40,313 nt of DNA from Longimicrobium sp. Lineage in GTDB: Bacteria > Gemmatimonadota > Gemmatimonadetes > Longimicrobiales > Longimicrobiaceae. Below, piece by piece: positions 1 through 40,313 of the stretch (the stretch's first letter is position 1; each line of letters opens with the position of its first letter). The translations under genes and the position numbers were made by a program. The notes beneath the pieces are model-generated. The model was not told the origin of the DNA. It did not search any database and saw only the letters and a program-made list of their open reading frames with translations. Where the stretch lies: assembly GCA_036387335.1 (NCBI GenBank), contig DASVTZ010000262.1, positions 1 to 40,313 on the forward strand, written 5' to 3'.

Positions 1-935
1 AACTGCTCGTGCAGGATGCGCCGCGTCTCGGCGCGGTCGGCGCCCAGCACGGGGGAGCCGATGCGCGCGCCGCTGTCGTCGCGCTCCAGCCACGACTCGG
101 CGGCCTCGCCCTCCTCGCGCCGCTCCATCATCGAGATCCCCACGGCGCGGCAGCGGTTCTCGCCCGAGCTGCGGCCCGCGTTGGCGCGGTAGACGTGCAC
201 CAGGCGCCGCGCCACGCGGTGGGTGCCGTTGCGCTCGTCCTCCAGGAGTCCGCGGTACAGCCCCTCGTGACGCGGACAGCGCCACACCCGCGGGTGGAGG
301 CGGCTGTCGCCCAGCAGGGGGAGGGGATCGTCCGGAGTCCACGGGTCGCAGTGGTCCGGGAGGACGCCGCGCGCGGGGACCTCGATCCACGGGAGCCCAA
401 GGGTGCGGTACTTGGCGGCCTTCTCGTCGTCCACCGCGTGCGATGCGTAGACCTCCACGGCCGCTACGATGGAGCCGCCGCGCAGGAGCACCAGGTCCGC
501 GCGCAGGGAGGGAAGGGAGTGCTCCACGCGCACTTCGTCCCACTCCAGCGGCCACGTGTTCTCGGGGGCGGCGGTGCAGCGCTCCGTGCTGCGCTCCTGC
601 GGCACACGGTGGCAGACGGGGCGCACACGCAGCGGCCCACCGCGGCCGAGTTGCTCCGCGAGGTGCACCTTGGCGGCGTGGTGCAGCGCCCCCTCGCCGC
701 GCGCGGCGGCGCACTCAGAGCCGGCAAGGTGCGCGTAGTGGGGGCGGTTGCGCGCGCCCAGCTTGAGCCAGACCCGCTCCAGGCACACCGGGCAGAAGCT
801 GCGCGGCCGGCGGCGCGGCGGGAGCGCGCGATATGCGACGACGGGCACGAGGAGGTGCTCCACGCCCGGCGCCTCGGGGACGATGCGGTCGCCCTCGTCG
901 CGGAATGCGCGGCGCGCGCCGTCCACCGCCGCCAC
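1..935 (-). CDS. CoiA-like protein with restriction-nuclease-type fold (C-terminus beyond the window)
   Basis: Read on the minus strand, the frame gives a CPVCL zinc-ribbon-like start, then LGARNRPHYAH, then EGALHHAAK, then a second segment with DLVLLRGG and EVYASHAVDDEKAAKY followed by LGLPWIEV. The Cys pair, HYAH and E-x-x-H-x-x-x-K order is that of CoiA-like competence proteins, whose core resembles PD-(D/E)XK nucleases; the E-x-Y segment would be the active-site strand. The gene runs off the left edge without a stop. No ATG is present: the first GTG in frame is at 935, but high-GC3 coding continues upstream to about 1020, so the true start may be an unusual codon near the end of the preceding gene. 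Substrate and role (DNA uptake, defence or repair) cannot be told from the sequence. Confidence 0.6.
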   Translation of the reverse strand, partial: MAAVDGARRAFRDEGDRIVPEAPGVEHLLVPVVAYRALPPRRRPRSFCPVCLERVWLKLGARNRPHYAHLAGSECAAARGEGALHHAAKVHLAEQLGRGGPLRVRPVCHRVPQERSTERCTAAPENTWPLEWDEVRVEHSLPSLRADLVLLRGGSIVAAVEVYASHAVDDEKAAKYRTLGLPWIEVPARGVLPDHCDPWTPDDPLPLLGDSRLHPRVWRCPRHEGLYRGLLEDERNGTHRVARRLVHVYRANAGRSSGENRCRAVGISMMERREEGEAAESWLERDDSGARIGSPVLGADRAETRRILHEQ

Positions 936-1021
936 GGATGCGGCGGCGGCTCCGGCTTCATCCGCCGCGACGTACGCCCACGCCAGGCGGATCTCGGCCG
1001 CGCGGGACTCCGTGGAAACGG

Positions 1022-1378
1022 TCAGCCCGCCAGCGCCTTGCCGATCCGCGCGACCGCCGCATCGGGATCGGCCACCTCGACGATCAGCTGGTCGTAGCGT
1101 TCGTCCGCAAGCTCGATGACGATCGTGTTCTCGGCGCGGTGCACGTCCCAGAAGATGCGCTTGCCGTCCTGGTAAAAGGTCCCCGCCACGATGACGCCGG
1201 GGATGTGTGTTCCCGGCGCGCGCAGCCCCTTGTACCATCCGCGCGCCACCGCCGGATCGCGCCGCGCGCCGCGCACGTGCTGCAGCGGTATGGTGAGCGA
1301 GCTCTTGAGCGCCCACAGCTTGTCCATCCCCTTCACTTCCAGGTGCAGTGCACCGCCCTCGATCTCCAGCTCCACCAT
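1022..1378 (-). CDS. conserved small protein, possibly PH-like fold
   Basis: A 118-residue soluble protein with no signal peptide or membrane segment. It starts at an ATG preceded by GGGAG, 7 bases upstream. Recognisable conserved stretches are LWALKSSLTIPLQHVRG, WYKGLRAPGTHIPG, AGTFYQDGKRIFWDV and NTIVIELADERYDQLIVEV. This alternating-strand pattern with a C-terminal helix resembles bacterial PH-like domains, and I recall near-identical small proteins of unknown function in Actinobacteria and Firmicutes. The nuclease-like gene follows within a few bases at most, so the two are probably co-transcribed. No function can be given; fold assignment is inference. Confidence 0.75.
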   Translation of the reverse strand: MVELEIEGGALHLEVKGMDKLWALKSSLTIPLQHVRGARRDPAVARGWYKGLRAPGTHIPGVIVAGTFYQDGKRIFWDVHRAENTIVIELADERYDQLIVEVADPDAAVARIGKALAG

Positions 1379-1457
1379 GCGTTTTCTCCCGTGGCCGTGG
1401 GTGTGCGTGTTGGGTTCGGAATGTGGCGGGGGCGGTTTCGTCGGGGCAAGGTGGGTG

Positions 1458-1540
1458 GCCCTCACCCCCGCTCGTTCCTCGCTGCCCCCTCTCCCGATAA
1501 CAGGAGAGGGCTGCGCCCTCGCCGTTATCGAGAGAGGGGG
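1458..1540. repeat. terminal module (B) of the modular inverted-repeat element
   Basis: An 83-base copy of the module that begins GCCCTCACCCCCGCTCGTTC and contains CCTCTCCCGATAAC facing GTTATCGAGAGAGG, so it can fold into an imperfect hairpin. Other copies are at 4339-4421, 11071-11155 and 34293-34379. Here it lies between the divergent starts of the gene ending at 1378 and the lpxR gene, not next to a stop codon. Confidence 0.85.
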
Positions 1541-1560
1541 CGGTGTTTGATTACGGGAGA

Positions 1561-2457
1561 ATGGGTGTGCGGATTCGGATCTCGATGGTCGTGGTTGCCC
1601 TGCTCTGGGCTGGGCCGGCGGGAGCTCAGGGGGTGCGCTCCGTGATGCTGAGGCTGGACAACGACATCCTCGCTCTGCGTGGGCGGGGGGCGCCGGCGGA
1701 TTACGATTACACGCAGGGGCTCGTAGTGGGTCTGGAGTTGGATTCGGCGCCGCGGTGGATGCCAGGGTGGCTGCGCGCGTGTGATGCGGGCGCGGCGCAG
1801 GCGTGCGGGCGGACTCGCGTCGAGGTGGGGCAGCGGATCTACACGCCGCGGCGGGATGCGGCCACCCCGATTCCCGGGGAGCGGCCGTATGGGGCGTGGC
1901 TCTACGCGGGCGGCGGGGTTGCGCGGGAGAGTGGGCGTGGGGTGCGGTCGGTGGAGGTGGAGCTCGGCGTAACGGGGCCGCCTGCTTTGGGAGAGCCGGT
2001 GCAGAACGGGGTGCATCGGCTGACGGGTTCGGAGCGGCAGGTGGGGTGGGCGCACCAGACCGGCTTCGAGCCCGGCATCCTCCTGCGCTTCCAGGAGGGG
2101 AGGCGCTGGGAAGGGGGCGCGGTGCGAGTGGAGCCCGCTGTCCGCCTGGAGATCGGGAACGTGAGGACGGCGGCGGCGGTGGGCGCGTCGGGGGTGCTGG
2201 GGCGCGGCGCGGGTCCGTATGCGCGGCTGGCAGGGCGGCAGGAGTGGGTGGTGCGCGACATCTTCCTGGATGGCAACACCTTCGGGAGCCGCTCTACAGC
2301 GCGCAAGCTGCCCTTCGTCAGCGAGGGCGAGGCGGCGGCGGGGTTCCGGACGCGGAAGTGGTCCGCCGAGTACCGCTTCGTCGCCCGCTCGCGCGAGTAC
2401 CGCGCGCAACCAGAGGGCCACGCGTACGGTTCGCTGGTGCTGACGGTGGCGCGCTGA
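1561..2457 (+). CDS. lpxR: lipid A deacylase LpxR family protein (outer membrane)
   Basis: A 298-residue protein with a Sec signal peptide (MVVVALLWAGPAGAQ, residues 9-23) and LpxR-family (DUF2219) motifs: an early NDI..., the DYTQGL segment around residues 49-54, VGQRIYTP, RPYGAWLY near 109-115, and NGVHRLTG carrying the conserved His. LpxR proteins are 12-strand outer-membrane barrels that remove the 3'-acyloxyacyl group of lipid A in a calcium-dependent reaction. Length fits the family (about 300). I chose the ATG at 1561; a GTG at 1543 in the same frame would add six residues, and an ATG at 1585 would still leave a signal peptide. Whether lipid A is the native substrate is inferred from the family. 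It appears monocistronic. Confidence 0.82.
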   Translation: MGVRIRISMVVVALLWAGPAGAQGVRSVMLRLDNDILALRGRGAPADYDYTQGLVVGLELDSAPRWMPGWLRACDAGAAQACGRTRVEVGQRIYTPRRDAATPIPGERPYGAWLYAGGGVARESGRGVRSVEVELGVTGPPALGEPVQNGVHRLTGSERQVGWAHQTGFEPGILLRFQEGRRWEGGAVRVEPAVRLEIGNVRTAAAVGASGVLGRGAGPYARLAGRQEWVVRDIFLDGNTFGSRSTARKLPFVSEGEAAAGFRTRKWSAEYRFVARSREYRAQPEGHAYGSLVLTVAR

Positions 2458-2633
2458 GCGGGTGCGGGAGTGACCGGTTCGCGCGGAAGGCGCACCGGGT
2501 GCATCTTGCTAGCCGACGAACGTAGCGGCTCGCGGGGCGTGGAACCGATGGCTCGCGAGCGTCGTAACACCCTGTGTTTCCAATGCCCGGCGAACGTCCG
2601 GCGCATCGGCTGGCCTCTGCCAAACGGCGACCC

Positions 2634-2963
2634 GTGAAGAAGTCCACTGCCGTACGCCTCACCCTGGTATCCGCCCTGGCCGCCGGCGCCGTGGGGTGCG
2701 CCGACGATCGCCCGGAGCAGACAGTGCGCGGGTGGTGCGATCCCGAGAACCCCGACGTGTGCGACGACCAGCCCCGCACCGGCTTCGTTCCCATCTTCTT
2801 CCCCATCTACCACCGCGGCATCTACTACGACAATCGTGGGATCGGGCGCACCGGGCCCGGCGGCGCCGTGGTGGCCAACGCGCCGCGCCCCAGGGTGTCC
2901 CGGGGCGGCTTCGGGCGGATCGGCGCCGGGCGCAGCGGCGGGATCGGACGCGCCGGGAGCTGA
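2634..2963 (+). CDS. YgiB-like small lipoprotein
   Basis: About 109 residues. A short basic n-region (VKKSTAVR), a hydrophobic stretch and AGAVGC form a lipoprotein signal. The mature part is acidic, then has VPIFFPIYHRGIYYDNRG, and ends in a Gly-Arg-rich tail containing VSRGGFGRIG. SRGGFG near the C-terminus is a hallmark I associate with YgiB/DUF1190 lipoproteins, which in enterobacteria sit beside the glutathionylspermidine synthase-like YgiC, as the next gene does here. The stop is 2 bases before the next start, so the pair is an operon. GTG at 2634 was chosen because it places the signal peptide correctly; upstream ATGs at 2574 and 2583 would give an overlong n-region. Function unknown. 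Confidence 0.7.
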   Translation: MKKSTAVRLTLVSALAAGAVGCADDRPEQTVRGWCDPENPDVCDDQPRTGFVPIFFPIYHRGIYYDNRGIGRTGPGGAVVANAPRPRVSRGGFGRIGAGRSGGIGRAGS

Positions 2964-2965
2964 GC

Positions 2966-4111
2966 GTGCGCCGCGAAGCCAATCCGCCGCGCCCCGACTG
3001 GGAGCGCCGCGTGCAGGAGGTCGGGCTGCGCCACCACACGGCCGGCGGAGTGCCGTACTGGAACGAGGAGGCGCACTACGTCTTCTCGATGGCCGAGGTG
3101 AGGCGCATCGAAGACGCCACGCGCGAGCTCCACGCCCTCTGCCTGGAGGCGGCGGAGGCGGTGATCGAGGGGAAGCGCTACGCCGAGCTGGCGATCCCGC
3201 CGCTCGCGGTGCCGCTGATCGAGGCGTCGTGGGAGGAGGACGCGCCCTCGCTGTACGGGCGCTTCGACCTGTCGTACGACGGGCGCGGCGAGCCCAAGAT
3301 GCTGGAGTACAACGCGGACACGCCCACGTCGCTGGTGGAGACGGCGGTGGCGCAATGGTACTGGCTGGAGGACCGCTTTCCCGGCACCGACCAGTTCAAC
3401 CGCATCCACGAGGCGCTGGTGGAGACGTGGGCGGAGCTGCGCCCTTACCTCGTCTCCGGCCGCGTCCACTTCGCCTCCTTGCCGGACGCGGAGGACGAGG
3501 CGACCGTGGAGTACCTTCGGGACTGCGCGGAGCAGGCGGGGCTGCAGACGGTGCAGCTCCCGGTGGAGGAGATCGGGTGGGACCCGAGGGCGCGGGAGTT
3601 CGTGGACGCGGAGGGGACGTCCATCCGCTGCGTCTTCAAGCTGTACCCGTGGGAGTGGATGGTGCACGAGGAGTTCGGGATCAACCTGGGGCGCGTGCGG
3701 GCGCCGGTGCAGTGGATGGAGCCCGCGTGGAAGATGATCCTCTCCAACAAGGGCATCCTCCCGATCCTGTGGGAGCGGAACCCCGGCCATCCCAACCTCC
3801 TCCCCGCCTACCGCGACGACCTCCTCTTCACCCCGGCGGACGCGTACGTCGCCAAGCCGCTCCTTTCGCGCGAGGGAGCGAACGTGCGCATCGTTTCCCC
3901 CTGGCATACGCAGGCGGAGACGGGCGGCGATTACGGCGAGGAGGGGTTCGTGTTCCAGGAGTACGCGCCGTTGCCAGCCTTCGACGGGTGGCAGCCGGTG
4001 ATCGGGAGCTGGATCGTGGGGCAGAGCCCGGCCGGCATGGGCATCCGCGAGTCGGGCGGCCCGATCACGGATAATCTGAGCCGGTTCGTGCCGCATCGGA
4101 TCGAGGGGTGA
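2966..4111 (+). CDS. glutathionylspermidine synthase family protein (YgiC/YjfC type)
   Basis: 381 residues, close to YgiC (about 386) and lacking the N-terminal amidase of full-length Gss. It is an ATP-grasp-like C-N ligase: YDGRGEPKMLEYNADTPTS is the conserved pre-ATP-grasp motif, followed by LYPWEWMVHEEFG, EPAWKMILSNKGILPILWE, YVAKPLLSREGANVRIV and GSWIVGQSPAGMGIRES with the nucleotide and metal-binding residues. Family members form an amide bond between a peptide carboxylate and an amine; the real substrates of YgiC-type proteins are not established. The GTG start has GGGAG 6 bases upstream. It is co-transcribed with the preceding lipoprotein gene, which points to an envelope-linked role. 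Confidence 0.85.
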   Translation: MRREANPPRPDWERRVQEVGLRHHTAGGVPYWNEEAHYVFSMAEVRRIEDATRELHALCLEAAEAVIEGKRYAELAIPPLAVPLIEASWEEDAPSLYGRFDLSYDGRGEPKMLEYNADTPTSLVETAVAQWYWLEDRFPGTDQFNRIHEALVETWAELRPYLVSGRVHFASLPDAEDEATVEYLRDCAEQAGLQTVQLPVEEIGWDPRAREFVDAEGTSIRCVFKLYPWEWMVHEEFGINLGRVRAPVQWMEPAWKMILSNKGILPILWERNPGHPNLLPAYRDDLLFTPADAYVAKPLLSREGANVRIVSPWHTQAETGGDYGEEGFVFQEYAPLPAFDGWQPVIGSWIVGQSPAGMGIRESGGPITDNLSRFVPHRIEG

Positions 4112-4148
4112 GGTGCGTAAGTGCGGGCGGCGGCGCGCGGGAAGGCAC

Positions 4149-4421
4149 GGGCAGCCACGTGGGGCGGCCCCTACGGGATTGGTGTCCGGTGCGGGGGGCG
4201 GGGCGGCGGAAAGGGTGGGCAGACACGCAGGTCTGCCCCTACGGGTGTTTGTGATCGCCACGGATGACGGTGCCGCACGGGGCACGGGCGCGATGAATCG
4301 CGCCCCTACCGGGATCTGTGGGCCTCACAACCACATACGCCCCCTCTCCCGATAACAGAGGGCGGAGCCCTTTCCTGTTATCGGGAGAGGGGCAGCGAGG
4401 AACGAGCGGGGGTGAGGGCCC
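4149..4421. repeat. composite repeat A1-A2-A3-B filling the 4112-4500 gap
   Basis: Three hairpins in order, each ending in CCCCTAC: A1 at 4149-4174 (GGGCAGCCACG...), A2 at 4217-4242 (GGGCAGACACGC / GTCTGCCC) and A3 at 4286-4309 (GGGCGCGATGAATCGCGCCC). Then comes module B at 4339-4421 (CCTCTCCCGATAAC / GTTATCGGGAGAGG, ending GAGCGGGGGTGAGGGCCC). The same order recurs at other gaps in this window. No coding potential is seen between 4112 and 4500; the yhhQ promoter starts just after the repeat. Confidence 0.88.
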
Positions 4422-4429
4422 GGGGGCAC

Positions 4430-4459
4430 TTTGCGCCGCCTCCACCCGTCCGCTACACT
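4430..4459 (+). promoter_or_regulatory. likely sigma-70-type promoter of the yhhQ-gltS-def operon
   Basis: TTTGCG at 4430-4435 and TACACT at 4454-4459 are 18 bases apart and lie 41 bases before the ATG at 4501. They sit directly after repeat module B. A preQ1 riboswitch was looked for in the leader and not seen. Confidence 0.45.
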
Positions 4460-4500
4460 AGTCGCGGCATCCCACCTCCCCTCCTTCCGCGCGCGTCCTC

Positions 4501-5193
4501 ATGTCCGCACCGGTGCGCAAGAGCTACAAGTATTATGACCTGATCACGGCGGTGTTCGTGACGGTGCTGCTGTGCAGCAACCTGATCGGGCCGGGGAAGG
4601 CGGCGTCGCTGTGGGGGTATAACTTCGGCGCGGGAATCCTGTTCTTCCCCATCTCCTACCTGTTCGGCGACGTCCTGACCGAGGTGTACGGCTACGCCCG
4701 CGCGCGCCGCGTGGTATGGACCGGGTTCGGGGCGCTGGCCTTCGCGTCGTTGATGAGCTGGGTGGTGCTGGCGCTTCCGCCCGCGGCGGGGTGGGTGGGG
4801 CAGGAGGCGCTGGTCTCCGTCTTCGGGCAGACTCCGCGGATCGTGCTGGCGTCGCTCGCGGCGTTCTGGGTGGGCGAGTTCGCCAACTCGTATGCGCTCG
4901 CGCGGATGAAGGTGGCCACCGCCGGCCGCTGGCTCTTCTCGCGAACCATCGGCTCCACCATCGTGGGCGCGGCGGTCGACTCCGCGATCTTCTACCCGGT
5001 CGCCTTCCTGGGGGTGTGGAAGACGCCGTTGGTGATGCAGGTGATGCTCTCCAACTACGTCCTCAAGGTGCTCTGGGAGGTGGCGGCGACCCCCTTCACC
5101 TACTGGGTGGTGAACGCGCTGAAGCGGGCGGAGCACGAGGACTATTTCGACCGGGAGACGGACTTCACCCCCTTCAAGCTCGCGGCGGAGTAA
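4501..5193 (+). CDS. yhhQ: queuosine precursor transporter, YhhQ/VUT family
   Basis: 230 residues with about six membrane helices. The family signatures are present: LLCSNLIGPGKAA, FPISYLFGDVLTEVYGYARARRVVWTGF, ANSYALARMKVATAGRWLFSRTIGSTIVGAAVDSAIFYPVAF and a C-terminal KVLWEVAATPFTYWVVNALKRAE. YhhQ-type proteins import queuine precursors (preQ0/preQ1) for tRNA queuosine synthesis. First gene of a tight operon: 3 bases separate its stop from the gltS start. No queuosine biosynthesis gene is in the window, in keeping with a salvage transporter. Confidence 0.88.
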   Translation: MSAPVRKSYKYYDLITAVFVTVLLCSNLIGPGKAASLWGYNFGAGILFFPISYLFGDVLTEVYGYARARRVVWTGFGALAFASLMSWVVLALPPAAGWVGQEALVSVFGQTPRIVLASLAAFWVGEFANSYALARMKVATAGRWLFSRTIGSTIVGAAVDSAIFYPVAFLGVWKTPLVMQVMLSNYVLKVLWEVAATPFTYWVVNALKRAEHEDYFDRETDFTPFKLAAE

Positions 5194-5196
5194 CCG

Positions 5197-6429
5197 ATGC
5201 TGAAGCTGGACCTGGTGCACACGCTAGCGTTCGCGGGCGTGGTGCTCGTGGTTGGATACGGGGTGCGGCGGATGCTTCCCGTGCTCGCGCGCTACAACAT
5301 CCCCGGCCCCGTGATCGGCGGGCTGATCGCGTCGCTGGTGGGCTGGGCGGCGCACTCGCGCGACACGCCGCTCTGGGAGTTCGACACCACGCTGCAGGCG
5401 CCGCTGATGATCGCCTTCTTCACCACCATCGGCTACGCGGCGTCGCTGCGGCTGCTCAAGGTGGGCGGTCCGCAGGTGCTCCTCTTCTTCGGCCTCGCCA
5501 CCCTCTTCGCGGTCGTGCAGAACGTCGTCGGGGCAGGGATTGCGACGATGTTCGGCCTCCACCCCCTCTTCGGCGTGCTGACCGGCTCGGTGACGCTGAC
5601 CGGCGGACCCGCGACGGGGCTCGCCTTCGCGCCGACCTTCGAGGCGGCGGGGGTGCCGGGCGCCACCACCATCGCGGTCGCATCGGCGATGGTGGGGATC
5701 GTCTTCGGCGGCGTGATCGGCGGGCCGGTGGGGACGCGGCTGGTGGAGCGCCACCGGCTCAACCGGAAGCTGCGCACCCCCGCGGAGATCGAGACGCCCG
5801 TCGCCACGGACATCGTGGAGGCGCAGCTCGCCGAGCCTGCCCCCGCCGCGCCGCAGGGTGAGGACGAGGGGTCGTGGGAGCTGCTCAAGGCCGTGGTGCT
5901 CATCCTCCTGGCGATGTGGGCCGGATCATGGGTCAGCGCCGGCTTCACCGCGCTGGGCATCACCCTCCCCGCCTACATCGGCGCCATGCTCGTCGCCGCG
6001 CTGATCCGCAACCTGGACGACGCGCTCGGCTGGATCGGCATCCGGCAGAGCACGGTGGACGACGTGGGGAACGTGGCGCTGGCGCTCTTCATAGCCATGG
6101 CGCTGATGACGCTGAAGCTGTGGGAGATCTCGAACCTGGCGCTCCCCATGCTCGCCATCCTCGCGGTGCAGGTGATCCTGGTGGCGCTGATCGCCGCGTG
6201 GCCCGTCTTCCCCCTGATGGGGCGCGACTACGATTCGGCGGTGATGGGCGCGGGGTTCATCGGCTTCATGCTGGGCACCACCGCCAACGCCATGGCCAAC
6301 ATGCGCTCGATGGTGGAGCGGTACGGCCCCTCGCCGCGCGCCTTCCTGGTGGTGCCGATGGTGGGCGCGTTCTTCATCGACTTCACCAACGCGGTGATCA
6401 TCACCGTCTTCGTCAACCTGCTGAGCTGA
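5197..6429 (+). CDS. gltS: sodium/glutamate symporter GltS
   Basis: 410 residues, ten or more hydrophobic helices in two halves with a soluble linker at about 190-230 (EIETPVATDIVEAQLAEPAP). Typical GltS motifs are YNIPGPVIGGLI, AFFTTIGYAAS, GSVTLTGGPATGLAFAPTFE with the conserved reentrant-loop glycines, YIGAMLVAALIRN and the second-half GAGFIGFMLGTTANAMANM. The family couples Na+ to uptake of L-glutamate at the inner membrane. It sits between yhhQ (3-base gap) and def (4-base TGATG overlap), so translation of the three is probably coupled. Confidence 0.92.
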   Translation: MLKLDLVHTLAFAGVVLVVGYGVRRMLPVLARYNIPGPVIGGLIASLVGWAAHSRDTPLWEFDTTLQAPLMIAFFTTIGYAASLRLLKVGGPQVLLFFGLATLFAVVQNVVGAGIATMFGLHPLFGVLTGSVTLTGGPATGLAFAPTFEAAGVPGATTIAVASAMVGIVFGGVIGGPVGTRLVERHRLNRKLRTPAEIETPVATDIVEAQLAEPAPAAPQGEDEGSWELLKAVVLILLAMWAGSWVSAGFTALGITLPAYIGAMLVAALIRNLDDALGWIGIRQSTVDDVGNVALALFIAMALMTLKLWEISNLALPMLAILAVQVILVALIAAWPVFPLMGRDYDSAVMGAGFIGFMLGTTANAMANMRSMVERYGPSPRAFLVVPMVGAFFIDFTNAVIITVFVNLLS

Positions 6430-7004
6430 TGTCCGTCCGTCCCATCGTCCGCCTGGGCGACCCGCTCCTGCGCGAGATCTGCGCGCCCGTACACGACCCC
6501 GCCGATCCCCACGTGGCGGAGACGGTGCGCGACCTTGCGGACACGCTGGCGCACTCGCGCGCGACCACCGGCTACGGTCGCGCCATCGCCGCCCCGCAGA
6601 TCGGCGTCCTGGAGCGGATCGTCTTCCTGAACGTCGACGGCGCGACGCCGTGGCCCTTCGTCAATCCGTCCATCGTGGCGCACAGCGACGAAGTGGTGAC
6701 GGTATGGGACGGGTGCCTGAGCTTCCTGAGCATCTTCTGCCAGGTGCCGCGCCGGGCGTCGGTCACCGTGCGCTACCAGGACCTCGCCGGCGCCTGGCAC
6801 GAGGTGGAGGCGGACGGCGACCTGTCCGAGCTCCTCCAGCACGAGATCGACCACCTGGACGGCATCCTGACCGTGGACCGCATGACCGACGTGCGCACGC
6901 TGGTCACGCGCGAGGAGTTCGAGCTGCGGTACCGTGCGGAGTCGCCGTACGGGGCCCCCTCCCCCCGGCCCCCTCCCCCGCCTGCGGGGGCGCAGGGCGG
7001 GTGA
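6429..7004 (+). CDS. def: peptide deformylase with repeat-derived C-terminal tail
   Basis: 191 residues. PDF motifs: GYGRAIAAPQIG (residues 48-59), DGCLS (94-98; the family consensus is EGCLS) and QHEIDHLDGIL (137-147). Cys96, His138 and His142 bind the metal and Glu139 is the catalytic base, so the enzyme should be able to remove N-formyl groups from new proteins. The start overlaps the gltS stop (TGATG). From about residue 176 the reading frame runs into a repeat shared with 10984-11046 and 34388-34452, giving a Pro/Ala/Gly tail (PSPRPPPPPAGAQGG), and the TGA itself lies in the repeat. The Glu-to-Asp change in motif 2 and the tail are its odd features; another def copy elsewhere is possible. 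Confidence 0.85.
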   Translation: MSVRPIVRLGDPLLREICAPVHDPADPHVAETVRDLADTLAHSRATTGYGRAIAAPQIGVLERIVFLNVDGATPWPFVNPSIVAHSDEVVTVWDGCLSFLSIFCQVPRRASVTVRYQDLAGAWHEVEADGDLSELLQHEIDHLDGILTVDRMTDVRTLVTREEFELRYRAESPYGAPSPRPPPPPAGAQGG

Positions 7005-7206
7005 GGGGGAGAACTGCAGCCCGCGCCGCACAGACCCGGTAGGGGCGCGATTTATCGCGCCCGTCTCACGGGCTGCGCCGCCGCCCGCCCTCCGCACACC
7101 GATTCCGGTAGGGGCAGACCTGCGTGTCTGCCCACCCTCGCCCCCGCGCGAATCATCGCGGATCGGAAGGAATCCCGTAGGGGCCGCCCCGCGTGGCTGC
7201 CCGTGC
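6954..7206. repeat. composite repeat G-A3-A2-A1 after and inside def
   Basis: Module G at 6954-7014 (CCTCCCCCGCCTGCGGGGGC core ending GGGGGAGAAC) overlaps the 3' end of def. It is followed by A3 at 7039-7065 (GTAGGGGCGCGATTTATC...), A2 at 7111-7136 and A1 at 7178-7206, all in the reverse orientation to 4149-4309. The order is therefore the exact reverse of A1-A2-A3. The gap before the next gene holds no other signal. Confidence 0.85.
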
Positions 7207-7239
7207 CCGCCCCCGCTCCGAACCCCGCCCTCTGACGCC

Positions 7240-7941
7240 ATGCCCGGCCTTTCCGACCTCGCCGCCAGCATCGAGCAGATCACCGGCGCGGATCGTTTCG
7301 CGGATCAGCCGCCCAGCATCATCGTGGTATGTACACGCGACGTTCGAAGGCTCGGGCTGGCGCTGGAGCCATCCGCCGCGGTGATGGAGCGGGTGCAGGA
7401 TGAGGGGCTGGATGCGCTCTTCCTGCACCGGCCGTGGGGCGTGGAGGCAGCCGAGCTTGCGGCAGGCGTCGGGGTTCTGGCGAGCCACCTTCCGTTCGAC
7501 GAGCGGCTGACCATCGGCTACAACCCTGAGCTCGCGCAGGCGCTGGGCCTTGCCAACGTGGAGGCGCTCGGGGCGAAGGGGGGTCGCCCGCTCGGGATGA
7601 TCGGGGACTTCACGGGTGGGAGGGAGGCGCTTGTGAAGCGGATCGCCGCGGAGTTCGGGGAGCCGGAACACGTCGAACCCGGGCGAATCAGCCTGATCGA
7701 GCGCGTGGCGATGGTAGGCGCGATGACGGACGCACTGGTGCGCGACACTGCGGCCAGGGGCGCGGGCGTCTATGTGACCGGACAGATGCGCGCCCCCGCC
7801 CGCGCGGCCGTCCTCGAGACCGGCATCGCCGTCGTCGCGGTGGGCCACAGGCGCGCCGAGGTGTGGGGCCTCCACCTGCTCGCACGCCTGCTCCGCGCGG
7901 AGTGGCCGGGGCTCGCCACCCTCGTGCTCGACGCACCGTGA
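7240..7941 (+). CDS. Nif3-like dinuclear metal-centre protein
   Basis: 233 residues. It matches the Nif3/YbgI/DUF34 family: VVCTRDVRRL (usually 'D.t..v' segment), LFLHRPWGVEAAEL, LASHLPFDERLT for the first metal site, and the C-terminal AVVAVGHRRAEVWGLHLLARLL giving the GH..xE metal ligands. Proteins of this family bind two metal ions in a hexameric toroid; their role is unsettled (one proposal is GTP cyclohydrolase I type 2). The ATG at 7240 was chosen because the domain begins there; upstream sequence is repeat. Its stop is separated from the convergent marR gene only by a 36-base repeat fragment. Confidence 0.75.
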   Translation: MPGLSDLAASIEQITGADRFADQPPSIIVVCTRDVRRLGLALEPSAAVMERVQDEGLDALFLHRPWGVEAAELAAGVGVLASHLPFDERLTIGYNPELAQALGLANVEALGAKGGRPLGMIGDFTGGREALVKRIAAEFGEPEHVEPGRISLIERVAMVGAMTDALVRDTAARGAGVYVTGQMRAPARAAVLETGIAVVAVGHRRAEVWGLHLLARLLRAEWPGLATLVLDAP

Positions 7942-7977
7942 GGGGGCAGCGAGGTGACGAGCGGGGGTGAGGGCTCC
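7942..7977. repeat. single terminal-inverted-repeat fragment between two stop codons
   Basis: GGGGGCAGCGAGGTGACGAG followed by CGGGGGTGAGGGC is the outer end of module B. It begins directly after the Nif3 TGA and ends directly before the complement of the marR stop, so it fills the entire convergent gap. Confidence 0.85.
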
Positions 7978-8442
7978 TCACTCCTCCGCATCCCCCACCA
8001 GCGCCCGCAGGAGGCGGATGGCTTCGCGCTTCTCCTTCTTGCCAAGCGGGGCGAGCGCGGCCTTGATGCGCGCGGTGTGCTCGGGAAGGATGCGCTTCAC
8101 CAGCGACTCGCCCTCGTCCGTGAGCGCGGCGAGGCGGGCGCGGCGGTCGAGGGGGTGGCCGCGGCGCTCCACCAGGCCGCGCTTCTCCAGGCGGTCCACC
8201 AGGTAGGTGATGCCGCCGCTGGAGACCAGGACGCGCCGCTGCACCTCGCCCACGAGCATGGGGCCGCGGTGAAGGAGCGCTTCCAGGACCCCGAAATCCG
8301 CCGGCGTGAGGCCATGCCGCGCCAGGTCGTCCGCGGCGTGGGCCTGCACGGCGCCGTACGCACGCGCCAGCGCCGCCCACAGCCGCAGCGTGAGCGACTG
8401 CGCCTCCGCGGGCGTGGGATCGAGTTCGGGGGTGAGGGGCAT
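7978..8442 (-). CDS. MarR family transcriptional regulator
   Basis: 154 residues with a winged helix-turn-helix: LTPADFGVLEALLHRGPMLVGEVQRRVLVSSGGITYLVDRLEKRGLVERR, then the wing HPLDRRARLAALTDEG. N- and C-terminal helices would form the dimer. MarR proteins are dimeric ligand- or redox-responsive repressors that bind palindromes. The start is the ATG at 8442, preceded by a weak GGAG-like site. The gene is divergent from the Prim-PolC/ligC pair, and a 19-base palindrome (8477-8495) lies between them, so regulation of itself and possibly of the repair genes is plausible but inferred. Confidence 0.85.
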   Translation of the reverse strand: MPLTPELDPTPAEAQSLTLRLWAALARAYGAVQAHAADDLARHGLTPADFGVLEALLHRGPMLVGEVQRRVLVSSGGITYLVDRLEKRGLVERRGHPLDRRARLAALTDEGESLVKRILPEHTARIKAALAPLGKKEKREAIRLLRALVGDAEE

Positions 8443-8476
8443 CTCGGCTCCATGGTGCGGCGGGTGCTGAGCGCGG

Positions 8477-8495
8477 GGTCCGCAACACCCGGACC
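8477..8495. promoter_or_regulatory. palindrome in the marR/polymerase divergent region, possible operator
   Basis: GGTCCG-7-CGGACC, a perfect 6-base inverted repeat 35 bases upstream of the MarR start and about 70 bases before the polymerase start. Size and place suit a MarR-type operator; no other support. Confidence 0.35.
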
Positions 8496-8566
8496 TCACC
8501 GGCAGGGTTGTTGCGAATCCGGAGGTGCTCGCGGCGCAGGTGGCGGCAACCCGAACCCCACTTTTG

Positions 8567-9523
8567 ATGAGCCCCCGATCCACGGCAACGGAAACCGCCG
8601 GCACGGAGTTGATCCCTGCGCGCGGCAAGGAGTGCGAGGTGCAGGTGGGAGGACGGGTGGTGCGGCTCACCAACCTCCACAAGCCCTTCTGGCCCGAGGA
8701 TGGGATCACCAAGGGCGACCTGCTGCGCTACTACCTCGCCGTCTCCAGGTGGCTGCTGCCGCACCTGCGTGGACGGGCGATGGTGATGAAGCGCTACCCC
8801 AACGGCTACAAGGGCCCCTTCTTCTTCATGAAGCGCACGCCGCCGGGAGCGCCCGAGTGGCTGAAGACGTGCGCCATCGAGCACAGGTCCAAGAGCATCA
8901 TCGACTTCCCCATCATCGACGACGAGGCGTCGCTGCTCTGGGCCGTGAACCTGGGGTGCATCGACCTCAACCAGTGGTACGGGGTGTGTGAGGACTACAA
9001 CCGCCCCGACTACCTCCACTTCGACCTCGATCCCGTCCCCGGCGCAGACTTCGCGCGCGTGCGGCAGGTGGCGCTTCACGTGCGCGACGCACTGGCCAAG
9101 CAGGGGATGAAGAGCTACCCCAAGACCACGGGGAGCAAGGGAATCCACATCTACGTGCCCATCGTGCGCGGGCCGCTGCAGAAACAGGTGTGGACCTACG
9201 CCAAGTGGTTCGCGCAGACGCTGGAGAAGCGCTTCCCCGATCTCGTGACCGCCGAGTACCGCGTGGCGAAGCGGCCCGCCGGGCGCGTGCTGGTGGATTA
9301 CAACCAGAACGCGTGGGGGCGCACGCTGGCCTCCGTCTACTCCGTCCGCCCCAAGCCCGGCGCCACCGTCTCGACCCCTGTCACCTGGGACGAGGTTGAG
9401 GCGGGGATCGAGATCGAGGACTTCACCCTGCGCAACGTCCCCGCGCGCGTAGCCGAGCTGGGCGACCTGTTCCGCCCGCTCGTGCTGAACCGCGGCCGCT
9501 TCGACCTGAAGAAGGTGATGTGA
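8567..9523 (+). CDS. LigD-type DNA primase-polymerase (Prim-PolC-like)
   Basis: 318 residues; stand-alone polymerase domain of the LigD family (AEP primase-polymerase superfamily). Motifs in order: LTNLHKPFWPEDGITKGDLLRYY, PNGYKGPFFFMKRTPPGAPEW, the catalytic HFDLDP (Asp153 and Asp155), GSKGIHIYVPI (189-200) for nucleotide binding, and SVRPKPGATVSTPVTWDEV. It adds nucleotides, often ribonucleotides, to gaps and breaks. The ATG at 8567 gives the usual N-terminus; a GTG at 8525 preceded by CGGAG would add 14 residues. A DNA ligase gene follows after 147 bases of repeat. In mycobacteria the equivalent pair Prim-PolC/LigC works in excision repair. Confidence 0.88.
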   Translation: MSPRSTATETAGTELIPARGKECEVQVGGRVVRLTNLHKPFWPEDGITKGDLLRYYLAVSRWLLPHLRGRAMVMKRYPNGYKGPFFFMKRTPPGAPEWLKTCAIEHRSKSIIDFPIIDDEASLLWAVNLGCIDLNQWYGVCEDYNRPDYLHFDLDPVPGADFARVRQVALHVRDALAKQGMKSYPKTTGSKGIHIYVPIVRGPLQKQVWTYAKWFAQTLEKRFPDLVTAEYRVAKRPAGRVLVDYNQNAWGRTLASVYSVRPKPGATVSTPVTWDEVEAGIEIEDFTLRNVPARVAELGDLFRPLVLNRGRFDLKKVM

Positions 9524-9532
9524 TTTGGACGA

Positions 9533-9635
9533 AAGTGCTAAGTGCTAAGTGCTAAGTGCTGGACTGAAGTGCGTGAGTGCGTTAGTGCGTGAGTGCGCTT
9601 TTCACTTAGGACTTAGCACTTAGCACCTAGGACTT
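9533..9635. repeat. 7/8-bp tandem array with inverted arms, all-frame stops
   Basis: Left arm 9533-9560 is four units of AAGTGCT/A with 7-base period. The centre 9566-9597 is four 8-base units of AGTGCGTG/AGTGCGTT. The right arm 9603-9635 (CACTTAGGACTTAGCACTTA...) is the inverted complement of the left arm. It starts 9 bases after the polymerase stop. With 7- and 8-base periods, TAA or TAG appear in all three frames on both strands. Confidence 0.9.
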
Positions 9636-9670
9636 GCATCCGATTACTTGCCCACGACCCCGAGAGCCCG

Positions 9671-10699
9671 ATGGATCTGCCGATCGCGCTGGACTACGCG
9701 CCCATGGAGGCCGAATCGCAGGCGGAGATCCCCGCGGGCGAGGGGTGGCAGTACGAGCCCAAGTGGGACGGCTTCCGCTGCCTCGCCTTCCGCGACGGCG
9801 ACGAGGTGGATCTGCGCTCGAAGTCCGGCAAGCCGCTGGCGCGCTACTTCCCCGACGTGGTGGAGAACCTCCGCTCGCTGCGGGCCAGCCGCTTCGTGCT
9901 GGATGGCGAGATCGTGGTGCCCGTGGGCGATTCGCTCAGCTTCGAGGAGTTGCAGCTTCGCCTGCACCCCGCCGCCAGCCGCGTGCAGAAGCTGGCCGCG
10001 GCGCACCCGGCGGTCTTCATCACCTTCGACCTGCTGCTGGGCGCGCGCGGCGCTCCGCTGATCGAGCGCCCCCTCGCCGAGCGGCGCCCGAAGCTGGAGG
10101 CGTTCGCGGAGCAGTTCTTTGGGGACGACGAGCGCATCCGCCTCTCGCGCGCCACCACGGATGCGGCGCAGGCGAACGACTGGCTGTGCGGCGGCGTGAA
10201 GGGGCTGGATGGCATCATGGCGAAGCGCCTGGACGCCGCCTACGCCAGCGGCGAGCGCACGGCGATGGTGAAGGTGAAGAACCTGCGCTCCGCCGAATGC
10301 GTGGTGGGCGGCTTCCGCTACGCAGCGAAGAAGAAGATCGTCGGCTCGCTGCTGCTGGGGCTGTACACAGCGGACGGGCTGCTGCACCACGTGGGCTTCT
10401 GCAGCGCCATCCCCGAGGAGGAGCGCGCGCGCCTGACTCCCGAGCTGGAGAAGCTGGTGGAGGCGCCGGGCTTCACGGGCTCCGCGCCGGGTGGGCCGAG
10501 TCGCTGGAGCACCGAGCGCTCCACGCAGTGGGAGCCGCTGGCCAGCAAGCTCGTTGTGGAGGTGCAGTACGACCACTTCAGCGGCGACCGCTTCCGCCAC
10601 GGCACCCGCTTCCTGCGCTGGCGGCCGGACAAGGAGCCGCGCCTGTGCAGCATGGAGCAGGTCGTCAAGGACAGCCGGTCGACGGCGGCGCTGTTGTAG
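9671..10699 (+). CDS. ligC: ATP-dependent DNA ligase, LigC type
   Basis: 342 residues. Motif I EPKWDGFR with nucleophile Lys31, motif III VLDGEIVV, motif IIIa FDLLL, motif IV GLDGIMAKR and motif V VKVKN are all intact, followed by an OB-fold domain (GSLLLGLYTADGLLHHVGF). The overall sequence, starting MDLPIALDYAPMEA, closely resembles mycobacterial LigC rather than full-length LigD; no polymerase or phosphoesterase domain is fused. It should seal nicks using ATP. It follows the polymerase gene on the same strand; no Ku gene lies in the window. Its 3' end adjoins a complete modular element. Confidence 0.9.
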   Translation: MDLPIALDYAPMEAESQAEIPAGEGWQYEPKWDGFRCLAFRDGDEVDLRSKSGKPLARYFPDVVENLRSLRASRFVLDGEIVVPVGDSLSFEELQLRLHPAASRVQKLAAAHPAVFITFDLLLGARGAPLIERPLAERRPKLEAFAEQFFGDDERIRLSRATTDAAQANDWLCGGVKGLDGIMAKRLDAAYASGERTAMVKVKNLRSAECVVGGFRYAAKKKIVGSLLLGLYTADGLLHHVGFCSAIPEEERARLTPELEKLVEAPGFTGSAPGGPSRWSTERSTQWEPLASKLVVEVQYDHFSGDRFRHGTRFLRWRPDKEPRLCSMEQVVKDSRSTAALL

Positions 10700-10719
10700 G
10701 GCGGGCGGGGCCGGGCGGG

Positions 10720-11155
10720 GGCCCCTCCCCCGCTCGTTCCTCGCGGCCCCTCCCCCAAAACCGCCTGGGGGAGGGGCGGTGGCGTGTTTGGGTGTGCGGG
10801 GAGGCGGGGTTCGTCGTGCGGGCGGGCACGGGCAGCCACGTGGGGCGGCCCCTACGAGGTTTCGGGCCTGGCGCCGGGCGGCGGGGCGGGGGCAAGGGTG
10901 GGCAGACACGCAGGTCTGCCCCTACCGATGTGGGTGCGCGCAGGGCGGGCGGCGAAGCAGCCCGTGACACGGGCGCGAACGGCAGTTCTCCCCCTCACCC
11001 GCCCTGCGCCCCCGCAGGCGGGGGAGGGGGTCGGGGGGAGGGGGCCCTCTGCGCGCCGAAGCACACCCAGCTCCCTCTCTCGATAACGGCGAGGGCGGAG
11101 CCCTCTCCTGTTATCGGGAGAGGGGGCAGCGAGGAACGAGCGGGGGTGAGGGCCC
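10720..11155. mobile_element. complete modular inverted-repeat element (MITE-like), B'-A1-A2-A3-G-B
   Basis: About 436 bases with related ends: GGGCCCCTCCCCCGCTCGTT at the left and the complement of GGGCCCTCACCCCCGCTCGT at the right, continuing with TCCTCGC. Inside, in order: B' hairpin (10720-10780), A1 (10829-10855), A2 (10898-10924), a decayed A3 (about 10962-10983), G (10984-11046) and B (11071-11155). The locus 34293-34750 has the same modules in the exact reverse order. No ORF for a transposase and no clear target duplication are visible. It fills the gap between the convergent stops of ligC and the DUF885 gene. Confidence 0.72.
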
Positions 11156-11160
11156 TCCTC

Positions 11161-12912
11161 CTACAACCCCGCCGCCGTATCCCCCGGGATCATCGCCCGG
11201 CGCGCGAGCGAAACCGGGAGGCCCAGGCGCAGGAAGCGGTCGTGGAACTCGCGCAGGGAGAAGGGCTTGCCCTGCGACTCCAGGTGGCGGCGGTAGTCGT
11301 CGCGCAGCTTCAGGATCTGCATGCGGCCCAGGGCGTAGTACAGGTACGTAGGATCGTTGGTGCCGCGCTGCGTCTCGCGCAGGGCGGGGAAGGGGGCGAA
11401 GAAGGCGATCTCCTCGAACCGCTTCGCCGCGTCCTCCACCGACGCGCCGTAGGCGTGCATCGCGAGGCCGGCGTGCCAGCGCGCGTGCCGCTGGAGCGCG
11501 CGCCGCAGCTGGCCCAGGCGCACCGCCGGGCTGCCGCCGCCCAGCCCCTCGTCCACCATCATCTGCTCCGCGTAGTGCGCCCACCCCTCCACCAGCGACG
11601 AGGGGGTGAAGACCTTGCGCACCTCGGTGGGGATCTGCGAGCGGTAGAGGAGCTGCACGAAGTGGCCGGGCATCGCCTCGTGCACCGTGATTCCCAGAAG
11701 GCCCGGGTAGTTGAAGTAGGTGAGGTGCTGCTCCTTCTGCTCCGCCGTCCACGCGGGGTCCACGTTGGTGATGTTGTAGAACGCCTCCGTGGCGACGTCC
11801 TCGAAGGGCCCCGGGGTGTCCATGGAGGCGAAGCCCTGCCGCGCGTACTCCGGCGTCGGGCGCACCACCGGCATCCGGTCGCTGGGCAGCGTGACGATGC
11901 CGTGCTCCACGATGAAGCGGCGGATGGTGTCGAGCTGCGCGCGGGCGGTGGGGATGAGCTGCTTGGGCGTGGGATGCACGCCCGTGATGGAGTCCATCAC
12001 CTGGAGCGGAGTGCGGCGCGGGTCGATGCGCGCCGCCTCGCGGGCCACCCGCGCGTGGTAGTCGCGGATGGCGCGCTCGTTCACGTCGCGAAGCTGGTCC
12101 GCCGTCAGGTCGACGAACTCCTCGTACTTCACCTTCCTCTCGAAGACGGAGCGCCCCAGGCGGAAGTCGCCGCGGGCCGTGGGTACCACGTCCCTCTCCA
12201 GCCACGCCGCGTACCCCTCCATCTCGGTGATGGCGCGATTGCGCGCGGCCTCGAAGCGCGTGCGCAGCGCGGCGTCGGCGCTGCCGGCGCCCTGCGCGGC
12301 GAGGGCGGCCGGGAGATCCTGGCGCAGGAAGCTCACTGTGCCGCGCGTGTTCCGCACCGCGTCCGTCGCCCAGAGCTGCGGGACGTCGGCGAGGTTGGCG
12401 CGCGCGGCGGCCAGGACCGCCGGGATGCCTTCCATGCGCGCGATCAGCAGCTCCATCCGCCGCGGCGCAGGGGCGAACTCGCGCGAGGCGATCGACGCCA
12501 GACCACCCGCCACCACGTTGTTGTAGTACGACGGGTTCTTTCGCCACCCGCGCACCTCCTCCCACTCCAGAAGCTCGGCGCGCAGGGCGTGGTCGAGGAT
12601 CTGGTGATCGAACCGCGCGTCCTGGTTAAGGGACGCGGGGTCGATGGTGCCCAGCTCGGCCAGGAATCGGTGCAGCTCGGCCGTACGGCGGTCGATCGCG
12701 GGGCGTGAGAGGTCGGGGAGGCGCTCGTCGAAGCGGTGGATCCCCAGGCCGGTGGAGCGCACCGGATCGGCGGCGTAGTACCAGTCCAGAAAGGTGCGCG
12801 CGAAGCGGTCGTAGCGCGCCTGCTGGCCGGCGTTCGCGGGGGCGGGGGCGGTGCGCGGCGCCGCGGGGGCGCACGCGGCCAGCGCCAGCGCGAGCAGGAC
12901 GGTACGCCTCAT
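11161..12912 (-). CDS. DUF885 family lipoprotein, predicted zinc metallopeptidase
   Basis: 583 residues; a lipoprotein signal with lipobox LAAC (Cys14). The DUF885 signature is clear: HEAMPGH at residues 411-417 (HExxxGH zinc site) and VEGWAHYAEQMM at 441-452 with the likely third ligand Glu. The rest is mostly helical, as in this family. DUF885 proteins resemble M32-type carboxypeptidases, but a substrate is not established. Anchored to a membrane facing the periplasm. The stop is 5 bases from the modular element, and the gene is convergent with ligC. No neighbour suggests a partner. Confidence 0.88.
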   Translation of the reverse strand: MRRTVLLALALAACAPAAPRTAPAPANAGQQARYDRFARTFLDWYYAADPVRSTGLGIHRFDERLPDLSRPAIDRRTAELHRFLAELGTIDPASLNQDARFDHQILDHALRAELLEWEEVRGWRKNPSYYNNVVAGGLASIASREFAPAPRRMELLIARMEGIPAVLAAARANLADVPQLWATDAVRNTRGTVSFLRQDLPAALAAQGAGSADAALRTRFEAARNRAITEMEGYAAWLERDVVPTARGDFRLGRSVFERKVKYEEFVDLTADQLRDVNERAIRDYHARVAREAARIDPRRTPLQVMDSITGVHPTPKQLIPTARAQLDTIRRFIVEHGIVTLPSDRMPVVRPTPEYARQGFASMDTPGPFEDVATEAFYNITNVDPAWTAEQKEQHLTYFNYPGLLGITVHEAMPGHFVQLLYRSQIPTEVRKVFTPSSLVEGWAHYAEQMMVDEGLGGGSPAVRLGQLRRALQRHARWHAGLAMHAYGASVEDAAKRFEEIAFFAPFPALRETQRGTNDPTYLYYALGRMQILKLRDDYRRHLESQGKPFSLREFHDRFLRLGLPVSLARRAMIPGDTAAGL

Positions 12913-13013
12913 GGCTCATCCGTGCGAAGTGTGTGCGGGTCGGGAGGTCGCTCCGAAGATAGCCCGCCCTCCGCGCGGGGCGCCACCCGGCGTCAGAACA
13001 GGGGGTGCCCGCG

Positions 13014-13050
13014 CCGTTCAATGAACGAAGCTCCGCGGTTCATCGAACGG
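13014..13050. promoter_or_regulatory. paired palindromes, candidate operator for the DUF885/VWA divergent region
   Basis: GTTCAATGAAC at 13016-13026 and GTTCATCGAAC at 13038-13048 are each palindromic, centred 22 bases apart (two helical turns), and are inverted copies of each other within CCGTTC...GAACGG. They lie between divergent genes starting at 12912 and 13220. The rest of the 12913-13219 gap shows no gene or repeat. A regulator is not identified. Confidence 0.45.
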
Positions 13051-13219
13051 CGACCGAACGCCCGGCCCGCGTCTCCGGAGCGGGCGGCAAAGCGCGCAAA
13101 TCGTGCGCACGCAACGGCTTGCGGCGCGCGGCGTCGTGGGCCCCTTCGATGCACGGGAGCGGGCCATCCCCACCGGCATCCGCCGGCGTCGCGATCCATC
13201 TCCACCCGGACGGTGCCGT

Positions 13220-14806
13220 ATGTGGAAGCGCTCTCCCCTCCTCCTGATCGTCCTGCTGGCCGCCTGCAGCGAATCCGGCTCCGACCAGGGCTCCTCGATC
13301 CAGCGGGAGGAGCTGATCGACTTCGTGGAACTGGAGAGCGCGCAGACGCCGAGCGACAGCGGCGGGCCGGCGGGCATGATGTACGAGACCGCGCAGGCGA
13401 TCCCCCCCGAGCTCGAAGACGGCGGGTCCGGCCTCGCGAGGACGAGGGGCGAACGATACGCGTCGCTCAGCGAGAACCGCTTCATGGATGCGCGCCGGGC
13501 GCCGCTCTCCACATTCGCCATCGACGTGGACGCGGCATCGTACAGCAACGTGCGGCGCTTCCTCACCAGCGGCGCCCTTCCGCCGGCCGACGCGGTGCGG
13601 ATCGAGGAGCTGGTCAACTACTTCGATTACGACTATCCCGATCCCACCGGCGAGGACCCGTTCTCCATCACCACCGAAGTATCCGCGGCGCCGTGGAACC
13701 CGCGCCACCGCCTGGTGCACGTGGGGCTGCAGGGGCGGCGGATGAGCACGGAGCGCCTCCCGCCCAGCAACCTCGTCTTCCTGGTGGACGTCTCCGGCTC
13801 CATGCAGTCGCCGGACAAGCTGCCGCTGGTGCAGGAGAGCCTGCGCATGCTCACGGACCAGCTTCGCCGCCAAGATCGCGTCGCCATCGTGCTGTACGCG
13901 GGCGATGCGGGGGTGGCGCTTCCCAGCACATCGGGCGCGGACAAGGCGGCCATCCGCCGCGCCATCGACGCGATGTACGCGGGCGGCTCCACCAACGGCG
14001 CGGGCGGCATCACCACGGCGTACGAGACGGTGCGGCGCAACTACATCCCCGGCGGCAACAACCGCGTGATCCTGGCCACCGACGGCGACTTCAACGTGGG
14101 CGTCAGCACCGACGCGGAGCTGGTGAAGCTGATCGAGCGCGAGCGCAACGACGGGATCTCGCTCACGGTGCTGGGCTTCGGCACGGGGAACTACCAGGAC
14201 GCCAAGATGGAGGCGCTGGCGGACCACGGAAACGGCAACTACGCCTACGTGGACGACGTCGGCGAGGCGCGCAAGGCGCTGGTGGAGGAGATGGCGGGGA
14301 CGCTGCACACGCTCGCCAAGGACGTAAAGGTCCAGGTGGAGTTCGACCCGGCGCGCGTGCAGAGCTACCGCCTGATCGGCTACGAGAACCGGGCCCTGGC
14401 CGCGCGCGACTTCCACGACGACCGCAAGGATGCCGGCGAGCTGGGCGCGGGCCACTCGGTGACTGCGCTCTACGAAGTCGTCCCCCGCCCCGACGCGGAC
14501 GGCGGGCAGCTGCTGACGGTGCGGCTGCGCTACAAGGCGCCCAACGGCGTGCACAGCCGCGCCCTCGCGCGCGCCGTCCCCAACCGGGTCACGCCCCCCG
14601 CGCGCGCATCGGACGACTTCCGCTTCGCCGCGGCGGTGGCGGAGTGGGGGATGCTCCTGCGCGGCTCCGCCTACCGCGGCTCCGCATCGTACGACGCCGT
14701 GCTCGCCCGCGCCCGCTCCGCCCGCGGCCCGGACCTGCAGGGCCACCGCGCCGAGTTCGTGCAGCTCGTGGAAGCGTCGCGCCGGCTGGGTGTGCGCGGC
14801 GAGTGA
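13220..14806 (+). CDS. von Willebrand factor A domain lipoprotein (YfbK-like)
   Basis: 528 residues. Signal peptide with lipobox LAAC (MWKRSPLLLIVLLAAC). Domains: an N-terminal vWF-associated region at about 85-175 (NRFMDARRAPLSTFAIDVDA...), a VWA domain at about 185-350 with MIDAS DVSGSMQ near residue 190 and ATDGDFNVG, and a C-terminal DUF3520-like region starting near LAKDVKVQVEF. This is the architecture of YfbK and 'calcium-activated chloride channel-like' bacterial proteins. It probably binds protein or metal at the envelope. ATG 13220 gives a correct lipoprotein n-region. Function beyond adhesion or assembly scaffolding is unknown. Confidence 0.85.
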   Translation: MWKRSPLLLIVLLAACSESGSDQGSSIQREELIDFVELESAQTPSDSGGPAGMMYETAQAIPPELEDGGSGLARTRGERYASLSENRFMDARRAPLSTFAIDVDAASYSNVRRFLTSGALPPADAVRIEELVNYFDYDYPDPTGEDPFSITTEVSAAPWNPRHRLVHVGLQGRRMSTERLPPSNLVFLVDVSGSMQSPDKLPLVQESLRMLTDQLRRQDRVAIVLYAGDAGVALPSTSGADKAAIRRAIDAMYAGGSTNGAGGITTAYETVRRNYIPGGNNRVILATDGDFNVGVSTDAELVKLIERERNDGISLTVLGFGTGNYQDAKMEALADHGNGNYAYVDDVGEARKALVEEMAGTLHTLAKDVKVQVEFDPARVQSYRLIGYENRALAARDFHDDRKDAGELGAGHSVTALYEVVPRPDADGGQLLTVRLRYKAPNGVHSRALARAVPNRVTPPARASDDFRFAAAVAEWGMLLRGSAYRGSASYDAVLARARSARGPDLQGHRAEFVQLVEASRRLGVRGE

Positions 14807-14813
14807 ACGGAAC

Positions 14814-15152
14814 AAGTGCGTGAGTGCGTTAGTGCGTGAGTGCGTTCCATTCATTTGTCATCCTGAGGGAGCCGCCCGACGGATGCCGACGGTGCGCCGT
14901 ACTCCTGCGGCGACCGAAGGATCTACTGCGCGAGGCAGGAGGACGGCGACGTACCACGGGCCTCGCGCCACGCGCAGTAGATCCTTCGCTCCGCGCCAGA
15001 GTCTGGAGCACGGGCGAGGGCGGAGGGGCGCGGGGCTCAGGATGACAAAAAAGGCGGAGCGCGGAGGAATTCTCCTCCGCGCCCCCGCCGCCTCAAGCGC
15101 ACTAACGCACTAACGCACTAACGCACTAACGCACTAACGCACTAACGCACTT
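14814..15152. repeat. nested palindrome: tandem array - CATCCTGAG palindrome - inverted tandem array
   Basis: The left arm 14814-14846 carries four AGTGCGTG/AGTGCGTT units. The core 14856-15046 has ends TGTCATCCTGAG and CTCAGGATGACA and inner arms CGAAGGATCTACTGCGCG (14915-14932) and CGCGCAGTAGATCCTTCG (14971-14988), a perfect 18-base match. The right arm 15101-15152 has six units of ACTAACGC, the complement of the left arm. The composite fills the gap between the convergent VWA and PPOX genes; the last unit copy supplies the PPOX stop. Confidence 0.9.
15047..15082 (-). terminator. intrinsic terminator, minus strand
   Basis: GCGCGGAGGA-ATTC-TCCTCCGCGC (15059-15082) followed on the minus strand by six T (complement of 15047-15052). 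It would end transcription of the PPOX gene after the tandem array. Confidence 0.6.
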
Positions 15153-15155
15153 CTG

Positions 15156-15728
15156 TTACGCACTTCCGTGCATCTCCTGCCCCGACAGCGTCCGCGTCTC
15201 GCCGATGTTGGGCTCGCTGCCGGTGACGATGCCCTTCACGACCTCAAAGAGCACGACCGGGCGCGGGGTGTTGTTCACCATGTAGACCACCGAGTCCGCG
15301 TCCACGGCGATGAGGACTATGCGCGGATCGTCCGGGCCACCGTCGCGCTCGCCGCCCTCGTCGCCGAACCAGGCGCGCCAATCGGGCTTGTAGAGCTCGT
15401 GGATCTTGGCGCGGTCCCGCACCAGGCGGGCGCGCGCGCTCACCGACACCCACTCGCGCGTGCGGTCGCGGTAGAAGGAGACGTTGACGTGCGGGTCCGT
15501 CTCCAGCTCGTCCAGCTTGTGCGACTCCAGGTCGGTCGCGAACCACAGGTCCGCGCCCTCGGCCTGGCCCTGCGCCGCCATCGGGCGCGACACCAGGTGT
15601 CCGTCCGCGCGGCGCGTGGTGAACATGGCGATCTCGATCCCCTCGATCAGGCGGTACAGGTCCGCCAGCTTCTTCTCGGTGGGGACGTTCTCGGTCGCCC
15701 CGTGCTTTCCATCCTTCCAATCCGACAT
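15156..15728 (-). CDS. pyridoxamine 5'-phosphate oxidase-fold protein (general stress protein 26 type)
   Basis: 190 residues of the FMN-binding split-barrel fold. Landmarks: LYRLIEGIEIAMFTTRRADGHLVSRPMAAQG, LWFATDLESHKLDELETDPHVNVSFYRDRTREWVSVSARARLV and KPDWRAWFGDEG, as in GSP26-like proteins. Members bind flavin and are induced by stress; the true reaction is unknown. ATG at 15728 has GGAGG 7 bases upstream, and TACACT 30 bases upstream may be a -10. The final residues Gly-Ser-Ala and the TAA are read from a copy of the AAGTGCGT repeat, so the array has replaced the native 3' end. Confidence 0.82.
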   Translation of the reverse strand: MSDWKDGKHGATENVPTEKKLADLYRLIEGIEIAMFTTRRADGHLVSRPMAAQGQAEGADLWFATDLESHKLDELETDPHVNVSFYRDRTREWVSVSARARLVRDRAKIHELYKPDWRAWFGDEGGERDGGPDDPRIVLIAVDADSVVYMVNNTPRPVVLFEVVKGIVTGSEPNIGETRTLSGQEMHGSA

Positions 15729-15877
15729 GCTACGACCTCCAAAATCCAAGGTTAGTGTAAGGTCCGGAGGCGGGCGGGTGAGCAGTATGCGTGCCGCCCG
15801 GCCTTGCCCCGCGCCCCCACGCGCGGCATCCTTGGGCGCCCTCTGACGAACCAGCGCATCTCCGCACCGCACGATAC

Positions 15878-16756
15878 GTGAACCCGCGCACCCTGCACCG
15901 CCTCCAGATCCTGGGCGCCGCCCTCCTCTTCTCCACCGGGGGGGCGGCCATCAAGGCGACCACGCTCACGAGCTGGCAGGTGGCCGGGTTCCGGTCGGGG
16001 ATCGCGGCGCTCGCCATCCTCCTGCTGGTGCCGTCCGCGAGGCGGGGGTGGTCGTGGCACGTGGTGCCGGTGGGGCTGGCGTACGCGCTGACGCTGGTCA
16101 CCTTCGTGACGGCGAACAAGCTGACCACGTCGGCCAACGCCATCTTCCTGCAGTCCACGGCGCCGCTGTACGTGCTGCTGCTGAGTCCGCTCCTGCTGCG
16201 CGAAAAGATACGCCGGAGCGACGTGGCGTTCATGGCGCCCATCGCGCTGGGGCTGGCGCTCTTCTTCCTGGGTGCCGAGGAGCCGGTGCGCACCGCGCCG
16301 GACCCCGCGCGCGGCAACCTGATGGGCGCGGCGAGCGGCCTCCTGTACGGCTTCACGGTGATGGGGCTGCGCTGGACGGGGAGCCGCGGTGAGGGCTCGG
16401 CCGTCCCTACCATCGCCGCGGGGAACGTGTTCGCTTTCCTCCTCTGCCTCCCCGCCGCGCTTCCGGTGACGGGCGGGGGGACGGGGGACTGGCTGGCGGT
16501 GGGGTACCTGGGCGTCTTCCAGATCGCGGCCGCGTACGTCCTGCTCAGCGCCGGCATCCGCCACGTCGGCGCGCTGGAGGCGAGCACGCTCCTCCTGCTG
16601 GAGCCCGCGCTGAACCCCGTGCTCTCCTGGATCTTTCACGGCGAGGAGCCGAGCGGCTGGGCGATCGCCGGCGGCGTGCTGATCATCGGCGCTACGGTTC
16701 TGAAGACGTGGTGGGACGGGCGCGCCGTCACGGAGCCGGAGGCGGCGCCGGGGTGA
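15878..16756 (+). CDS. EamA/DMT superfamily transporter
   Basis: 292 residues with ten membrane helices in two EamA repeats. Recognisable pieces: LGAALLFSTGGAAIKATTLTSWQVAGFRSGIAAL, TSANAIFLQSTAPLYVLLLSPLLLREKI (end of first repeat) and GVFQIAAAYVLLSAGIRHVGALEASTLLLLEPALNPVLSWIFHGEEPSGW (end of second). A drug/metabolite exporter; substrate unknown. GTG at 15878 leaves a normal short N-terminus. Divergent from the PPOX gene. Confidence 0.87.
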   Translation: MNPRTLHRLQILGAALLFSTGGAAIKATTLTSWQVAGFRSGIAALAILLLVPSARRGWSWHVVPVGLAYALTLVTFVTANKLTTSANAIFLQSTAPLYVLLLSPLLLREKIRRSDVAFMAPIALGLALFFLGAEEPVRTAPDPARGNLMGAASGLLYGFTVMGLRWTGSRGEGSAVPTIAAGNVFAFLLCLPAALPVTGGGTGDWLAVGYLGVFQIAAAYVLLSAGIRHVGALEASTLLLLEPALNPVLSWIFHGEEPSGWAIAGGVLIIGATVLKTWWDGRAVTEPEAAPG

Positions 16757-16775
16757 GGGACGCCGCCCCCGCATC

Positions 16776-17101
16776 AGCCGGGGGATGAATCCCCCGGCTG
16801 GAACCACGGGAAGCCGGCTGAAGCCGGCTCGTGAGGCGCGGCATCAAACCCCTAGTCCGCGCAGGCGGACTTTGCGTGGTTCCAGCGGCGAATTCATTCG
16901 CTCCTGGCCCGGGCCTCGGCGGATTCACGAGGCACGGGCAGCCACGCGGGGCTGCCCCTACGAGGTTCCGGCGCGTGCGGCGAGGATCGAGATCGGCAGG
17001 GGGGCGCGGTGAATCGGCGGTGATCGCGCCCCTACCGCCGATCTCGCCCCCGAGTCCGCGCAGGCGGACTTTGTGCTGTTGTTGCCGCGAGTTCACTCGC
17101 C
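16776..17101. repeat. cluster of short hairpin repeats in the 16757-17127 gap
   Basis: AGCCGGGGGATGAATC... hairpin at 16776-16799, AAGCCGGCTGAAGCCGGCT at 16811-16829, GTCCGCGCAGGCGGAC at 16855-16870, a GGCGAATTCATTCGC-type hairpin at about 16888, an A1 hairpin at 16936-16961, an A3-like one at about 17004-17035, and a 50-base unit at 17052-17101 that is repeated inverted at 39971-40020. No gene is seen. The last repeat ends 26 bases before the zapE start. Confidence 0.85.
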
Positions 17102-17127
17102 AGGACCAACCCCCAAACCCCGATCCC

Positions 17128-18156
17128 GTGCTTTCGCTGGACACGCTACTGAGTGGACTTCCGCGGCGCCCCCAGGCGGGGGAGCTGCTGGCGGGCTTCG
17201 TACCGCCGCCGCGGTTCGCGAACAAAGGGTTCGACGACTACCGGCCCGATGCCCGGCATCCCTCGCAGGGGGCGGCGGTGCAGCGGCTGCGCGAGGTGGC
17301 GGCCGAGCTGCGGGAGGGGACGCGCGTGGGGTGGCGCGGGCTCTTTCGTCCGGCCCGCACGGGGAGCGGGGTGTACCTGGACGGCGGCTTCGGCGTGGGG
17401 AAGACGCACCTGCTGGCCGCGCTCTGGAACGCCGCGCCCGCCCCGCGCGCCTATCTCAGCTTCGACGAGCTCGTCTACACCATGGGGCTGCTGGGCGTGG
17501 ACGGGACGCGCGAGCTGTTCAGCGGGCAGCGTCTGGTGTGCGTGGACGAATGGGAGCTGGACGACCCCGGCAACCTGCGCATGGCGCTCGCCTTCCTGCG
17601 TGGCGCGCTGGCGGACGGCGCGCGCGTGGCCGCCACCTCCAACACCGTACCCGACGAGCTGGGGCGCGGGCGCTTTCCGCAAAAGAGCTTCGCCGCCGAG
17701 ATCGAGGAGCTGGCCGCAGCCTTCGAGACGCTCCGCGTGGAGGGCGAGGACTTCCGCCACCGCCTCTTCCGCGCCGATCCCGGCCGAGCGCTCTTTCTGG
17801 ACGAGGCCGCCATAGAGGAGGCCGCGCGCAACGCCCCTCCCCGCACCCTGCGCGCGCCCTTTGCCGAGCTCCTCGTGGCGCTGGGGGAGGTGCACCCGAT
17901 CCGCTACGCCACACTGGCGGACTCGCTGGAGGGGTTGCTCGTCGATGACATGATGCCCATCGGGAGCATGGCGGAGGGGCTGCGCTGGGTGCACTTCATC
18001 GACAAGGTGTACGACGATGCGCTGCCGCTCGCGGCCACCTCGGGAGTGTCGCTCGGTGAGATATTTCCGGGCGACTTCGTGGCGGGGCCGTTCGGAAAGA
18101 AGTTCTCGCGCTGCCTCTCGCGGATGGAGGAGATGCTTGGGGAGAGGACGGGTTGA
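17128..18156 (+). CDS. zapE: cell division protein ZapE (AFG1-like ATPase)
   Basis: 342 residues. AAA+-type core with Walker A GGFGVGKTH (residues 86-94), Walker B LVCVDEWEL (136-143), sensor-like VAATSNTVPDELG, and the family stretch RFPQKSFAAEIEEL... DFRHRLF. The N-terminal PRFANKGFDDYRPDARHPSQ resembles actinobacterial ZapE versions. In E. coli ZapE is a Z-ring-associated ATPase. GTG at 17128 starts a domain-complete protein; upstream sequence is repeat with no good ribosome-binding site. It ends 4 bases before a strong terminator. Confidence 0.85.
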   Translation: MLSLDTLLSGLPRRPQAGELLAGFVPPPRFANKGFDDYRPDARHPSQGAAVQRLREVAAELREGTRVGWRGLFRPARTGSGVYLDGGFGVGKTHLLAALWNAAPAPRAYLSFDELVYTMGLLGVDGTRELFSGQRLVCVDEWELDDPGNLRMALAFLRGALADGARVAATSNTVPDELGRGRFPQKSFAAEIEELAAAFETLRVEGEDFRHRLFRADPGRALFLDEAAIEEAARNAPPRTLRAPFAELLVALGEVHPIRYATLADSLEGLLVDDMMPIGSMAEGLRWVHFIDKVYDDALPLAATSGVSLGEIFPGDFVAGPFGKKFSRCLSRMEEMLGERTG

Positions 18157-18160
18157 ACGA

Positions 18161-18194
18161 CGAAGCCCCCGCGGCACATGCCGCGGGGGCTTCG
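18161..18194. terminator. bidirectional hairpin terminator between zapE and the DUF892 gene
   Basis: CGAAGCCCCCGCGGCA and TGCCGCGGGGGCTTCG form a perfect 16-base stem with a 2-base spacer, just after the zapE stop and 23 bases before the convergent stop. Confidence 0.85.
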
Positions 18195-18216
18195 ATTCGT
18201 ATCGCCGGCCGACGGG

Positions 18217-18723
18217 CTACTCGGCCTGCGTCTCCGCGATGAGCTTCCTGACCGCGCGGACGGCGTTCTTTTCCAGGAACTTGGCCATCGCTTCCTCTTC
18301 CAGCAGGCTCTCCTGCAGGAGGGGGAGGCACGCGTTCTCGCCCATCGCGGTGGCGATGGCGATGGCGGTGCGGTAGGCCGCGATCTCGTAGTGCTCGATG
18401 CGCAGGCCGGACCCGATGTCGAACGCCTCGAGGATCGGCTTGGACGGCTTCTCCTCGGACTTGAAGGAGTCGTGCTCCTCGCGGAGCCCGATCGCCGCCT
18501 CGCACTTCTCCGCCTTGGCCTTCTCGCCGAGCACCTTGAAGACTTCCTGGATGCGCTCGATCTGCCCTTCCGTCTCCCGCACGTGCTCCTCCAGGCGGGC
18601 CTTCATCTCCGGGCTGTTGACCTCGCGCGCCATCCCCTTGGTCCCCGTCAGGAACTTCCGTTCGGCGTAGAGGATGTCGCCCAGCTCGTGCAGGAGGAGC
18701 TCCCGCATCTCCGTAACGGCCAT
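18217..18723 (-). CDS. ferritin-like DUF892 protein (YciE/YciF family)
   Basis: 168 residues, all helical. LLLHELGDILYAERKFL at the start, ARLEEHVRETEGQIERIQEVF in the second helix, then IEHYEIAAYRTAIAIATAMGE and LLQESLLEEEAMAKFL place the Glu/His residues of a di-iron ferritin-like bundle. YciE/F proteins are stress-induced and of unsettled chemistry. It lies 12 bases after the GlsB-like gene on the same strand, so the two form a stress operon. Confidence 0.88.
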   Translation of the reverse strand: MAVTEMRELLLHELGDILYAERKFLTGTKGMAREVNSPEMKARLEEHVRETEGQIERIQEVFKVLGEKAKAEKCEAAIGLREEHDSFKSEEKPSKPILEAFDIGSGLRIEHYEIAAYRTAIAIATAMGENACLPLLQESLLEEEAMAKFLEKNAVRAVRKLIAETQAE

Positions 18724-18735
18724 TCGCTCGCTCCG

Positions 18736-18993
18736 TTAGACGTGCGAGCGGCGGCCGGCGATCATGCGGTACAGCGCCAGCAGGATCAGCGCGCCGATGA
18801 TGGAGCCGATCAGCCCGGCGTTCCCGTCGCTGCGGCCGCCCGTCAGCATGTTCCACAGGAACCCGCCGACGACCGAGCCCGCGATGCCCAGCAGGATCGT
18901 CACGATGATGCCACCCGGATCACGCCCCGGCATGATGAGCTTGGCAATGGCGCCCGCGATAAGGCCGAGGATGATCATCCAGATGAAACCCAT
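18736..18993 (-). CDS. GlsB/YeaQ/YmgE family membrane stress protein
   Basis: 85 residues with three membrane helices: MGFIWMIILGLIAGAIAKLIMPG, GGIIVTILLGIAGSVVGGFLW and AGLIGSIIGALILLALYRMI, the classic 'transglycosylase-associated' small protein. GAGGCG lies just upstream of the ATG at 18993. Members are induced by general or acid stress; the biochemical role is unknown. First gene of a two-gene unit with the DUF892 protein. Confidence 0.9.
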   Translation of the reverse strand: MGFIWMIILGLIAGAIAKLIMPGRDPGGIIVTILLGIAGSVVGGFLWNMLTGGRSDGNAGLIGSIIGALILLALYRMIAGRRSHV

Positions 18994-19080
18994 GGTTCGC
19001 CTCACGGTCGGGTGAAATCGTCGGCCCACGATGGACCGCCGTCGCGGCGCGTCCAACGCAATTCAGGTGCCGAACGGGGG

Positions 19081-19336
19081 AAGTGCGTGAGTGCGGGAGT
19101 GCGGGAGTGTGGAAGCGAGCACCGGACTGGCTCGGAGTCCTAAGTGCTAAGTCCTTAGTGCTGAACAACATTGCGCTCTTCTTTGCCCGCTTATTCCCGA
19201 GTAAAGACAAAACAGCAATCTCACACAGAGACACGGAGACACAGAGGAAAGGGCACGGAGCCAACTCCGTGGCTCCGCGCCCCCACTAGGCACCAGGCAC
19301 CAGGCACTTGGCACTTAGGACTCAGGACTTAGGACT
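19081..19336. repeat. tandem arrays and 8-bp-period repeat in the 18994-19321 gap
   Basis: AGTGCGTG/AGTGCGGG units at 19081-19112, a left arm GTCCTAAGTGCTAAGTCCTT at about 19137-19156, a CACACAGAGACACGGAGACA stretch at 19222-19241, and a right arm of CACCAGG/CACTTAGGACT units at 19290-19336. The right arm overlaps the last codons of the DHH gene. No gene is seen in the gap. Confidence 0.85.
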
Positions 19337-20488
19337 TTCTTCCTCGAACACCTCATCCAGGTCCTCCACCCCCGCCGCCTCGAACACCTTTCGACGGATG
19401 CGGCGGTCGAAGAGAGCCCACTTCAGGCGCTGCTGTTCGTCGTCGTCGTCGTCGCCGGTGAGGAAGCCGACATCGATCTCGAAGCCGCCGGCGCGGGAGC
19501 GGCCGCCGCCGTAGGGACGGCCGCGCGGGTCGTTGCCCAGGCAGTCCTTCAGGAAGCGGTCCACGTGCAGCGTCGCCTTGTTGGTGCGCAGGCTGCCGGA
19601 GATCACCTCGCGCCCGTCCTCGCCGTCGTCAAGCAGGCCGTAGACGATGACGGTGTGGACGTTCTCCTCGGTGAGGAGGAAGTCGGCGGCCTGGGGGATG
19701 GCGTCGCGGTCGGCGAGGCGCACGCAGCCCACGCCCGCCACGGAGAAGCCGCTGCGCACCACGCGCTTGCGCAGCGCTTCCTCGATGATGCGCAGCGTGG
19801 CGTGCGACTTCTGCACGCAAAGCACGCGCTCCAGGAGCACCGAGTCCATGAAGCGGCTCAGGTACGCCGCGGCGCGGTACTCCGGCGGGCGCGCGTGGAC
19901 GAAGCCGTCCGTCTCGCTGTGCAGGCCGTGCATCAGCGCCGTGGCCAGGCGCACGTGCGACTCGTTGCCCGCTTCCAGCGTCAGCAGCTCGCCGCTCTCC
20001 AGGTACTCCGAGATCAGCGTGGCCGCCGCGCCCACGGGCCGCACGTCGGAGAAGATGGGGTCGAGCACGCCCTGCGCATCGTGGTGGTCGATCACCGCCA
20101 GCGTCGGCACGCCCGCGGCGGCGAGGCGCTCGGTGAGGTGCGTGGTGGTGCCCTGGTTGTCCACGAAGACGGCGGCGCTGTACCCGTCCAGCTCCATCCC
20201 CTCCTCGTAGAGCACCAGGCGCAGCTCCAGGAGGTTGACCAGCGCGAGGTTCTCCGGGTGGCTGATCTTGCCGTCGTACATCACGTCCACTTCGATGTCG
20301 AACCGCCGCGCGATCTCCAGGTACGCGAGCCCCGTGGAGATGGCGTCCGGGTCAGGGAAGTCCTGGATGGCCACCACGTGCTTCTCGCCGGCCCGGCTGG
20401 AGAGGAGGCTCGCCAGCTCGGCCGCGCGCGCCGCGCTCTCTTCGAGCGGCGTGGGGGGCGTCTCCAACGTCTGCACGGGTTCGGACAT
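19322..20488 (-). CDS. DHH/DHHA1 family phosphoesterase (NrnA-like)
   Basis: 388 residues. DHH motifs: IQDFPDPDAIS (motif I, with Asp where His is common), AAVFVDNQ (II), VIDHHDAQG (III) and SETDGF (IV), then a DHHA1-type domain ending in GGGRSRAGGFEIDVGF. Such enzymes hydrolyse nanoRNA, pAp or cyclic dinucleotide products using manganese. The C-terminus is acidic (GDDDDDEQQ and VEDLDEVFEEE). The last residues ESPKS and the TGA come from a copy of the AAGTCCTAAG repeat. A substrate cannot be named from the sequence. Confidence 0.85.
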   Translation of the reverse strand: MSEPVQTLETPPTPLEESAARAAELASLLSSRAGEKHVVAIQDFPDPDAISTGLAYLEIARRFDIEVDVMYDGKISHPENLALVNLLELRLVLYEEGMELDGYSAAVFVDNQGTTTHLTERLAAAGVPTLAVIDHHDAQGVLDPIFSDVRPVGAAATLISEYLESGELLTLEAGNESHVRLATALMHGLHSETDGFVHARPPEYRAAAYLSRFMDSVLLERVLCVQKSHATLRIIEEALRKRVVRSGFSVAGVGCVRLADRDAIPQAADFLLTEENVHTVIVYGLLDDGEDGREVISGSLRTNKATLHVDRFLKDCLGNDPRGRPYGGGRSRAGGFEIDVGFLTGDDDDDEQQRLKWALFDRRIRRKVFEAAGVEDLDEVFEEESPKS

Positions 20489-20584
20489 CGCTCGCGTCTT
20501 CCGGGGGGTCGCGTTCCTTCCCCTGCCGCTGATGGCGAGCGCCGTGCCAGAACTTCAACGGCCGTTTCACACAGAGACACAGGG

Positions 20585-21016
20585 CTACTCCACCGCCTGG
20601 ATTGTGAAGCCGCCCGCGACGATGCGGACGACGTGGAGCTCGTCTAAGCCTTCGGCGAGGGTGGGGCGCTCCAGGCGCTTGAGGGTGCCAAAGAGCCCGC
20701 TCGGCGGCACCTGGCGCGGGCGGGCGGCGTTGCGGGCCACGGAGCCTTTCGGGTCCGGCTCGAAGAAGTAGCCGATGGTGCGGAAGCCGGCCGCGCGCGC
20801 CGGTGCCAGGTAGCGCGCCCGCTCGGCCACGGTCGGGTTGGTGTTGTCGATGACGAAGCGCTGCCCCGCCTCGACGCACGCCTCCATCAGCAGCCGCTCG
20901 CGCCGCCGCGTGCGCACCATGTCCAGGCTGATGCGCACGTGCGTGTCGAAGAAGCGCTCGCGGTAAAAGGTCGACTTCCCCGCGGCCTGGATTCCCACAA
21001 GGATCACGGCTTCCAT
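20585..21016 (-). CDS. AAA-family P-loop kinase (polynucleotide-kinase-like)
   Basis: 143 residues. Walker A GIQAAGKST (8-16), then THVRISLDMVRTRRRER, VIDNTNPTVAERARYL and GYFFEPDPKGSVARNAAR, as in the small PNKP-like or zeta-toxin-like kinases (Asp of LDMVR and the N-T-N motif act in substrate handling). A soluble kinase of unknown substrate; RNA/DNA 5'-OH or a small metabolite are both possible. No antitoxin-like partner is seen. A short CACACAGAGACACAG repeat lies directly after the stop (20566-20583). Confidence 0.78.
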   Translation of the reverse strand: MEAVILVGIQAAGKSTFYRERFFDTHVRISLDMVRTRRRERLLMEACVEAGQRFVIDNTNPTVAERARYLAPARAAGFRTIGYFFEPDPKGSVARNAARPRQVPPSGLFGTLKRLERPTLAEGLDELHVVRIVAGGFTIQAVE

Positions 21017-21111
21017 GCGGTGGCCGCTCCGCGAGAACGGTGCCCTGTGGACGCCGGGGCGTGCGAGTTGCTCACGCGTCGGCGGAAACGGCACTCTGCC
21101 CAGGAGGGGGA

Positions 21112-21780
21112 ATGGATTCAGGGGGCGACGGAAGGATCGCGGCACGGCCGGGGACGCCTTCCGGCACGGTGGAGCCGGGGCTCCAGCGACTTCCGCTCGC
21201 CGGGACGGAGGCACTGCTGTACGTGCCCGCCGGCTACCGCCTCGAGACGCCCGCGCCGCTCGTGCTGGCGCTGCACGGGGCAGGCGGCAATGCCCAGCAC
21301 AGCCTCGATCCGCTGCACGGCTTCGTGGACGATCTGGGGTTCGTGCTCCTCGCGCTCAAGTCCGTGGGGCGCACCTGGGACGTGATCCTGGGCGGGTTCG
21401 GCGCGGACGTGCGGGCGATCGACGGCGCGCTGGCCCACGTCTTCGGGCGCGTCGCGGTGGACCCGGAGCGGATCGTCGCCAGCGGGTTCTCGGATGGCGC
21501 ATCGTACGCGCTCTCGCTGGGGATCACCAACGGCGACCTGTTCAGGCGCATCGTCGCCTTCTCGCCCGGGTTCATGGCGCCCGCATCGCGGCACGGGGCG
21601 CCGGGCGTCTTCGTGTCGCACGGGACGCGGGACCAGGTGCTCCCGATCGACGTGTGCAGCCGCCGCCTGGTCCCGAGACTGCGCGAGATGCGGTATCTGG
21701 TGGAGTACCGCGAGTTCGACGGCGGCCACACGATCCCGCCCCGCATCGCGCTGGAGGCGGCGCGGTGGATGGTGAAATGA
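21112..21780 (+). CDS. phospholipase/carboxylesterase family alpha/beta hydrolase
   Basis: 222 residues. LALHGAGGNAQ forms the oxyanion region. Nucleophile Ser127 is in GFSDGAS, Asp174 is in VSHGTRDQVLP, and His206 is in FDGGHTIP, a complete triad. No signal peptide, so cytoplasmic. AGGAGG is 4 bases before the ATG at 21112, which makes this start firm. Divergent from the P-loop kinase gene. Substrate unknown (short esters or lysolipids are typical). Confidence 0.86.
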   Translation: MDSGGDGRIAARPGTPSGTVEPGLQRLPLAGTEALLYVPAGYRLETPAPLVLALHGAGGNAQHSLDPLHGFVDDLGFVLLALKSVGRTWDVILGGFGADVRAIDGALAHVFGRVAVDPERIVASGFSDGASYALSLGITNGDLFRRIVAFSPGFMAPASRHGAPGVFVSHGTRDQVLPIDVCSRRLVPRLREMRYLVEYREFDGGHTIPPRIALEAARWMVK

Positions 21781-21783
21781 CGA

Positions 21784-21812
21784 GAGGCGCGGAGAACGGG
21801 TCTCCGCGCCTC
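21784..21812. terminator. hairpin between convergent hydrolase and TonB-like genes
   Basis: GAGGCGCGGAGA-ACGGG-TCTCCGCGCCTC, a perfect 12-base stem, 3 bases after the hydrolase stop. No long T run follows, so strength is uncertain. Confidence 0.7.
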
Positions 21813-21839
21813 CTCGGAATTCCTCTTGCTGCGCAGCTG

Positions 21840-22565
21840 TCAGGGGCGGTAGCGCAGGCGTACGTCCTCGTCGCGCTCCATGGTCACGGGCACCCCGTCG
21901 ATGAGCCCGGGCTGGAACCTGCGGCTGAGGAGCGAGTCGTGTACCCAGCGGTCCAGCTCCCTCTCGCCGGAGGAGCGGACGATCTCGAGGCTGCGGATCT
22001 CACCCTGCGTGCCCACGATCACCCGCACACGCATCGGCGGGGGAGCCTGCTGCTGGTCGAGCGCGGCGGTGCTCAGCTCGAAGCGCGTGGTGGAGCGGGG
22101 CTGGCAGACTTCGGAGCGGCCCACGCGGAAGACGGTCTCGGCGGCCGGATCGATGCGCAGCCGGACGCTCCACGGGCTCCCCGCGCGCTGCGCGCGGATC
22201 GAGTTCCGCAGCAGCGCGGTGACCTGCGGCTCCTCGCCCTGCGGAAGCCAGTAGTCGATCGGCATCACGCGCTCCACGCTCCCGTCCGCCGCGAAGGCGA
22301 CCGAGTAGAGCGCGGTCATCTTGCCGTCGCGGATCGGGTGCTCCTGGGCGAATTTGGCCATGCTCTGGGCCAGCGCCGCGGAGTCCGCCAGCACGGCGAC
22401 GGAGGGAAGGGTGCCCGGCTGCCTCACGGTGGTGCACCCCTCGCGGGGCGCGGGCTTGTCGGTCAGGAGCTGCGGGTCGCGGGCGCGCTGGGCATCCACC
22501 GGCGCCGCGAACGCCACGGCGCAGACGAGCGCGCCGAGCGCCGTCCCTCGGAGGGAAAGGATCAT
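21840..22565 (-). CDS. periplasmic protein with TonB C-terminal-like domain
   Basis: 241 residues with a signal peptide (MILSLRGTALGALVCAVAFAAPVDAQ) and no internal membrane anchor. The last 90 residues (PPPMRVRVIVGTQGEIRSLEIVRSSGERELDRWVHDSLLSRRFQPGLIDGVPV) match the TonB-C pattern, with an arrangement V...G.....V..SSG....D......RF.P....G.PV. An earlier segment (TALYSVAFAADGSVERVMPI) looks like a decayed copy of the same fold. Lacking the membrane anchor and Pro-rich linker, it is unlikely to be a classic energy transducer; such secreted TonB-C proteins are common in Gemmatimonadota-type genomes and have no known role. Confidence 0.75.
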   Translation of the reverse strand: MILSLRGTALGALVCAVAFAAPVDAQRARDPQLLTDKPAPREGCTTVRQPGTLPSVAVLADSAALAQSMAKFAQEHPIRDGKMTALYSVAFAADGSVERVMPIDYWLPQGEEPQVTALLRNSIRAQRAGSPWSVRLRIDPAAETVFRVGRSEVCQPRSTTRFELSTAALDQQQAPPPMRVRVIVGTQGEIRSLEIVRSSGERELDRWVHDSLLSRRFQPGLIDGVPVTMERDEDVRLRYRP

Positions 22566-22622
22566 TGGAATGCTGGTTCTGGAGGGGGTTCGTGCGGACC
22601 TGCGATGGGGTCCATCCGCTGA

Positions 22623-22651
22623 ATAGTAGCGCATTGCGCTCCGTCCAACAA
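22623..22651 (-). promoter_or_regulatory. promoter of the TonB-like gene with a palindrome in the spacer
   Basis: On the minus strand TTGTTG (22646-22651), a 17-base spacer and TACTAT (22623-22628). The spacer contains the perfect palindrome GCGCAATGCGC (22629-22639), a possible operator. About 50 bases of leader precede the ATG. Confidence 0.5.
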
Positions 22652-22681
22652 CATTTGTAGTCCACCACTCACGGGAGACGA

Positions 22682-23149
22682 ATGGCCGCAAACAAGTTCT
22701 CGGTCACGAAGGGGCTGGCGATGCGCCGGTCCAAGATCCACGGGCGCGGCGTGTACGCGCGGGTGCCAATATCAGCCGGCACGCGCATCGTGGAGTACAC
22801 GGGCGAGCGCATCACCATGGACGAGGCGGAGGCGCGCTACCCCGAGGACCCGGACACGGTCTACCACACCTTTCTCTTCGCACTGGAGGACGGCGCGGTG
22901 ATCGACGCGGCGTTCCAGAGCAACATCGCGCGCTGGATCAACCACTCCTGCGATCCCAACTGCGAGGCGGTGGAAGAGGACGGCCGCATCTTCATCGAAT
23001 CCCTCCGCGACATCGCGCCGGGCGAGGAGCTGGCGTACGACTACCACTTCATCCTGGAGGTGCGCCACTCCCCCGCCATGAAGCGCCGCTACCCCTGCAT
23101 CTGCGGCGCCCCCAACTGCCGCGGGACGATGCTCGCCAAGAAGCGGTAG
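22682..23149 (+). CDS. SET domain protein lysine methyltransferase
   Basis: 155 residues, almost wholly a SET domain: SKIHGRGVYAR (residues 18-27), IVEYTGERIT, ARWINHSCDPNC (83-94, the pseudoknot NHSCxPNC) and GEELAYDYHF with catalytic-type Tyr119. It ends with a post-SET cysteine cluster PCICGAPNC (138-146). All residues needed for S-adenosylmethionine binding and lysine methylation are present. The ATG has GGGAGACGA directly upstream. Target unknown; ribosomal or DNA-binding proteins are candidates by analogy. Convergent with nothing; a hairpin repeat starts 7 bases after the stop. Confidence 0.9.
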   Translation: MAANKFSVTKGLAMRRSKIHGRGVYARVPISAGTRIVEYTGERITMDEAEARYPEDPDTVYHTFLFALEDGAVIDAAFQSNIARWINHSCDPNCEAVEEDGRIFIESLRDIAPGEELAYDYHFILEVRHSPAMKRRYPCICGAPNCRGTMLAKKR

Positions 23150-23155
23150 CAAGCG

Positions 23156-23206
23156 AGACGGCTTCAGCCGTCTTCCCGTGGTTCCAGCCGGGGGATTCAT
23201 CCCCCG
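23156..23206. repeat. paired hairpin repeat after the SET gene
   Basis: GAGACGGCTTCAGCCGTCTT followed by CCCGTGGTTCCAGCCGGGGG and ATTCATCCCCCGG: two hairpins. Decayed relatives occur at 16776-16829 (inverted) and 40045-40086. Confidence 0.8.
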
Positions 23207-23294
23207 GCGCCCACCCGCGCCGCCGGGCGAACGGATTGTATCCCCTTGCGCCGCAATGCGAAACGAACAACGTTTGTGGTCCGTACGGGGCGCC

Positions 23295-24200
23295 ATGCCC
23301 AACCAGACGCAGCCCTCCCGCCGCCTATTTCCGATGCGCTTGTTTCGATCGCTCCTCCTCACGGGCATCCTCTGCGCGTTCGCCGCGCCGGCCCCCGCAC
23401 AGCAGCGCGGCTTCACGCTGGCCGAGGTGGAGGAGCTCCTGCGCAGCGACGTCAGCAGCACGCGCATCCTCCTGCTGGTGCAGCAGCGGTGCATCCACTT
23501 CGACCCGGACGCGAGGGCGCTGGCGGCGCTGTCGGCCGCGGGGGCCACCTCGGAGCTCCTGGAGGGCCTGCGCCAGCCCTCGCAGTGCAGGACGCACCGG
23601 GGCCCCTTGCCGAAGTCGTCCGCCCCGGCCGCACCCGTCACGCCCGAAACCCCGCCCACGCGCCGCTCCGCACGGCCGCTGGCGTTCCTCGGTTTCGGGT
23701 ACGCGAACGGCTCCTTCACCCCGGACGAGGGCGAGGGCGACGGGGTGGGGCATGGCGCCGCGGTGGAGTTCGGGGTGGGAGGCTCGCACTTCGCCGTCTT
23801 TGCGCGCGGCGCCTTCGCGGGGATCGATTCCGGCGAGGGTGAGGCGTACGACCTGGGGAACACGGACCTCGGCGCCCGCGTGGTCCTCCTCCCGGCGCGC
23901 GCGGTCCTGCGCCCGTACGTGGACGCGGCGGTCTCGGTGATCAGCATGCAGTACACGGACGGCGACGGGTCGGAAAGGCAGAGCGCGACCGGCTTCGGCG
24001 TGTCCGGCGCCGGCGGTGTGCGGCTCTCCGTCACGCCGAAAGTGGCGCTCGATGCCAGCTACCGCAGGGTGTTCGGATCGCTCAGCCAGGTAGGCTCGGA
24101 CGCGCCCGCCGGGCTGGAGGAAGGCGAGGCCGGAACCGGGGGATGGCTGGTGGTGGGGCTGAGCTGGACGCCGGGCGCGAACCGAGCCCCGGCTCCGTGA
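23295..24200 (+). CDS. outer-membrane beta-barrel protein with N-terminal helical domain
   Basis: 301 residues. Signal peptide around MRLFRSLLLTGILCAFAAPAPAQ, an N-terminal domain (FTLAEVEELLRSDVSSTRILLLVQQRCIHFDPDARALAALSAAGATSELLEGL) of a type repeated in Gemmatimonadota/Acidobacteria secreted proteins, a Pro-rich linker, then about 170 residues of alternating strands (FLGFGYANGSF, AAVEFGVGGSHFAVFARGAF, VALDASYRRVFG) ending LVVGLSWTPG. I used ATG 23295; ATG 23334 (MRLFRS) would give a tighter signal peptide. Its stop overlaps the next start (GTGA), so the next protein is likely a partner. Ligand or pore function unknown. Confidence 0.7.
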   Translation: MPNQTQPSRRLFPMRLFRSLLLTGILCAFAAPAPAQQRGFTLAEVEELLRSDVSSTRILLLVQQRCIHFDPDARALAALSAAGATSELLEGLRQPSQCRTHRGPLPKSSAPAAPVTPETPPTRRSARPLAFLGFGYANGSFTPDEGEGDGVGHGAAVEFGVGGSHFAVFARGAFAGIDSGEGEAYDLGNTDLGARVVLLPARAVLRPYVDAAVSVISMQYTDGDGSERQSATGFGVSGAGGVRLSVTPKVALDASYRRVFGSLSQVGSDAPAGLEEGEAGTGGWLVVGLSWTPGANRAPAP

Positions 24201-25201
24201 ACCACCCCGCGCCGCGTCCGGACGACACCGTCGCGTCCCCGCCGCGGCGCGGGCCGGGGGAGAACCCGTTCGCCGGGCTGGCGCTCCTGCTGGCCGTCGC
24301 CGGCGTCGTGCCGCCGCTGCGCACGGTCGCGTGGGTGCTCGCGGCGTTGAGCGGGGCGCTGGCGATCGGCTACGCGGTCGGCCGGGCCGGTGCGGGGCGC
24401 GTGCAGCTCGGCCTCGCCGTGGGCGTGGTCGTGCTCACCTTCCTCGCGACTCCCCCGCCGAATCGCGCCGCGTACCGGGACGTGGCGAGCGCGGACACCG
24501 TCGAGGAGCGAACCCGCGAGTCCGACACACCGGATGCGCCGCCGCGAGAGGAGAACGACGAGGAGTCGCCCGCGCCGCCCACGACCCGTCCGGCCGAGCC
24601 CCCCGCCGAGCGGGTCGCCTCGCGCGAGCCGGAGCGCCGCCGTGAGCGCCCGAAGCCCAGGTCTACGCCTCGCACGACGCCGAAGCCAAAGCCGAAGGCC
24701 GCGCCGCGCACCGAGCCTCGCACCGCTCCCCGGACGCGTCCCAAAACCGCGCCACGCACTGAGCCGCGCCGTGCTCCGACGCCACCCGCGGAGGTCGCCA
24801 CCCGCTCCACGCGCACGACGGAATCGCGCACGCCACGGAGCGTGACGCGCCGCACGACTACACCGCTCGCGGAGGCTCCGACGCGCCGCACACCCGATGC
24901 ACCACCGCGGCGCACTCGGGCGCTCGTCGCGGCGCCGAGCGCGCGGGAGCTGTCGGAGGTGCGGGCCGATCTGGCCGTCGCGCAGGTGCTCAAGAACCAG
25001 GGCGCGTACTACGACGCCGGTGCCACCCTCCGCAACGCGCAGCGGAATGTCTCGGCCCTGTCCGCTCGCTACCCGGGCTCGCCGGCCGTATCCGAGTTGA
25101 GCGAGCGCGTCCGCACCCTGGCCGCGGAGAACCGCCGCGCGTGCTTCGCGGAGGCAACCGTCCTCCGCAGCCGAGGCGAGGCGACGTCGCCCTGCCCCTG
25201 A
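24197..25201 (+). CDS. unknown two-helix membrane protein with basic Pro/Thr/Arg-rich linker
   Basis: 334 residues, not a known family to me. Order: short N-terminus, two membrane helices at about 30-78 (LALLLAVAGVVPPLRTVAWVLAALSGALAIGYAVG and VQLGLAVGVVVLTFLA), a long low-complexity region (about 85-235) first acidic then rich in PRT and PKP units (PRTEPRTAPRTRPKTAPRTE), and a helical C-terminal domain (SARELSEVRADLAVAQVLKNQGAYYDAGATLRNAQRNV) that looks like a TPR-type hairpin pair. GTG at 24197 overlaps the barrel gene's TGA, so translation is coupled. One reading is an inner-membrane protein whose linker spans the periplasm toward the barrel protein; topology is inference. Confidence 0.6.
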   Translation: MNHPAPRPDDTVASPPRRGPGENPFAGLALLLAVAGVVPPLRTVAWVLAALSGALAIGYAVGRAGAGRVQLGLAVGVVVLTFLATPPPNRAAYRDVASADTVEERTRESDTPDAPPREENDEESPAPPTTRPAEPPAERVASREPERRRERPKPRSTPRTTPKPKPKAAPRTEPRTAPRTRPKTAPRTEPRRAPTPPAEVATRSTRTTESRTPRSVTRRTTTPLAEAPTRRTPDAPPRRTRALVAAPSARELSEVRADLAVAQVLKNQGAYYDAGATLRNAQRNVSALSARYPGSPAVSELSERVRTLAAENRRACFAEATVLRSRGEATSPCP

Positions 25202-25215
25202 CCGGCTCGCAAAAC

Positions 25216-25258
25216 AAAGAGGAGGCACGGAGAGACGTTCTCTCCGTGCCTCCTCTTT
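25216..25258. terminator. strong bidirectional terminator
   Basis: AAAGAGGAGGCACGGAGAGA (25216-25235), 3-base loop, TCTCTCCGTGCCTCCTCTTT (25239-25258): a perfect 20-base stem with A-rich left and T-rich right ends, between convergent genes. Confidence 0.92.
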
Positions 25259-25272
25259 TCTCGATGGACCGC

Positions 25273-26841
25273 TCAGCGCGTGCGCAGGATCTTCCAGCGC
25301 AGCCCCGGCGTGTCAGTGACGCCGGAGAGGCGCACCTCGGAATCGGTTTTCAGCAGGATGTAGGCGGGGCTGCTGTGGGGGAGCCGCACGAATCCGCCCT
25401 GGGTTCCCGTGTTGCCCACGATGGCGAACGGGCGCCACATCGAGTAGCGGCTGACGATCTCGTGCACGCGCAGGAAGAGCGGGTCCTGGAAGCGCGGATC
25501 GGAGGTGAGGTCGTCAGCCGCGTGGGCGAGCGCCCAATCGAGGAGCGCGTCCTCGCCGTTCCACGACGCGCCCAGCCGCGCGCGCATGCGGGCGCTGAGC
25601 CCCGTGCGCCGCACGCCGTACGAATCCCACCCGTTCCACCCGTCCGCGGCGCCGCGAAGGACCTCGCGCATGGCGTCGTCCACCGGCTCGCCGGCCGCCA
25701 CACGGCGGGCTGCCAGGGCGCGCAGGAAGCCGGCGGGGGCGTCGTAGCCCAACGTCAGCCGGCCGGCCAGGGAATGCGCGCGCTCGGCCAGCCGGCGCGC
25801 GGCGGGGGTGGCGGCGGGGTCGCGCGCGTCGAAGTTGGCAGTGAGCGGCACCCCACCCGCCCGGCGGACCGTCTCGAACGAGACGAGGTCCGCGCCCCCC
25901 TCCGTCGCCCAGAACGTCGCCCCTGCCGCGGATTCCAACCAGGTATCCGGGCGCGAATCGTACATGTAGAGCGCCTGAAAGGCGTGCGCCAGCTCGTGCG
26001 ACACCAGCTCTGCCAGCTCCAGGTATCCGCTCTTTTCGCGGATCTTGATGTCCGTCCACATCCGCGGCGCGCCGAACGACCGGTCGCTGAGCGTGCGCCC
26101 CAGCACGTCGCCGACGGGGTCGTGGCGCAGGATGATGAGGAACTGCCCCGACTCCGGCGTGGAGAGCGGGAGGTCGGGCGAGTACGCGGCGCGCATCAGC
26201 GGCACGGCGTGCCCGCCGACGGCCGCCCACGCGGAGTCCATCTGCGCCATGAAGCGCGGCAGGAGGTCGGTGGCGTCGCCCTCGTACGCCGCGACGACGA
26301 AGTGACGGTCGTACACGCGCAGCACCCGCGCCTGCCGCGCACGCTGCACGGCCGGGTCGTACAGCGGAAAGCGCTCGTCCAGCGTCCACGGCCGGTCGCG
26401 CAGCGATGCCGCGTCGGCCGGCGGCGCGGGCGCGGCGACGAAGTGCGGGCTCGCCTGCGCCCGGCGGTTCATCGAGGCGGTCGGGAGCATCGCCTGCCCC
26501 GCCGTGGAGACCGCCACGTTGTAGTCGGGGAAGGCGGCGCCGTACCCCTCGGGCCCCGTCTCGGCCTTGCGCACGGCGCGCGTGTCCACGACGGCCACCA
26601 CGAACTCGGCGCCCTTTTCACCCGCGATGGAGCATAGCGTCCCGCCATCCGCCGCCGCGGCGAGCTCCGCCGTCTCCCCCACCGCGAGGCGCACGGGCGC
26701 GGTGCACGTCGCCTGCTGCACGGGCGGGGGCGGCTTGGGCGGCTCGGGCGTGACGGGCGTGGTGCCGGTCGAATCCTTGCCCCCGCACGCGGCGAGCGTC
26801 ACCAGGAGCAGAGGTGCGGAGAGGGCGAGGCGCAGCGACAT
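25273..26841 (-). CDS. lipoprotein with zincin-type HExxH metalloprotease motif
   Basis: 522 residues. Lipoprotein signal (LLLVTLAACGG, Cys19) and a Thr/Pro-rich tether (TGTTPVTPEPPKPPPP). The core has SHELAHAFQ at 281-289 (zinc ligands His282 and His286, catalytic Glu283) and WATEGGADLVSFE at 311-323, where Glu314 fits the third ligand of a gluzincin. The C-terminal section (RLPHSSPAYILLKTDSEVRLSG) looks like a small beta domain. Exposed at the envelope; substrate unknown. It does not match a named peptidase family that I recognise. Minus strand, convergent with the barrel operon. Confidence 0.72.
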   Translation of the reverse strand: MSLRLALSAPLLLVTLAACGGKDSTGTTPVTPEPPKPPPPVQQATCTAPVRLAVGETAELAAAADGGTLCSIAGEKGAEFVVAVVDTRAVRKAETGPEGYGAAFPDYNVAVSTAGQAMLPTASMNRRAQASPHFVAAPAPPADAASLRDRPWTLDERFPLYDPAVQRARQARVLRVYDRHFVVAAYEGDATDLLPRFMAQMDSAWAAVGGHAVPLMRAAYSPDLPLSTPESGQFLIILRHDPVGDVLGRTLSDRSFGAPRMWTDIKIREKSGYLELAELVSHELAHAFQALYMYDSRPDTWLESAAGATFWATEGGADLVSFETVRRAGGVPLTANFDARDPAATPAARRLAERAHSLAGRLTLGYDAPAGFLRALAARRVAAGEPVDDAMREVLRGAADGWNGWDSYGVRRTGLSARMRARLGASWNGEDALLDWALAHAADDLTSDPRFQDPLFLRVHEIVSRYSMWRPFAIVGNTGTQGGFVRLPHSSPAYILLKTDSEVRLSGVTDTPGLRWKILRTR

Positions 26842-26937
26842 GGCGGCGGCGGTGCAGAGGGGCGGACGCGGGGCTTCGTTGGATAAACGTGCGACGGACG
26901 GTTTTGCGACGGCAAGGAGAGAATTGCAACTACATGG

Positions 26938-27019
26938 CTCAGCAGAGGCGCAGAGACGCAGGAGAGAACCGCGAAGGTTTTCTCTGTGGTTTTCAGTTCC
27001 TTCTGTGCCCTCTGTGTGA
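26938..27019. repeat. GCAGAGAC / TCTCTGTG repeat upstream of arsR
   Basis: CTCAGCAGAGGCGCAGAGAC followed by GCAGGAGAGAAC, then TTTTCTCTGTGGTTTTCAG and CTTCTGTGCCCTCTGTGTG: two imperfectly complementary halves of the 8-bp-period family. It lies between the divergent zincin and arsR genes. Confidence 0.75.
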
Positions 27020-27047
27020 TGCTGTTCGCCGTTGTTTTCGATGATCC

Positions 27048-27076
27048 TTGACGAAGCGTAACGAGCGGGTTACATA
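27048..27076 (+). promoter_or_regulatory. arsR promoter with operator in the spacer; leaderless transcript likely
   Basis: TTGACG (27048-27053), 17 bases, TACATA (27071-27076). The inverted repeat GTAAC-6-GTTAC (27058-27073) covers the spacer and the -10, as expected for autorepression. The -10 ends 6 bases before the ATG at 27083, so the transcript would begin at or next to the start codon. Confidence 0.7.
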
Positions 27077-27082
27077 TCCAGC

Positions 27083-27433
27083 ATGGAAGTCGCTTCCGCC
27101 ATCGCCGACCCGGTCCGGCGCGACATCCTCATGCTCCTTCGGGAGCGGGTGATGTCGGCTGGAGAGATCGCGGACTGCTTCGAGATCAGCAGGCCCGCGG
27201 TGAGCCGGCACCTGCGCGTGCTGCGCGAGTGCGGGCTCGTGGTGGACGAGGTGCGCGGGCGCGAGCGGCTCTACCGGCTCGACGTGACGCCGCTGGCGCC
27301 GCTCGAGGAGTGGATCGCCCAACTGCACGACCGCTGGTCCGGTCCCCTGGACGCGCTGGAGACCGAAGTGTACCGCACGCGGCGCGAACGCCGCGAAACC
27401 CCTTCTTCGATCCCCCAGGAGAAAACCGCATGA
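27083..27433 (+). CDS. ArsR family transcriptional regulator
   Basis: 116 residues with a winged helix-turn-helix: IADPVRRDILMLLRERVMSAGEIADCFEISRPAVSRHLRVLRECGLVVDEVRGRERLYRLD. No cysteine pair of metal-sensing ArsR proteins is present apart from single Cys residues, so this is of the type that pairs with SRPBCC/AHSA1 proteins. Its end overlaps the next start (ATGA). No ribosome-binding site precedes the ATG, in keeping with leaderless initiation. Likely represses its own operon through the spacer palindrome. Confidence 0.87.
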   Translation: MEVASAIADPVRRDILMLLRERVMSAGEIADCFEISRPAVSRHLRVLRECGLVVDEVRGRERLYRLDVTPLAPLEEWIAQLHDRWSGPLDALETEVYRTRRERRETPSSIPQEKTA

Positions 27434-27933
27434 ACCCAACCCCCATGGGACGCCTCGTCCGCACGCCGGAGGGTCGCGACCTCGTGATCGTCCGCACCTT
27501 TCGCGCACCCATCGAGGACGTGTGGGCGAGCATCACGGAGTCGGAGCGCACCGCCCGCTGGTGGGGGCCGTGGACGGGCGAGCCCGGGGCGGGGCGGACG
27601 ATCCGCTACACGATGGCGTTCGAGGCGGAGGGCCCCGCGTCGGAGATGCTGATCGAGGCGTGCGAGCCGCCGCGCCACCTGTCCGTGCGCGCCATCAACG
27701 ACTACGGCGACTGGCGCCTGGAAGCGCACCTCAGCGAGTCCGACGGGGTCACCGAGCTGCGCTTCACCCAGCACCTCGACGACAAGACCAACATCGGCGA
27801 CGTGGGGCCCGGGTGGGAGTACTACCTCGACAACCTCGTCGCCTCCCGCACCGGCGACAAGATGCCGGATTTCAACGACTATTACCCGTCGCAGAAGCAG
27901 TATTACCTGGACCTGGCGGCGGCGGAGGCCTGA
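27430..27933 (+). CDS. SRPBCC/AHSA1-domain protein
   Basis: 167 residues of the START-like helix-grip fold: IVRTFRAPIEDVWASITESERTARWWGPW at the start and TELRFTQHLDDKTNIGDVGPGWEYYLDNLVASR at the end, typical of AHSA1 (Hsp90-activator-like) proteins. Such proteins bind hydrophobic ligands in a deep pocket. Translational coupling to ArsR (4-base overlap) is a widespread arrangement; the ligand sensed or handled is unknown. Confidence 0.86.
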   Translation: MNPTPMGRLVRTPEGRDLVIVRTFRAPIEDVWASITESERTARWWGPWTGEPGAGRTIRYTMAFEAEGPASEMLIEACEPPRHLSVRAINDYGDWRLEAHLSESDGVTELRFTQHLDDKTNIGDVGPGWEYYLDNLVASRTGDKMPDFNDYYPSQKQYYLDLAAAEA

Positions 27934-27959
27934 GCCCGGCGGCTGGTTCGGGGTGAGGG

Positions 27960-28224
27960 CCGGGGCGGGCGGACACGCAGGTCCGCCCCTACCGGTTTTC
28001 GGTGCAAAAAGGCGGGCGGTGGGGCGGGGGCGGGCACGGGCAGCCACGTGGGGCGGCCCCTACGGGGTTGGGTGTCCAAGGCAGGCGGTGGGGCAACGCG
28101 GGGCACGGGCGCGATGAATCGCGCCCCTACGGGATCCGTGGGTTGCGGGGAGATCCACGCCACCGCCCCTCCCCCAGGTAGTTTTGGGGGAGGGGCCGCG
28201 AGGAACGAGCGGGGGAGGGGGCCC
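27960..28224. repeat. composite repeat A2-A1-A3-B' between convergent genes
   Basis: A2 at 27967-27992, A1 at 28037-28063, A3 at 28107-28130 and the B' hairpin at 28163-28224 ending next to the EAL gene's stop. A1 and A2 are swapped relative to other loci. Nothing else is seen in the 27934-28229 gap. Confidence 0.82.
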
Positions 28225-28229
28225 GCCCC

Positions 28230-29921
28230 TCAGTGCCCCGGCTCGCCCTTCACGCCGTGCCCCATGCCGCCGCCCACGTGGTGCATGGTGCCCGGGTTGT
28301 GGAAGAGGAAGCCCTGCGTGAGGTGGACGCCCAGGCGCTTCACGGCGTCGAACTCCTCCTCGCGCTCCACGCCCTCGGCGATCACCTTGATGCCGTGGTC
28401 GTTGGCGAAGGAGACCATCGTCTCCACCAGGTTCTGCTTCATGAAGTTGGTGTCGATCCCCGCGATCAGCGAGATATCCAGCTTGATGAAGTCGGGCGAC
28501 AGGTTGGCGATGCTCCCCAGCCCCGCGTAGCCGCTCCCCGCGTCGTCCACGGCGAAGCGGAAGCCGCGCTCGCGGAACTCGTTGAGGTAGCCCACGAACT
28601 TGGGATAGTCCGTGATCGCCGTGCGCTCCGTGATCTCCAGCACGATGCGCTCCGGGTGCTCCACGCCCAGCTCGTCCAGGTCCATGTAGCGGAACGTGGG
28701 GTCGCGGAAGTCGTGCGGGTCGATGTTCAGGAAGAGGAGCTCGTTCTCCTGCAGGTGCGTGTCGATCCCCTCGATGGCGCGCTTGCGGCAGAGGCGCGAA
28801 AGCTCCCAGATCAAGTTCGCCTCCTCCGCCACGCCGAACAGCACCTCGGGCGAGCGGAGGGCGCGCATTCCGCCGCGGGCGAGCGCCTCGTAGGCGTACA
28901 CCTCGCGCGTGGCCGTCACCACGATGGGGTGGTAGACGATGTAGACGTTCTCGTCGTGCAGCAGCGTCTTGAGGTCGGACACCTTGCGGGTGCGCTCGCG
29001 GCTCTCCACCCCGCGCGCCGCGGCCGACGCCTCGCGGATCCCGCGGTAGATCTGCCGCTCCGTGCGCACCTTGGGGTTGCGAAAGAGTGTCGCGGAGCCG
29101 ATGTAGATCTCGAACAGCCCCGCCACGTCCTCGCCGTGCTCCCCCTCCAGCCGCGCGCGCACGTGCCCCTCCAGCTCCGTGGCCAGCTCGTTGATGCGCT
29201 GCTCGGCTTCGGAGACGGGGTCCGGCAGGTCGGTGAAGAAGATGAAGTCGTCGTCGCCCGTGTGCGACACCATCAGGAGCGACTCCTCCTTGCTGCGCCG
29301 CCGGTCGTAGAACTCGCGCACCGAGTTGGCGGTGGTCTGCAGCACCTCGTCCAGCTTTTCCCAGCCGTAGATCTCCTCCAGCTTGCTGTAGCGCACGAAC
29401 TGGATGTAGAGCACCGTCATCCGCCCGCGCCGCTCCAGCATGTCGCGCCCCTGCTCCAGCATCACGGGAAGCGTGGGGAAGCCGGTGGAGCGGTCGAAGA
29501 GGAGCTCCTCGTAGCGCAGGTGCTCGGCGGCCTGCGCGTGGTCGGTGGGGCCCTCGCCGCGGCGCGTGCGCTGGCTCACCGCCCACACGCGCGACGCAAC
29601 CTCCTCCGCCGTGGTGGGGAGGAAGAGCCAGTCGTCCGCCCGCGCGGCGACGGCGCGGCGTACCTCGTCGTCGGTGCTGCACGCCACCAGCATGCAGATG
29701 CCGCGCGCACCCGTCTCGTCGCGGACGGTGGCCAGGAGGTCGGCGCGGGGCTCCACCAGCGCCACGTCCGGGTGTGTGCGGAGGGCGGCGGTGAGCGCCT
29801 CCGCGCCCGCGGCCCCCGTTTCGCCGGCCTGCAGCAGGGTGAGCTCGGCGCCCATCGCGGTCGCGGCCCCTTCGACGGCCGCCTGCAGCCCCTCGTCGCG
29901 TACGTAGCCTACGATCCTCAC
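28230..29921 (-). CDS. degenerate-REC/GGDEF - EAL cyclic-di-GMP phosphodiesterase
   Basis: 563 residues. N-terminal region 1-115 resembles a receiver fold without the phosphorylated Asp environment. GGDEF-like domain at about 150-310 with TGDDDF (221-226) in place of GGDEF, so cyclase activity is unlikely. EAL domain at about 315-545 with YEALARG (344-350), LNI (Asn399), EITER (429-433), VDDAGSGYA (458-466), FIKLD (478-482), AEG (515-517) and LTQG (534-537), all the metal and substrate residues expected for hydrolysis of c-di-GMP. It ends in a His/Gly-rich tail (MHHVGGGMGHG). GTG start overlaps the response-regulator stop (GTGA), so the two are coupled. Confidence 0.88.
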   Translation of the reverse strand: MRIVGYVRDEGLQAAVEGAATAMGAELTLLQAGETGAAGAEALTAALRTHPDVALVEPRADLLATVRDETGARGICMLVACSTDDEVRRAVAARADDWLFLPTTAEEVASRVWAVSQRTRRGEGPTDHAQAAEHLRYEELLFDRSTGFPTLPVMLEQGRDMLERRGRMTVLYIQFVRYSKLEEIYGWEKLDEVLQTTANSVREFYDRRRSKEESLLMVSHTGDDDFIFFTDLPDPVSEAEQRINELATELEGHVRARLEGEHGEDVAGLFEIYIGSATLFRNPKVRTERQIYRGIREASAAARGVESRERTRKVSDLKTLLHDENVYIVYHPIVVTATREVYAYEALARGGMRALRSPEVLFGVAEEANLIWELSRLCRKRAIEGIDTHLQENELLFLNIDPHDFRDPTFRYMDLDELGVEHPERIVLEITERTAITDYPKFVGYLNEFRERGFRFAVDDAGSGYAGLGSIANLSPDFIKLDISLIAGIDTNFMKQNLVETMVSFANDHGIKVIAEGVEREEEFDAVKRLGVHLTQGFLFHNPGTMHHVGGGMGHGVKGEPGH

Positions 29922-30319
29922 GCCGCGCCCCCCTGGGCCGCGAGGTTCCGCTGCACCTTGGCGAGCAGGTCCTTGAAGTCCACCGGCTTCACCACGTAGT
30001 CGTCCGCGCCGGAGCGGAGGCCCTCGAACTTGTCTTCGAAGGCGCCCTTCGCCGTCACCATCACCACCTTGGTGGTGCCGCCGAACTCCGGGTGGTTCTT
30101 GATGGCGCGGCACACCTGCCAGCCGTCCATGCCCGGCATCATCACGTCCAGCAGCACCAGGGCGGGCTTGACGGTCTCCATCTTGGCCAGCGCCGACTTT
30201 CCGTCGCTCGCCTCGGCGATGGTGTAGCCGCGCGATTCCAGGAAGGCGCGGAGGATCTCCACGTTGTCCAGGTTGTCGTCCACCACCAGGATCGTTTGAT
30301 TCGGATCTGCCGAGGTCAC
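29918..30319 (-). CDS. single-domain response regulator
   Basis: 133 residues, a receiver domain only. Acidic pocket Asp14-Asp15, phospho-acceptor Asp58 (LLDVMMPGMDGW), Thr89 and Lys111-Pro112 are all present. GTG at 30319 has GGAGGTGA 5 bases upstream. It overlaps the following EAL gene by 4 bases, so it probably passes a phosphorylation signal to that protein; the sensor kinase is not in the window. Confidence 0.92.
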   Translation of the reverse strand: MTSADPNQTILVVDDNLDNVEILRAFLESRGYTIAEASDGKSALAKMETVKPALVLLDVMMPGMDGWQVCRAIKNHPEFGGTTKVVMVTAKGAFEDKFEGLRSGADDYVVKPVDFKDLLAKVQRNLAAQGGAA

Positions 30320-30495
30320 GTTTCTCACCTCCGCCGGGGCGGATCGGTGGTGCGTGGGGGGAGGGGCGGCCGTTGTCCGGGCCCGCGGATGGTGTGCCCC
30401 GGCGGGCAAGAAGCGAGCCACCTACCGCCTGCAAGCGCATGCGTCTCCCCCGTTTACGTGCGCTCTCGCATGCACTTGCGCTCGGTCCCGGGCGG

Positions 30496-30590
30496 GAACG
30501 GCGGGTCTCACGCGGAGGCGCGGAGACGCGGGGAGAGAACGCGAGAGGGATCCGGTTCCCCATTCCCCATTCCCCATTCCCCAGTCGCCT
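30496..30590. repeat. GCGGAGAC array and CATTCCC tandem repeat
   Basis: GAACGGCGGGTCTCACGCGG followed by AGGCGCGGAGACGCGGGGAG (30496-30535) is a copy of the 8-bp-period family. Three to four CATTCCC units follow (about 30558-30584). It lies between the CarboxypepD gene stop and the response regulator start. The rest of 30320-30594 shows nothing. Confidence 0.75.
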
Positions 30591-30594
30591 TCCG

Positions 30595-31623
30595 TCAGCG
30601 CACCTTTTCGAAGGCGCGGTAGCTGTGGAACTCCACGGTTCCCTCCAGCTCCGTAAGCACCATGCCCATAGGGCCGTCGGGGTTGGCGCGCGCCTGGGCG
30701 GAGCGCGGCAGGCGCACGGGGCCGAACGGTGTCGACACCTCGCCGAAGTTCAGGGTGCCGGACGCCCACTCCCGCCGCCCATCCAGGTAGCGGAACTCGA
30801 TCTGGCGCACGGCGAATGTGCGCGAGTCCAGCCGCAGCGCGCCTGAGAGGTTGAGCGTGCCGCGCGCGGTGCGCAGCGCCCTGAATCGCAGCGTCCAGGC
30901 GCCCGTCGAGTCGAGCTGCGGGTTGGCCTCCAGGCAGTGGCCCACCAGGAAGTCGTCGCGCAGCAGCGTAAGCTCGCTGGGCACCTTGATGTTGAGCGAC
31001 TTGCTCTGCGCCGTGTCGCCCGCCGCCACCGCACGGGCACGCCGCGCGCGGGCGGAGTCGGGGTGCACGATGATGGTGGTGTCGCTGTTGATGCGCTTGT
31101 CGCGCAGCAGGCGCAGGTGGGCCGTTCCGCGCGTACGCTGGTTGTAGCGGTAGGCGTACTGTGCAGCAAAGGTGCGGCGCTGCTCCACGCCCTTCACCGC
31201 CTCGCGCCAGAGCGCCTGCACGGCGGGGGCTTCGGCCAGGCGGTCGCCTGTGTAGCACGCGGGGCGGCCGGTGGAGACTCCCTCCAGCACCACCGCCTGG
31301 AGTGCGGCGCGCAGCGTCTGCTCGCTCGTCGCGCCGTCGGCCACGGTGAAGGAGGCGGAGGGCGGCGCGGTGTAGCCGATGCGCTCCATGCGCAGGCGGT
31401 AGCTGCCCGCGGCCACGGTGTCGAAGCGGAAGGCGCCGCGCGCGTCGGTCAGCACGGTGCGCCCCTGGCCACCGGTGGACGGAAGAAGGCGTACGACGGA
31501 GAGCGGAACCGGCGTGCCGTCGTTTGCGAGGGCGTGCCCCTGGACGACGGCGGTCTGCGCCGCGGCGGCGGACGCGGAGAGGATCGCGCTGAGCGCGGCG
31601 AGGAGGATGCGGCGGGAGATCAT
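30595..31623 (-). CDS. secreted protein with carboxypeptidase-regulatory-like domain
   Basis: 342 residues. Signal peptide (MISRRILLAALSAILSASAAAAQ), then a CarboxypepD-reg Ig-like domain at about 25-110 (VVQGHALANDGTPVPLSVVRLL... TDARGAFRFDTVAAGSYRLRMERIGY). The remaining 230 residues are strand-rich and of no family I know. Such proteins without a TonB-dependent barrel are frequent in Gemmatimonadota-like and Bacteroidota genomes; a surface or periplasmic role is likely. Monocistronic by appearance. Confidence 0.77.
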   Translation of the reverse strand: MISRRILLAALSAILSASAAAAQTAVVQGHALANDGTPVPLSVVRLLPSTGGQGRTVLTDARGAFRFDTVAAGSYRLRMERIGYTAPPSASFTVADGATSEQTLRAALQAVVLEGVSTGRPACYTGDRLAEAPAVQALWREAVKGVEQRRTFAAQYAYRYNQRTRGTAHLRLLRDKRINSDTTIIVHPDSARARRARAVAAGDTAQSKSLNIKVPSELTLLRDDFLVGHCLEANPQLDSTGAWTLRFRALRTARGTLNLSGALRLDSRTFAVRQIEFRYLDGRREWASGTLNFGEVSTPFGPVRLPRSAQARANPDGPMGMVLTELEGTVEFHSYRAFEKVR

Positions 31624-31819
31624 GGAAGCGCGTGGGACGGAAGGAAACGGATGAATGCGGACGGTTCACCCCAGGGCAAGCGCGGGGCCTCATCCCGGAA
31701 CACCCGTCCCTCACCACCGATGTGGATGCGCCGCAACGGCTTCCCTCGTCCACCGCGAATCCGCGCGATTCCCCCGCTGTCCGTGCGCGAGGACACACCG
31801 CCGCTCACCAACGACACGA

Positions 31820-31921
31820 CGCCCCGCCTGAATGGGCGGGGCGCCGAAAGTTTCAGTCCAGCACTCGAAGTTCTCTCCGTGTCTCCGCGTCTCCGCGTCT
31901 CCGCGTGAGCCCCGCCGTTCA
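31820..31921. repeat. hairpin and 8-bp-period array in the 31624-31918 gap
   Basis: CGCCCCGCC-6-GGCGGGGCG at 31820-31843, then a GTCTCCGC/CTCCGCGT array at 31869-31921 ending CGTGAGCCCCGCCGTTCA, in which TCA is the complement of the stop codon of the next gene. The same junction sequence ends the pxpC gene at 36885. Confidence 0.8.
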
Positions 31922-32206
31922 GCGCAGCGACGGCGCCCCCGACGACGACGGCGCGCCCACGCCCTTCATCCGCCCCGTCCGGGTTAGCCCTTCCCAGCCG
32001 CACCGCGGGCACCAGCGCCGCTGCACGTAGCCCAGGCTGAGCACCGACATGACGCGGCCCCACCCGGTCATCTGGAGGGGGAGCGTCTCGGTCGCGCAGC
32101 TCGCGCAGTCGCGCTCCGAATCCAGCACCAGGAAGATCATCACCACGGCGAGGAGCGCCTTCGCGCCGAACGCCAAAAAGAAGAACAGCAACCACATCAT
32201 CAGCAT
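31919..32206 (-). CDS. small membrane protein with zinc-ribbon-like cysteines
   Basis: 95 residues: one long hydrophobic helix (MLMMWLLFFFLAFGAKALLAVVMIFLVL), then DCASCATETLPLQM...RRWCPRCGWEG with two C-x-x-C pairs that could hold zinc, and a short basic-Ser tail. The TGA is part of a repeat junction. Not a named family to me; the membrane helix plus ribbon suggests a membrane-tethered metal site. Divergent from uup. Confidence 0.68.
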   Translation of the reverse strand: MLMMWLLFFFLAFGAKALLAVVMIFLVLDSERDCASCATETLPLQMTGWGRVMSVLSLGYVQRRWCPRCGWEGLTRTGRMKGVGAPSSSGAPSLR

Positions 32207-32313
32207 GGCGATCCAGCGCTTTGCGGGGTTTCCGGTCCCGGCATCATCCCCGTGCAAGAAACAGACGACGGCCCGTTCACGATACCGCCCGGAGCCTCGC
32301 GAGTTCCCGGCGG

Positions 32314-32343
32314 GTTGAACCGGGAGGGGGCGGGCGTGTACTC
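32314..32343 (+). promoter_or_regulatory. likely promoter of uup
   Basis: TTGAAC (32314-32319), 18-base spacer, TACTCT (32338-32343), 41 bases before the ATG at 32385. Confidence 0.5.
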
Positions 32344-32384
32344 TTGGGCTGCGCCAACCCGGCGATCCCATCCATCGAGCGAGC

Positions 32385-34292
32385 ATGAACGTCGTCAACG
32401 TCCAGAACCTGCACAAGAGCTTCGGCCCCCGCGTCCTCTTCGACGGCGTCTCCTTCGCCATCGACGAGGGCGAGAAGGTGGGCTTCATCGGGGTGAACGG
32501 GTCGGGAAAGAGCACCCTCTTCCGCATCATCGGCGGCATGGAGCCGCCCGATGACGGGACGCTCGCCTTCCAGCGCGGGATGCGCGTCGGCTACCTGGAG
32601 CAGGAGCCGGAGTTCGAGACGGGCGCCACCATCCTCACCGCTGCCGCCGGGGGCACGCCGGAGCTGAACGAGGCCATCGCCGCGTACCACGACGTCGGCG
32701 GCCGCCTCACCCGCGGCGAGGGCGACACGGACCGGCTCCTCGCGCGGCAGGGAGAGCTGGCAGCCCGCATCGACGCGCTGGGCGGATGGGACCACGAGCA
32801 CCGCATGGAGGCGATCCTCACGCGCCTGCAGGTGGACCGCTGGGAGCGCCCGGTGGAAGGTCTGAGCGGGGGCGAGCGGAAGCGGGTGGCGCTGGCGCGC
32901 GTCCTCCTGCAGCAGCCCGAGCTCCTGCTAATGGACGAGCCCACCAACCACCTGGACGCCGACACCACGCTCTGGCTGGAGGGGCACCTGCGCGAGTACC
33001 CCGGCGCGGTGATGCTCATCACCCACGACCGCTACTTCCTGGACCGCGTGGTCACCCGGATGATCGAGGTCACCCCCGGCGAGCTGACCGCCTTTCCCGG
33101 CGGCTACACCGAGTACCTGGAAGCCAAGGCCGAGCGCACCGCGCGCCTGGCCGTCGAGGCCGACAAGCGCAGCCGCCTCCTGGAGAAGGAGCTGGCCTGG
33201 GTGCGCCGCTCGCCCAGCGCGCGCACGGGAAAGCAGCAGGCGCGCATCAACCGTCTGGACGACCTGCAGGCCGAGCACCGCGACAAGCGCCTCCCCACGC
33301 GCACCGCCGTCGAGATCGCGATGGCGGACGCGCCGCGGCTGGGGCGCACGGTGCTGAACCTCCACGGCATCCGCAAGGCGTTCGGGAGCCACACGCTGGT
33401 GCGCGACTTCAGCACCATCCTGCAGGCGGGGGAGCGCATCGGCATCATCGGGCCGAACGGGGCGGGGAAGACGACGCTCCTGCGCATCATCATGGGCACC
33501 GAGCCTCCCGACGCCGGCGAGGTGGAGCTGGGCAAGAACACGCACATCGCCTACTTCGACCAGCGCCGCGAGGAGCTGGATCCCGAGAATACCGTCTATG
33601 AGGCCGCCGCCGAGCAGGACTGGGTGGTGGTGGGCGGCGAGCGCATCCACCTGCGCTCGCACCTGGAAACGTTCCTCTTCCCCGTCCCGCAGCAGCGCCA
33701 GAAGATCAAGTCGCTCTCCGGCGGCGAAAAGAACCGGCTCCTCCTCGCCCGCCTCTTCCTGCGCGAGGCGAACCTGCTGATCCTGGACGAGCCCACCAAC
33801 GACCTGGACCTCGTCACGCTCCAGGTGCTGGAGGACGTCCTCTCCGACTACCCCGGCTGCGTGCTCCTGGTGACGCACGACCGCTTCTTCCTGGACAAGG
33901 TCGCCACGGGCCTAATCGCCTTCGAGGGGAACGGCGAGCTGCGCCGCCACGCGGGCGGCTACGACCTGTACCGCCGCCTCAAGGAGCAGCGCGAGTCCGA
34001 AGCCGCCGCGGCCGCCGCCCCCGCCGCGCGCAAGTCCACCCCCGGCGCTCCCGCCCGCCCGTCCACCGAGCGCAAGCTGAGCTACAAGGAGAAGCGCGAG
34101 CTGGAGGGGATGGAGGAAGCGATCATGAAGGCCGAGGCCCGCAAGGAAGAGCTCGAGTCCCGCCTCGCCGACCCAGGCCTGTACGCCACCGGCAACGACG
34201 AGGTGCAGCGCGTGACCGCCCAGTTCCGCGAGGCCAGCGAGCAGGTGGATGCGCTCTACGCGAGGTGGGCGGAGCTGGAGGCGGTGGGGTAG
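32385..34292 (+). CDS. uup: ABC-F family ATPase, Uup type
   Basis: 635 residues: two ABC domains with Walker A GVNGSGKST (about 36-44) and GPNGAGKTT, signatures LSGGERKR and LSGGEKNR, Walker B LLLMDEPTNHLD and LLILDEPTNDLD, an ABC-F linker between them (HDRYFLDRVVTRM... and the region around EKELAWVRRSPSARTGKQQARINRL), then an Ala/Pro spacer and a C-terminal coiled coil (about 560-635) as in Uup. Soluble, no membrane domain; ABC-F proteins act on ribosomes, and Uup also affects DNA-repair and transposon excision in E. coli. Its stop directly touches the modular element. Confidence 0.9.
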   Translation: MNVVNVQNLHKSFGPRVLFDGVSFAIDEGEKVGFIGVNGSGKSTLFRIIGGMEPPDDGTLAFQRGMRVGYLEQEPEFETGATILTAAAGGTPELNEAIAAYHDVGGRLTRGEGDTDRLLARQGELAARIDALGGWDHEHRMEAILTRLQVDRWERPVEGLSGGERKRVALARVLLQQPELLLMDEPTNHLDADTTLWLEGHLREYPGAVMLITHDRYFLDRVVTRMIEVTPGELTAFPGGYTEYLEAKAERTARLAVEADKRSRLLEKELAWVRRSPSARTGKQQARINRLDDLQAEHRDKRLPTRTAVEIAMADAPRLGRTVLNLHGIRKAFGSHTLVRDFSTILQAGERIGIIGPNGAGKTTLLRIIMGTEPPDAGEVELGKNTHIAYFDQRREELDPENTVYEAAAEQDWVVVGGERIHLRSHLETFLFPVPQQRQKIKSLSGGEKNRLLLARLFLREANLLILDEPTNDLDLVTLQVLEDVLSDYPGCVLLVTHDRFFLDKVATGLIAFEGNGELRRHAGGYDLYRRLKEQRESEAAAAAAPAARKSTPGAPARPSTERKLSYKEKRELEGMEEAIMKAEARKEELESRLADPGLYATGNDEVQRVTAQFREASEQVDALYARWAELEAVG

Positions 34293-34750
34293 GCCCTCAC
34301 CCCCGTCTCGTTACACTCGCCTGCCCCCTCTCCCGATAACAGGAGAGCGCTGCGCCCTCTGTTATCGAGAGAGGGGGCTTGGGTCGGCTGGCCCCCACCC
34401 CCCGGCCCCCTCCCCCGCCTGCGGGGGCGCAGGGCGGGGGAGGGGGAGAACACCCTGTACGCCCGCGCAGATCCGGTAGGGGCGCGATTCATCGCGCCCG
34501 TCCCCCGCGTGCCGCGACCTTCGCCCCGCGCACAGAACCCGGTAGGGGCAGACCCACGTGTCTGCCCACCTTTTCCCGCACCGCGACCCCCGCTTGGTTC
34601 ACCCCGATCCTTGTAGGGGCAGCCCCACGTGGCTGCCCGTGCCCTCCGCGGGACCGAACCCGCCCACCCTGCACCAACGCCTGCGAACCGCCCCTCCCCC
34701 AGGCAGTTTTGGGGGAGGGGCCGCGAGGAACGAGCGGGGGAGGGGGCCCC
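34293..34750. mobile_element. complete modular inverted-repeat element, B-G-A3-A2-A1-B'
   Basis: 458 bases, module order the exact reverse of 10720-11155: B (34293-34379), G (34388-34452), A3 (34477-34502), A2 (34542-34570), A1 (34615-34640), B' (34689-34750). Ends GCCCTCACCCCCGTCTCGTT and (complement) GGGGCCCCCTCCCCCGCTCG are related inverted repeats. It begins at the base after the uup stop and ends two bases before the complement of the NRAMP-like gene's stop. No transposase ORF. Confidence 0.72.
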
Positions 34751-34751
34751 C

Positions 34752-35939
34752 CTACCACATCCCCGCCACCGTCGTCACGATGGTATACACGGCCATCACC
34801 GCCATCGCGATCGCTACGGCCCAGCCGAACACGGACATCCAGGCCGGGTGCCGGTAGTCGCCGACAATGGCGATGCGGCGCGCGGCCACGAGCATCGCGC
34901 CGAGAGCGAGCGGCAGGACGAGCGCATTGGCGGCGCCGGCGGCGACCAGGAGCTGCACGGGGCGCCCCACGGCCAGGAAGACGGCAGTGGAGAGGACGAC
35001 GAAGAGGATGATTACGGTGCGCTGCCGCGCCTCCACGCGCGTGCTCAGGGTGCGGAGAAAGGAGACGGAGGTGTAGCTCGCGCCGACGATGGAAGTCACC
35101 GCCGCGCACCAGATCACCAGCCCGAAGAGCCGCAGACCCACCTCCCCCGCGGCGTGCTGGAAGACGGAGCCGGGCGGGTTCGCGGGGTCCAGCGTGTAGC
35201 CGGCGGAGACCACGCCCAGCGCCGCCAGGAAGAGCCCCACCCGCATGATGCTGGTGACGAGAATGCCGGTCACGGCGCTGCGCGAGACCTCGGGGAGCGC
35301 GGCGCGCCCGGAGATCCCCGCGTCGAGCAGCCGGTGCCCGCCGGCGAAGGTGATGTAGCCGCCGACCGTCCCGCCCACCAGCGTCACCACCGCGACCCAG
35401 TCCAGCTTCAGCGGCGCCACGGAGCGGAGGACCGCCTCCCCGAACGGCGGCCGCGAAGTCGCCACCACGTACAGGGTGAGGGCGATCATCACGAACCCCA
35501 GCACCTGCGCGAAGCGGTCCATCGCTCGGCCGGCGTCGCGAAAGAGGAAGAGACCGACCGCCGCACCCGCGCTGGCCAGCGCCCCCATCGCGAGTGGCAT
35601 CCCGAAGAGCGCCTGCAGCCCCAGCGCGGCCCCCGCCACATTGCCGATGTTGAAGATGAGCCCGCCGAGCACCACCAGCACGGCGAGGAGCGTCCCCAGC
35701 CCCGGCGCCACCCTGTTGGCGATGTCCTGCGCGCGCCGCTCCGCCACGGCGATCACGCGCCAGATGTTGAGCTGCGCGCCGACGTCGAGGATGACCGACG
35801 CCAGGATGACGAAGCCGAAGCTCGCCCCCAGCTTGCCGGTGAACACGGCCGTCTGGGTGAGGAAACCCGGCCCGATGGCGGAGGTCGCCATCAGGAACGC
35901 CGCGCCGACGAGCGCGCTCCGCCGTTCTCGCTGCTCCAC
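34752..35939 (-). CDS. NRAMP-fold transporter (YcsG-like) of the 5-oxoproline cluster
   Basis: 395 residues with about 11 helices. The helix-1 region reads AIGPGFLTQTAVFTG where metal-transporting NRAMP proteins have the DPGN metal site, so a divalent metal is probably not the substrate. It lies 2 bases after pxpA, with GGAGG inside the pxpA end upstream of its GTG, as ycsG does in Bacillus, so a role in import of 5-oxoproline or a related acid is likely but unproven. Confidence 0.75.
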   Translation of the reverse strand: MEQRERRSALVGAAFLMATSAIGPGFLTQTAVFTGKLGASFGFVILASVILDVGAQLNIWRVIAVAERRAQDIANRVAPGLGTLLAVLVVLGGLIFNIGNVAGAALGLQALFGMPLAMGALASAGAAVGLFLFRDAGRAMDRFAQVLGFVMIALTLYVVATSRPPFGEAVLRSVAPLKLDWVAVVTLVGGTVGGYITFAGGHRLLDAGISGRAALPEVSRSAVTGILVTSIMRVGLFLAALGVVSAGYTLDPANPPGSVFQHAAGEVGLRLFGLVIWCAAVTSIVGASYTSVSFLRTLSTRVEARQRTVIILFVVLSTAVFLAVGRPVQLLVAAGAANALVLPLALGAMLVAARRIAIVGDYRHPAWMSVFGWAVAIAMAVMAVYTIVTTVAGMW

Positions 35940-35941
35940 GC

Positions 35942-36712
35942 TCAGCCTCCGCTCAGGGGTGCCGCCACCCGCACGCCGCTCCTTTCCAGCCCTTCACGCA
36001 GGGTGCGCGCGAAAAGAGCGGCATCGGCCCGGTCGCCGTGGATGCAGATGGTATCCGCCGCCAGCCGGAGCTCGCCCCCATCCGCCGTCCGGGTGCGCCC
36101 CTCCGACGCGATCTCCACCGCGCGCCGCACCGCATCGTCCGCATCCTCGATCATCGCCCCCGGCGCGCCGCGGCGGACGAGGGAGCCATCCGCCGCGTAT
36201 CCCCGGTCCGCGAAGGCCTCGCGCGCGAAGCGGAGCCCGGCGCCCTCCGCGGCGCGCTGCAGCTCGCTTCCCGGCAGGCCGAAGAGGATGAGCCGCGCGT
36301 CGAGGTCGCGGACGGCGCGGGCGATCGGCTCCGCGAGGGCGGCATCGGCGCAGGCCATGTTGTAGAGCGCGCCGTGCGGCTTCACGTGGCGCAGCCTGGT
36401 GCCGGCGGCCGTGGCGAAGGCGGCGAGCGCGCCCACCTGGTACAACACCAGGTCGTACGCCTCCTGGGGCGAGATCCTCATCTCGCGCCGCCCGAAGCCG
36501 GCCAGGTCCGGAAGTCCCGGATGCGCGCCGATCGCCACCCCGTGCTCCAGCGCGGCGGCCACGGTGCGGCGCATCACGGAAGGATCACCCGCATGCGCGC
36601 CGCACGCCACGTTGGCCGAGGTCACGAACGGGAGCACCCCCGCATCGTCGCCCATCCTGTAGGCGCCGAAGCTCTCTCCCAGATCGCAATTGAGGTCGAT
36701 CGTGCGATTCAT
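35942..36712 (-). CDS. pxpA: 5-oxoprolinase subunit PxpA (LamB/YcsF family)
   Basis: 256 residues, a TIM-barrel-like protein: DLNCDLGESFGAYRMGDD (6-23), SANVACGAHAGDPSVMRRTV, AIGAHPGLPDLAGFGRREM and RHVKPHGALYNMA are the family signatures. With PxpB and PxpC it cleaves 5-oxo-L-proline with ATP to glutamate. ATG at 36712 gives the usual N-terminus. The upstream pxpC lies 172 bases away, the gap being filled with an 8-bp-period repeat array, while the transporter gene follows after 2 bases. Confidence 0.93.
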   Translation of the reverse strand: MNRTIDLNCDLGESFGAYRMGDDAGVLPFVTSANVACGAHAGDPSVMRRTVAAALEHGVAIGAHPGLPDLAGFGRREMRISPQEAYDLVLYQVGALAAFATAAGTRLRHVKPHGALYNMACADAALAEPIARAVRDLDARLILFGLPGSELQRAAEGAGLRFAREAFADRGYAADGSLVRRGAPGAMIEDADDAVRRAVEIASEGRTRTADGGELRLAADTICIHGDRADAALFARTLREGLERSGVRVAAPLSGG

Positions 36713-36740
36713 CCGAGGTCTCATGTAAGCCAAACCGCAT

Positions 36741-36887
36741 CTCACGCGGAGACGCGGAGACGCAGAGAGAACTACAACCACAGAGAACCCCTTTTGCTGT
36801 TCTTTCTCTGTGTCTCTGTGTCTCTGTGTGAGCCCTGCAGTTGCAGTTCTCGGCGCCTCCGCGCCTCCGCGTGAGACCCGTCGTTCA
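36741..36887. repeat. 8-bp-period composite array between pxpC and pxpA
   Basis: CTCACGCGGAGACGCGGAGA then CGCAGAGAGAACT, a CTCTGTGTCTCTGTGTCTCT block (three to four TCTCTGTG units), then AGTTCTCGGCGCCTCCGCGC...CGTGAG as an inverted copy of the first arm, ending in TCA (complement of the pxpC stop). It splits the pxp operon. Confidence 0.85.
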
Positions 36888-37886
36888 GATTCCCGCGCTG
36901 CGCAGACGAAGGGCGTCCGCGAGCAGGGTGAGGGCGAGCTCTCGCGCACGAAGAAGCCGGTGCGCTTCCTCCAGCGTCGTCATACGAAAGCGAAGGTGGT
37001 CGCCGGGGCGAAGCTGCGCCAGGAGTGGGAGGTGCACCGTCGCCACGTGGCCGATGCGCGGATAGCCGCCCGTGGTGCCGCCATCCGCCATGAGCACGAT
37101 GGGCGAGCCGCCGGGCGGAAGCTGAACCGTGCCCGGCGCTACACCCTCGCTGGTCAGCTCGATGGGAGCGGAGAGCACCAGCGCCGGCCCCTCCAGCCTG
37201 CACCCCATGCGGTCCGAATGCTGGCTCACGCGAAAGCGTTCGGAGAAGAGCCGCGCCCGCGACGATTCGGTGAGCGCATCGGTGTGGCTCCCCGGGATCA
37301 GCAGCAGCTCGGGCTCGGCGCGGTAGGCGGGGAGCGCGCTCGGGGCAACGCGCCACGATGCGACCCCGTTCCTCCGCCCCTCTCGCTCGATCGCGGTACG
37401 CACGGCGGCCGACTGCGCGCTCGCTTTGCCGATCGGCAGCCGGTCGCCGGTCCGCAGCGCGCGCCCCTCGAACCCGCCGAACGCGGAGGGCAGATACGTG
37501 GCGCGGCTGCCGAGCACGGGCGGCACCGCGATCCCGCCCGCGCACGCGAGGTAGGCCCGGCACCCGGTGCGCGCCCCTCGAACGCCGAGCGTTTCCCCCG
37601 CACGCACACGCACGGGCCGCCAGAACGGGATCGGCACGCCGTCGAGATCGGCCGTCATCCCCGCGCCGCCGAGCGCGATGAGCGCCGTGCGCGCGAAGCG
37701 GAGCCGCGGCCCGGCGAGCGTCATCTCCAGCCCCGCCGCGCCCTGCGCATTCCCCACCAGCAGGTTGGCGATGCGCAGAGCAACCGGGTCCGCGGCGCCG
37801 CCCACGGGCACGCCCTGGTCCTGAAAGCCGGTGCGGCCCAGGTCCTGGACCGTCGTCAAGAGCCCCGCGCGGAGCACCTCGATCAC
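36885..37886 (-). CDS. pxpC: 5-oxoprolinase subunit PxpC (KipA-type carboxyltransferase-like)
   Basis: 333 residues: VIEVLRAGLLTTVQDLGRTGFQDQGVPVGGAAD at the start, LGGAGMTADLDGVPIPFWRP in the middle, and GSHTDAL... QHSDRMGCRLEG with ADGGTTGGYPRIGHV at the end, all family signatures. GTG at 37886 overlaps the pxpB stop (GTGA). Second subunit of the PxpABC enzyme. Its TGA and following bases are shared with the stop region of the unrelated gene at 31919. Confidence 0.92.
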   Translation of the reverse strand: MIEVLRAGLLTTVQDLGRTGFQDQGVPVGGAADPVALRIANLLVGNAQGAAGLEMTLAGPRLRFARTALIALGGAGMTADLDGVPIPFWRPVRVRAGETLGVRGARTGCRAYLACAGGIAVPPVLGSRATYLPSAFGGFEGRALRTGDRLPIGKASAQSAAVRTAIEREGRRNGVASWRVAPSALPAYRAEPELLLIPGSHTDALTESSRARLFSERFRVSQHSDRMGCRLEGPALVLSAPIELTSEGVAPGTVQLPPGGSPIVLMADGGTTGGYPRIGHVATVHLPLLAQLRPGDHLRFRMTTLEEAHRLLRARELALTLLADALRLRSAGI

Positions 37887-38554
37887 GCGCCGTGCTCCAG
37901 CCGCCGGAACGCTTCGGCATCCACCGGCACGAACCGGACGCGGTCGCCCGCGCGCAGGAGGGCGGGCGGGTCGCGATGCGCATCGAAGAGACGCAGCGGC
38001 GTGCGCCCGATCAGCTGCCACCCGCCCGGCGACTCCACCGGATAGACGCCCGTCTGCGCCCCGCCGATCCCCACGCTCCCCGCGGGCACGACCGTGCGCG
38101 GCGATTCGCGGCGCGGCGTGGCGAGCTTCGCGTCCAGGCCGCCCAGGTACGGGAAGCCAGGGACGAAGCCGATCAGGTGCACCCGGTAGTTGCCCGCCGC
38201 GTGGAGTGCGACGACCTCGTCCGGGGTGAGCCCGTGCAGCGATGCGAGCGATTCCAGGTCCGGCCCGAAGTCGCCGCCGTAGCAGACGGGGATCTCCACG
38301 AGCCAACCGTCGTCGCCCGCGAGCTCGTCCAGCTCGTCGAAGAGGTGCGCCAGCGAATCCAGCCACGGGGGAAGCTGGACCGGATCGTAGTGGATGGTGA
38401 GCGAGGTGAAGCCGGGGACGCATTCGATCAGGCCGACGAGGCGGGACTCGGCCAGGCGCCGCGAAGCCGCCGCGACGCGACGGCGGGTCGGCTCGTCGGG
38501 GGCATCCCCCAGGACGATCTGGACGGCGCTGTCCCCGAGCGGCTCGATCCTCAT
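37883..38554 (-). CDS. pxpB: 5-oxoprolinase subunit PxpB (KipI family)
   Basis: 223 residues. MRIEPLGDSAVQIVLGD at the start, VPGFTSLTIHYDP, GDDGWLVEIPVCYGGDFGPDLESLA and the cyclophilin-like signature IGFVPGFPYLGGLD, then PAGSVGIGGAQTGVYPVESPGGWQLIGRTP are characteristic. First gene of the pxp group and coupled to pxpC. The small lipoprotein gene upstream is only 14 bases away and could be part of the same transcript. Confidence 0.93.
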   Translation of the reverse strand: MRIEPLGDSAVQIVLGDAPDEPTRRRVAAASRRLAESRLVGLIECVPGFTSLTIHYDPVQLPPWLDSLAHLFDELDELAGDDGWLVEIPVCYGGDFGPDLESLASLHGLTPDEVVALHAAGNYRVHLIGFVPGFPYLGGLDAKLATPRRESPRTVVPAGSVGIGGAQTGVYPVESPGGWQLIGRTPLRLFDAHRDPPALLRAGDRVRFVPVDAEAFRRLEHGA

Positions 38555-38568
38555 CGCACGGGCGGCGA

Positions 38569-38811
38569 TCAGTCGGGCTCGTTGACCGCCTGCCCGGCGC
38601 CCTTGGGGTTCTCCACCTTTTGCGTGTCCACGGTGAAGCCGCCGGGGACGGTCTCCTCGTCCGCCGGGGCGCCGCCGCCCGCCGCGGCCGTCGTGCCGCC
38701 CCCGGCGTCGGAGCCCGCCGCGCCGCCGCGGTTCGCGCCCTGCGCCTTTCCCCTGCACCCCGCACCCATCAGCACGGCCACGATCAGCGCGGCCGCCGTC
38801 CACTTTTGCAT
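38569..38811 (-). CDS. small lipoprotein, unknown
   Basis: 80 residues. Signal MQKWTAAALIVAVLMGAGC with lipidation Cys19, then a Gly/Ala-rich disordered tail ending PKGAGQAVNEPD. AGGAG lies 7 bases before the ATG. It shares size, place and low-complexity nature with the lipoprotein at 38905, but not clear sequence identity. Could be read into pxpB. Function unknown. Confidence 0.6.
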   Translation of the reverse strand: MQKWTAAALIVAVLMGAGCRGKAQGANRGGAAGSDAGGGTTAAAGGGAPADEETVPGGFTVDTQKVENPKGAGQAVNEPD

Positions 38812-38858
38812 CGATCCGCTCCTCATCCCCAGAGACAGGGGTGTATGTCCTCAAGAAG

Positions 38859-38891
38859 ACGCAGGCGGGCAGCCCGGAGGCCCCCGCCTGC
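38859..38891 (-). terminator. hairpin after the lipoprotein gene at 38905
   Basis: CGCAGGCGGG and CCCGCCTGCG with a 13-base GC-rich loop; on the minus strand it is followed by TCTTCTTG. Probably ends the transcript of the lipoprotein gene. Confidence 0.5.
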
Positions 38892-38904
38892 GCCCGGGCC
38901 ATCG

Positions 38905-39132
38905 CTACTGCTTGTTCCCCTCGGCGGGCTTCACGTCCACCGTGGGCGTGACCACCGTGTTGGTGTCCGCGCCGACGTTGACCTGCGCGGGATCGACGTC
39001 CACCTTCGGCGCCTCGCCGCCCTTCACCTCCACGTCGGGGAGCTTGCCCTCGTCCTCCACCTTCGCCGTGCACCCTGCCGACAGCGCACCCATCACCAGC
39101 GCCAGCGTGGCAAGCGATCTGCGGATTCGCAT
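38905..39132 (-). CDS. small lipoprotein, unknown
   Basis: 75 residues. MRIRRSLATLALVMGALSAGC is a clear lipoprotein signal (lipobox LSAGC), followed by an acidic Val-Asp-rich segment (KLPDVEVKGGEAPKVDVDP) with a repeated VDV-type pattern. The ATG has GGAAGGGG upstream. Envelope anchored. No function known; not recognised as a family. Divergent from the DUF1707 gene. Confidence 0.7.
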   Translation of the reverse strand: MRIRRSLATLALVMGALSAGCTAKVEDEGKLPDVEVKGGEAPKVDVDPAQVNVGADTNTVVTPTVDVKPAEGNKQ

Positions 39133-39207
39133 TGGAATTCCCCTTCCTGGAGTGGTAACGAGTAAATCAGGTGGGGCCGCATCGCGCAACGACCATGCCC
39201 GGCGGGC

Positions 39208-39236
39208 TTGTTGCGCCCCGGAGCGGCCTCTACGTT
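39208..39236 (+). promoter_or_regulatory. likely promoter of the DUF1707/LiaF-like gene
   Basis: TTGTTG (39208-39213), 17 bases, TACGTT (39231-39236), 52 bases before the ATG. Same -35 as the TonB-like gene promoter. Confidence 0.5.
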
Positions 39237-39288
39237 GCGTCCCCCGGAAGCGTCCGCACACGAGAACCGCCCCAGCCCGCGAAGCGCC

Positions 39289-39960
39289 ATGTCACGTCCC
39301 GAGCCGCTCCACCCCGTGCCGCTGGAGCAGACGCGCGAGCGCACGATCGCCGAGCTCTGCCGCGGCTTCGCGCTCGAGCACATCGACGCCGACCAGCTCC
39401 AGTCGCGCCTGGACGAGGCCCAGCGCGCCTCCACCGTGGACCAGCTCCGCGCCCTGACCGCGGACATCCCCGCCGCGCGCGTCCCCGAGCCGATCTCCGT
39501 CGCGGGAATGCAGCTCGCGCATCCGTCGCAGGTCTCGCCGCAGCAGACGATCGTGGCGGTGATGGCGGGCGCCACGCGCAAGGGAGCCTGGACCCCCTCG
39601 CGCCAGCTCAACGTGATCGCGGTGATGGGGGGCGCCGAGCTGGACTTCCGCGAGGCGCGCATGCCCCCCGGCATCACCGAGCTGAACGTCTTCGCCTGGA
39701 TGGGCGGGGTGGAGGTCGTCGTGCCGCCGGGCGTGCGCGTGGAGATGAACGGGATCGCGCTGATGGGCGGATTCGAAGAGCACAGCCGCACGCTGGACCC
39801 GCCGCCGCCGGACGCCCCGGTCCTGCGCGTCGGCGGCTTTGCCCTGATGGGCGGCGTGGAAGTGAGCGTCCGCCTCCCCGGCGAGTCCGCCCGCGACGCC
39901 CGCCAGCGCCACCGCGAGCTCCGCCGCGCCGCCAAGGAACAGCGCCGCCTGGGGAGCTGA
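39289..39960 (+). CDS. DUF1707 and LiaF-like (cell-wall stress response) domain protein
   Basis: 223 residues. The N-terminal 55 residues (RERTIAELCRGFALEHIDADQLQSRLDEAQRASTVDQLRALTADIP) match DUF1707. The C-terminal half has a repeated strand motif with MGG cores: AVMAGATRKGAW, AVMGGAELDFREA, AWMGGVEVVVPPG, ALMGGFEEHS and ALMGGVEVSV, as in LiaF-type domains that sense cell-envelope stress. No membrane helix is visible, which is unusual for LiaF relatives, so it may be a soluble or peripheral version. Regulator partners are not in the window. Confidence 0.75.
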   Translation: MSRPEPLHPVPLEQTRERTIAELCRGFALEHIDADQLQSRLDEAQRASTVDQLRALTADIPAARVPEPISVAGMQLAHPSQVSPQQTIVAVMAGATRKGAWTPSRQLNVIAVMGGAELDFREARMPPGITELNVFAWMGGVEVVVPPGVRVEMNGIALMGGFEEHSRTLDPPPPDAPVLRVGGFALMGGVEVSVRLPGESARDARQRHRELRRAAKEQRRLGS

Positions 39961-39970
39961 GCCCGGGGCG

Positions 39971-40086
39971 GGCGAGTGAACTCGCTGCAACAACAGCACA
40001 AAGTCCGCCTTCGCGGACTCCGGGTTGAGTTCCGCGTCTCTCCAGTCGGGCTTCAGCCGCCTTCCCGTCGTTCCAGCCGGGGGCGG
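39971..40086. repeat. 50-base repeat plus decayed hairpin repeat after the DUF1707 gene
   Basis: 39971-40020 (GGCGAGTGAACTCGCTGCAA, CAACAGCACAAAGTCCGCCT, TCGCGGACTC) is an inverted near-copy of 17052-17101. 40045-40086 (TCGGGCTTCAGCCGCCTTCC...) is related to 23156-23206. Confidence 0.82.
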
Positions 40087-40168
40087 TGATCGGCGGCGAC
40101 CACTACCCCGTTGACTCGCGGGGTGCGGCAGGGTACCATCGGTTGCATCCACCAACCGGGCCCTCCCC

Positions 40169-40313
40169 ATGGAATCACCCCTCCACGACGAAGCCGAAGC
40201 GTTCCACCGCGCCCTGGGGGACGTGGTGCGCCTCCAGCAGCACCGCTCGCGCGACCGCGTGGCGTTCTACGGCATCACCGTGTCCGGCGCGCACGCGCTG
40301 GAGGCGCTGGAGC
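40169..40313 (+). CDS. MarR family regulator (N-terminal part, cut by right edge)
   Basis: The first 48 residues, beginning MESPLHDEAEAFHRALGDVVRL, then HRSRDRVAFYGITVSGAHALEAL, are the N-terminal helices and first part of a MarR winged helix. The rest is beyond the window. It follows the DUF1707 gene by a repeat-filled gap, so it is probably transcribed separately. Confidence 0.7.
   Translation, partial: MESPLHDEAEAFHRALGDVVRLQQHRSRDRVAFYGITVSGAHALEALE

What the first reader, a model, noticed from the sequence alone, without database searches (positions are those of the whole stretch)
10720..11155. A modular MITE-like element of about 440-460 bp, present twice as full-length copies in opposite orientation
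The loci 10720-11155 and 34293-34750 contain the same six modules (B', A1, A2, A3, G, B) in exactly reversed order and have related terminal sequences (GGGCCCCTCCCCCGCTCGTT / GGGCCCTCACCCCCGCTCGT). Subsets occur at 1458, 4149-4421, 6954-7206, 7942 and 27960-28224. An ordered set of hairpins between inverted ends, with deletion derivatives around, is what a non-autonomous mobile element would leave.
Basis: seen in the sequence. Interest (0 to 1): 0.75.

Follow-up and report, generated by a model that had tools for sequence, protein, structure and literature searches.

The report
Mosaic hairpin arrays behind bacterial genes
The two elements are members of a family of well over a hundred ordered strings of DNA hairpins that sit directly after the stop codons of genes in the soil bacterium Longimicrobium; they behave less like a jumping element than like a patchwork whose pieces are swapped between copies with the joints at the hairpins.

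Summary
The composite is real and genome-wide: 148 A1-A2 and 108 A3-A1 tandems against 0 for reversed control patterns. The order cap-(H)-G-A3-A1-A2-K-cap predominates. One detail is wrong: A3 is only a truncated relic in the 10720-11155 copy.

The MITE reading is only partly supported. The terminal inverted repeats are two oppositely oriented stand-alone hairpin-plus-tail modules, found alone in other species. Hairpins are 87-99.8% identical between copies (K 87%; H, G and A about 97% or more), but linkers only about 65-75%. No pair of copies looks like a recent whole-element duplicate. Fourteen of 15 loci are shared with a sister species.

The best reading is a BIME-like mosaic of GTAG-tagged REP palindromes in an unusual head-to-tail, heterotypic form, lying downstream of genes. 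Modules are exchanged between loci by copying that usually ends at hairpins, and turnover is polar: the K-cap end is stable, the G/E end is replaced. Both Y1 transposase (RAYT) genes here are flanked by a different repeat, so no mobiliser is identified. A 3'-end role is inferred from position. New variant of a known kind.

The parts
10717..11155 (-). Composite copy 1 (cap-H-G-[A3 relic]-A1-A2-K-cap read on the - strand) between convergent genes 9671-10699 and 11161-12912
34293..34750 (+). Composite copy 2 (cap-H-G-A3-A1-A2-K-cap), directly after the TAG of 32385-34292 (0 bp) and 1 bp before the reverse stop codon of 34752-35939
10718..10744 (+). Cap tail, K side, copy 1 (GGGGCCCCTCCCCCGCTCGTTCCTCGC)
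10746..10778 (-). K hairpin, copy 1
10830..10855 (-). A2 GTAG-tagged hairpin, copy 1
10900..10925 (-). A1 GTAG-tagged hairpin, copy 1
10986..11027 (-). G hairpin, copy 1
11071..11125 (-). H hairpin (GATAAC...GTTATC), copy 1; absent from the orthologous locus of the sister species
11129..11155 (-). Cap tail, E side, copy 1
34293..34320 (+). Cap tail, E side, copy 2
34325..34376 (+). H hairpin, copy 2
34409..34450 (+). G hairpin, copy 2
34476..34499 (+). A3 GTAG-tagged hairpin, copy 2
34542..34567 (+). A1 GTAG-tagged hairpin, copy 2
34613..34638 (+). A2 GTAG-tagged hairpin, copy 2
34689..34721 (+). K hairpin, copy 2
34723..34749 (-). Cap tail, K side, copy 2
1455..1541 (+). Stand-alone cap tail plus H hairpin
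4149..4421 (-). Partial array A2-A1-A3-H-cap tail
6961..7208 (+). Partial array G-A3-A1-A2
7949..7977 (-). Cap tail relic between convergent genes 7240-7941 and 7978-8442
16936..16961 (-). Single A2-type hairpin
27967..28224 (-). Array with variant order A1, A2, A3 (minus strand) followed by K-cap; linkers visibly retained in the sister species

Best explanation
The composite is a mosaic extragenic repeat: an ordered, head-to-tail array of three different GTAG-tagged REP-type palindromes (A3, A1, A2) about 68-70 bp apart, preceded by a G hairpin. It is closed by one or two cap modules (H or K hairpin plus a GAACGAGCGGGGG..GGGCCC tail) that lie just behind stop codons. The arrays are old residents of their sites. 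Copies of hairpin-to-hairpin segments pass between loci by ectopic gene conversion or a similar copying process that starts and stops mostly in the near-identical hairpins, so modules and linkers are reshuffled and whole-array sets drift in concert within a species. Turnover is polar: the K-cap end is the anchor and the G/H/E end is replaced. The hairpins are held constant by selection for the fold or by repeated homogenisation. The likely benefit for the cell, if any, is at gene 3' ends (termination, mRNA end protection or insulation of convergent genes). Shown: order, spacing, positions, fold and covariation, module replacement at orthologous loci, hairpin-bounded shared tracts. Inferred: gene conversion as the mechanism, selection as the cause of hairpin constancy, and any 3'-end function.
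For: Order and copy number. Modules 87-99.8% identical versus linkers about 65-75% with constant length. Fourfold-site divergence from sister species G006 is 15.1% over 19,938 sites, yet same-locus linkers are mostly no closer than random paralogs; the share at or above the 90th percentile of paralogs is G-A3 0/8, A3-A1 1/14, A1-A2 4/15, A2-K 10/13, hence the polarity. Modules are swapped at shared loci: own H-cap where G006 has G or nothing, and the reverse. The A3-A1 linker type differs between species (permutation p<0.001). Near-identical A3-A1 intervals occur at unrelated loci (up to 98%), with the adjacent interval at background in most cases (16 of 19). Hairpin stems covary: A1 6 double compensations against 1.1 expected, A2 10 against 2.2, 0 of 300 shuffles. 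Folding z -8.5 and -6.5. Position: arrays in 26/50 convergent, 42/224 codirectional and 5/66 divergent intergenic regions; 40 caps facing a stop codon at a median of 11.5 bp. TAG stop enriched next to arrays, 27/48 against 124/516, as Di Nocera et al. report for GTAG REPs (PMC3733652).
Against: If conversion alone replaced most linkers since the species split, more linkers should have a close relative in the genome than are seen (7 of 100 A1-A2 and 12 of 100 A3-A1 at 0.85 or more), even allowing for incomplete listing; no recent-copy interval was found in 31 G006 arrays. The outer edge of exchanged H-cap segments has no long homology, so simple homologous recombination does not explain that side. 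Genomes are metagenome assemblies, many contigs end inside arrays, and chimeric joining cannot be wholly excluded. Gene calls come from a simple self-trained caller.
Confidence: 0.6

Rival explanations
1. Classical MITE: a non-autonomous transposon of 440-460 bp with terminal inverted repeats, moved as a unit by a transposase encoded elsewhere.
For: Inverted related ends, several hundred bp, many copies, conserved order. Cap-H modules present in one species and absent at the same place in the other.
Against: Linkers far more diverged than hairpins; no recent full-length duplicate among 1711 pairs; 14/15 arrays shared between species; no consistent target duplication (7 of 11 have none, the rest GC-rich 3-6 bp matches, p=0.016 against re-paired flanks); caps exist alone elsewhere; no transposase with these ends found.
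Confidence: 0.1
2. REPIN/RAYT system: the A palindromes are moved by a Y1 (HUH) REP-associated transposase of this genome.
For: A hairpins carry the GTAG tag that TnpA-REP recognises (PMC8266576); two Y1_Tnp genes are present.
Against: Both genes, and one each in G006 and G002, are flanked by a different repeat. G003 has six Y1 matches but essentially no A hairpins; G004 has about 180 A hairpins and no Y1 match at 86% completeness. A units are head-to-tail, not inverted pairs.
Confidence: 0.12
3. Functional 3'-end element under selection as a whole: a bidirectional terminator or 3'-UTR structure kept at each locus, with linkers simply free to vary.
For: Abuts stop codons, enriched between convergent genes, caps read the same way from either gene, strong stable folds, covarying stems. 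In codirectional pairs the K end faces the stop 28:11.
Against: Free neutral linkers should differ by about 15% between species, not 30-45%. Many convergent pairs have no array (24/50). Whole modules are swapped or missing between orthologs. No U-tract. Does not explain shared linkers at distant loci. May be true in addition to the mosaic model.
Confidence: 0.13
4. Assembly artefact: the mosaics are chimeras made by short-read assembly through identical hairpins.
For: Metagenome assemblies; several contigs end inside arrays.
Against: The hairpins are 24-50 bp, shorter than reads; both flanks are syntenic across species at 14 shared loci; the two species show consistent, different linker types.
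Confidence: 0.05

Closest known systems
GTAG-tagged REP palindromes (Di Nocera et al. 2013, PMC3733652)
   Same: GTAG tag next to a 20-26 nt palindrome, hundreds of copies, extragenic, close to the 3' ends of genes, TAG stop codons next to the repeats, variable spacers of similar length.
   Different: Three different palindromes in a fixed head-to-tail order; that paper finds head-to-tail dimers absent or rare. Gemmatimonadota do not figure in the parts of the paper read. No RAYT flanked by them.
BIMEs (bacterial interspersed mosaic elements)
   Same: Mosaic of several conserved modules around REP palindromes, in intergenic regions, varying in number.
   Different: BIME REPs alternate in orientation (PMC2817692 abstract; PMC8266576); here all A units point the same way and the composite is closed by cap modules.
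STAR elements of staphylococci (PMC3532100)
   Same: Conserved short motif repeated with 40-44 bp spacers that differ between loci and lineages; a distinct, more stable anchor spacer at one end; unit number varies.
   Different: STAR repeats one motif; here three different hairpins plus caps. The authors exclude frequent exchange between STAR loci, whereas exchange is seen here.
MITEs
   Same: Short, non-coding, inverted related ends, many copies.
   Different: No unit-wise recent copies, no constant target duplication, ends are independent modules.
REPINs
   Same: High-copy extragenic palindromes with a GTAG tag.
   Different: REPINs are inverted pairs tied to a RAYT; neither holds for the A modules here.

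Membership tests
MITE | Terminal inverted repeats belonging to the element | tested here: inconclusive
   Related inverted tails are present at both ends, but each is part of a cap module that occurs alone and one or both caps are often missing.
MITE | Target site duplication of fixed length | tested here: inconclusive
   11 two-capped copies: longest flanking match 0,0,0,6,3,5,0,3,0,0,0; mean 1.5 against 0.84 expected, p=0.016, in GC-rich flanks. No fixed length.
MITE | Copies alike over their whole length (unit transposition) | tested here: not met
   59 arrays, 1711 pairs: 19 recent-copy intervals, adjacent interval at background in most, none whole-element.
MITE | Filled versus empty sites in relatives | tested here: not met
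   14 of 15 two-flank-syntenic arrays also present in G006 (sampling favours shared sites). Only cap or H modules are polymorphic.
MITE | Genome-encoded transposase with similar ends | tested here: not met
   Only Y1_Tnp was searched; both genes are flanked by another repeat. DDE transposases were not searched.
GTAG REP (for modules A1, A2, A3) | Palindrome of 20-40 nt with a GTAG tag | tested here: met
   GTAG + 8-bp stem + 4-6 nt loop.
GTAG REP (for modules A1, A2, A3) | High copy number, extragenic, near gene 3' ends | tested here: met
   720 pattern matches (104 in the reversed control) in the genome; positions.
GTAG REP (for modules A1, A2, A3) | Stem maintained by paired changes | tested here: met
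   A1 and A2: double compensations exceed all 300 shuffles; A3 weaker (18 of 300 shuffles reach it).
REPIN/RAYT | RAYT gene flanked by the same palindromes | tested here: not met
   20 Y1 loci inspected, no adjacent GTAGGGGC palindrome.
REPIN/RAYT | Two palindromes in inverted orientation | tested here: not met
   A units are predominantly head-to-tail.
BIME | Mosaic of repeated modules in intergenic regions | tested here: met
BIME | REPs in alternating orientation | tested here: not met
   148 direct A1-A2 and 108 direct A3-A1 tandems.
BIME | Binding of DNA gyrase, IHF or Pol I | not testable with these tools
   Needs biochemistry.

The most novel reading that the evidence does not exclude
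An organised, polar module-exchange system: arrays grow and are renewed from one end by an unknown enzyme or replication-linked process that copies hairpin-to-hairpin segments between loci while diversifying or sampling the constant-length linkers, somewhat as in a spacer array.
Probability: 0.15. Interest if true: 0.75.

Novelty: new variant of a known kind. Interest (0 to 1): 0.45.

Why it matters
It shows REP-type repeats in Gemmatimonadota organised as heterotypic head-to-tail arrays in fixed order, with two sister species in which module turnover can be read locus by locus. That makes two open questions testable: how REP/BIME mosaics are assembled and homogenised without a recognisable RAYT, and why their hairpins stay constant while spacers turn over faster than synonymous sites. 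The arrays also break assemblies and probably seed rearrangements.

Tried and rejected
Known RNA family: Rfam, no hit at gathering threshold. CRISPR-like array: rejected because the repeats differ in a fixed order and the linkers share a consensus; cas genes were not searched. Autonomous version carrying a gene: the 3.9-kb stretch between the two G006 parts of the 34.3-kb locus was translated but not matched to families, so left open. Linker hypermutation: rejected as the general cause because A2-K linkers at several shared loci, and the linkers at 27.9 kb, differ roughly as neutral sites do. Pure duplicative spread of a young family: rejected by low linker identity. Target duplications: no consistent signal. 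Text search for GTAGGGGC in papers: primer and other unrelated hits on top. Literature on Longimicrobium repeats: nothing relevant.

Full report
What was checked. The two loci were read and the composite searched in its own genome (5.82 Mb, 265 contigs). There are 58 significant matches, several of full length in either orientation. Pattern searches free of alignment give 148 A1-A2 tandems (35-55 bp between exact parts) and 108 A3-A1 tandems, both 0 for reversed controls. In about 675 kb of own sequence the common arrangements are G-A1-A2-K, H-G-A1-A2-K, H-G-A1-A2 and H-G, with a few others (A3 was too short for that profile and was located by pattern). Record titles with an exact match to the cap tail name Longimicrobium (Gemmatimonadota).

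Anatomy. Reading from cap E: tail GGGCCCTCACCCCCGCTCGTTCCTCGC, H hairpin (GATAAC..GTTATC), G hairpin, then GTAG-tagged A3 (GTAGGGGCGCGATTCATCGCGCCC), A1 (GTAGGGGCAGACCTGCGTGTCTGCCC) and A2 (GTAGGGGCCGCCCCACGTGGCTGCCC), then K hairpin and the second tail, inverted. Start-to-start spacings are about 67, 68, 69-70 and 76 bp. Both caps are the same kind of thing, a hairpin plus the tail GCGAGGAACGAGCGGGGG..GAGGGCCC. Caps or parts of them occur without the A units in congeners and one other genus of the family: H in G005, K-tail in G003, G008, G009 and G014, G-type hairpins in G008. The terminal inverted repeats are therefore two cap modules facing outwards. The single strands fold far better than shuffles (z -8.5 and -6.5), and A1 and A2 stems vary in a paired manner. 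The commonest A2 form has a C-T mismatch at the fifth stem pair.

Position. With a self-trained gene caller, arrays are found in 26 of 50 convergent, 42 of 224 codirectional and 5 of 66 divergent intergenic regions (convergent against rest p=2e-7). Cap ends that face a stop codon do so at a median of 11.5 bp; copy 2 starts at the base after its TAG. Genes ending within 35 bp of an array use TAG in 27 of 48 cases against 124 of 516 elsewhere. All this is what Di Nocera et al. describe for GTAG REPs (PMC3733652). In codirectional pairs the K end faces the upstream stop codon 28:11.

History. G006 is a sister species with 15.1% fourfold-site divergence and long syntenic blocks. Of 15 own arrays with both flanks aligned, 14 have an array in G006, but about ten of these differ in module content. 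The H-cap of copy 1 (about 11046-11155) is absent in G006; elsewhere G and H-cap replace one another at the same site. Linkers at shared loci retain orthology in a gradient: A2-K 10/13, A1-A2 4/15, A3-A1 1/14, G-A3 0/8 at or above the 90th percentile of paralogs, where 10% is expected (a few of these loci have only one syntenic flank). The K-cap end is thus the anchor. The A3-A1 linker consensus differs between the species; in the own genome 83 of 100 listed A3-A1 linkers are of the GTG type and 17 of other types.

Copying unit. Within the own genome, linkers at unrelated loci are sometimes nearly identical (C203, C247 and C98 share an A3-A1 interval at 91-98%), and the shared stretch usually stops at or just past a hairpin. 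Of 19 recent-copy comparisons, the neighbouring interval is at background in 16; in none is the whole element shared. In the C203-C247 pair the shared tract runs from the E cap to the A1 hairpin, in keeping with the polarity. The simplest process is ectopic gene conversion between near-identical hairpins. It is inferred, not shown. It leaves two points open: how the outer, gene-facing edge is exchanged without homology, and why more linkers do not have close relatives.

Mobiliser. The genome has two Y1_Tnp genes, one with an internal TAG. Both are flanked by the GGTTCCAGCCGG/GTTGAAACCGC-type palindromes, another repeat family that is also in the window, not by A, G, H or K modules. Across the genus, Y1 gene number does not track A-hairpin number. 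DDE-type transposases were not searched.

Comparison. By the A modules this belongs with GTAG REPs; by its mosaic order it works like a BIME, but it fails the alternating-orientation feature; by its constant-length variable spacers and anchor end it resembles STAR elements (PMC3532100). It fails as a REPIN and is not shown to be a MITE. I therefore call it a new variant of a known kind: a head-to-tail, heterotypic GTAG-REP mosaic with caps.

Limits. These are metagenome-type assemblies and many contigs end in arrays. Sampling was centred on hits. Thresholds for modules are regular-expression based. No expression data exist.

Noticed in passing
window 16777-16831, 16849-16901, 17036-17101, 23154-23208, 39971-40049: A second dispersed palindrome family (GGTTCCAGCCGGGGGATTCATCCCCCGGC, GCCGGCTGAAGCCGGCT, AGTCCGCGCAGGCGGACTTTG); it flanks both Y1 transposase genes of this genome and those at L156 (G006) and L159 (G002), so it is probably the RAYT-linked REP family here.
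   Followed up: partly
window 9558-9603, 14805-14850, 15090-15153, 19064-19117: Short tandem repeats of about 8 bp (GTGCGTGA/GTGCGTTA/CGCACTAA), recurring in intergenic regions, some next to runs of CACTTAG/GGACTTAG (9595, 19290).
   Followed up: no
L038 (G003) and L040 (G008), middle of the locus: The K-tail module appears to lie inside NRPS-like coding sequence, between domains; possibly an in-frame insertion used as an interdomain linker (read by eye).
   Followed up: no
window 34293-34750 against L103/L134/L135 (G006 contig C7): In G006 about 3.9 kb with extra reading frames lies between the orthologs of the two genes that flank copy 2, and gene order changes at the array near window 7949-7985 as well; arrays may seed rearrangements.
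   Followed up: partly
L031: One of the two Y1 transposase genes has an internal TAG, so it may be decayed.
   Followed up: no
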